Assembly: GCA_016186905.1 (NCBI GenBank)
Contig: JACPKS010000092.1
Span: forward strand, 1 to 33,300
Source: Deltaproteobacteria bacterium
GTDB lineage: Bacteria; Bdellovibrionota; UBA1018; UBA923
Direction: 5' to 3'
DNA length: 33,300 nt
Under the pieces are notes generated by a model, which was given only the letters and a program-made list of their open reading frames with translations, had not been told where the DNA came from and made no database searches. Numbering within the stretch: position 1 is the stretch's first letter; every line of letters starts with the position of its first letter. Both the position numbers and the translations under genes were made by a program. This document shows, piece by piece, positions 1 to 33,300 of this stretch.

Positions 1-1
1 A

Positions 2-778
2 AACGGCAGCATCTTTTTGGATGAGATCGGCGACATGCCGCCGATGCTGCAGGTGAAGATTCTGCGCGTGCTGCAGGAGCGGCGCTTCGAGCCCGTCGGC
101 GGAATGAAGACGCTCACCGCCGACGTGCGCATCATCGCGGCGACGAACAAGGATCTCGAGGAAGGCGTGCGGAACAAGTCGTTTCGCGAGGACTTGTTTT
201 ACAGACTCAATGTCATCCCGATTCATTTGCCCGCGTTAAGAGAGCGCAAAAGCGATATCCCGGCGCTCATCGGGCATTTCGCCGCGCGGTTCAACAGTGA
301 AAAGAAGCGAAGCGTGCGCTTCGACAATCAGGAAGTCATGGACCTGTTGCTGCGCTACGACTGGCCGGGAAATATCCGTGAACTCGAAAACCTCGTCGAG
401 CGCCTGGTGGTTTTCGCTTCGGATCAGGTCGTGCTTAAAGACCTTCCGTCGAAAATTTTCGAGCGCGTGGAACTTCAGGGCAGCCGCCCCGGCGCGCAGG
501 GGCGCTTCGGGTTCGCGTCGCAGACTTTAGCCCAAGCGCAAGCAGGCGATCTCGCTGTGGGTGGGGCCGCCGGGGGCGCGTTGCGTTTTCCGCGCGTGGC
601 ACTGCCCGAAGACGGTGTGGATCTGCGCGAGCTCATCAACGCGTTCGAGAACGATTTGCTTCTGCAGGCTTTGAGCCGCACGCGTGGAAACAAGAACAAG
701 GCTTCCGAGCTTTTACGCATGAACCGCACCACGCTCGTCGAAAAGCTTAAGAAAAAAAATCTGAATCTGGATCTTTAA
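2..778 (+). CDS. Sigma-54-dependent transcriptional activator, C-terminal part (5' end outside window)
   Basis: This is the 3' portion of an enhancer-binding protein that uses ATP hydrolysis to open sigma-54 RNA polymerase promoters. The reading frame is already open at base 2 and enters at the Walker B strand (FLDEIGDM), so the Walker A, GAFTGA and any receiver domain lie upstream of the window. Sensor I (AATN), both arginine-finger positions ([10 protein letters not shown]), LPALRER and the sensor II motif GNIRELEN are intact, so it should be an active ATPase. An Ala/Gly-rich linker follows, then a Fis-type helix-turn-helix ([17 protein letters not shown]) ending with EKLKKKNL. That C-terminal style is common in response-regulator-type activators, so a receiver domain upstream is likely but not seen. 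Its catalytic residues contrast with the degenerate homologue at 12557-13531. Confidence 0.93.
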
Positions 779-792
779 AAAAGGAGCTAAGG

Positions 793-1641
793 ATGTCTCA
801 AAAGACGAGATTGTTGTTGGTGGGTGGGCTTGTCGGAATATACATCACGGCGATGGCGCCGACGGCGAAAGCCGCAGCAACCTATTGCGATAATATTCTA
901 ACGAAACGATACGTCGTCGATATTCCCACAAAACCTGTCGGTATCCCTTCACTGAGCAATAGTTCCATTCTTTATTACTCTTCCGTAGGTTTACACTGCG
1001 AGTTTTCTAAACTTGATTATTGCAAATATAAAGATCTGAAGGACATGGGTCCGGGTGTGTCGGTAACAAAGGCCCAAGGAGAGAATAGACATGTTTGGTA
1101 CGATATCCCTGAGACAAAATACGATGATAAGCGACATGTGGACGTTCAGCTCACCCCGCAAGATGAGGACGGCAAATCAGTTGCAACCGTAGTTGTAACG
1201 GGGAACACGGATGATTTTGGGCGTCCGATTACGTGGACCACGAAGTATCAGCTTCGAAAAGATTGCAAAATAGTTGGATTTTTCACTGAGGAGCGTTACG
1301 ATAGCGTCAGGTATCTAAAAAAAATGACAGTCAGCGCGAGGATTTGCGCCGGACTTAAGAATCACCAAAAAGCCTATGAAGAATACCTTAAGAAAGCCGA
1401 AGAAACTGAACTTAAAACTGAGCCGCCAAAATCAGCCGTGCCATCCCAAGAAACCGTCGATCGAATCGTAAAAGAAGTGAAGGGAACCTTTGAGAACATG
1501 AAGACCGTGGACGACTGGGCCTCGGTGTACCAAGCCTGCCATCACCTGGCCTCCGACTTCGGCGCGCCGCTTCCCGCAGGCGCACCTGCCGGTTTGCCCG
1601 CGCGTAAGGCTTCCAGCGTCGGCGGTCAAGTCACGAAATAA
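793..1641 (+). CDS. Secreted or periplasmic protein of unknown function
   Basis: I do not recognise this 282-residue protein. It begins with a clear Sec signal peptide: a short basic n-region, a hydrophobic stretch and an AKA|A cleavage site at about residue 27. The mature part has about six cysteines in two groups, the first within the first 60 residues and the rest in the second half, which could form disulfides in the periplasm. The C-terminal third is helical and charged and ends in an Ala/Pro/Gly-rich tail. A strong ribosome site (aaggag) starts at 781, seven bases upstream of the ATG. The gene lies 14 bases after the activator gene and may be cotranscribed with it. Its centre is visibly more AT-rich than the flanking genes, which could reflect recent acquisition or lower expression. 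Confidence 0.72.
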   Translation: MSQKTRLLLVGGLVGIYITAMAPTAKAAATYCDNILTKRYVVDIPTKPVGIPSLSNSSILYYSSVGLHCEFSKLDYCKYKDLKDMGPGVSVTKAQGENRHVWYDIPETKYDDKRHVDVQLTPQDEDGKSVATVVVTGNTDDFGRPITWTTKYQLRKDCKIVGFFTEERYDSVRYLKKMTVSARICAGLKNHQKAYEEYLKKAEETELKTEPPKSAVPSQETVDRIVKEVKGTFENMKTVDDWASVYQACHHLASDFGAPLPAGAPAGLPARKASSVGGQVTK

Positions 1642-1779
1642 TGCCCAGGCCAGGATTGATGATAGATTTTTGATTCGATTGCCTTGATCGGTAAATGTGT
1701 TTGGCTCACGGAAATGCCGAAGGCAATTCCCGTACCAACAAGGCCGGGCTGAAGCAGCAGTGCGCTGAGCAGGCAGTGC
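1642..1779. other. Intergenic gap between convergent genes
   Basis: These 138 bases lie between the plus-strand secreted protein and the minus-strand coiled-coil gene. I see no ORF with coding character, no convincing terminator and no repeat here. Confidence 0.5.
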
Positions 1780-2226
1780 TCAACCGAGCTTTTGAATCGC
1801 GGTCAGAATCGCGATGGTCGCCGCGAACATCGTCCCCATTCGAATCGTGAGTTTGGATTCGAGCTTTAACATCGATTGCTGAACTTCAGACCTGAATCCC
1901 TGAAACTCTTGTGTCATCTCAGACTTGAATCCCTGAAACTCTTGTGTCATCTCAGACTTGAATCCTTGAAACTCTTGTGTCATTCCGGATTTGAATTCTA
2001 AGAACTCCTGCCGCATCTCTGACTTAAATTGCTGAAAGTCCTGCTTCATTGCAACTTTGAATTGCTGAAAGTCTTCCTTTATTGCGAACTTGAATTCCTG
2101 CATATCCTGTTTCGTCGCAAATTTGTCGTCCATAATATCCACCAAAATCTTTACAGAGGTTTCTGCTTGCTCGCGCGAAAACCCGACCTCTTCCAATATT
2201 TTAGCATATTTCAGGGTGTTAAACAT
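1780..2226 (-). CDS. Hendecad-repeat coiled-coil protein with C-terminal membrane helix (DUF1640-like)
   Basis: This 148-residue protein has an N-terminal helical head (residues 1-34, containing EEVGFSREQAE), then a run of about nine 11-residue units (residues 35-133) of the type KSEMTQEFQGF. It ends in a hydrophobic segment (FAATIAILTAIQKLG) that could be a membrane anchor. The 11-residue periodicity and F/M core positions indicate a long, slightly right-handed coiled coil. The layout of head, coiled coil and C-terminal membrane helix resembles the DUF1640/CCDC90-like family often found near mobile or accessory DNA; that assignment is inferred. The start has a strong AGGAGGG site, but this site sits in a small hairpin (2237-2250). 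No operon partner is evident. Confidence 0.75.
   Translation of the reverse strand: MFNTLKYAKILEEVGFSREQAETSVKILVDIMDDKFATKQDMQEFKFAIKEDFQQFKVAMKQDFQQFKSEMRQEFLEFKSGMTQEFQGFKSEMTQEFQGFKSEMTQEFQGFRSEVQQSMLKLESKLTIRMGTMFAATIAILTAIQKLG
1894..2124 (-). repeat. Tandem 33-bp coding repeats (seven 11-residue units)
   Basis: Seven consecutive 33-bp units encode the core of the coiled-coil protein. The units between about 1894 and 2000 are nearly identical at DNA level, differing by one or a few bases, while the upstream units have diverged. The gradient suggests recent unit duplication toward the C-terminal end and likely copy-number variation between strains. Confidence 0.85.
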
Positions 2227-2236
2227 TGACCAGTGC

Positions 2237-2250
2237 CCTCCTGCGGGAGG
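2237..2250 (-). promoter_or_regulatory. Small hairpin covering the ribosome binding site of the coiled-coil gene
   Basis: On the minus strand CCTCC and GGAGG pair across a CGCA tetraloop. The GGAGG arm is the Shine-Dalgarno sequence, about ten bases before the ATG at 2226. The stem is short, so any effect on translation would be modest. The pairing is seen directly; the regulatory role is inferred. Confidence 0.4.
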
Positions 2251-2373
2251 CTCCTAGCAATTGTCAGTCCAATCCGGCAGATAGCTTGTTACTGTGAATG
2301 CGGGCAACGTCTCGCGCAACTCGACGCGTTTTCATTTAACCGGCAATCCTCGGTTCCGTGATAAAACTTGAAT

Positions 2374-2565
2374 ATGAAGACTTTCGGGAAACGCAAGCCC
2401 CCCCATGCCGCGACCACGTCTTCGCGGATTCTTGAATTTGTCCGGGACCTGAGAGCCGCTCTAGGATTCAAGAAGTTCATTCCAAAAGGCGTACACCGTT
2501 TCAAAACCTTCGAGGAAGCCCAAGCTTGGTCGCTCAAGATGATGGCAAGAAACCAGAAGAGCTAG
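2374..2565 (+). CDS. Small basic protein preceding a nucleotidyltransferase gene (possible antitoxin-like partner)
   Basis: A 63-residue basic protein. The C-terminal part contains KGVHRFKTFEEAQAW, a pattern I associate with small proteins encoded directly upstream of nucleotidyltransferase-fold genes. The frame extends to a TTG at 2368, but the ATG at 2374 is a more natural start; no good ribosome site is visible for either. It overlaps the next gene by 40 bases in another frame, which implies translational coupling and joint function. It may be the partner in an AbiEii/MNT-type toxin-antitoxin or defence pair; this is inference from gene arrangement and no biochemical motif is visible. Confidence 0.6.
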   Translation: MKTFGKRKPPHAATTSSRILEFVRDLRAALGFKKFIPKGVHRFKTFEEAQAWSLKMMARNQKS

Positions 2566-3026
2566 AGTCGCGCCCGCCGACACTGGCCGATCTCGTTCGC
2601 CTGTGCGCCGAGCTCAACAAGCGGGGGGCGAAATACATCGTCGTCGGCGGGATGGCGATGATCGAGAAGGGCTTCACTCGCGCGACGGAAGACATCGATC
2701 TGCTCGTGGATTCGTCCGTGGCGAACGTCGCTAAGGTGCGAGACGCGCTGCTCACTCTTCCTGATAAAGCGGCTGCCGACCTTGCGCCGTCCGACGTGGA
2801 CGAGTTCGCCGTCGTCCGGATCGCGGACGAACTTGTAGTTGATCTGCTGAAGGAGGCTTGCGGGGTTTCATTTGCCGAAGCTTCAGCTTCGGTTGAGCTG
2901 GTGGAAATCGAAGGAATCAAAATCCCGTTTCCCAACGACGAGATGCTCTTGAAAATGAAGCAGGGCGTGCGCGAAAAAGACGTCATCGACCGCAAGTTTC
3001 TGCTGGAAAAAATGAAGAAGGCTTAA
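2526..3026 (+). CDS. Nucleotidyltransferase-fold protein (AbiEii/MNT-like)
   Basis: A 166-residue protein with the hallmarks of the DNA polymerase beta-like nucleotidyltransferase fold: VVGGMAMIEKG at about residues 38-48, followed by RATEDIDLLVD, in which the DxD pair would bind metal. Such proteins transfer nucleotides to small molecules, tRNA or protein and include AbiEii-type toxins and MNT antitoxins. No ATG exists in frame before the GG motif, so translation must begin at the TTG at 2526 or a later CTG near 2584; the TTG start gives the 40-base overlap with the preceding small gene. The stop is four bases into the convergent AmmeMemoRadiSam gene. Which of the pair would be the toxic component cannot be told from the sequence. 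Confidence 0.82.
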   Translation: MVAQDDGKKPEELESRPPTLADLVRLCAELNKRGAKYIVVGGMAMIEKGFTRATEDIDLLVDSSVANVAKVRDALLTLPDKAAADLAPSDVDEFAVVRIADELVVDLLKEACGVSFAEASASVELVEIEGIKIPFPNDEMLLKMKQGVREKDVIDRKFLLEKMKKA

Positions 3027-5527
3027 ATCTCCACGGACTGCCGCTTCGCGCCCCAGTGCCCTGGCTGGTTTTGGAAGTGGCCGGAGATTTTGTGGTGGCA
3101 TTTCGCGCAGCAGCCGTCTTTGACGGCGTACTCGCCAAGCCGGTACCAGTCGCGTTCGATCACGCGAGCGCCGCATGACGGGCAGTAGGTGCTCGAACCC
3201 GCGGGGTCGTGCACGTTGCCCGTGTACACGTAACGCAGGCCGTTTTTAAGCGCGATCTCGCGGGCCCGCGTGAGGGTTTCGGAGGGCGTGGCCGGCCGAT
3301 CGACGAGTTTGTAGTCGGGGTGGAACGCGGTGAAGTGCAGGGGCACTTCAGGGCCGACGTGGTCGCGAAGCCACTTCGTCATGGCGTCGGTTTCTTCGGG
3401 GCTGTCGTTGGCGCCGGGGATGAGAAGTGTGGTGATTTCGAGCCACACGTTCGTGTGCTTGGCGACGTATTCGAGCGTGTCGAGGACGGGTTGAAGGTGG
3501 GCCATGGAATAGTGCCTGTAGAAGTCTTCGGTGAAGCCCTTCAAGTCGACGTTGGCGGCGTCCATCGCGGCGTAAAACTCGGGCCGTGCCTGCGCGGTGA
3601 TGTAGCCCGCGGTGACCGCCACGGGATGCAGCCCGAGCTTTCGGCACTCGATCGCGGTGTCGATGGCGTATTCCGCGAAAATCACGGGATCGTTGTACGT
3701 GAAGGCGACACTTGAGCAGCCGTGGTCTTTGGCCGCGCGGGCGATTCGCTCGGGCGAGGCGGCGGCCGCCAGCCGGTCGTCGGAGCGGGCCTTGCTGATG
3801 TCCCAGTTCTGGCAGAACTTGCAGCCGAGATTGCAGCCGGCCGTGCCGAACGAAAGCACCGACGTGCCGGGGTAGAAATGATTGAGCGGTTTTTTCTCGA
3901 TGGGATCGATGCAAAAGCCGCTCGAGCGCCCGTAGGTCGTAAGCGCGATCCCGTTTTCCGTTCCGACACGCACGTAGCAGAAGCCCGGCTGGCCAGGCTT
4001 GAGAGTGCATCCGCGCGGGCAGAGGTCGCAGCGGAAGCGGCCGTCCTTGGCTTTGTGCCACCATTTTCCGGGATGGAGCTCGGGGGGCGATTCCGCGATC
4101 TTCCGCACCGGAAAGCGGAAAACCGTCAAGGGATCGTCCGGCTTGATTCCCGCCTTTTTCGTCACGGCCAGAAGCTGGTCTTCCACGGTTTCGATTCCCT
4201 CGATGCCAGGAAGCAGCGTGGCCTGGCGCCATCCGGATTTTACGATCACGCCATAGGTAGCCGGGTCGAGCAGCGAGAGATCGCTCACGCGCTCGGGTTT
4301 TTCGAGCAGGGCGATTTCGATGGAAAGACCGGCCAGCTCTTGCAAGGTCACCGGCGAAAAACGCGGATCCTGGGTCGCCGAGCTCACGGCGCAGTCGGCG
4401 ATCTCCTCGGGAAGCGTGTCATACAGCCGCGCATGCCTTCCGATGCAGCCACGCAAGGCCTTTTGGCCGCCGGCGCTCTTCGTCCAAAGCGTCACGAACA
4501 CTCCGCGCGCGAGATGCGCGTCTTTGGCTTCGCACGGCTCAGTAGTGGCGTTTGGTGTGGCGCTTGGCGCGGCATCAGCGGTGGCGTCGGGGGCGGGCGC
4601 AGCTTTGTTGAGGTGTTTTCGGATGGCTTCGCGGGCCGAATCCAGAAGTTTGCGGTGAAGGCCGGGCGCGGAGCGGTTCTCGCGGTCGGCGCTTTCGTCA
4701 GGGATCATTCGTGAAGGCGTGCCCTCCGCGTGAAGAATCGCGATAAGATACCCCACGCCGAACGGTCCTTCGTAAGAGAGAACACGCGTGCCGCTGGCGG
4801 AAAAACCAGTCGCCGCCGCCGCGATCTCGACGGAGTCCACGACGTCTTCCGCGGCGAGATCGCGAAGAGCGGGGTCGATTGAAACCGCCGCATCAAAGCG
4901 TCCGGCCGCCAGATTTTCCGAGAACGCGCGATCGAATTTCTTCGCTTCGGGGTGGTATCCCGAAGGCGCGTCGGGTGTCAGGCGGTGGCTCATGTCGCCC
5001 GAAGCGAGAATCGCCCAGCGTTCGCCCGCGCGGCGGGCGGCATCGGCGATCGCGCGGCCCATCGCGCGGCACTCCTCGTGCTTGGGCGAGTAGGGAAACG
5101 AAACGACGACCGTGCGTCCGTTCCAGCCCGCGTTAGCGAGGAACCACATCGGCACCATCGCGCCGTGGTCGAGCGCGCCCGCGCGAAGGGGTTCGATCGC
5201 GATGCCGCCGCCGCCGCGGGCGGATTGAAAGATCAAATCGCGCGCTTTCGCGTCGTTGGGCGCGCGCACGCCGATCCAGGGGCAGCCGAACTGCCTGAAA
5301 TCCCCGGAGAGCTCTTTTCCGTCCATGACCCCGAAGGCGGACTCCAGGCGTGGCGCGTGCGGGGAAAGCACGATGATGACGTCTGGCCGCGCCGCTACGA
5401 GGTGCGCTGCCGCTTCTCGCATGGCTTCCGAGGAGCGGCGGACAAGGCGCGCTCGCCGGCCCGCGATCTCCGGGATGACGATCGGGGCGTGGCACATCAA
5501 GACGGTTGTGGCGATGCCGGGTTTCAT
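3023..5527 (-). CDS. Triple-fusion AmmeMemoRadiSam protein (Memo + AMMECR1 + radical SAM)
   Basis: One 834-residue chain carries all three components usually encoded separately. Residues about 8-268 are a Memo/LigB-type extradiol-dioxygenase-like domain with His residues at CHAP (13), SPHAP (57), LDHG (121) and DMSH (181). Residues about 290-480 are an AMMECR1 domain with the diagnostic LRGCIG (358-363), interrupted near its N-terminus by an Ala/Pro/Thr linker. Residues about 485-834 are a PflA-related radical SAM domain. It has a CxxCxxxC cluster at 500-507, the 4Fe-4S motif CNLGCKFC (565-572), and C-terminal CPSC and CCAKC pairs that may bind metal. The modified substrate is unknown for this system. 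I chose the ATG at 5527, 13 bases after mlaD; a TTG at 5584 would extend it by 19 residues into mlaD. It is the last gene of the lipoprotein-mlaEFD unit. Confidence 0.93.
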   Translation of the reverse strand: MKPGIATTVLMCHAPIVIPEIAGRRARLVRRSSEAMREAAAHLVAARPDVIIVLSPHAPRLESAFGVMDGKELSGDFRQFGCPWIGVRAPNDAKARDLIFQSARGGGGIAIEPLRAGALDHGAMVPMWFLANAGWNGRTVVVSFPYSPKHEECRAMGRAIADAARRAGERWAILASGDMSHRLTPDAPSGYHPEAKKFDRAFSENLAAGRFDAAVSIDPALRDLAAEDVVDSVEIAAAATGFSASGTRVLSYEGPFGVGYLIAILHAEGTPSRMIPDESADRENRSAPGLHRKLLDSAREAIRKHLNKAAPAPDATADAAPSATPNATTEPCEAKDAHLARGVFVTLWTKSAGGQKALRGCIGRHARLYDTLPEEIADCAVSSATQDPRFSPVTLQELAGLSIEIALLEKPERVSDLSLLDPATYGVIVKSGWRQATLLPGIEGIETVEDQLLAVTKKAGIKPDDPLTVFRFPVRKIAESPPELHPGKWWHKAKDGRFRCDLCPRGCTLKPGQPGFCYVRVGTENGIALTTYGRSSGFCIDPIEKKPLNHFYPGTSVLSFGTAGCNLGCKFCQNWDISKARSDDRLAAAASPERIARAAKDHGCSSVAFTYNDPVIFAEYAIDTAIECRKLGLHPVAVTAGYITAQARPEFYAAMDAANVDLKGFTEDFYRHYSMAHLQPVLDTLEYVAKHTNVWLEITTLLIPGANDSPEETDAMTKWLRDHVGPEVPLHFTAFHPDYKLVDRPATPSETLTRAREIALKNGLRYVYTGNVHDPAGSSTYCPSCGARVIERDWYRLGEYAVKDGCCAKCHHKISGHFQNQPGHWGAKRQSVEI

Positions 5528-5540
5528 ATCCTCGGAAAAG

Positions 5541-6350
5541 TCACTTCTTTTCAGCCTTAGCCGCTTCTTCCCTCGAATCCTCAACGCTCTTCCTCACGAA
5601 ATACTTCAACACCTTGTTTCGGTTCGCGCCGCCGAGAAGCGCTTTGAGGTCATCGTACAACGAAGGATCGTTGATGAGCGCGCCCAGCGTTCCGTCCCCG
5701 CGATCGATTTTCGCCATGATCGACTTCATCGACGTCATCGAGGCGTAAAAATCCTGTATCTTCGCCGGCAATGCCTGGGTCGCGCTGTTCACGTTCGAGG
5801 AAAAACCGGTGATGTTTCGAAAAAACGTTTCGGCGCGCGACTCGCGGTTGAAGCTCGCCACGATTCCCTCGATGTGCGTGAGCGAGGATTTGAGCTGCGC
5901 GAGAACCTCGTCGGCGTTATTCAAGTAATCCCGTAAATCCTTCGGCAGCTGGCTCTTGAGCAGCGCGCCGGGCTCCGCGACGGGGAGCGTGGGATTTCCC
6001 ATGCTGACGACGAGATAGCGGTCGCCCAGCACTCCCTGAGTCTGGATGCTCACCGTGCTGTCTTCGCGCACGGCCTTATGGTAGCTCTTGCGAATCGAAA
6101 AGCGGATATCGATCTGGTTGGTCTCGGGCGCGAACCTGATCTGGTCGACCTGGCCCACGCGAACGCCCGCGATTTTCACGGGAGCGCCTTCCACGACGCC
6201 TTCGACTTGTCCGATGCGCGCGTGAAACGAGATGTCGCGCGAGAAGATCGACTTTCCGCCGCCGAGCGTGAGGATGACAAGCATCACGAGCGCCGCGCCG
6301 AGCGCCACGAAGATGCCGACTTTGATTTCCACCTCAAGCGAGCGATTCAT
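5541..6350 (-). CDS. mlaD: MlaD-family (MCE domain) lipid transport protein
   Basis: A 269-residue MCE protein, the membrane-anchored periplasmic substrate-binding part of an Mla-type phospholipid transporter. A single N-terminal membrane helix (about residues 10-30, VGIFVALGAALVMLVILTL) is followed by the MCE domain (about 35-120) with GVVEGAPVKIAGVRVGQV and GVLGDRYLVV. The C-terminal 140 residues are helical and end in a lysine-rich tail, longer than in enteric MlaD. The ATG overlaps the mlaF stop as ATGA (6347-6350), indicating translational coupling. It forms the transporter core with MlaE and MlaF. No mlaC or mlaB is nearby. The gene could equally be labelled a generic MCE-family protein. 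Confidence 0.93.
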   Translation of the reverse strand: MNRSLEVEIKVGIFVALGAALVMLVILTLGGGKSIFSRDISFHARIGQVEGVVEGAPVKIAGVRVGQVDQIRFAPETNQIDIRFSIRKSYHKAVREDSTVSIQTQGVLGDRYLVVSMGNPTLPVAEPGALLKSQLPKDLRDYLNNADEVLAQLKSSLTHIEGIVASFNRESRAETFFRNITGFSSNVNSATQALPAKIQDFYASMTSMKSIMAKIDRGDGTLGALINDPSLYDDLKALLGGANRNKVLKYFVRKSVEDSREEAAKAEKK

Positions 6351-7132
6351 AGGGTTTCCTCTCCGGACAGAAATTTTTCCACGAACGGATCGCTGGACTT
6401 TTTCACGTTTTCCGCGGTGTCGATCGTGTGGATACGGCCATTGTAAAGGATGGCTATCCGGTCGGCAACCTGGAAGGCCGAGGGAATGTCGTGCGTGACG
6501 AAAATCGCCGTATTCCGCTCGCGTTTTTTCACGCGGACCATCAGGTCCAGAAGGCGCTGCGTGTTGGAAGGGTCGAGTCCCGCGGTGGGCTCGTCATAGA
6601 GAATGATTCGAGGTTTGAGGATAATGGTGCGCGCAACGCCCAGGCGTTTTTGCATCCCGCCCGAAAGGGAGGCGGGCAGAAGCTTTTCGCTGCCCTGGAG
6701 CCCGATCAGATCCAAAAGCTCGGCGATGGCGGCGCGAATTTCCGCGTGGCTCATTTTCGTGTGCTCGATGAGCGGATACGCCAGGTTTTCCTCGACGGTC
6801 ATCGAGTCGAAGAGCGCGCCGTTCTGGAAAACGAAACCGATTTTCTTGCGGACTTCGAAAAGTTCCTCTTCCAAGAGCGTCGCGAGATCTTGGCTTTCGA
6901 AGAGAATGCTGCCTTTGTCGGGTTTTTCGAGGCCGATCACCGAGCGCAGGATGACGCTCTTGCCCGTGCCGCTGCCGCCGAAGAGCCCCAGGATCTCGCC
7001 TTTGAGAAGGTCGAAGCTGACGCCCTTGTGCACGACCTTGGGGCCGTAGCTCTTGTGCAGATCCCTCACCGAGAGGATGATTTCGCCGGGCTTGAGCAGG
7101 TCGCTTTGGCTTTTGGAGCTTTTGTCGGCCAT
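6347..7132 (-). CDS. mlaF: Mla-type ABC transporter ATP-binding protein
   Basis: A 261-residue ATPase that powers the MlaE/MlaD lipid transporter at the inner membrane. All motifs are present: Walker A GGSGTGKS (52-59), Q-loop VFQNGALFDS with Gln 103, signature LSGGMQKR (156-163), Walker B IILYDEP (176-182), D-loop AGLDP and switch His 214 (THD). LSGGMQKR is the typical variant in MlaF-type ATPases. The gene begins four bases after the mlaE stop and overlaps mlaD by four bases, so the three genes form a tight unit. An N-terminal extension of about 16 residues (Lys/Ser-rich) precedes the ATPase fold. Confidence 0.95.
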   Translation of the reverse strand: MADKSSKSQSDLLKPGEIILSVRDLHKSYGPKVVHKGVSFDLLKGEILGLFGGSGTGKSVILRSVIGLEKPDKGSILFESQDLATLLEEELFEVRKKIGFVFQNGALFDSMTVEENLAYPLIEHTKMSHAEIRAAIAELLDLIGLQGSEKLLPASLSGGMQKRLGVARTIILKPRIILYDEPTAGLDPSNTQRLLDLMVRVKKRERNTAIFVTHDIPSAFQVADRIAILYNGRIHTIDTAENVKKSSDPFVEKFLSGEETL

Positions 7133-7136
7133 GATG

Positions 7137-7943
7137 TCACCGAAGCGGGCGCAGAATGATGAAAAACTTCGTGAGAAAAAAATCCGCGACCATGATGAAG
7201 ATGTTCGTCGTCACCACGACCCACGTCGTCGAATCGCCCACGCCTTTCGTGCCGCCCGTGGTGTGCATTCCGCGCCAGCATGACGTCAGCGCGATGAAAA
7301 CCGCGAAGACCGTCGTTTTGACGAGACCGGTGTTGAAGTCGTGCAGCGTGAGGGCCTCGCGCGCTTTGATGAAGAAGAAGTCGGGCGTGATGCCCATCTC
7401 GCGCACCGATACGAGCATTCCGCCGAAAAGGCCGATGAAATTCGCGAAGACCGTGAGGATGGGAAGCGTGATTAAGGTAGCCAGCAGCCGCGGGATCACG
7501 ATTTTTTTGACCGGACTCGTGCCGAGCGCCCGTATCGCGTCGATCTGCTGCGTGACGTTCATCGAGCCGACCTCGGCGGTGATGCCCGAACCGATGCGCG
7601 CGGCCACGAGCAAGCTCGTGAACACGGGCCCCATTTCGCGTACGAAGGAAAGAGCCAGCACTTTGGGAACGTAGAGCTGACCGCCGAATTTCTGCAGGCC
7701 GTATCCGAATTGAAGGGCCATGACCGAGCCCGTCGCGAGCGCCGTTACGGCGACAAGGATGAACGATCGCACGCCGATCAAGAACATCTGATCGAGGGTA
7801 AGACGAAAATAAAACGGCGGCTTGAACATCTCGCGAAGGCATTGCACGCCGAGGTTGAACGTGCCGCCCATGAAGTGCAGGGTTTCGATCAGACGCGTGC
7901 CGAGGCGCTTGAGGTAATCGCGGAATACGGGGTTATTCAGCAT
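7137..7943 (-). CDS. mlaE: Mla-type ABC transporter permease (MlaE family)
   Basis: A 268-residue inner-membrane permease of the MlaE/YrbE family. It has an N-terminal amphipathic region, about five hydrophobic segments and the family-typical stretch VREMGPVFTSLLVAARIGSGITAE (seen at about residues 100-123), followed by EVGSMNVTQQIDAIRALG. It forms the membrane channel on which MlaF and MlaD assemble. The ATG at 7943 has an upstream AAGGA site and overlaps the end of the lipoprotein gene by 11 bases, placing the lipoprotein in the same transcript. No truncation or missing motif is apparent. Confidence 0.95.
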   Translation of the reverse strand: MLNNPVFRDYLKRLGTRLIETLHFMGGTFNLGVQCLREMFKPPFYFRLTLDQMFLIGVRSFILVAVTALATGSVMALQFGYGLQKFGGQLYVPKVLALSFVREMGPVFTSLLVAARIGSGITAEVGSMNVTQQIDAIRALGTSPVKKIVIPRLLATLITLPILTVFANFIGLFGGMLVSVREMGITPDFFFIKAREALTLHDFNTGLVKTTVFAVFIALTSCWRGMHTTGGTKGVGDSTTWVVVTTNIFIMVADFFLTKFFIILRPLR

Positions 7944-8526
7944 GAAATCCTTTCAGAAAACGGTCGAAATCCGGAAGGCTCCGATTGAAGACCGCGGCCT
8001 TGGCGATGTACATGAGGTCGTAGGTGCATCCGGTTTTTTTCAACACGACCGCGCGCACGCGAATGTCGCCCGATTCCACCGTCGCGTCGAGCGCGGGAAC
8101 ATCGTCGAGCGTGATCCGGCGCTGGTCGAGCGTCTTTCGGTCGGGAAGCCCCATGAAAAGACCGCGGGAGAGCTCCTCGATCGTCGCGTTTCCCTGCGGG
8201 CGGCACACGCTGTTGAGCGAAGCGATGGCGCCGCTCATCTTGTGTTCGAAGGCGACGTCGGCTTGTTCGGGTTCCTGGTCCGACGAGGAGGCGCTTTTGG
8301 CGTCTTCGGCGGGACGCGCGCCGGCTTCGATGAGGCGCCAGTGGCCACCTTCTTCGCGGTCAAGGCGATATACGGAATAGTGGGAACTCTTGTTGTCGAC
8401 TTTTTGGCTGCCGCCGAAGATCAGGCCGCAGCCGGTGCTTGTCGCGAGGATGACGAGAGCCGATACCGCGTGGAGTGCGCGAAAGATGTTCGGTTTGAGG
8501 ATGCTGCGCGACGACGCTCGGATCAT
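7933..8526 (-). CDS. Lipoprotein encoded upstream of mlaE, unknown function
   Basis: A 197-residue protein with a lipoprotein signal peptide: a basic n-region, a hydrophobic stretch and the lipobox STGC with Cys 33. The mature protein has an acidic Ser/Asp/Glu-rich linker (about 75-92), then a mixed domain with two further cysteines (SVCRP and KTGCTY) that could form a disulfide. I do not recognise the family. It opens the mla operon and overlaps mlaE by 11 bases, so a role in lipid trafficking at the envelope, perhaps replacing a missing periplasmic or outer-membrane partner, is plausible but inferred. No strong promoter could be identified in the 130 bases upstream. Confidence 0.8.
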   Translation of the reverse strand: MIRASSRSILKPNIFRALHAVSALVILATSTGCGLIFGGSQKVDNKSSHYSVYRLDREEGGHWRLIEAGARPAEDAKSASSSDQEPEQADVAFEHKMSGAIASLNSVCRPQGNATIEELSRGLFMGLPDRKTLDQRRITLDDVPALDATVESGDIRVRAVVLKKTGCTYDLMYIAKAAVFNRSLPDFDRFLKGFHAE

Positions 8527-8657
8527 TTAAGCATCTAGAATCCTACGAAATTCCAAAGAAGGGAAGCGCGCAGGTTTTGACGGGGGGCTGTATTTCGTGA
8601 TCCGAATTCCGTCGCAAAGCTATAAGCTCGGAGGTTCTTTAATGCGGCGCACGGGAT

Positions 8658-9257
8658 TTAGACCTGAAGTCTGCCGTCCACGATTCGAAATGTTCGGAAG
8701 CCCTTTGACGTGAGTAATCGCACGCCCTCTCCCTCAAAAAGGTTCTTCGTGATGTAGTGCCGTACGTTGAGCAGGTCAGTACCCCAGCGCACGACGCGCG
8801 TGTAGGCGAGGCCGTCCCAGAAACGGCCGGTCTTATGTCCTTTTTTTGCCTTCATGACGAGGGCCGCGATTCTTCCGGTGATCATTCGCATGAACCCCTG
8901 AAAGTCCTTTCGAGTTTTCGGCTGAATGACGAGATGAATGTGGTTTCCAACGTTGGCTTTTTCAAGGATTTTGACGCCGAATCGTTCTTGTGCGCGTCTC
9001 AGCACGCGATCGACGTGGCTCTTGTTGTTTTCGGTCAGAAACGACCAGTTTCCGCGCGCGCGACTTGAACGTAAAACGATATGGAGCGGACGTTTCGGAT
9101 CGACCGGGCGCGCGATTTTTCGTTTTCCTTTGCGCAAGCTTCCACCGAATTCCAATTCGACGCCGGATAGATTCGGAAACCTGCGCTTGGTGAAAAGGTT
9201 CAGCTGCTGGCGGGTCACTGCGCGCTCCTCCTCGCGGCTATATTGATAAATTTTCAT
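8658..9257 (-). CDS. REP-associated tyrosine transposase (Y1/HUH family), copy A
   Basis: A protein of about 199 residues of the TnpA-REP/IS200-like Y1 family, which cuts and joins single-stranded DNA at hairpin repeats. The HUH motif is seen as GNHIHLVI, and a conserved Tyr sits in RHYITKNLFEGEG, matching the usual YIxxNP position. The N-terminal GKRKIARP and RSSRARGNWSFL blocks are shared with copy B at 13692-14285; the two are clearly homologous (roughly half of residues identical by eye) but divergent. I chose the ATG at 9257; the frame extends to a GTG at 9329 but those residues look non-coding. A REP-like palindrome (9330-9382) lies just upstream. Confidence 0.88.
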   Translation of the reverse strand: MKIYQYSREEERAVTRQQLNLFTKRRFPNLSGVELEFGGSLRKGKRKIARPVDPKRPLHIVLRSSRARGNWSFLTENNKSHVDRVLRRAQERFGVKILEKANVGNHIHLVIQPKTRKDFQGFMRMITGRIAALVMKAKKGHKTGRFWDGLAYTRVVRWGTDLLNVRHYITKNLFEGEGVRLLTSKGFRTFRIVDGRLQV

Positions 9258-9329
9258 GCGTATTCCGTCAACTTGTTTTTCGATAATTTCAAAAATATAT
9301 TGAGGGGCAATGTAATAAGTATATCGCAC

Positions 9330-9382
9330 GTAGGGGCGGGTTTAGGTCGTACATTCAACGTCCGGCACAGTTGCCCCGCCCC
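9330..9382. repeat. REP-like inverted repeat next to transposase A
   Basis: GTAGGGGCGGG at 9330-9340 and GCCCCGCCCC at 9373-9382 form an 8-bp GC stem (GGGGCGGG with CCCGCCCC) enclosing 34 bases. G-rich arms starting GTAGGGGCGGG are the kind of short dispersed palindrome handled by REP-associated transposases. Only one copy is seen in this window, so the repeat status rests on its look and location. Confidence 0.5.
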
Positions 9383-9665
9383 GAGGGACAACGCAAGCAC
9401 GGCCGTCGCGGACAGGAGCGAGCATGCCGTCACCACGGATGTGTGCGCCGGGAGTGGCACCTGCGCGAAGCGTCGGTCGCAGCGTAGCCGAAGCTAAATG
9501 GCGCTTTAGCGACCACCTCGTGACGGAAACTTCAAATTGGATATTCAACTTTCGGGCAATTCCTGCCCGTCAATGTTTTGACTCGCATGTCGCGACATCC
9601 GGTCAAAAGTCAGACGGTATTTAGTGCCTCGGAAAAAAAATCCTGTGATTTCGGACGGCAGATTT

Positions 9666-9680
9666 TGGCACGGCACATGC
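9666..9680 (+). promoter_or_regulatory. Candidate sigma-54 (-24/-12) promoter
   Basis: TGGCACG, four bases, then ATGC: one mismatch to the TGGCACG-N4-TTGC consensus, with the invariant GG and GC exactly ten bases apart. Transcription would start near 9691, just before the GGGAGG ribosome site (9695-9700) and the ATG at 9705. This position supports choosing 9705 as the start. The sequence match is direct; activity is inferred. Confidence 0.6.
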
Positions 9681-9704
9681 TCTTCCTACCTCTTGGGAGG
9701 CAGG

Positions 9705-12560
9705 ATGCCGAGAGCCACGGATGGCGCTCAATCACTAACGGTTTTGGCCGCGTTTCTCGCATCCGCGAGCGGAGCGTGGGCGGCGGGCCCCTCCGTTGGC
9801 GAAGCGCCGGCCGGCGTGAAGTTTCGACCCTACCAGACCCATTCCCACGTCGAACTGCCCTCCGATCCCCAGGTCGAATACTCCGTCGAGAAAATCGAGA
9901 AAGACGGAAAAATCGTCGCACTCAAGCTCATCGTGAAAAATCTCGCCGAGGTTCCGGTGGAAGCGCCGAGGCTGCCGGGCGCGGCCGATGCGCGCACCGA
10001 GTCGGTTCGCGTGACGAAGACGCGCGGCACTGATGGCGAGGACGTCGTTTACGAATTCGTGCTCACGAAAGACGCCGTTCGCTCGGGTGTTGAGTACTTC
10101 GATTACCGCACGAAGAGTCCGTCGAGTATTCAGCTGGATTATTGGTTACACGCCGCGGCGGGTGGCGCCGAAGGCGCACCTGCGGCGGCGAAAGCAGATG
10201 CCGGGATCGCCCTCGCAAAACCGGACAAATCCCCTGCAAAACTCTCGAAGAGAGGCAAGTCCGCTCCCAAGATTACCGCATCCCACCCATCCCACGCCAA
10301 ATCCACGACCACTACCGCTACGGCTGAAAAATCCGCCCTTACGGGCGTGCGCTCGGATGCCGACGATTCCTTTCCAGGTTGCGGAACTCCGCTCCGAAAG
10401 GGCCAGGACGTGTTCGCGCGCTTCAAGGTCTGGCACCGCCCGTACGATTACCGCGGGTTTTTCAAGCTTGAGATGCCTGACGCCGGTTACGCATACCCGT
10501 ACACCGCGGCTCAAGCCGAAAAGAGCGAAAAAGCTCCCGCGCGTCCCAAGGAGCTCGCGCACTACCGTCTCGCGCACAAGCTGTACCGCGAGCAGCAGTA
10601 CGCGCTGGCGCTCCGAACGATCGATTTTTTCGGGAAGAACTATCCCAAGAGCAAACTCGCGCGGGAAGTGGAGTTTCTCAAGGCGAACACGCTCATTCAG
10701 CTTTCGAAGTTCTTGAAGACCGACCGCTTTCGCGATCAGGCGGGCGAGACCTTCCGCAGGTTCCTCATCGAGGATTCCGGGTCGGCGAAGTCGCGCTCGG
10801 TGCTTGCGTATTATCTGCAGCTGTACATGGACGGCGGTCTGCCCGTGCGCGCGCTCGAATACGCGATGATGGGCGCCGAGGCGAAGGGTTACTCCAAGGA
10901 GGAGCTTACGCCGTGGATCTTTCGGCTCGCGCAGGCCGAAACGCTTTATGGCGTGGGCGAGCATGATCGGGCCGAGCGCGCATATCAAGCGGTGGTCGAC
11001 GCCGACAACGCGCTGACGCCCGACGCGGCTTTTCGGATCGGGGAGGTCTATCAGGCGCGCAAGCTTTGGGAGCGAGCCGCGATCACGTACGAGCGCGCGA
11101 TGAAGCGGTATCCGAAAGAGACTTCCCGTTTTCCGACGGCGCTTTTCAATCTCGCCGAATGTTATTTTCGGCTCGATCGCGACGCCGACGCGAAGAAAAC
11201 GTTCGCCGAATTCGTGGGGCGCTTTCCGCTTGAGCAGGCGACCTGGGGCGCGCGATTGCGGCTGGCCGAACTCGAGCAACTGGGGCTCGCCGCACCTGCG
11301 TCAGCGCAACACCAGCGCGTCGAGCGGCTTTACGAGGACGTCGTGAATTCGCGTCCTTACAGCCCAGGCGCGTTTCTCGCGCAAATCCGCATGGCGCAGT
11401 GCCATCGCGCCACCCAAAACGACACCAAGTACGACTTTTTCATGAACTTTTTCAAAGCCCGCGATCTGAAAAAAGCGGAGAGCGAAATCCTCGAGCCTTT
11501 CGAAGTCGAGATGGCGATGGATCTCGCGGAATCGCGATTTTTTCTGCAGGGAGAACGTTTCGAGCAGGCGTTTAAGCACGTGAATGCATTCCGGGAAAAG
11601 TACTCGAAGCTCCCCGTCGCCGAGCCGTTCAAGAAGGTCTTCGCTCGCGCGGCCGTGGGCCTGGTGGAAGAGCTCGTGCGCGAAGGAAAGGGCGCGGAAG
11701 CCCTTAAAGTCTCTAGTTTTTATGGGGATATCGTGCCAAAGCCCGAGCCCTTCGGCTACATGCTGGCGCTTGCGATGGCCGCGTTCAACGAAGGAAATCT
11801 TGAAGCCGTGTCGGCGCGAATCACGGTGTTGAAAGGCCTTTTGGCCAATGCGAGCGCCGGCGAGAAAGACGAATTTCACCTGCTCAATGCGCGCTTTCTG
11901 CGGCTGACTTCAGGCTCGGCGGAGGCCGTGATCGGCGAGCTAGGCCTGATCCGCGGCGATGGCCCGCTTTCTGCACTTAAGCTGGATGAGCTGGCGCAGG
12001 CCACGGCTGCGAAGAACGGCAAGAACGGCGCCAAGGAGGATTCAAACGCGTCCGTGCGCGAGGCCGAGGCTTTCGATTTTCAGCTCATCCGCGGTGATCT
12101 CTACAAGAAACTTCCTCTCGAGCGGCAAGTGGCGGTTCACGTGCGGCACATCGATAGTGTCTCGCGCCTGGGACGTCATTCAGACGTCGTGAAGTATGCC
12201 GACCAGGCGCTGCTCAAGTTCGGCGCGTACACGCAGTTCGCCAAAGAGCTCTTTCGGCTGAGAGAGCTCCGGGCGCAGGCGTTGTACGACTCCGGCGAAG
12301 ACAAGGCCGCCATCGAGGCTCTGGCCGAGCTGATCGAGGCGGACCCCGCGAATTTGCGTCGTTCCCAGTTCGAGTTCGAGAGGGGCAGAAGCCTCGTTCG
12401 GATCGGAAAGGGAAGCGAGGCTTTGGAAACGTTCCGAAAGCTGTCCCAGTCGGCGTCGGACGATGTGTGGAGGAAATCGGCGAAAGCGGAACTGGATCAG
12501 CTTCAATGGGAAGGCAAAATTTCAAATCAAACAACAGACGACAGGAGGTCGAACCAATGA
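9705..12560 (+). CDS. Secreted tetratricopeptide-repeat protein
   Basis: A 951-residue exported protein. The ATG at 9705 is preceded by GGGAGG and starts a signal peptide (hydrophobic SLTVLAAFLAS, cleavage near AWA|A at about 26). Residues about 45-135 form a beta-rich domain resembling AMIN-type periplasmic domains. A Lys/Ser/Thr/Ala-rich linker follows (about 150-220), then an extended array of degenerate TPR helices from about 290 to the end, including ALRTIDFFGKNYPKSKLA and AFRIGEVYQARKLWERAAI. TPR arrays of this type act as assembly scaffolds in the envelope. The stop overlaps the start of the degenerate activator gene as ATGA, so the two are cotranscribed. The frame extends to a GTG at 9624, but that would bypass the signal peptide and the promoter candidate. 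A role with the nearby flagellar genes is an inference from position. Confidence 0.88.
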   Translation: MPRATDGAQSLTVLAAFLASASGAWAAGPSVGEAPAGVKFRPYQTHSHVELPSDPQVEYSVEKIEKDGKIVALKLIVKNLAEVPVEAPRLPGAADARTESVRVTKTRGTDGEDVVYEFVLTKDAVRSGVEYFDYRTKSPSSIQLDYWLHAAAGGAEGAPAAAKADAGIALAKPDKSPAKLSKRGKSAPKITASHPSHAKSTTTTATAEKSALTGVRSDADDSFPGCGTPLRKGQDVFARFKVWHRPYDYRGFFKLEMPDAGYAYPYTAAQAEKSEKAPARPKELAHYRLAHKLYREQQYALALRTIDFFGKNYPKSKLAREVEFLKANTLIQLSKFLKTDRFRDQAGETFRRFLIEDSGSAKSRSVLAYYLQLYMDGGLPVRALEYAMMGAEAKGYSKEELTPWIFRLAQAETLYGVGEHDRAERAYQAVVDADNALTPDAAFRIGEVYQARKLWERAAITYERAMKRYPKETSRFPTALFNLAECYFRLDRDADAKKTFAEFVGRFPLEQATWGARLRLAELEQLGLAAPASAQHQRVERLYEDVVNSRPYSPGAFLAQIRMAQCHRATQNDTKYDFFMNFFKARDLKKAESEILEPFEVEMAMDLAESRFFLQGERFEQAFKHVNAFREKYSKLPVAEPFKKVFARAAVGLVEELVREGKGAEALKVSSFYGDIVPKPEPFGYMLALAMAAFNEGNLEAVSARITVLKGLLANASAGEKDEFHLLNARFLRLTSGSAEAVIGELGLIRGDGPLSALKLDELAQATAAKNGKNGAKEDSNASVREAEAFDFQLIRGDLYKKLPLERQVAVHVRHIDSVSRLGRHSDVVKYADQALLKFGAYTQFAKELFRLRELRAQALYDSGEDKAAIEALAELIEADPANLRRSQFEFERGRSLVRIGKGSEALETFRKLSQSASDDVWRKSAKAELDQLQWEGKISNQTTDDRRSNQ

Positions 12561-13531
12561 TGGACAATCAATCGCAGGATGGAAAGATGAAGGACATTTT
12601 CAGGCTGGCCGAGACGGCGGCGGGAACAAGGTCCGCGGTCCTGATTCAAGGCGAGAACGGCACGGGCAAGAACTTCATGGCGAAGTTCGTTCACGAGAGG
12701 AGCAACCGCGCGGCGGGACCGCTCGTGACCGTGAACTGCGCGCAGCAGCCCGAGATGCTGCTCGAAACCGAACTGTTCGGTTTTGAAAAAGGCGCCTTCG
12801 CGGGAACCGTGAGCGAGAAGCGCGGCAAGTTCGAGCTCGCCAACGGCGGAACGCTCATCCTCGACAACATCACCGAGCTCCCGGCAAGATTGCAGGCCAA
12901 GGTGCTCAAGGTGCTCGAGACCGGGCTTGCCGACCGCATCGGATCGAAGGGCGGTATTCCGGTGGACGTGCGGGTGATCGCGATCACGAGCAAGAACGCC
13001 GCCGAGTGCATCGCGCAGGGCAAGTTCGCCGAGGCGTTGTTCTACAAGATCAACACCACGCAGATCCTGCTGCCGCCGCTGCGTGAGCGGACGGCCGATC
13101 TCAAGGGCCTCGTCGCCACGCTCATGGGGCGGATCTCGGCGCGCACCGGCAAGCGCGTGTCGGGCATCTCGGAGGACGCGATCGGGAAACTCGCCACGCA
13201 TGAGTTCGCGGGAAACATCCGCGAGCTCGAAGGCGTGCTCGAGCGCGCGATGCTCAACGCGGCCGACAGCGTGGTCCGCATCGACGACGTCAACGTGGGC
13301 GACACCGCGGAGACGGCGCACCAGGGTGTTGGCGCGCACTCGCTCGACTGGGAACAGCAGGCCAAATGGGCGCCGGGACGCACGCTCGACGAGATCGAGC
13401 GCGCCGTGATCCTGCGCTCGCTCGGCCACAACAACGGCAACCGCACGCACACGGCGCGGGAGCTGGGCATCAGCATCAGGACGCTGCGTAATAAGCTCAA
13501 CCTGTACCGGAAGGCTGGGATCAGCGTTTAA
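12557..13531 (+). CDS. Degenerate sigma-54 activator-like AAA+ protein with flagellar-type Fis HTH
   Basis: A 324-residue protein with an AAA+ sigma-54-interaction domain (about 1-245) and a Fis-type helix-turn-helix (about 283-320, ELGISIRTLRNKLNLYR), a sequence typical of FlbD/FlrC-like flagellar regulators. There is no receiver domain. Several catalytic positions differ from active homologues. The Walker B pair is Asp103-Asn104 instead of Asp-Glu. The GAFTGA loop is GAFAGT (79-84). Sensor I is AITS instead of AATN. The two arginine-finger positions are Ala158 and Lys164 (FAEALFYKIN instead of [10 protein letters not shown]). Walker A GENGTGKN is near normal and GNIRELE is kept. The start at 12557 has AGGAGG eight bases upstream and overlaps the TPR stop. 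It may bind DNA and act as a partner, decoy or repressor of an active activator; function is inferred. Confidence 0.9.
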   Translation: MMDNQSQDGKMKDIFRLAETAAGTRSAVLIQGENGTGKNFMAKFVHERSNRAAGPLVTVNCAQQPEMLLETELFGFEKGAFAGTVSEKRGKFELANGGTLILDNITELPARLQAKVLKVLETGLADRIGSKGGIPVDVRVIAITSKNAAECIAQGKFAEALFYKINTTQILLPPLRERTADLKGLVATLMGRISARTGKRVSGISEDAIGKLATHEFAGNIRELEGVLERAMLNAADSVVRIDDVNVGDTAETAHQGVGAHSLDWEQQAKWAPGRTLDEIERAVILRSLGHNNGNRTHTARELGISIRTLRNKLNLYRKAGISV

Positions 13532-13540
13532 GCAGGACGT

Positions 13541-13606
13541 AAAAAAAACAGGGGTCGATCCGGTTTCTCTCTCTTCTCTTTTCCGGATCGGCCCCTGACT
13601 TTTTTA
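13541..13606. terminator. Bidirectional rho-independent terminator
   Basis: A 15-bp stem (13549-13563 with 13583-13597, one G-T wobble) encloses a 19-base pyrimidine loop. A T-run follows on the plus strand (13600-13606) and an A-run precedes it (13541-13548), so it can stop the activator transcript and also transcripts arriving from transposase B on the minus strand. Confidence 0.9.
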
Positions 13607-13691
13607 GAGATGATCAGACGTGTGAATTTGTCTGTAGCTTTCTCTTTTTCGAAAGCAAGTAAACCGGCAGGGCAATGACCTGCTGTCGGGT

Positions 13692-14285
13692 TCAGCATAG
13701 CAGCGTTCCGTCGCGGATTCGGAACACGCGCAATCCTGACGGCGTAGGAAGTTCGAGGCCCTCGCCTTGAAATAAATTCTTGGTGATGTAAATCCGGGCG
13801 TTGATGAAGTCGCGGCCCCACTCAAGGACACGCGAGAATGGGATAGAGTCCCAGAACTTCCCATCAGCCTTCCTTGAAACCATCGCCCGGCCTTTCTTTG
13901 CGCCGGTCACTTCAAACGCGATCTTTCCTGAGATCAAGCGGATAAACGCTTTGTAGGCTTCGTGCGTGCGGGCTTTCAGCACGAAATGGATGTGATTGCC
14001 GACGTTCGCCCTGTCGTAGACGCGAACGCCGAACCTCTCGCCGGCGCGAATCGCGTCTTCGACGATCCGGCGGTTTCCCGGATTGAGCAGGGACCACGCG
14101 CCGCGCGCGCGACTCGAACGCATTACGACGTGCATCGCGCGCTTGATCGCGATCGGCCGCGCGATTTTGCGCTTGCCGCGCGTCGGCTTGCCGCCGAACT
14201 CGAGCGAGGGTTTCCCGAATAAGTCCGGTTGCCTCGCTCGCGAGGCGGATTTTGGTATTGGCTTCAAGGAAATCGTCCGCTTCAT
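13692..14285 (-). CDS. REP-associated tyrosine transposase (Y1/HUH family), copy B
   Basis: A protein of about 197 residues in the same Y1/HUH family as copy A at 8658-9257. It has the HxH motif in GNHIHFVL and the Tyr in RIYITKNLFQGEG. Shared blocks include LEFGGKPTRGKRKIARP and RSSRARGAWSLL. The divergence from copy A shows that the two are separate family members, not a recent duplication. I chose the ATG at 14285; the frame runs to 14414, but that upstream part is AT-rich and lacks family similarity. Both copies point the same way and bracket the TPR/activator pair. It terminates toward the bidirectional terminator at 13541-13606. No matching terminal repeats were found around it. Confidence 0.88.
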   Translation of the reverse strand: MKRTISLKPIPKSASRARQPDLFGKPSLEFGGKPTRGKRKIARPIAIKRAMHVVMRSSRARGAWSLLNPGNRRIVEDAIRAGERFGVRVYDRANVGNHIHFVLKARTHEAYKAFIRLISGKIAFEVTGAKKGRAMVSRKADGKFWDSIPFSRVLEWGRDFINARIYITKNLFQGEGLELPTPSGLRVFRIRDGTLLC

Positions 14286-14457
14286 AGCGTTTGTTTTATT
14301 CGGGATGGCAAGATTAATCAAGCGTTTAATTTGAATAAATACCATTGCCCTAATGTTTAATCGACGGTTAACTGTCACAGTTCCCGTTAAGGCAACGGCT
14401 ACGTTTGGGACCAAAATTTGTCGGATCTGAGCCTGGACGGTTCAAAAATCACTGCTG

Positions 14458-14483
14458 TCGGGAACTTGACGACGGGTTCCCGA
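14458..14483 (+). promoter_or_regulatory. Stem-loop 1 in the flgB leader
   Basis: TCGGGAAC (14458-14465) and GTTCCCGA (14476-14483) pair perfectly over eight bases with a ten-base loop. No T-run follows directly, so it is not a simple terminator. It could be an RNA leader element or an operator; the role is unknown. Confidence 0.45.
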
Positions 14484-14601
14484 TTTGACAGGGAATTGGC
14501 GGACATCCGGGAAGGTCACGATAAAATTCCTGCCCACATTTCCGGCGGCAAACCGGCTTTTAATCGACCCGAGGATGATTTCCGGACGAACTTGCCTGTT
14601 G

Positions 14602-14633
14602 CGGGCGCCGGCGTGGGCGCGCGCAGGTGCCCG
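14602..14633 (+). promoter_or_regulatory. Stem-loop 2 in the flgB leader
   Basis: CGGGCGCC (14602-14609) and GGTGCCCG (14626-14633) pair over eight bases with one wobble and a 16-base GC-rich loop. It sits about 50 bases before the flgB ribosome site. The role is unknown. Confidence 0.35.
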
Positions 14634-14700
14634 GCCCGCTCCTTGCTTTCTCCAGAGGAAGAGTAAAAGCAGTTCGAGTTCCATGGAGGGAACTTAACCC

Positions 14701-15114
14701 GTGGCGGACACCCTATTCGACTCGACGGTTGGCGGGCTCAACGCGGTGATGAATTTCCGCCTCGCCAACCAGAACGTCATCTCGAGCAACATCGCCAACG
14801 CCGACACGCCAGGCTATCACGCCCAAAAAATGGAATTCGAAACCGCGCTTCGCGACGCGCTGGGCGTCTCGGATCGAATGCCGATGGAGGCAAGCGACCC
14901 AGAGCACATCATCAAAGCCGATCCCGGCCACATCGACCCGGTCATCTACGACAATCCGAGCGGCGTGATCAACCTCGACGGCAACACGGTCGACCGGGCG
15001 TCCGAAATGGTTTCGATGGCCGAAAACGAATTGCAATACAACGCCGCGACCGAGCTTCTGCGCAGAAAACTCGGCGTTCTGAAGTACGCGATCAACGAAG
15101 GAGGCGGCAGGTAA
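14701..15114 (+). CDS. flgB: Flagellar basal-body rod protein FlgB
   Basis: A 137-residue proximal rod subunit exported by the flagellar type III system. The N-terminal rod/hook motif NVISSNIANADTPGYHAQKMEFE (about residues 24-46) is diagnostic, and the C-terminal half ends with the helical segment that packs in the rod (SMAENELQYNAATELLRRKL). Translation begins at a GTG with GGAGG ten bases upstream. The stop codon overlaps the flgC start by one base (TAATG). It is the first gene of the basal-body operon. Length is normal for the family. Confidence 0.96.
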   Translation: MADTLFDSTVGGLNAVMNFRLANQNVISSNIANADTPGYHAQKMEFETALRDALGVSDRMPMEASDPEHIIKADPGHIDPVIYDNPSGVINLDGNTVDRASEMVSMAENELQYNAATELLRRKLGVLKYAINEGGGR

Positions 15115-15551
15115 TGGACTTCTTCAGCAGCATGCGCATCAGCGCCAGCGGCCTGAACGCGCAGCAGACGCGCATGAATACGATTTCCTCGAACCTCGCC
15201 AACGCCGAAACCGCGCAGACCGAGGAAGGCGGGCCGTACAAGCGGCAGGATCCGATCATCCAGGCGCAGCCCGACCGCGAGACGTTCGGAGAAATTCTGC
15301 AGAACCGCATGGACGAAAGCGCGCAGGGCGTGCAGGTCACCGAGATTCACCGCGACGAAAAGCCCCCGCGCATGGTCTACAACCCGAATCATCCGCTCGC
15401 GAACGCCGAAGGGTACGTCGCGATGCCGAACGTGAATCCCGTCGAGGAGATGGCGAACATGATTTCGGCGCAGCGGGCTTACGAAGCGAACGTCACCGCG
15501 CTCAACGCCGCGAAGTCGATGGCCGGCAAAGCGCTCGAGATCGGGAAATAA
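15114..15551 (+). CDS. flgC: Flagellar basal-body rod protein FlgC
   Basis: A 145-residue proximal rod subunit. The motif MNTISSNLANAETAQTEEGG (about residues 19-38) and the C-terminal NPVEEMANMISAQRAYEANV (about 105-124) are typical of FlgC. The ATG overlaps the flgB stop by one base, and fliE begins four bases after its own stop, so the three rod genes are translated as a tight group. Length and motifs are normal. It forms the rod with FlgB and links through FliE to the MS ring. Confidence 0.97.
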   Translation: MDFFSSMRISASGLNAQQTRMNTISSNLANAETAQTEEGGPYKRQDPIIQAQPDRETFGEILQNRMDESAQGVQVTEIHRDEKPPRMVYNPNHPLANAEGYVAMPNVNPVEEMANMISAQRAYEANVTALNAAKSMAGKALEIGK

Positions 15552-15555
15552 CTGA

Positions 15556-15906
15556 ATGTCGAACATGACGATCGAAAACATCGGAAGGTTCATCGGAAAC
15601 GGCAACCTCGAGCAGGTTATCGATGGCGGCCGCACGGTCGAAAGTCCGATGGCGCCCGAAATTCCGGGACAAGCCCCCGAGGGCTCGAGGTCGTTCACGA
15701 ACTACCTTGCCGAGAGCATCGACAAGGCCAACGAGATCCAGATGCAGGCCGATACGGCGGCAAAAGAGCTGATCGCGGGCCGCAACAAGAACATCCACGA
15801 GACGATGCTGATGCTCGAGAAAGCCGACATGAGCTTTCGCCTCATGATGCAGGTCCGAAACAAAGTCATCGACGCATATCGCGAAATTATGCGCATGCAG
15901 GTTTGA
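15556..15906 (+). CDS. fliE: Flagellar hook-basal body complex protein FliE
   Basis: A 116-residue adaptor between the MS ring and the rod. The N-terminal part is variable. The conserved C-terminal region includes SFTNYLAESIDKANEIQMQADTAAKELIAG (about 48-78, quoted here only for its key pattern SIDKAN) and ends with MSFRLMMQVRNKVIDAYREIMRMQV, the family signature. The start ATG lies four bases after flgC. It has a normal length for FliE and no signal peptide, as expected for a type III export substrate. Confidence 0.96.
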   Translation: MSNMTIENIGRFIGNGNLEQVIDGGRTVESPMAPEIPGQAPEGSRSFTNYLAESIDKANEIQMQADTAAKELIAGRNKNIHETMLMLEKADMSFRLMMQVRNKVIDAYREIMRMQV

Positions 15907-15922
15907 CTTGGGGGGATGCTAG

Positions 15923-17620
15923 GTGCTTGAGTTTCTGAGACGAGTCTCGCATCTGTTCAAGGATTTTTTCCAGGGGCTGAATCCGGCTCGCAGGACCGCG
16001 CTCGTCATCACGGCGCTCGTGGTCGTGACGAGCGTCTCCGCCCTCTTCTTCTGGGCGGGCAGCTCCGACTACCAGGTGCTCGGCACGAACCTCGCCGCGG
16101 AAGACGCGACGTCGATCATGCGGTTGCTTCGCGAAAAGAAAATTCCTTTCAAGGTCGATCACGACGGCAAAACCATCAAGATCCCGCCGGATGCGGTGTA
16201 CGACCTGCGGCTCGAGCTCGCGACGATGGGCCTTCCGCAGACCGGCATCGTCGGTTACGAGGTTTTCGACAAGCAAACATTCGGGACTACCAGTTTCGTG
16301 CAAAAAATAAACGAGAAGCGCGCGCGCGAAGGCGAGCTCATGCGCACGATCAACAACATCAAGGGCGTGAAACGCTCGCGCGTGCATTTGGCGCTTCCCA
16401 CGCAATCGACGTTCGTCGAAGACCAGAAAAAACCGACCGCCAGCGTGATGATCGACATCGAGCCCGGCGTGCAGCTCTCCGACAAGCAGCTCACCGGCAT
16501 CTCCCACCTCATCACTTCCTCCGTGGAAGGGATGGAGATCGGCGACGTCACGATCGTCGACGGCGGAGGAAAGCTCCTTTCCAAGAACAGCAATGACCCG
16601 CTCGCGCGTCAGACCGCGACGATGCTCGAGTACCAGCAGAAGCAGGAAGGCGAAACGGAAAAGAAAATCCAGGACATCCTCACTAGGGTCGTCGGCGAAG
16701 GAAAGGTCGTAGCCAAGGTCGCGCTCGATCTCGACTTCACGCAGTCGAGCGAAACGCAGACGCAGTACGATGCCGAGGGCGCCGCGGTGAAGAGCCAGCA
16801 GAAAGAGAGCCAGGTGATGGATGGCTCGCGGCCCGTTCCTCAAGGCCCTCCGGGCGCTGTTTCCAACACTCCGGGCCCCGCGCCGGCAAGCGTTATGCCT
16901 GAGGTTCGCAGCAATACGCAGAAGGTTTTCGAGACGATCAACAACGCCGTGCCCGAGAAAGTAACCCGTTCCTCGCGCGCGCCCGGCTCGATCAAGCGCA
17001 TGTCGGTGGCCGTGCTTCTCGACGGAATTTACCAAAAAGACCCGGCCAAGCCCGATGCTCCGGCTGTTTTCCAAAAGTGGAGCGACGAGAAGCTCGCCGA
17101 ATTCAAAGCCATCGTGACGAATGCCGTGGCGCTCGACCCCAAGCGCGGCGATACGATCGACGTGAAGAACATGGAATTCCGGCATGAAGACATGGAAAAC
17201 GCCGACGCGCAGATCGCGGCGTTCGAGCGCAAAAAGATGATCGCGAACATCATCCAGTACAGCTTGATCGGTCTCGTGATCGCGTTCTTCTTCTTCTTCG
17301 TGGTGCGGCCGTTCATCAAGTGGCTCACCGACAATACGGTCGAGAGCATGGAGTCGTTCCTGCCGAAAACGATCGAGGAACTCGAGAAGATCCAGGTTCA
17401 GGACGAGAACATCGGCGTGCTCGAGGAGGCGATCCCGGTCATCGTGGACAAGGTCGACCCCGAGAAGGTCGAGGGCGAGATGATCAAGGAGAATGTCATC
17501 ACGCTCGTCGAGAACAACCCGCAGAAGGCGGCGATGATCCTGCACGAGTGGGTGCAGCAGCCTTCGAAGGCGCAGAAGCAGGAAAAAAACGCGCATGCGG
17601 GCAAGCGCACTGCTGGTTAA
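15923..17620 (+). CDS. fliF: Flagellar MS-ring protein FliF
   Basis: A 565-residue protein that builds the MS ring in the inner membrane. Membrane helix 1 is at about 26-46. The YscJ/FliF ring-building domains follow, with LGTNLAAEDATSIMRLL and GYEVFDKQTFGTT. The long periplasmic part includes a Gln/Pro/Gly-rich loop at about 290-335. Membrane helix 2 (about 440-462) contains five consecutive Phe. The C-terminal tail is cytoplasmic and carries the FliG-binding helix (NPQKAAMILHEWVQQ). Translation starts at a GTG with a G-rich ribosome site. The gap to fliG is 54 bases, one of the longer ones within the first half of the operon. The length is normal. Confidence 0.97.
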   Translation: MLEFLRRVSHLFKDFFQGLNPARRTALVITALVVVTSVSALFFWAGSSDYQVLGTNLAAEDATSIMRLLREKKIPFKVDHDGKTIKIPPDAVYDLRLELATMGLPQTGIVGYEVFDKQTFGTTSFVQKINEKRAREGELMRTINNIKGVKRSRVHLALPTQSTFVEDQKKPTASVMIDIEPGVQLSDKQLTGISHLITSSVEGMEIGDVTIVDGGGKLLSKNSNDPLARQTATMLEYQQKQEGETEKKIQDILTRVVGEGKVVAKVALDLDFTQSSETQTQYDAEGAAVKSQQKESQVMDGSRPVPQGPPGAVSNTPGPAPASVMPEVRSNTQKVFETINNAVPEKVTRSSRAPGSIKRMSVAVLLDGIYQKDPAKPDAPAVFQKWSDEKLAEFKAIVTNAVALDPKRGDTIDVKNMEFRHEDMENADAQIAAFERKKMIANIIQYSLIGLVIAFFFFFVVRPFIKWLTDNTVESMESFLPKTIEELEKIQVQDENIGVLEEAIPVIVDKVDPEKVEGEMIKENVITLVENNPQKAAMILHEWVQQPSKAQKQEKNAHAGKRTAG

Positions 17621-17674
17621 ACTGCGGCCGGCTGAAATGCGGTATAATAAGGATCGGACGCGAGGAAACTGAGT

Positions 17675-18706
17675 ATGCCAGAAGCCGGAACACAGAACGA
17701 CGTTCAGCTTGACGACATGTCCGGGCTCGACAAGACCGCGCTGCTCTTGAACGTGCTGGGCAACCAGGTCACGTCGCAGATTTTCAAGAAAATGAAGGAC
17801 AACGACATCAAGCGCATCGTGAACTCGATGGCCAGCGTTCAGAAGGCCTCGATCTCGTCGGTCCGCCAGATACTCGAGGAATTCTACGCGCAGATTTCGG
17901 AAGAAGAAGACATCATCTTCGGAAGCGCTGCCGGCCGCGATTTCATTCTCGCCACCCTGGGCGAAGACCGCGCGAAAACCGTGCTCGGCCAGCTCGCGGT
18001 GGCGGAAGGATCGCGCACGCTCGAAGCGCTGGAACTCGTCGACGCCAGAACGCTCGCGAGCTTTCTCGTCAACGAGCACCCGCAGACCGTCGCGCTCATC
18101 CTCGCGCACCTGGATGCGCAGAAAAAGACCGAGGTGCTCAAGCGGCTGCCTGAAGCGATCCAGACCGAGGTCGTGCTGCGTATCTCGAGCCTCGACTTCA
18201 TCAGCCCGACGCTCATCGCGCAGATCGACGACGTTCTCAAACAGGAGCTCGCGACTTTGGGCTCGATCGACACGCAACAGCTCGGCGGCGTGCAGCCGAT
18301 CGCGGATATGTTGAACATCATGGACAAGACCACCGAGCAGAACATCATGGCGCGAGTCGAGGAAAAGGATCCTCAGCTCGCCGAGGAAATCCGCAAACTC
18401 ATGTTCGTCTTCGAGGACATCGGCTTCATCGACGACCGCGGCATGCAGCAGCTGCTCAAGGAAGTGCCCAACGACAAGCTCGTCATCGCGCTCAAAACGG
18501 CGCCGGAGGAGATCAAGACGAAGATTTTCCGCAACATGTCCAAGCGCGCGGGTCAGCTGCTCAAGGACGACCTCGAAGCACTGGGACCGGTGCGCCTAAG
18601 CGACGTCGAAGGAGCGCAGCAGGAAATCGTGAACGTCGCGAAACGTCTCGAAGCGGAAGGCAAGATCATCATCAGCCGCGGAGGCGAAGGCGATGCCCTC
18701 GTCTAA
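17675..18706 (+). CDS. fliG: Flagellar motor switch protein FliG
   Basis: A 343-residue C-ring protein that couples stator torque to rotation. All three domains are present: the N-terminal FliF-binding part (about 1-110), the middle domain with the EHPQ motif (NEHPQTVALILAHL, about 132-145), and the C-terminal torque domain with conserved charges (DDRGMQQLLKEV and KRAGQLLKDDLEALGPVRLSDVE). The gene ends 14 bases inside fliH, so the two are probably translationally coupled. A TATAAT-like hexamer lies upstream (17643-17648) but has no clear -35 partner. Length and motifs are normal. Confidence 0.97.
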   Translation: MPEAGTQNDVQLDDMSGLDKTALLLNVLGNQVTSQIFKKMKDNDIKRIVNSMASVQKASISSVRQILEEFYAQISEEEDIIFGSAAGRDFILATLGEDRAKTVLGQLAVAEGSRTLEALELVDARTLASFLVNEHPQTVALILAHLDAQKKTEVLKRLPEAIQTEVVLRISSLDFISPTLIAQIDDVLKQELATLGSIDTQQLGGVQPIADMLNIMDKTTEQNIMARVEEKDPQLAEEIRKLMFVFEDIGFIDDRGMQQLLKEVPNDKLVIALKTAPEEIKTKIFRNMSKRAGQLLKDDLEALGPVRLSDVEGAQQEIVNVAKRLEAEGKIIISRGGEGDALV

Positions 18707-19628
18707 CCAAAAAGGTCGCGTGTTCTCCCCGAATCAACCCGGCACGGCGGGCGGATTCGCGCCACACGCGCCCAGCGGAGCGGACGCCAATGTAATAGAG
18801 CGGTTCGAGGACGGCGAGCACGTCGTCGAATCGACGGCGCAAGGCCACGTGCCGCTCTCATCCACGGCCGCGCACAGCATCGTCACGATCCCCATGCCGA
18901 AAACGCACGTCATCGAGGAGTACAAGCCCGGAAAGCTGCAAGACCGCAAGGGTGTTCGCTACTCGGACGTGCACAGGACCTTTTCCGATGACTCCGCGAG
19001 AAAGAATTCGCGCTTTCGCTTGAGCGAGCTCACTCGCGGCCCGCTTTCGGTCGAGGCTGAAGAGGAAGCGCGCATCCAGTTTGAGGTCAAGCAGCGCCTT
19101 GACGAGGAGCTTGAGCATCGCGCGCGGCAGACGCGGGACTATGCTTACCGAGAGGGCTATGAGGCGGGAAAGCTCGCCGCCCGCGACGAGGTCATGAAGG
19201 CCGCTAAACCCGGGTTCGACCGGTTCGAGGCGCTCACCGAGAACTTCGAGGATCTGCGCTTCGACGTCTTCAAGGCCAACGAGGAGCTTTTAATCCGGAT
19301 GGTCTACGGAATCGCCAAAATGGTGACGCTCAAAGAGCTCGTCGAAGACAAAGATTATATCCGCCGTCTTGTCGAGCACTTGCTTGAGCGTCTCGGTACC
19401 CGCGAAAACATCAAGGTTTACGTGGGCACCGAAGCATTTCTTGCCGCTGAGCAGTTGCGTGCCGATCTTGCGCAAACCATCGGACAGCTCAAGAATATAT
19501 CTATAGAGCTGGATCCCGAGATCCAGGATCCGGGCTGCCGGATCGAATCGGATTTCGGCGAGGTGGACGCGAGGATTGAGGTTCAGCTCAGGAATATCGC
19601 CAGCGTACTGATGGAAAGCAAGGATTGA
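18693..19628 (+). CDS. fliH: Flagellar assembly protein FliH (with extended N-terminus)
   Basis: A 311-residue homologue of the FliH stator that links the FliI ATPase to the export gate and C-ring. The C-terminal part (about 135-311) has the expected layout: a coiled coil with GYEAGKLAARDEV, then a FliH/V-ATPase-E-like domain with KVYVGTEAFL and ELDPEIQDPGCRIESDFGEVDARIE. The first 110 residues or so are an extension not seen in shorter FliH proteins; they are Pro/Ser-rich and then charged. One HAPSGAD segment there resembles the repeat motif found in the MotE-like and FliK proteins. The start overlaps the end of fliG by 14 bases and has GGAGG upstream. Confidence 0.9.
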   Translation: MPSSNQKGRVFSPNQPGTAGGFAPHAPSGADANVIERFEDGEHVVESTAQGHVPLSSTAAHSIVTIPMPKTHVIEEYKPGKLQDRKGVRYSDVHRTFSDDSARKNSRFRLSELTRGPLSVEAEEEARIQFEVKQRLDEELEHRARQTRDYAYREGYEAGKLAARDEVMKAAKPGFDRFEALTENFEDLRFDVFKANEELLIRMVYGIAKMVTLKELVEDKDYIRRLVEHLLERLGTRENIKVYVGTEAFLAAEQLRADLAQTIGQLKNISIELDPEIQDPGCRIESDFGEVDARIEVQLRNIASVLMESKD

Positions 19629-19642
19629 AGCCATAAGGCTGC

Positions 19643-21091
19643 ATGGCTGCCGCGCAGGATGCGCGGACGTCGGGGGAGAGCATGGAAGCTCTGAAGCTCA
19701 ACGACAAAGTCTACAACGACAGGCTTGCGAAGGCGCTTCTCTACCGCGAGCGCGGCAGGCTCACCAAGAGCGTCGGCCTGACTTTCGAAGGCTTTCTTCC
19801 GGGCGCCACGGTCGGAAGCATCGTGCGCATCCTTCCCAATCTCGGCCATTCGATTCTCGCCGACGCCGCGCAAATCCGCTGGCGTGACGCTGACGCCTTC
19901 GAGCACGCGGTACACGCCGAAGTGATCGGCTTTCGCGACAAGCGCGCGATCCTGATGCCGCTCGACGACATCCGCGGCGTAAGCACCTCGAGCAAAATCG
20001 CGCTCTCGAAATCCGAGGCGAGTGTCGCCGTGGGCGATTTTCTTTTGGGCCGCGTGATCGACGGCAAGGGCGATCCCATCGACGGCAAAGGCCCGCTCGT
20101 CCTTCCCAAAGTCAAGAATGCCGAAGCGCGCGGCATCTACGGCTCTCCCGTCAACCCGCTCGACCGCACGTGCATCTCCGAACCGCTCGACCTCGGCGTG
20201 CGCGCGATCAACGGCTTTCTCACCTGCGGAAAGGGCCAGCGCGTGGGAATCATGGCCGGCTCTGGCGTGGGAAAAAGCGTGCTCCTGGGAATGATGGCGC
20301 GCCATACGAAGGCCGACGTGAACGTGATCGCGCTCATCGGCGAGCGCGGCCGCGAAGTCAACGAGTTCCTCGAGCGCGATCTGGGGCCCGAGGGTCTCAA
20401 GCGCTCGGTTGTCGTGGTCTCGACGTCTGAAAAGTCGCCGCTTCTTCGCATGAGAGGCGCGTTCATCGCGGCGACGATCGCCGAATATTTCTGCGACCAG
20501 GGTCTCGACGTTTTGGTGCTCATGGATTCGATCACGCGCTTCTGCATGGCCCAGCGCGAGATCGGCCTCAGCATGGGCGAGCCGCCGGCGAGCAAAGGAT
20601 ACACGCCGTCCGTCTTTTCGACGCTCCCGAAGCTTCTCGAGCGCGCCGGCACGCGCGCCGGCAAAGGCAGCATCACGGGCCTGTACACGGTATTGGTGGA
20701 AGGCGACGACATGGACGAGCCGATCGCCGACGCGTCGCGCGCGATCTTGGACGGCCACATCGTGCTTTCACGAAGGCTCGCGAGCCGCAATCATTATCCC
20801 GCGATCGACGTCGCCGAAAGTGTCAGCCGCGTGATGCGCGCGGTGATCGACGAACGTCATCGCGACGTTTCGGGAAGCCTCAGGGAGCTGATGGCGATCC
20901 ACGCGGCCAACGAAGATCTCATCAGCATCGGCGCGTACGTCAAAGGCAGCAACCCGAAGCTTGACCAGGCGATCGCCGTGATCGAGCGCGTTCGGGCGTT
21001 TTTGCGGCAGGACATCGACGAGAGATCTTCCTACGAGGAGTCGGTCGCGCGACTGGAGTCGATTCTGGCGGCGGCCGCGGACAAGGCATGA
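19643..21091 (+). CDS. fliI: Flagellar export ATPase FliI
   Basis: A 482-residue ATPase of the F1-beta/type III secretion family that energises flagellar protein export. Seen motifs include Walker A GSGVGKSVLL, LIGERGREVNEFLE, Walker B-type VLVLMDSITRF and the family signature GEPPASKGYTPSVFSTLPKL. The start is uncertain: the ATG at 19643 has a weak AAGG site, while the ATG at 19682 (469 residues) has GGGGGAG just upstream and removes a low-complexity MAAAQDARTSGES leader. FliH precedes it and FliJ follows, the usual regulator-ATPase-stalk order. A 13-bp tandem duplication covers its stop codon. Confidence 0.97.
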   Translation: MAAAQDARTSGESMEALKLNDKVYNDRLAKALLYRERGRLTKSVGLTFEGFLPGATVGSIVRILPNLGHSILADAAQIRWRDADAFEHAVHAEVIGFRDKRAILMPLDDIRGVSTSSKIALSKSEASVAVGDFLLGRVIDGKGDPIDGKGPLVLPKVKNAEARGIYGSPVNPLDRTCISEPLDLGVRAINGFLTCGKGQRVGIMAGSGVGKSVLLGMMARHTKADVNVIALIGERGREVNEFLERDLGPEGLKRSVVVVSTSEKSPLLRMRGAFIAATIAEYFCDQGLDVLVLMDSITRFCMAQREIGLSMGEPPASKGYTPSVFSTLPKLLERAGTRAGKGSITGLYTVLVEGDDMDEPIADASRAILDGHIVLSRRLASRNHYPAIDVAESVSRVMRAVIDERHRDVSGSLRELMAIHAANEDLISIGAYVKGSNPKLDQAIAVIERVRAFLRQDIDERSSYEESVARLESILAAAADKA

Positions 21092-21105
21092 GGACAAGGC
21101 ATGAG
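21080..21105 (+). repeat. 13-bp tandem duplication spanning the fliI stop codon
   Basis: GGACAAGGCATGA occurs twice back to back at 21080-21105. The first copy supplies the fliI stop codon; the second lies in the 27-base gap before fliJ. This looks like a simple replication-slippage duplication. Confidence 0.85.
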
Positions 21106-21118
21106 GAACTGAGGTGAT

Positions 21119-21607
21119 ATGGCGAGAAAATTCCGCTTTCGGCTTGCAACCGTGCTCGAAGAAAGAAAGCGCCAGGAGGATAAAAAGCTCCAGGAGTGGA
21201 CGCTCGCGCGCAACATCCTGTCGGCGATGGTGGAGGCGCGCGACGGTCTAAAACGCCGGCTCGCGGCGGCCGTTGAGCAGGCGACCGGCCTTGCGGCCGC
21301 CCCCGAGAACACCTCCGCGCAGTTCGTCGCGATGGACGCCTTCATCCGCGGGACGAAGTTGAAGATCCAGTGGAAGAACCAGGAAATCGAGCGTGGCGGA
21401 AAACTTACTGAAAAAAAGCGGCTTGAGTACGTGTCGGCAAGCCAAAAGCGCATGGCGCTTGAAAAGATCAAGGATCGAAGGCTCGAGGAATACAAGGAGC
21501 GGATCCGCAAGCGCGAGTTCAAGGAGATCGACGATATCTACATCATGCGCTCGGCTTGGGCGTCGGAGCGGCAGGAGGAAGAATGGCGGGAGGCGGGGTC
21601 ACCATGA
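21119..21607 (+). CDS. fliJ: Flagellar export stalk protein FliJ
   Basis: A 162-residue, highly charged and wholly helical protein. The N-terminal FRFRLATVLEERKRQEDKKLQE is the usual FliJ opening (F-x-F-R-L-x-x-V-L-x-x-R). The rest forms an antiparallel coiled coil, as needed for its role as the central stalk of the FliI hexamer. It follows fliI directly and its stop overlaps the start of the MotE-like gene as ATGA (21604-21607). Length is close to the normal 145-160 residues. Confidence 0.93.
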   Translation: MARKFRFRLATVLEERKRQEDKKLQEWTLARNILSAMVEARDGLKRRLAAAVEQATGLAAAPENTSAQFVAMDAFIRGTKLKIQWKNQEIERGGKLTEKKRLEYVSASQKRMALEKIKDRRLEEYKERIRKREFKEIDDIYIMRSAWASERQEEEWREAGSP

Positions 21608-22527
21608 GCAGGAGCGCGCTCTTTTTCAGGCTTACTTTCGTCGCGATGTTCGTGTTCGCGGTGGTGCTCGTCTCGGGGTTCGTTTCGGGCGCGGACGAGA
21701 AGGCTGACGAGAAACAGGTCGCACGGCACGAAGCAGGGCCTTCCGGGCAGGGCACCAGCAAAGACATCGCCACGGAGCTCGAGGCCAAGCGCGAGGCGGT
21801 TAAGGCCAGGGAAGCCACGCTTGAAGAATACGAAAAGACACTCAAGGAGCGCGAGGTCGCGCTCGAATCCAAGATGAAGGAACTCGAAACTCTGCGCGAC
21901 TCAATCAGCGGCGAGCTCGAGGGACGCAAAAAAAACAACGAGGAGCGCGTGCTGAAAATGGTCACGGTTTTCGAGACGATGACTCCGAAGGCCGCGTCGG
22001 CGGTGCTTGAGACGACGGATGACTGGCTTGCGGTCGAGGTCCTGAAAAAAATGGACACCAAGCGCATGGCGAAAATCATGAACGTCATGGACAAGTCGCG
22101 CTCAGCACGCCTCTCCGAACTGATGACAGGTTACGTGAAGGAATCGCGTTCGACGGTAGGTGCGAACGCGAGTGTCAGTAACGTAGGGGCGCCCAGCGGC
22201 GCCAATGTCGCGGCGCCTAGCGGCGCAACAAGGACCCCGGCAGGTCAGGCGGCGGTCGTTCCCCAACCGGCGGCTGGCGCGCAAAACGCGCCTGCAGCCG
22301 CTGTTGCGGCACCTAGCGGTGCCGCTGTTGGCGCACCTAACGGTGCGACAACGGAACGCACGCCAGCGCAGGCTCCGGCCCAGAACGTCGCAACTGCAGC
22401 AGCGCCTGGCGGCGCTACTATTGGAGCGACGAATCCGGGCGGACCAGCGATGCCGGCGCCCTCTTCGGTTCCCGTGAGTCCGGGACCCGCGGACGGGGGC
22501 GGATCAAAGAAAGGAGGAAAACCATGA
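21604..22527 (+). CDS. MotE-like flagellar protein (MgtE-N-type domain, Ala/Pro/Gly-rich tail)
   Basis: A 307-residue protein encoded between fliJ and fliK, the usual place for MotE-like genes. One N-terminal membrane helix or signal anchor (LFFRLTFVAMFVFAVVLVSGF, about 6-26) is followed by a charged linker, a long coiled coil (about 58-110) and an MgtE-N/FliG-like helical domain (about 115-165: VFETMTPKAASAVLETTDDWLAVEVLKKM). The tail from about 185 is Ala/Pro/Gly-rich and contains five APxGA units encoded by palindromic DNA. In other bacteria MotE acts in the periplasm as a MotC chaperone; the role here is inferred. The ATG at 21604 overlaps the fliJ stop and has a GGGAGG-like site upstream; an ORF start at 21556 would lie inside fliJ. 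Confidence 0.85.
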   Translation: MSRSALFFRLTFVAMFVFAVVLVSGFVSGADEKADEKQVARHEAGPSGQGTSKDIATELEAKREAVKAREATLEEYEKTLKEREVALESKMKELETLRDSISGELEGRKKNNEERVLKMVTVFETMTPKAASAVLETTDDWLAVEVLKKMDTKRMAKIMNVMDKSRSARLSELMTGYVKESRSTVGANASVSNVGAPSGANVAAPSGATRTPAGQAAVVPQPAAGAQNAPAAAVAAPSGAAVGAPNGATTERTPAQAPAQNVATAAAPGGATIGATNPGGPAMPAPSSVPVSPGPADGGGSKKGGKP

Positions 22528-23517
22528 GATGACGGAAATCAATGCAGTCGGCGGGGGTATTCCCGCCGAAGCAGTGAATGCCAATGGCGTGCAAGCTGTC
22601 TTGCCGGAAGAGAAACCGGTACAGGCGGCCGTTTCCGCTTTGAAGGGCGCCGTGAAAAAGGCGGCAGGCCTTGACGCCGGTGTCGAAGGGAAAGCCGTCG
22701 CGCAGGAGTTCGGCGCGGTGCTGGCGAAAGCCCAGGAAAAAGCCCAGGACCAAAAGACTGTAGCCGTCGCATCCAAAGAAACAGCTTCGAAGGATGCGCA
22801 AGCCGTCGCGTCCAAAGACGCGCAGGCGGCGATGCAGTCCAAGGATGGGATTAAGGCAAAGGCGGACGCAAAGGCGATCAAACCGGCCAAGCTCACCGAA
22901 GCGGATGCGGACCTGAAGGCCGCGAAGCTTTCGGGAGACAAGGCCGCGATGAAGAAGGCTCAGGCCGACGCGATCAAGGAGCTCAAGGCACAGCCGGGCA
23001 CGCAGCACGCGGTCGTGAAAAAATCGGAGCTTGACGCGGTGAAAGCCGCGAAGGCCGATGCTCTAGCGGCGCAAACGCAAGCGCAGATCAACGCGCAGGC
23101 GGCGGCGCTGGTGAGCGCGATGCAGGCGCAGGGTCTCGTGCTTTCTGGCGCGCCTTACGGCGCGACGGGGCCGGTGCCGGTGGGCGCGCAGGGATCGGCG
23201 GCGATAGCCGGACGCGGAGCTATGCCGCAAGGTGCGCTCGGTTCGCTTGGACCGGCGCTCCCCGCGGTGCTTCAGCCGATCATCGTCGAAGTTCCGGTGC
23301 CGATGGCGGTGCCGGTTCCCGCGATGATGCCGATGAACGGACAGGGCGTGATCGTTGACGGACCGATGCTCATGCCGTTCGGGCTTGAAGTGCTTGAAGC
23401 CGACGAAGGGCTTGCGGCACCGGTTCTTGCCGGATCGCGCGCGCCGATGACGGACGCGCCCATCTCGCTTGGCGCACCTGGCGGTGCGACGCTTGGCTCA
23501 CCTAACGGTGCGACGCT
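22187..23517 (+). repeat. Eight dispersed intragenic palindromes encoding A-P-x-G-A
   Basis: Eight copies of the pattern N-GCRCC-YNNC-GGYGC-N lie in the MotE-like gene (near 22188, 22213, 22309, 22331 and 22402) and in fliK (near 23148, 23470 and 23497). Each codes for Ala/Ser-Pro-Ser/Asn/Gly/Tyr-Gly-Ala. In every copy the third base of the first codon (G or A) is complementary to the third base of the Gly codon (C or T), and in seven of eight the next outer bases are also complementary. Two flavours result: GCGCC/GGCGC and GCACC/GGTGC. A ninth APSGA in fliH (near 18767) does not pair at this position. The coordinates span all copies; they are not contiguous. Confidence 0.8.
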
Positions 23518-24337
23518 TTCGCAGGATTATGTCGCGGAACGGGAGGGATTGTCTGCGGTGCTCGCGCATCCCAGTCGCGGAGTGCAGGCGGCGCATGCGG
23601 GAGTTGCGGGTCGTTTGGCGCCGAGAGCAGGATCGCCGATGTACGGCGGCCCGGTCATGGCGCGGGAAGGACTTGCGCGGGCGTTCAAAGACAGTGGCGG
23701 CCGGATCGACGTGTCCTCGCGCGGGCTCTCGGACGAGGGTTCGCGGCTTGCGCTCGTGATGCCGAATCTGGGCGGCGCTTCGCCGGCGGGACGCGGCGTA
23801 GCGGGAGCTTCGATGGCGGCGGCAAGCGACGGCGTCCGCGCGATGTCTTCGGGATTGGACATCGCCAATCCCGACGCGGTCGCGGCGCAGGCGCTGCGGC
23901 TCGCTTCGCGAGGAGGCGGCTCCGTGAAGGTCAGGGTCGCGCCCGAGCATTTGGGCGAGGTCACGATCTCGGTGCGGAACGACCGCGGACGCTTGAACGT
24001 GCGGATGGAATCGGCCTCGGGCGAGGCGCGTGAAGTGCTTGCGAGCGCGCTGCCCGAGCTTCGACAGTCGCTTTCAAACGCGCGATACAACGTCGCGAAC
24101 GTCGAGGTCGGCGTAGCGCCTCGGGCGGACGGCGAAGCCCGCTCGGGACTCGGATCGTCATTGGCGGATAGCGGCAGGCAATCTCAAGGCTGGGGCGGCG
24201 GAGCGAATTCCGATTCGCAAAGCTCGGCTTGGGATCGGTACTTCGCGCGCTCGGATGAGTTCCTGGATCTGCACGGATCAGGAAATCGCCAGCGCGGGAA
24301 TTACCGGCAGGCGTACGACCAGTATGCGCAGGCCTGA
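22529..24337 (+). CDS. fliK: Flagellar hook-length control protein FliK
   Basis: A 602-residue ruler that sets hook length and switches export specificity. The conserved C-terminal domain (about 450-545) contains VKVRVAPEHLGEVTISV and EAREVLASALPELRQSL, matching the Flg_hook family. The N-terminal 450 residues are a low-complexity ruler: a Lys/Ala/Asp-rich helical part (about 20-200) with repeated ASKDAQA units, then an Ala/Pro/Gly/Met-rich part containing three APxGAT units from the palindromic repeat family. The ATG at 22529 follows the MotE-like stop by one base and has AAGGAGG eleven bases upstream. It is longer than typical enteric FliK (about 400), which could fit a different hook length. 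Confidence 0.93.
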   Translation: MTEINAVGGGIPAEAVNANGVQAVLPEEKPVQAAVSALKGAVKKAAGLDAGVEGKAVAQEFGAVLAKAQEKAQDQKTVAVASKETASKDAQAVASKDAQAAMQSKDGIKAKADAKAIKPAKLTEADADLKAAKLSGDKAAMKKAQADAIKELKAQPGTQHAVVKKSELDAVKAAKADALAAQTQAQINAQAAALVSAMQAQGLVLSGAPYGATGPVPVGAQGSAAIAGRGAMPQGALGSLGPALPAVLQPIIVEVPVPMAVPVPAMMPMNGQGVIVDGPMLMPFGLEVLEADEGLAAPVLAGSRAPMTDAPISLGAPGGATLGSPNGATLSQDYVAEREGLSAVLAHPSRGVQAAHAGVAGRLAPRAGSPMYGGPVMAREGLARAFKDSGGRIDVSSRGLSDEGSRLALVMPNLGGASPAGRGVAGASMAAASDGVRAMSSGLDIANPDAVAAQALRLASRGGGSVKVRVAPEHLGEVTISVRNDRGRLNVRMESASGEAREVLASALPELRQSLSNARYNVANVEVGVAPRADGEARSGLGSSLADSGRQSQGWGGGANSDSQSSAWDRYFARSDEFLDLHGSGNRQRGNYRQAYDQYAQA

Positions 24338-24347
24338 CTAGATTGAG

Positions 24348-24384
24348 TGCTCCGGGTGGCCACTGACTCATGCCTCCCGGAGCA
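24348..24384 (+). promoter_or_regulatory. Stem-loop covering the flgD ribosome binding site
   Basis: TGCTCCGGG (24348-24356) and CCCGGAGCA (24376-24384) form a perfect 9-bp stem with a 19-base loop in the fliK-flgD gap. The right arm contains the only good GGAG upstream of the flgD ATG at 24395. Folding would hide this site and could reduce flgD translation. There is no T-run, so it is not a typical terminator. Confidence 0.5.
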
Positions 24385-24394
24385 GCTCAAAAAA

Positions 24395-25534
24395 ATGAAG
24401 AGGGAACTGACTTTGATCAATACGATGAAGCCCGCGGCCGCCCCCGGCCACCAGGAAACGAAAGGCGATGTGCTCAAGCGCATCACCGATCAGTACGGCG
24501 CGGGCGAGCAGAAAGAACGCGAAGCCGTGAAGAAGCTCGGTAAGGACGAGTTCTTCAAGCTCATGGTCACGCAGATGCAGCACCAGGACCCGATGAAGCC
24601 GTACCAGAACGAAGAGATGGCCGCGCAGATGGCTCAGTTCTCGTCGCTCGAACAGATGTTGAACGTGAACCAGAATCTCGACAAGCTTGCGCAGGCGCAG
24701 CTTCCGTTGCAGCAGCTCGGCGCCGCGGGCCTGATCGGCAAATACGTGACGGCCGATTCGAGCCGCATGATGCACACTGAAGGCAAACCCACCGATTTGA
24801 AATTTGATCTCACTGGCGACGCGCACAAAGTGCGCGTCGCGGTCTTGAACGAGCGCGGCGAAACCGTGCGCGAGATCGAAGCCGAAAATCTGAAAAAAGG
24901 CGAAGCGAAGATCGCGTGGGACGGCAAAGCCGCCAACAAGATGCCGGCGAAGTCGGGTGAGTACTCGATTCAAGTCGCCGCTGAAGCCGACAACGGAAAA
25001 CCAATCCCCATCCAAACGCAGAAGACCGAGGTCGTGAACGGAGTATCGTTCGACGGCAAGGAGACGGTTCTTCTCACGGGCGATCCTCAAAATCCGCGAA
25101 AGATGCTTCTTAAAAATATTTCGAAGATCGTCGATCCCTCGCAGACGGGCGCGGCCGGAGCCGCCAAAGCTTACTCTCTTCCCGAAGCGGCGCAGGCGAT
25201 GTCTCCTGAAGCCCTGCCGGGGCGGTTCTCGGGCTACACGCAAGTCGAGCTGCCGAGTCAAAAGCCGCAAGTGCCGCCGGCACGAGCCAGCGATGCGAAT
25301 CCCGCGGCCTTGGATGCGGCGGCGGGCAAGCTTAAGTACGGCGGCAGTAAGGATGATTTGAGCGATGCCAATCCGGCAGCCATGAAATTCGCGTCGTCAC
25401 GGCCGGCTGCCGTCAATCTCGCCGACATTCCCGAAGTCGATTCGGACGAGAATTCGCGCGGGGCAGAAACGTCCGCCGGGAAATCGGTGCAGTCTAGTCA
25501 GGACGGCTCCACCGCGGGAAAATGGAATGAGTAG
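24395..25534 (+). CDS. flgD: Flagellar hook-capping protein FlgD
   Basis: A 379-residue hook cap that directs FlgE assembly. The N-terminal FlgD domain (about 45-105) contains DEFFKLMVTQMQHQDPMKP and MAQFSSLEQM. It is followed by the hook-cap beta domains (about 115-245), with VLNERGETVREIEAENLKKG and SGEYSIQVAAEADNG. The last 130 residues or so form an unusual Ala/Ser/Asp-rich tail with two DANPAA units, longer than in typical FlgD (about 220-250 residues). The start is uncertain: candidates are the ATG at 24395, a TTG at 24413 with AGAGGGA upstream and an ATG at 24425. The leader hairpin at 24348-24384 may control translation. Confidence 0.93.
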   Translation: MKRELTLINTMKPAAAPGHQETKGDVLKRITDQYGAGEQKEREAVKKLGKDEFFKLMVTQMQHQDPMKPYQNEEMAAQMAQFSSLEQMLNVNQNLDKLAQAQLPLQQLGAAGLIGKYVTADSSRMMHTEGKPTDLKFDLTGDAHKVRVAVLNERGETVREIEAENLKKGEAKIAWDGKAANKMPAKSGEYSIQVAAEADNGKPIPIQTQKTEVVNGVSFDGKETVLLTGDPQNPRKMLLKNISKIVDPSQTGAAGAAKAYSLPEAAQAMSPEALPGRFSGYTQVELPSQKPQVPPARASDANPAALDAAAGKLKYGGSKDDLSDANPAAMKFASSRPAAVNLADIPEVDSDENSRGAETSAGKSVQSSQDGSTAGKWNE

Positions 25535-25584
25535 TATCGCGAAAACCGTAAGGTGGTTTTTGTTGGAAGGGAGGACGTAACACG

Positions 25585-26049
25585 ATGTCGAACGCGTTGC
25601 TTTATCCAGCTGTCGGCGGCGCACCGGGCACGGTCACAAACCGCGATCCGGCGCAGGCTCCCGACCGCGCGATCGGCCGTGACGTCGCGGTAAAGAACGG
25701 GCTGAACCGAACGCCCGACTCGGCGGTGAGTTTCAACCAGGTATTGGGCGGCGAGCTCACGAAAGCGAGTCCGCTGGCCGGAGGTTCGATCACCGAGCCG
25801 CTGAAGTTCTCCGCTCACGCGTCGGCTCGCATCCAAAGCCGCAAAATCGACCTGGATGCCGAGAAGATGCGCAAGCTCAGCGAGGCCGTCGACAAGGCGG
25901 CAGCGAAGGGCCTGGATGACACGCTCATCATCGGTAAGGATGGCGCGTTCATCGTGAGCGTGAAGAACCGGACGGTCGTGACCGCGATGGACCGGAACGC
26001 GCTGGACGGGAATGTTTTTACGAACATCGACGGGGCAGTGATGATGTAG
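25585..26049 (+). CDS. Flagellar operon protein (TIGR02530-type)
   Basis: A 154-residue protein of the flagellar operon protein family found between flgD and flgE in many bacteria. The conserved C-terminal half is clear: LKFSAHASARIQSRKIDL, DKAAAKGLDDTLIIGKDGAFIVSVKNRTVVTAM and VFTNIDGAVMM at the end (each seen between about residues 72 and 154). The N-terminal 70 residues are variable and disordered-looking. A good GGGAGGAC ribosome site precedes the ATG. The molecular role of the family is not well established; a link to hook assembly or its regulation follows from its fixed position. Confidence 0.9.
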   Translation: MSNALLYPAVGGAPGTVTNRDPAQAPDRAIGRDVAVKNGLNRTPDSAVSFNQVLGGELTKASPLAGGSITEPLKFSAHASARIQSRKIDLDAEKMRKLSEAVDKAAAKGLDDTLIIGKDGAFIVSVKNRTVVTAMDRNALDGNVFTNIDGAVMM

Positions 26050-26069
26050 GGAAGTGTCAGTAAGTAGTC

Positions 26070-26157
26070 GAGGCGGGTCCCTGGCGGAAGTCAGGGGCGC
26101 CTCCTTCGAAGCCCGATTGATTGACGGCTTCGAAACCCGCGCGAAAGAATCGCGCGG
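26070..26157 (+). promoter_or_regulatory. Three consecutive stem-loops in the flgE leader
   Basis: Three hairpins follow each other. The first is 26070-26103 (GAGGCG..CCCTG with CAGGG..CGCCTC, with a bulge). The second is 26105-26134 (TTCGAAGCC with GGCTTCGAA, perfect, 12-base loop). The third is 26137-26157 (CCGCGCGA with TCGCGCGG, perfect, AAGAA loop). No T-run follows any of them. They end 55 bases before the flgE ATG and may stabilise or regulate the hook mRNA. Confidence 0.6.
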
Positions 26158-26211
26158 AATACTAACATGCTCGCCGTAAGGCGCGCACTAAAGCACGGAG
26201 GCTTGAAATCT

Positions 26212-27495
26212 ATGGGTATTCTTTCGTCTCTCTATACCGGCGTAAGCGGCCTGCAGGCTAACGGCGAAGCGCTCGGCATCTACGCGGACAACCTCGCCAA
26301 CGCCAACACGGTAGGATTTAAAACCTCAAGACCCGAATTCCAAGACGTCATCTCGAAATCGCTTAAAGGCGTGCTCGGCGGCAACCAGATCGGCCGCGGC
26401 ACGAAGCTCGCGCAAGTCAACCCGGTCTTCTCGCAAGGCTCGATCAATCAGACCGAGCGTTCGACGGATCTCGCGATCTCGGGCGACGGCTTCTTCGTGA
26501 TGGACGGACCAGACGGACGAAGCTTCACGCGCAACGGCGTGTTCAACTTCGACAAAGACGGCGTGCTCGTGAACACCGATGGTTACAAGGTAATGGGGTT
26601 TCAAGCGGATGAGAACGGCAAGGTCACAAACCGTCTCTCGGGAATCAAACTCGATCGTACCACGATCGACGCGAAGAGAACGTCGAAGGTGAATATGTCG
26701 ATGAACCTCGACATTCGCGCTGAGATCGGAAAAGACTGGGATCCGAAAATGGCTGACAAGACGAGCCAGTACGCCAACGGGTTCACGGTGTACGACTCGG
26801 CCGGCAATGCTCACCTTGTCTCGGTCTACTTCAACAAGACGGAAGACGGCCTCTGGGAGTGGCACGCGATGGCCGCGGGCGAAGAGATCGAGGGCGGAAA
26901 AAAAGGCGAGATCGTCGAGGCCGCCAACGGAACGTTGAAATTCACGAACGACGGGCGCTTGCAAGAGCAGAAAATCGGGAAGAACGAGTTCAACTTCAGC
27001 AAGGGCGCGCTTCCGGGCCAGAAGATCGACTTCGACTTCGGCCAGGCGATCAAGGAAGGCGGCACCGGTCTTCAGACCACGCAGTACGGAACGAACTCCG
27101 ACCTCTACAAACACGTGCAAGACGGCTACACGGCGGGAACAGTCGCGGGCCTGTCGTTCAACGACGACGGCGTTCTTTCGGCGGTCTACACCAACGGAGA
27201 AACGATCAACCTCTCGCAGGTGGCGGTCGGCAAGTTCGAGAACAACGAAGCGTTGTTCAAGAGCGGGCAGAACCGTTACCGCGAGTCGCGCAACTCGGGC
27301 CAGGCCTTCATCGGCAAGCCCGGCGAAGGCGGCCGCGGCAGGCTCGTGCCGAAGTCGATCGAGTCGTCCACGACCGACATCGCCTCGGAGTTCATCAATC
27401 TGATGACGACGCAGCGGTCGTTCCAGGCGAACTCGCGCGTGATTAACTCGGCGGACGAGCTGATGCAGGAAGTGTTCAACCTGGTCAGGAAATAA
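26212..27495 (+). CDS. flgE: Flagellar hook protein FlgE
   Basis: A 427-residue hook subunit. The N-terminus MGILSSLYTGVSGLQANGEALGIYADNLANANTVGFK-type motif (key part DNLANANTVGFK, about residues 26-37) and the C-terminus (MTTQRSFQANSRVINSADELMQEVF) form the hook's inner coiled core. The middle has the beta-rich D1/D2 domains with TERSTDLAISGDGFFVM. I chose the ATG at 26212, which has GGAGG about ten bases upstream; an ORF start at 26167 would add residues that do not fit the family. It is the last gene of the operon, set apart from the TIGR02530-type gene by a 162-base structured leader. A long inverted repeat follows the stop. Confidence 0.97.
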   Translation: MGILSSLYTGVSGLQANGEALGIYADNLANANTVGFKTSRPEFQDVISKSLKGVLGGNQIGRGTKLAQVNPVFSQGSINQTERSTDLAISGDGFFVMDGPDGRSFTRNGVFNFDKDGVLVNTDGYKVMGFQADENGKVTNRLSGIKLDRTTIDAKRTSKVNMSMNLDIRAEIGKDWDPKMADKTSQYANGFTVYDSAGNAHLVSVYFNKTEDGLWEWHAMAAGEEIEGGKKGEIVEAANGTLKFTNDGRLQEQKIGKNEFNFSKGALPGQKIDFDFGQAIKEGGTGLQTTQYGTNSDLYKHVQDGYTAGTVAGLSFNDDGVLSAVYTNGETINLSQVAVGKFENNEALFKSGQNRYRESRNSGQAFIGKPGEGGRGRLVPKSIESSTTDIASEFINLMTTQRSFQANSRVINSADELMQEVFNLVRK

Positions 27496-27520
27496 CTGAA
27501 GTTGTTTTTTAGATAATCAC

Positions 27521-27596
27521 GGCCCGGCTCCTGGTGCCACTTTCGCTCTCCTCCCTCGCGGTCGAGTTCGCGAAAGTGACCACCAGGACCCGGGCC
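27521..27596. terminator. Long inverted repeat between convergent flgE and the 1386-residue gene
   Basis: Arms at 27521-27546 and 27570-27596 pair over about 26 bases with one mismatch, one bulge and one further mismatch, around a 23-base loop. It lies between two convergent genes, so it could end both transcripts, but neither strand has a strong T-run after the stem. A T-run (27504-27509) lies before the hairpin on the plus strand. Confidence 0.6.
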
Positions 27597-27637
27597 TGAT
27601 TCATTTAAGAATTCATTTCAGCTTTTCGATCGAACGC

Positions 27638-30600
27638 CTACAGTCCCAGCCGTTTGTTCAGCCTCGAGCGAAGCTCCTCGGCCTCCTTGCTTGAGAGCGC
27701 CGTACCGTCGAAGTCTTCCATGCTGCGGTACCAGGCCTTCATGTCGGCTTCTTCGCTCATGGGAACGTAGGTGTCCGTCGCGGGGTCGTAGTAGTGCGTG
27801 GGATCGTAATTTTTCATTTCCTCGGCCGTCAGTACTTTCAGGCCGGGTTGCAGCGGTTTCATTACCATGCGAATTTCTTCATGCGCTTCGAAGTAAGGAA
27901 CGAGCTTGCGAAGCGGCCCCGGCTTGAAAAGTGCGGCCGCCCGCTCGGCAAGCGGCCCTTTGCCGAAAAGCTTGGTCATGCGACCGGCTTCGTACAGCAG
28001 CATCATTTCTTCCTCGGAAAGCGACTGCACGAGCTCCGCCGTCGATTGCCCGTTCTTCGACGCGAGTTCCATTTTCTCGATGAGCGTTCCGAGTTTCGCG
28101 AGGCGGTCGCGGATGTAAAGCACGCGCATGTCGCGCATCGTGTTCACGAACTCGCCCCAGCGTTTCGAGAACTGCAGGATCTTTCCGCTCTTGACCGCGC
28201 CGATCAGCGCTTTGGGATACATCACGAAAAGCGTGAGATTCGGACTTTTCACGAAACCTTCGGCCCCGGAAGGATCGATCGGAATGAATGGTTCGCCCTC
28301 TTTCACGAGCGAACTGCCCTTGAGCGGCGACTCGTCGCCGAGCTTCTTCATCGCTTTCGTCAGCCGCACCTTCCAGTAATCGATCGCCTGCTCGAGTTCC
28401 GGAATGTTTTCGACGTGGTTTGCCGGCAGAAGCTTTTCGACTTTCCCACGCAATGCCGCGACCACTTCCTCCATCGTGAAATTCTGGTATTTCGGCAGCC
28501 AGCGCCCCATGCCGTCCCAGAATTCGCCGGCTTTCGCCGACGTGCCTCTCACGAAACCTTTCTCGGCGACGAGCTCGTTGTACGATTTCACGGCCTTGAA
28601 TTGCTTGGGCGGCTTGCCGAACGTTCGCGCCTCAAGCCCCAGCGTTTTGGCGCTTTTCATGACGGTAAGTCCGACGCCGCGGCGGAGGTCTTTTACGATG
28701 GCCCTGCCGAAGACAAAGTCGAGCGTCGTCCAAAGCGGCTCGGTCCATTGCCCGAACTTAAGCATGGATTTTTCCTCGCCAATCTTTTCGCGTGAGGCGA
28801 TTTGCTTCAGGTCTCCCATCATCGTGCGCGTATCGCCGAGATAGGAGTTCGCGACCGATTCCTGAAATTTGATCTGCGTGGGTTTCTCGAAGTAATTGAT
28901 GCTCCAGCGCGTATATGTTCCCGCGATGATGATCGGAAAGGCGGCGATGTTGATGAAGGTGAGAATCGGCGTGACCACCGCGAGAATTCCGGCGGAAAGC
29001 AGGGGCATGACGAAAAACGAAATCGCCATCAGCACGAGGAAAAACCACATCATCGCGTGGCTGAAAAGCACGTCTTCAAGGAACGCTTCCTTGGGCGTGC
29101 GCGAGAGCTTGCGGAGGTTTTCCTCGTATTTGTCGTACTGTCCTTTTTCATTGATCGCCGCGCGCGTGGCCGAGGAAGCCCGGAACATCTGCTTGAAATT
29201 CTCGTCCGGGAAGGCCGCCGCGGTTTTCGTGTCGGCCTGGCAGAAAACCTCGAGCTTGTCGTCTTTTCGGACCGCCGCGATGGCATCGCCGATAATCGCG
29301 AGAGCTTTCGTTTTGTTCACCGTGTACGTGCTGGGATCGTACGCGTCGGCCAGATAATGCATCGTCGAGCGTTCGTCCTCGCTCGCGGGCAGGTTCGAGG
29401 CTCGCCACTGCCGCTGCAGAAGCGCGCTCTGCGAGAACGACAGCCCGAATTTCGCCTGCGCGTAGGTCATGTGCTCGAAAAGATACGGCATGAGCCGGGC
29501 GCTTTTCGTGAGCGCGGCGGTGCGGACGGAATTCGGATCGAAGTTGTACGTCCGCAGGTGCATCACCGCGAAGATCGACTCGACGGCCTCGATCTTGCCC
29601 ATCGGCTGGTCGGAATCGTCGCCGATGAGCTCATATTCCGGTGGCTTCCGGGGTTTTTTCGAGGTGCCTGTGCCCAGAAGATCGTACAAGCCCGGAGTTT
29701 CGCCGCACTCCTTGGCCTCGGCTTCTTCCTTGGCTTTCTCGATTTCCTCCGGCGTTTGAAGCGCGAGCATCGGCGGGTGCCGTCGTTCGAGCGGCTTTTC
29801 CCTGGCCACGAGTTTGCCGTTTTCCACGACGACGATCTTATTGTCGGCTGTACTCGGGTCGAATTTCGGAACGAGCTTCGGCGGGCGCGCGAGCTGGTCT
29901 TTCTTGGCCGGAATGATCTTAATGGTTTCTTCCAGCATGCTGTAATCTTTGCCGTGCTTTTTCTTGTATTCCGCGTAGAGCTCTTTCTGGATCGCGTACG
30001 CTTTTTCCGCTGCCAGGCGTCCGAGCGGGGTGTTGTCGGGCGTCAACACGAGATCAGGAGTTTTCGCGACTTCCTTGCCGAACTCCTCGCCCAGCTCCTT
30101 GAAAAACCGGCTGATGACGTCGGCGACCTCTTTCTGCTTGTTCATGACGTGCTCGAGCGCCGCGTACTCGAAGGAGTTCATCATCCCCATGAAATAGAGC
30201 TCGAGATCCTCGGGCGTGATCGGCGCAAGCGTCATTCCGGCCACGAGCTTTCCGCCGACGAGCGCTTTCACTTTGGAAGCCTCGGTCCAGCGCGCGGTCT
30301 TGTAGTCCATTCCGGCTTTCTCGAAGAAAGCGACTTCATATGCGGCTGGAATCGCGGGCTCAGCCGCCTCGAAGATCTGCCGCGTTTTTTCCTCGCGCCG
30401 CGCGTACGCGGTCACGGCTTTGGATTTCGGATCCTCGAGTTTTTGCGCGACGGGAAGGAACGCGTCGAACTGCGCGCTTATCCACGCGTCTTTCGTTTTC
30501 GCGAGCTCGCTCACGATGCGCTCATCCATCGGGTCGCGGTTTTTCACCCCGATTTTCTTTCCGTCGCTCGTGAGCGGCAAGGTCGCGATCATCCAGATCT

Positions 30601-31798
30601 GCTCGCGCACGGCCTGCGAGCGCCGCTCAAACGCGTTTTCAGCCATCCGCCGCGCGACCTGCGCCGGCGCGGATTCGTCGCGCGGCATCGTCGCCGAGAG
30701 CAAAACGTCCTGCGCGGTATATTGCCAGTCGTCCTGCTCGTTGGCGGCGACGTAGCCGGCGGCCTGCAGATACCAATCCGCGATGCCCGCCGTGCTGGCG
30801 CCGGCCATGAACGCCTTGAAGTTCGGTTCCGCGCCCAGCGCGGCTTTCAGAACCGTCGCGTAAAGCAGCTTGTCGCCCAGCGGGTGGTTCATCGACTTTT
30901 CGGCGAATTTGGGCGTCAGCTTGCGGATTTCAGCAAAACGATCGGTGGCGACAAGCTCCTTGTAGAGCGGCGAGCTTGCGATCTTCTTGTCGGCCCCCGG
31001 CCGGAACGAAAGCAGCTCGGGCCCGCAGTACTTGACCTTCTCGTCGGCGGGATCGAAATTCTGGCTTGTGAGCCTTCGAACCGCCCAGCGGTTCACGAAT
31101 CCTTCGCGCAAGACCGAATGCTGCAGGAACTTCGCGTACTCGTGCTCGTTCTTTGGCGACGAGACGGCGGCGTCCTCGGCCAGCACGCGCTCCTGATCGC
31201 TTAAGCCGAATTCGAGCTCGCTTGCGCTCTTGTGCTGGACGTTGAACGGATACCTCGCGAACACGGGATAAGCGGCGTTTTTGGCGAGCACGAGATTGAG
31301 CGGGCCAAGTGCTTCGAACGAGAAATTTCCGAGGTCGGTTCCCGCCGCGTGCGCGCCGGCGGCGTAAAGCACGTGCGCGCGGCTTAAGCTGTTGAGGTAC
31401 CGGCCGGAAACGGTTTGCAGAAGTTTCGCGCCGTCTTGCATCCGCGTGGGCGATTTCGCCATGTCGGCTGAAAGTTTCTTCAAATCGGCCGCGAGGATCC
31501 GCATTTGAGTGACGGCTTGTCTTAGGTTCGGGTCTTTGAAAATGAGGATTTTTCCGGGGGATGTCTCGGGATAAGGCTCGGCGGTTTTGGCGAAGCGCTT
31601 GACCTGCCGCTCGCCGCATTTGAGAAGACTTTCGATCTTTCCCATCTTGATGGAATAGGGGTCGGGTGTTTCGGCGCCCATCGCGAAAAGCGCCAAAATC
31701 GCGATCGCGCCGAGCTTGCGCGAAAACGCCGAGAGGCCTCCCCGGGGGGAAGCCTCTCGTTTTACGTTTTCGCTTTTTCGGAAGAGCGCGCTACCCAT
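27638..31798 (-). CDS. Large envelope protein of unknown function (1386 residues)
   Basis: I do not recognise a family. The N-terminus has a long basic leader, then a hydrophobic segment (LGAIAILALFAMG, about 29-41) that may be a signal peptide or anchor. Residues about 45-900 are mostly helical, Lys/Ala/Glu-rich, with a Pro- and Lys-rich region near 640-725. A strongly hydrophobic block at about 912-968 (MMWFFLVLMAISFFVMPLL and ILAVVTPILTFINIAAF among others) could form two or three membrane helices. The last 400 residues are again soluble and charged. The ATG at 31798 has GGAG nine bases upstream; a GTG lies directly before it. It starts 40 bases after the lipoprotein stop, so the two form a probable operon. 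There are no recognised enzyme motifs. Confidence 0.82.
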   Translation of the reverse strand: MGSALFRKSENVKREASPRGGLSAFSRKLGAIAILALFAMGAETPDPYSIKMGKIESLLKCGERQVKRFAKTAEPYPETSPGKILIFKDPNLRQAVTQMRILAADLKKLSADMAKSPTRMQDGAKLLQTVSGRYLNSLSRAHVLYAAGAHAAGTDLGNFSFEALGPLNLVLAKNAAYPVFARYPFNVQHKSASELEFGLSDQERVLAEDAAVSSPKNEHEYAKFLQHSVLREGFVNRWAVRRLTSQNFDPADEKVKYCGPELLSFRPGADKKIASSPLYKELVATDRFAEIRKLTPKFAEKSMNHPLGDKLLYATVLKAALGAEPNFKAFMAGASTAGIADWYLQAAGYVAANEQDDWQYTAQDVLLSATMPRDESAPAQVARRMAENAFERRSQAVREQIWMIATLPLTSDGKKIGVKNRDPMDERIVSELAKTKDAWISAQFDAFLPVAQKLEDPKSKAVTAYARREEKTRQIFEAAEPAIPAAYEVAFFEKAGMDYKTARWTEASKVKALVGGKLVAGMTLAPITPEDLELYFMGMMNSFEYAALEHVMNKQKEVADVISRFFKELGEEFGKEVAKTPDLVLTPDNTPLGRLAAEKAYAIQKELYAEYKKKHGKDYSMLEETIKIIPAKKDQLARPPKLVPKFDPSTADNKIVVVENGKLVAREKPLERRHPPMLALQTPEEIEKAKEEAEAKECGETPGLYDLLGTGTSKKPRKPPEYELIGDDSDQPMGKIEAVESIFAVMHLRTYNFDPNSVRTAALTKSARLMPYLFEHMTYAQAKFGLSFSQSALLQRQWRASNLPASEDERSTMHYLADAYDPSTYTVNKTKALAIIGDAIAAVRKDDKLEVFCQADTKTAAAFPDENFKQMFRASSATRAAINEKGQYDKYEENLRKLSRTPKEAFLEDVLFSHAMMWFFLVLMAISFFVMPLLSAGILAVVTPILTFINIAAFPIIIAGTYTRWSINYFEKPTQIKFQESVANSYLGDTRTMMGDLKQIASREKIGEEKSMLKFGQWTEPLWTTLDFVFGRAIVKDLRRGVGLTVMKSAKTLGLEARTFGKPPKQFKAVKSYNELVAEKGFVRGTSAKAGEFWDGMGRWLPKYQNFTMEEVVAALRGKVEKLLPANHVENIPELEQAIDYWKVRLTKAMKKLGDESPLKGSSLVKEGEPFIPIDPSGAEGFVKSPNLTLFVMYPKALIGAVKSGKILQFSKRWGEFVNTMRDMRVLYIRDRLAKLGTLIEKMELASKNGQSTAELVQSLSEEEMMLLYEAGRMTKLFGKGPLAERAAALFKPGPLRKLVPYFEAHEEIRMVMKPLQPGLKVLTAEEMKNYDPTHYYDPATDTYVPMSEEADMKAWYRSMEDFDGTALSSKEAEELRSRLNKRLGL

Positions 31799-31838
31799 CA
31801 CGTGCGACTCCGATCCTGGTGGAAGAGGAGTGTTCGCG

Positions 31839-32765
31839 TTACTTGCACGCCGCTACGCGTTTTGGGTGAACGACGTCGCACTGCTCGCCGAGCGGAACGA
31901 TGCGGTTTGCGCACACCGTGGTGATCTCCTCATCCGTCACCTTCGCGAGATTGCGCTGAAACGACTTGTCGAGGTTTTCGCCCGCGACGACGTCATGCTT
32001 AGTCAGCTTCAGCGTCTGATTGAGGTTCGTGAGCGCTTCCTCATCGACGATTTTCGAGCAGCCTGTTTTTCCGAGAACCGTCTCGCCGGTTTTTTCCACG
32101 ATCGCCGCGTTCTCGCGGGCGATGCTGCTCGCCACGTTCTTGAATTCCGGATGGCTGGTCGCGATCTCGTGGAGCTGTTTAGATGACGTAATCAGCGTTT
32201 CCTGCACGTCACCCTTCGCGTTGTTGACCACGGCATCGACGTCAGCGCCAAGCCCCGTTTCGACTTTCACGCCAGGCGCGAGACTCATCTTTCCTTTGCC
32301 GACCGTGCTCGAGCCCATCACTTCAGCCGACTTGCTTGACGTGTTGTACGCGGTGATCACGTCGGTCTGTTTCACGCCCACCGTCTTGCTGAACGTGGTG
32401 CTGTTTTTCAAGTTCTTCATGATGGTCTCTTCTTGCTGGGCGGTGAGCGGGTTCTTGTCCGCGTTCCGTAGTGTAACGGTGTTCAGGTTCTTGGCGGCGG
32501 GAATGCCCCATTTTTCAGCGTTCGCGCTGATCAAGGCCAGAATCTTCTGTTCGGCCGCCTCACGGCCATAGGTAGAGCTTTTCGCCAGGCTCTCGACGAA
32601 CATCACAAGTGCCGGCGTTGTCCCCGCGGGCGCGCGTTCGCCCGTTCCCGAGTAGGCATAATCTGCCGTGTCTTTTTTCGTCGTGGAACACGCGGCGAGC
32701 CCGGCGCTAAGCGCCAGAATCGCCCCCATTAGTATGAAACTCTTCAGTTTAGTTTTGGTTTTCAT
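31839..32765 (-). CDS. Lipoprotein of unknown function
   Basis: A 308-residue predicted lipoprotein. The signal peptide has a Lys-rich start (MKTKTKLKSF), a hydrophobic core and the lipobox LAAC with Cys 26. Residue +2 after Cys is Ser, which usually favours outer-membrane sorting in proteobacteria. The mature protein is Ser/Thr/Lys-rich and helical, with four Cys in the C-terminal 75 residues (GCSK, VCAN, QCDV and AACK) that may form two disulfides. A strong GGAGGAG ribosome site precedes the ATG, and a FliA-like promoter candidate lies about 25-50 bases upstream. It is probably cotranscribed with the 1386-residue protein downstream. Confidence 0.85.
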   Translation of the reverse strand: MKTKTKLKSFILMGAILALSAGLAACSTTKKDTADYAYSGTGERAPAGTTPALVMFVESLAKSSTYGREAAEQKILALISANAEKWGIPAAKNLNTVTLRNADKNPLTAQQEETIMKNLKNSTTFSKTVGVKQTDVITAYNTSSKSAEVMGSSTVGKGKMSLAPGVKVETGLGADVDAVVNNAKGDVQETLITSSKQLHEIATSHPEFKNVASSIARENAAIVEKTGETVLGKTGCSKIVDEEALTNLNQTLKLTKHDVVAGENLDKSFQRNLAKVTDEEITTVCANRIVPLGEQCDVVHPKRVAACK

Positions 32766-32790
32766 AAGTTTTCACGCTCCTCCAGTCCTA

Positions 32791-32818
32791 TTATCGACCT
32801 GGGCGGCGTGGGCCTTTA
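32791..32818 (-). promoter_or_regulatory. Candidate FliA (sigma-28)-type promoter
   Basis: On the minus strand TAAA (32818-32815), sixteen bases, then GTCGATAA (32798-32791). The enteric FliA consensus is TAAA-N15-GCCGATAA, so there is one base difference in the -10 element and one extra spacer base. It lies upstream of the lipoprotein gene start at 32765. If active it would link the lipoprotein and large protein to late flagellar gene expression. Confidence 0.35.
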
Positions 32819-32886
32819 GAAAATCACTACACAACCCCAGGCATTTATTTTGGGATCGGTCCGCGGCAGAAATTGCCGGATAACGC

Positions 32887-33300
32887 CTAGACCGGCCGCG
32901 ACACCCTGAGGAACTCATACTTCGAGAATTCATAATCGAAGGTGCAGATTTTTCGCACGCCATGCTCGCGAAGAGAGAGGGCAATCCGCGCATCGTGCAC
33001 TTCGCTGCCTTTGAGCGTGGGCAGATCGCGGGCGAGTTCGGCAAGCGCTTCGATCCACGTCGGTTCTTCGCCGAGAACGCATACGTCAAAAAAATCCAGA
33101 AACGATCGAAGCAGGTCGAGAGCGTCGATAAGTTTCAGCGGATGAGGGATGAGACGGGGGTGGGTTAAAATCCTCAGTGCCTCGGCGACGCAGATGTGAC
33201 TGGTCGCAAGAACATCCTCATCGGATTGCAGCCACTTCTTGACGACAGTGTGCTCAGGAGAAGCGGTGTTAAGGGCGTGGATGATGATGTTTGTATCCAG
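32887..33300 (-). CDS. PIN-domain ribonuclease toxin, VapC-like (5' end outside window)
   Basis: A reading frame open at the window edge, 137 residues visible, lacking only its first few residues. The opening LDTNIIIHALN has the first conserved Asp of the PIN domain. The other acidic positions are also present: Glu in VAEALRIL (about 40), Asp in VHDARIA (about 104) and Asp in TFDYEFSKY (about 122). All four metal-binding acids are therefore kept, so it should be an active nuclease. PIN toxins of this type usually follow a small antitoxin gene, which would lie beyond 33300. The direction is the same as the lipoprotein gene, 121 bases apart. Confidence 0.85.
   Translation of the reverse strand: MDTNIIIHALNTASPEHTVVKKWLQSDEDVLATSHICVAEALRILTHPRLIPHPLKLIDALDLLRSFLDFFDVCVLGEEPTWIEALAELARDLPTLKGSEVHDARIALSLREHGVRKICTFDYEFSKYEFLRVSRPV

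Follow-up and report, generated by a model that had tools for sequence, protein, structure and literature searches.

The gene at positions 12557-13531 of the 33,300-nucleotide stretch of DNA analysed here (the window) encodes a 324-aa FlbD-like protein, and comparison with its orthologues points to the apparent conversion of a gene activator into a different kind of regulator in the window's family. Probably, this former activator lost its ATPase and sigma-54 parts as a set and now acts as a DNA-bound modulator, with a FleQ-like protein driving transcription. Its orthology, synteny, lineage-specific loss and maintenance were established by comparison of the sequences. The features of the locus are listed below.

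2-778, forward strand: canonical sigma-54 activator without receiver and with a FleQ-type HTH, C-terminal part only; the gene is cut by the contig end.
9569-9582, forward strand: dyad GTCAATGTTTTGAC, in agreement with the published FleQ box at its outer letters.
9666-9681, forward strand: sigma-54-type promoter TGGCACGGCACATGCT; the -24 box is intact and the -12 TTGC lacks its first T.
9705-12560, forward strand: TPR protein gene, first in the TPR-flbD operon; the ORF opens at 9624, and the probable start is the ATG at 9705, behind the promoter.
12557-13531, forward strand: catalytically degenerate, receiver-less FlbD-like AAA+/Fis-HTH protein (translation, Pfam, NCBIfam and alignment).
14632-14649, forward strand: candidate sigma-54-like promoter CGGCCCGCTCCTTGCTTT of flgB, conserved in the family.
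14701-15114, forward strand: flgB, first gene of the flagellar operon (domain searches and synteny).

The FlbD-like protein matched the Pfam models Sigma54_activat (188 bits), AAA_lid_14 and HTH_8, and with activator domain, lid and Fis-type HTH all present it is a bEBP by descent. The top NCBIfam model was FlbD (NF050807) at 322.8 bits, which is under the 750-bit cut-off and leaves the protein outside the equivalog; one canonical receiver-less orthologue from another family scored 434.9 bits, also below that cut-off. The AlphaFold2 model (pLDDT 81) was closest to NtrC1, FleQ, FlrC and PspF, and the fold of the AAA+ domain is predicted to be intact. The start ATG and the stop of the TPR gene ahead of it overlap, and a Shine-Dalgarno sequence, GACAGGAGGTC, kept in all four members of the family, precedes the ATG. 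No paralogue in the same genome is close, the nearest having 40% identity (E 4e-67). The missing receiver listed by the initial annotation was borne out by the Pfam search, which found none, and is not peculiar to this protein; it is absent from all canonical orthologues (about 315-330 aa) and is thus ancestral to the whole order.

Motifs were located by translation and alignment as follows.

12650-12673, forward strand: Walker A region GENGTGKN, residues 32-39; the P-loop is kept and the canonical Glu39 after the Lys is lost.
12791-12808, forward strand: GAFAGT instead of GAFTGA, residues 79-84 (Thr82 to Ala, Ala84 to Thr).
12860-12868, forward strand: Walker B Leu-Asp-Asn, residues 102-104 (within LILDNITE), Glu104 to Asn; Asp in sister genera.
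13025-13054, forward strand: arginine-finger segment FAEALFYKIN, residues 157-166 (Arg158 to Ala, Asp160 to Ala, Arg164 to Lys).
13448-13498, forward strand: Fis-type helix-turn-helix region HTARELGISIRTLRNKL (residues 298-314), which hardly varies within the order.

The window's family (f1, the families of the order being coded f1-f6) was sampled with four genomes from three genera, and the canonical comparison set comprised 31 orthologues from other families. The gene lies between the TPR gene and flgB and its HTH reads HTA[RK]xLGISIRTLRNK, which places it in the FlbD-like clade. GAFAGT, in the context EKGAFAGT, was present in 4/4 family genomes and 0/31 canonical orthologues, so that the GAFTGA Thr for sigma-54 engagement is missing throughout the family. 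The arginine-finger stretch GKFAEALFYKIN carries Ala158 and Lys164, and in all four genomes Arg158 is replaced by Ala or Ser, Asp160 by Ala, Ser or Thr, and Arg164 by Lys, with the Walker B Glu absent. The elements of ATP hydrolysis, Walker B Asp-Glu and two arginine fingers, are thereby reduced to LDN/LDD, Ala/Ser158 and Lys164. The P-loop GxxGxGK is retained as GE[NT]GTGK (4/4), as are GNIRELE, sensor II and the HTH motif ELGISIRTLRNKL. These results agree with the initial annotation on the changed Walker B Glu, arginine fingers and GAFTGA and on the kept Walker A, GNIRELE and HTH, and they extend the substitutions to related genomes. Its Asp-Asn Walker B held for the loss of Glu in all four genomes; the Asn itself occurs in G000 only, the other three having LDD. 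Likewise, Sensor I reads AITSKN in the window's protein, the AITS in place of AATN is confined to G000, and the other three have AITN or AISN, which makes the change to Sensor I smaller than claimed. Several elements are indeed lost, but the count of four independent ones was too high, since Sensor I changed only partly and variably. Judged by these motifs, the protein is predicted to lack ATPase activity and to form no open complexes alone at sigma-54 promoters.

By motif alignment, the lost residues map onto the E108-R162'-D164' network and T86 of PspF, a receiver-less protein of similar size and fold that is catalytically intact, unlike the window's protein, and that supplies a mutational map of the lost residues. 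In PspF, the E108D variant does not work on duplex DNA, the T86A variant cannot engage the closed complex, and combining wild-type with T86A subunits is not enough for activation (PMC4132715). By analogy with these defects, the FlbD-like protein is predicted to be non-activating and possibly a poisoning subunit. It is very improbable that the protein, for all its unusual residues, still works as a sigma-54 activator. For this reading, three of the four genomes have Asp in place of Glu, Lys might stand in part for Arg, and fold and P-loop are retained; against it, the protein has jointly lost the GAFTGA Thr, the catalytic Glu, the two Arg and the partner Asp, E108D or T86A as a single change already makes PspF defective on duplex DNA (PMC4132715), and 31 orthologues keep all the canonical residues.

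Four further families of the order have canonical syntenic orthologues, which makes the loss specific to the window's lineage. Canonical residues in orthologues had been expected by the initial annotation to speak against its reading; they were found outside the family, and within it the changes are fixed and conserved, so the canonical orthologues elsewhere point to a lineage-specific conversion and do not refute it. The reading frame is intact and of the same length in the four family genomes. The closest family pair gave a dN/dS of about 0.1 with zero amino-acid changes in the HTH, a pattern from which the gene is judged to be held under purifying selection within the family. The proposal of lost sigma-54 and ATPase function with a kept HTH is supported, as is the maintenance of the gene by selection. 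The same losses in four genomes are not due to chance or a single faulty sequence, and with the equal-length frames and the low dN/dS, sequencing error was ruled out as their cause. Decay into a pseudogene, to which the many lost conserved residues and the removal of flgB to a distance with a promoter candidate of its own could be attributed, was likewise rejected as hardly credible in view of the intact frames, the conserved Shine-Dalgarno, the nearly unchanged HTH and the purifying selection seen across three genera. A scan of the genome contigs with the family alignment (an unspecific P-loop pattern) returned only paralogues from other phyla, and a scan of viral sequences gave no match.

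The flagellar setting noted in the initial annotation was corroborated: the operon runs flgB-flgC-fliE-fliF-fliG-fliH-fliI-fliJ-(MotE-like)-fliK-flgD-flgE, and the synteny of the locus is conserved throughout the order. The first T of the -12 TTGC is missing from the TPR-flbD promoter in 4/4 family members. The dyad was compared with the FleQ box consensus (PMC10723142, PMC6120874), and dyad and promoter at the same spacing occur once in this genome. In the window's family, flgB has moved away from the FlbD-like gene and gained its own promoter candidate, kept as YGGCCYG-N4-TTGCTTT in 4/4 members. No shared enhancer motif for the FlbD-like HTH was found upstream of the operon, where in canonical genomes only the sigma-54 promoter stood clearly above shuffled background. 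In the rest of the flagellar clusters of f2, f4, f6 and f5 genomes, a search for sigma-54 promoters gave nothing recurrent; the sampled clusters showed a single clear sigma-54 promoter, and no binding sites of canonical FlbD-like proteins were found in the order.

In all family members for which that part is sequenced, the FleQ-like activator retains its GAFTGA loop and Walker B; most genomes of the order encode the two activators at one locus. Across the order, a sigma-54 promoter precedes the TPR-flbD-flgB operon in 26/26 genomes with a FleQ-like GAFTGA loop and in 0/11 without; G028 was left out of this count, having no FleQ-like gene at the threshold used. In G011 and G028 the operon promoter lies slightly further downstream, inside the open frame. 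The best reading of this covariation, which involves few independent events, is that the FleQ-like protein is what activates this locus through sigma-54. RpoN and FliA have been kept and sigma-54 sites are frequent genome-wide, so sigma-54 itself was not lost.

In family f5, the GAFTGA loop of the same gene is deleted and Walker B is altered; neither activator at the locus has GAFTGA, no sigma-54 promoter is present, and the flagellar genes and HTH persist. By these differences in sequence, f5 lost its activation machinery by a route other than f1. This second loss, the link between FleQ-like loop and promoter, and the promoter-like site before flgB go beyond the initial annotation. Independence of the two losses is favoured, not proven: the lost elements differ, and in the larger tree (RpoB, RpoC and flagellar/Mla genes) a well-supported branch joins f5 to canonical f3, f4 and f6, but a single origin was not rejected by AU tests with flagellar/Mla genes (p 0.29) or with RpoB and RpoC added (p 0.12). 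Families f1 and f5 have in common that Glu39 is lost and that position 44 is aromatic.

Under the preferred reading, the FlbD-like protein, which has kept P-loop, lid and DNA-binding helix, would not open sigma-54 promoters by itself and would act from its own DNA sites as a modulator, most likely a negative one, occupying flagellar control sites or poisoning mixed rings; the intact FleQ-like protein encoded at the window start would be what drives sigma-54 transcription here. A repressor, a decoy or a structural partner, as suggested by the initial annotation, would each fit the sequence evidence. At its ftr sites, Caulobacter FlbD acts both as a repressor and as an activator (PMC3930126), and it shares HTH type, AAA+/HTH alignment and a flagellar regulator role with the window's protein; the latter differs in its ancestral lack of a receiver, its lost ATPase and sigma-54 elements and its score far under the cut-off. 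FleQ (Pseudomonas) and FlrA are flagellar AAA+ regulators that need no receiver phosphorylation and repress or activate by context. The link to FleQ lies in the HTH of the window-start activator and the dyad at the operon promoter; FleQ itself has an active ATPase and a degenerate receiver, whereas the FlbD-like protein has an FlbD-type HTH.

A less likely alternative is a sigma-70-type activator or repressor that needs ATP binding and not hydrolysis, as reported for NtrC of Rhodobacter capsulatus; Caulobacter NtrC and VpsR are alike, and GAFTGA-less bEBPs at sigma-70 promoters are documented (PMC10274813; PMC12421884). These are functional bEBP-family proteins that lost sigma-54 contact, P-loop and sensor II are retained here, and f5, whose loop deletion resembles the NtrC cases, keeps flagellar genes and HTH despite two GAFTGA-less activators and no sigma-54 promoter. 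The NtrC cases and VpsR have receivers, regulate nitrogen or biofilm genes, and have the loop deleted or lacking, whereas the window's protein keeps the loop length and also loses the arginine fingers and Walker B Glu. Against this reading, no sigma-70 promoter linked to the FlbD-like protein was found, and with a sigma-54-type promoter still before the operon and a second candidate before flgB the locus still looks sigma-54-dependent. It is rather doubtful that the protein is instead a non-catalytic mixed-ring subunit tuning the output of the FleQ-like activator. The shared locus of the two activators, the predicted intact fold, the altered -12 box and the function of mixed wild-type/E108-variant PspF dimers on pre-opened DNA (PMC4132715) would fit; T86A-type loops within a mixed ring impair activation (PMC4132715), however, and the loss of interface residues Arg158, Asp160 and Arg164 should weaken subunit contact. 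A broader and speculative proposal is that the two sigma-54 activators of one flagellar locus were repeatedly made non-activating DNA-binding proteins, each time in another lineage, the dead FlbD-like protein of f1 being a pseudo-enzyme partner of the live FleQ-like one, with the -12 element re-tuned accordingly.

Sigma-54 activators are usually presumed to be activating when the family match is strong. Here a confident domain match denotes a conserved, selected protein that is almost certainly unable to activate. Across related families, canonical, GAFTGA-less and ATPase-less versions stand at one syntenic place, with the promoter present, altered or gone, and the locus thus offers a natural series on the rewiring of a sigma-54 circuit and on the role of a bEBP after loss of its motor. 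If the broader proposal of repeated conversion is true, it would be a natural series for the loss or rewiring of sigma-54 control.

The FlbD-like protein was translated from the window, which is one entire contig of 33300 bases from a 2.86-Mb draft genome.

12557-13531, plus strand: FlbD-like protein, 324 aa

Every motif listed for this protein in the initial annotation was found present. A Pfam search of the 324 aa gave Sigma54_activat, AAA_lid_14, and HTH_8 domains and no receiver domain. The top curated model was Caulobacter FlbD (residues 7-324, 322.8 bits, below the model cut-off of 750). The gene start overlaps the stop of the upstream TPR-protein gene and is preceded by a strong Shine-Dalgarno sequence. 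The AlphaFold2 model (pLDDT 81, pTM 0.63) has the AAA+ fold of sigma-54 activators (bEBPs), with NtrC1 (including its Walker B mutant), FleQ, and ZraR as the closest folds; FlrC and PspF were also matched.

Orthologues were gathered from 55 genomes of the order. Canonical residues, named beforehand as evidence against loss of function, were found in 31 orthologues from families f2, f3, f4, and f6 (about 45-53% identity), with GAFTGA (or GSFTGA), LDE, REDL..RLN, and Sensor I N intact. The three other genomes of the window's family (f1, three genera in all) carry the window's changes at 69-75% identity. Conservation of the substitutions in relatives, the proposed check, was thus confirmed in 4/4 f1 genomes for GAFAGT, the lost Walker B Glu, and both lost arginine fingers: the first finger is Ser or Ala, its neighbouring Asp is Ala, Ser, or Thr, and the second finger is Lys. 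Walker B is LDD in the three other genomes, so the Asn of the reported Asp-Asn is particular to the window. Of the 145 columns conserved at ≥95% in the 31 canonical orthologues, the four f1 proteins all depart from the canonical residue at 27, among them the GAFAGT, Walker B, finger, and neighbouring Asp positions. The P-loop (Walker A), the sensor II region GN[IL]RELE, and the HTH are kept across f1, as had been noted for the window, and dN/dS in the closest f1 pair is about 0.1 for the whole gene, with a value of 0 for the HTH. The gene has thus undergone a conserved conversion specific to this lineage and is not decaying. The missing receiver was correctly observed; its absence holds throughout the order and carries no information on loss.

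In PspF, E108 and N64 form one active-site network with R162 and D164 of the adjacent subunit, while the sigma-54 closed complex is engaged through T86 of the GAFTGA loop. The E108D variant does not function on duplex DNA, T86A does not engage the closed complex, and a mixture of wild-type and T86A subunits does not suffice for activation (PMC4132715). By motif alignment, the f1 proteins would lack the equivalents of E108, R162, D164, R168, and T86 and keep that of N64 (Asn60). With these residues lost, sigma-54 activation by the f1 protein alone is very unlikely; it may still bind ATP, and it could serve as a partner in mixed rings.

The layout is conserved order-wide, with MlaD-MlaF-MlaE-lipoprotein on the minus strand and TPR - FlbD-like - flgB-flgC-fliE-fliF-fliG... 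on the plus strand. In most other families flgB lies close behind the FlbD-like gene; in f1 the two are apart. They are separated in the window by about 1.2 kb containing a transposase-like gene and in G002 by about 2.1 kb, and flgB was not found between the FlbD-like gene and the contig end in G003 (2.6 kb) and G001 (4.4 kb). A candidate sigma-54-like promoter of flgB, YGGCCYG-N4-TTGCTTT, is present in 4/4 f1 genomes. RpoN and FliA were found in every genome searched, and f1 matches the other families in its frequency of sigma-54 sites. Other features of the window, of which the two transposase-like genes flank the TPR-flbD operon, were as follows.

3023-5584, minus strand: 853-aa frame in which LigB-like, AMMECR1, and radical SAM domains are fused, so that one protein holds all three AmmeMemoRadiSam components
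8658-9329, minus strand: REP/Y1-type transposase-like gene, with a Pfam match
13692-14414, minus strand: REP/Y1-type transposase-like gene between flbD and flgB, likened by eye to 8658-9329
27638-31801, minus strand: 1387-aa protein adjoining flgE, without any Pfam match

The window opens with the last part of another activator, a receiver-less bEBP whose HTH, NRTTLVEKL[RK]K, is of the FleQ type; this FleQ-like protein was read in 51/55 genomes. Immediately upstream of the TPR-flbD(-flgB) operon, TGGCAY-N5-TTGCT (chance expectation about 0.001 per region) occurs in 26/26 f2, f4, and f6 genomes with a readable upstream region and a GAFTGA (or GSFTGA) FleQ-like loop, and in 0/11 readable regions of genomes with a loop-less FleQ-like protein (ten f5, one f3), a comparison of few independent events for which a Fisher value overstates the association. 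Because the promoter is present with the loop and absent without it, the FleQ-like protein likely drives this promoter. In f1 the FleQ-like protein is intact in all readable parts (full-length in three genomes, truncated at the contig end in one), and the promoter is retained in 4/4 genomes with a -12 box of [ACG]TGCT, not TTGCT, the first T being gone in all four (window 9666-9681). Many other sigma-54 sites genome-wide retain TTGC, and the altered box may accompany the altered activator. A dyad, GTCAA-N4-TTGAC, lies 83-94 bp upstream of the f1 promoter (one mismatch in G002) and agrees with the outer letters of the published FleQ box, GTCAAT-NN-ATTGAC (PMC10723142) or GTCaNTAAAtTGAC (PMC6120874). 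The dyad and promoter combination has a single occurrence in each f1 genome except G001, which has two.

Losses were also seen in other lineages. In f5, the syntenic FlbD-like protein has the GAFTGA loop deleted or rewritten and the Walker B Asp lost (nine genomes read), with the arginine fingers mostly kept (the first is missing from G010, and Lys stands at the second in G029) and the HTH retained in all nine. The f5 FleQ-like protein lacks GAFTGA in 13/13. With G005 (f3), which has also lost this loop, the operon sigma-54 promoter is gone wherever readable; in G049 (f2) the loop is degraded to GV-AGA.

L278, L279, L280, L304, L318-L328: loop-altered FleQ-like genes (f5, f3, and G049)

The G026 (f2) FlbD-like protein is partly degenerate (DAFAGA, AERGSGKD, ENVRELK; L056:9133-10212) and possibly a third loss under way; its near relatives G044 and G028 are canonical, as is f2 otherwise. 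The FlbD-like frame is two overlapping ORFs in G043 (L186:3413-4478; frameshift or assembly error) and G045 (L187:3771-4743; explained by a run of N). Families f1 and f5 are separate in both trees (flagellar/Mla genes; RpoB/RpoC plus those genes), and the latter tree gives good support to a branch that joins f5 to canonical families. An f1+f5 clade is not excluded by AU tests (p 0.29 for flagellar/Mla genes, p 0.12 with RpoB/RpoC), so the losses number at least two (G026 and the rest), probably three.

GAFTGA-less bEBPs active at sigma-70 promoters are already known. An incomplete literature search found no description of a receiver-less FlbD-type protein with GAFTGA, the Walker B Glu, and both fingers jointly lost and kept in that form throughout one family alongside canonical syntenic orthologues; on this weak negative, such a case appears new. 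Orthology, synteny, concerted loss, purifying selection, and a retained HTH are evident for the f1 gene from sequence comparison. The protein could also have a role at sigma-70 promoters, as described for GAFTGA-less NtrC (PMC10274813, PMC12421884). Caulobacter FlbD offers a precedent for repression and activation in one protein (PMC3930126). The f1 FlbD-like protein would no longer activate sigma-54 polymerase and would work through DNA binding, most likely modulating, and probably dampening, the flagellar promoters at which the FleQ-like activator drives transcription.
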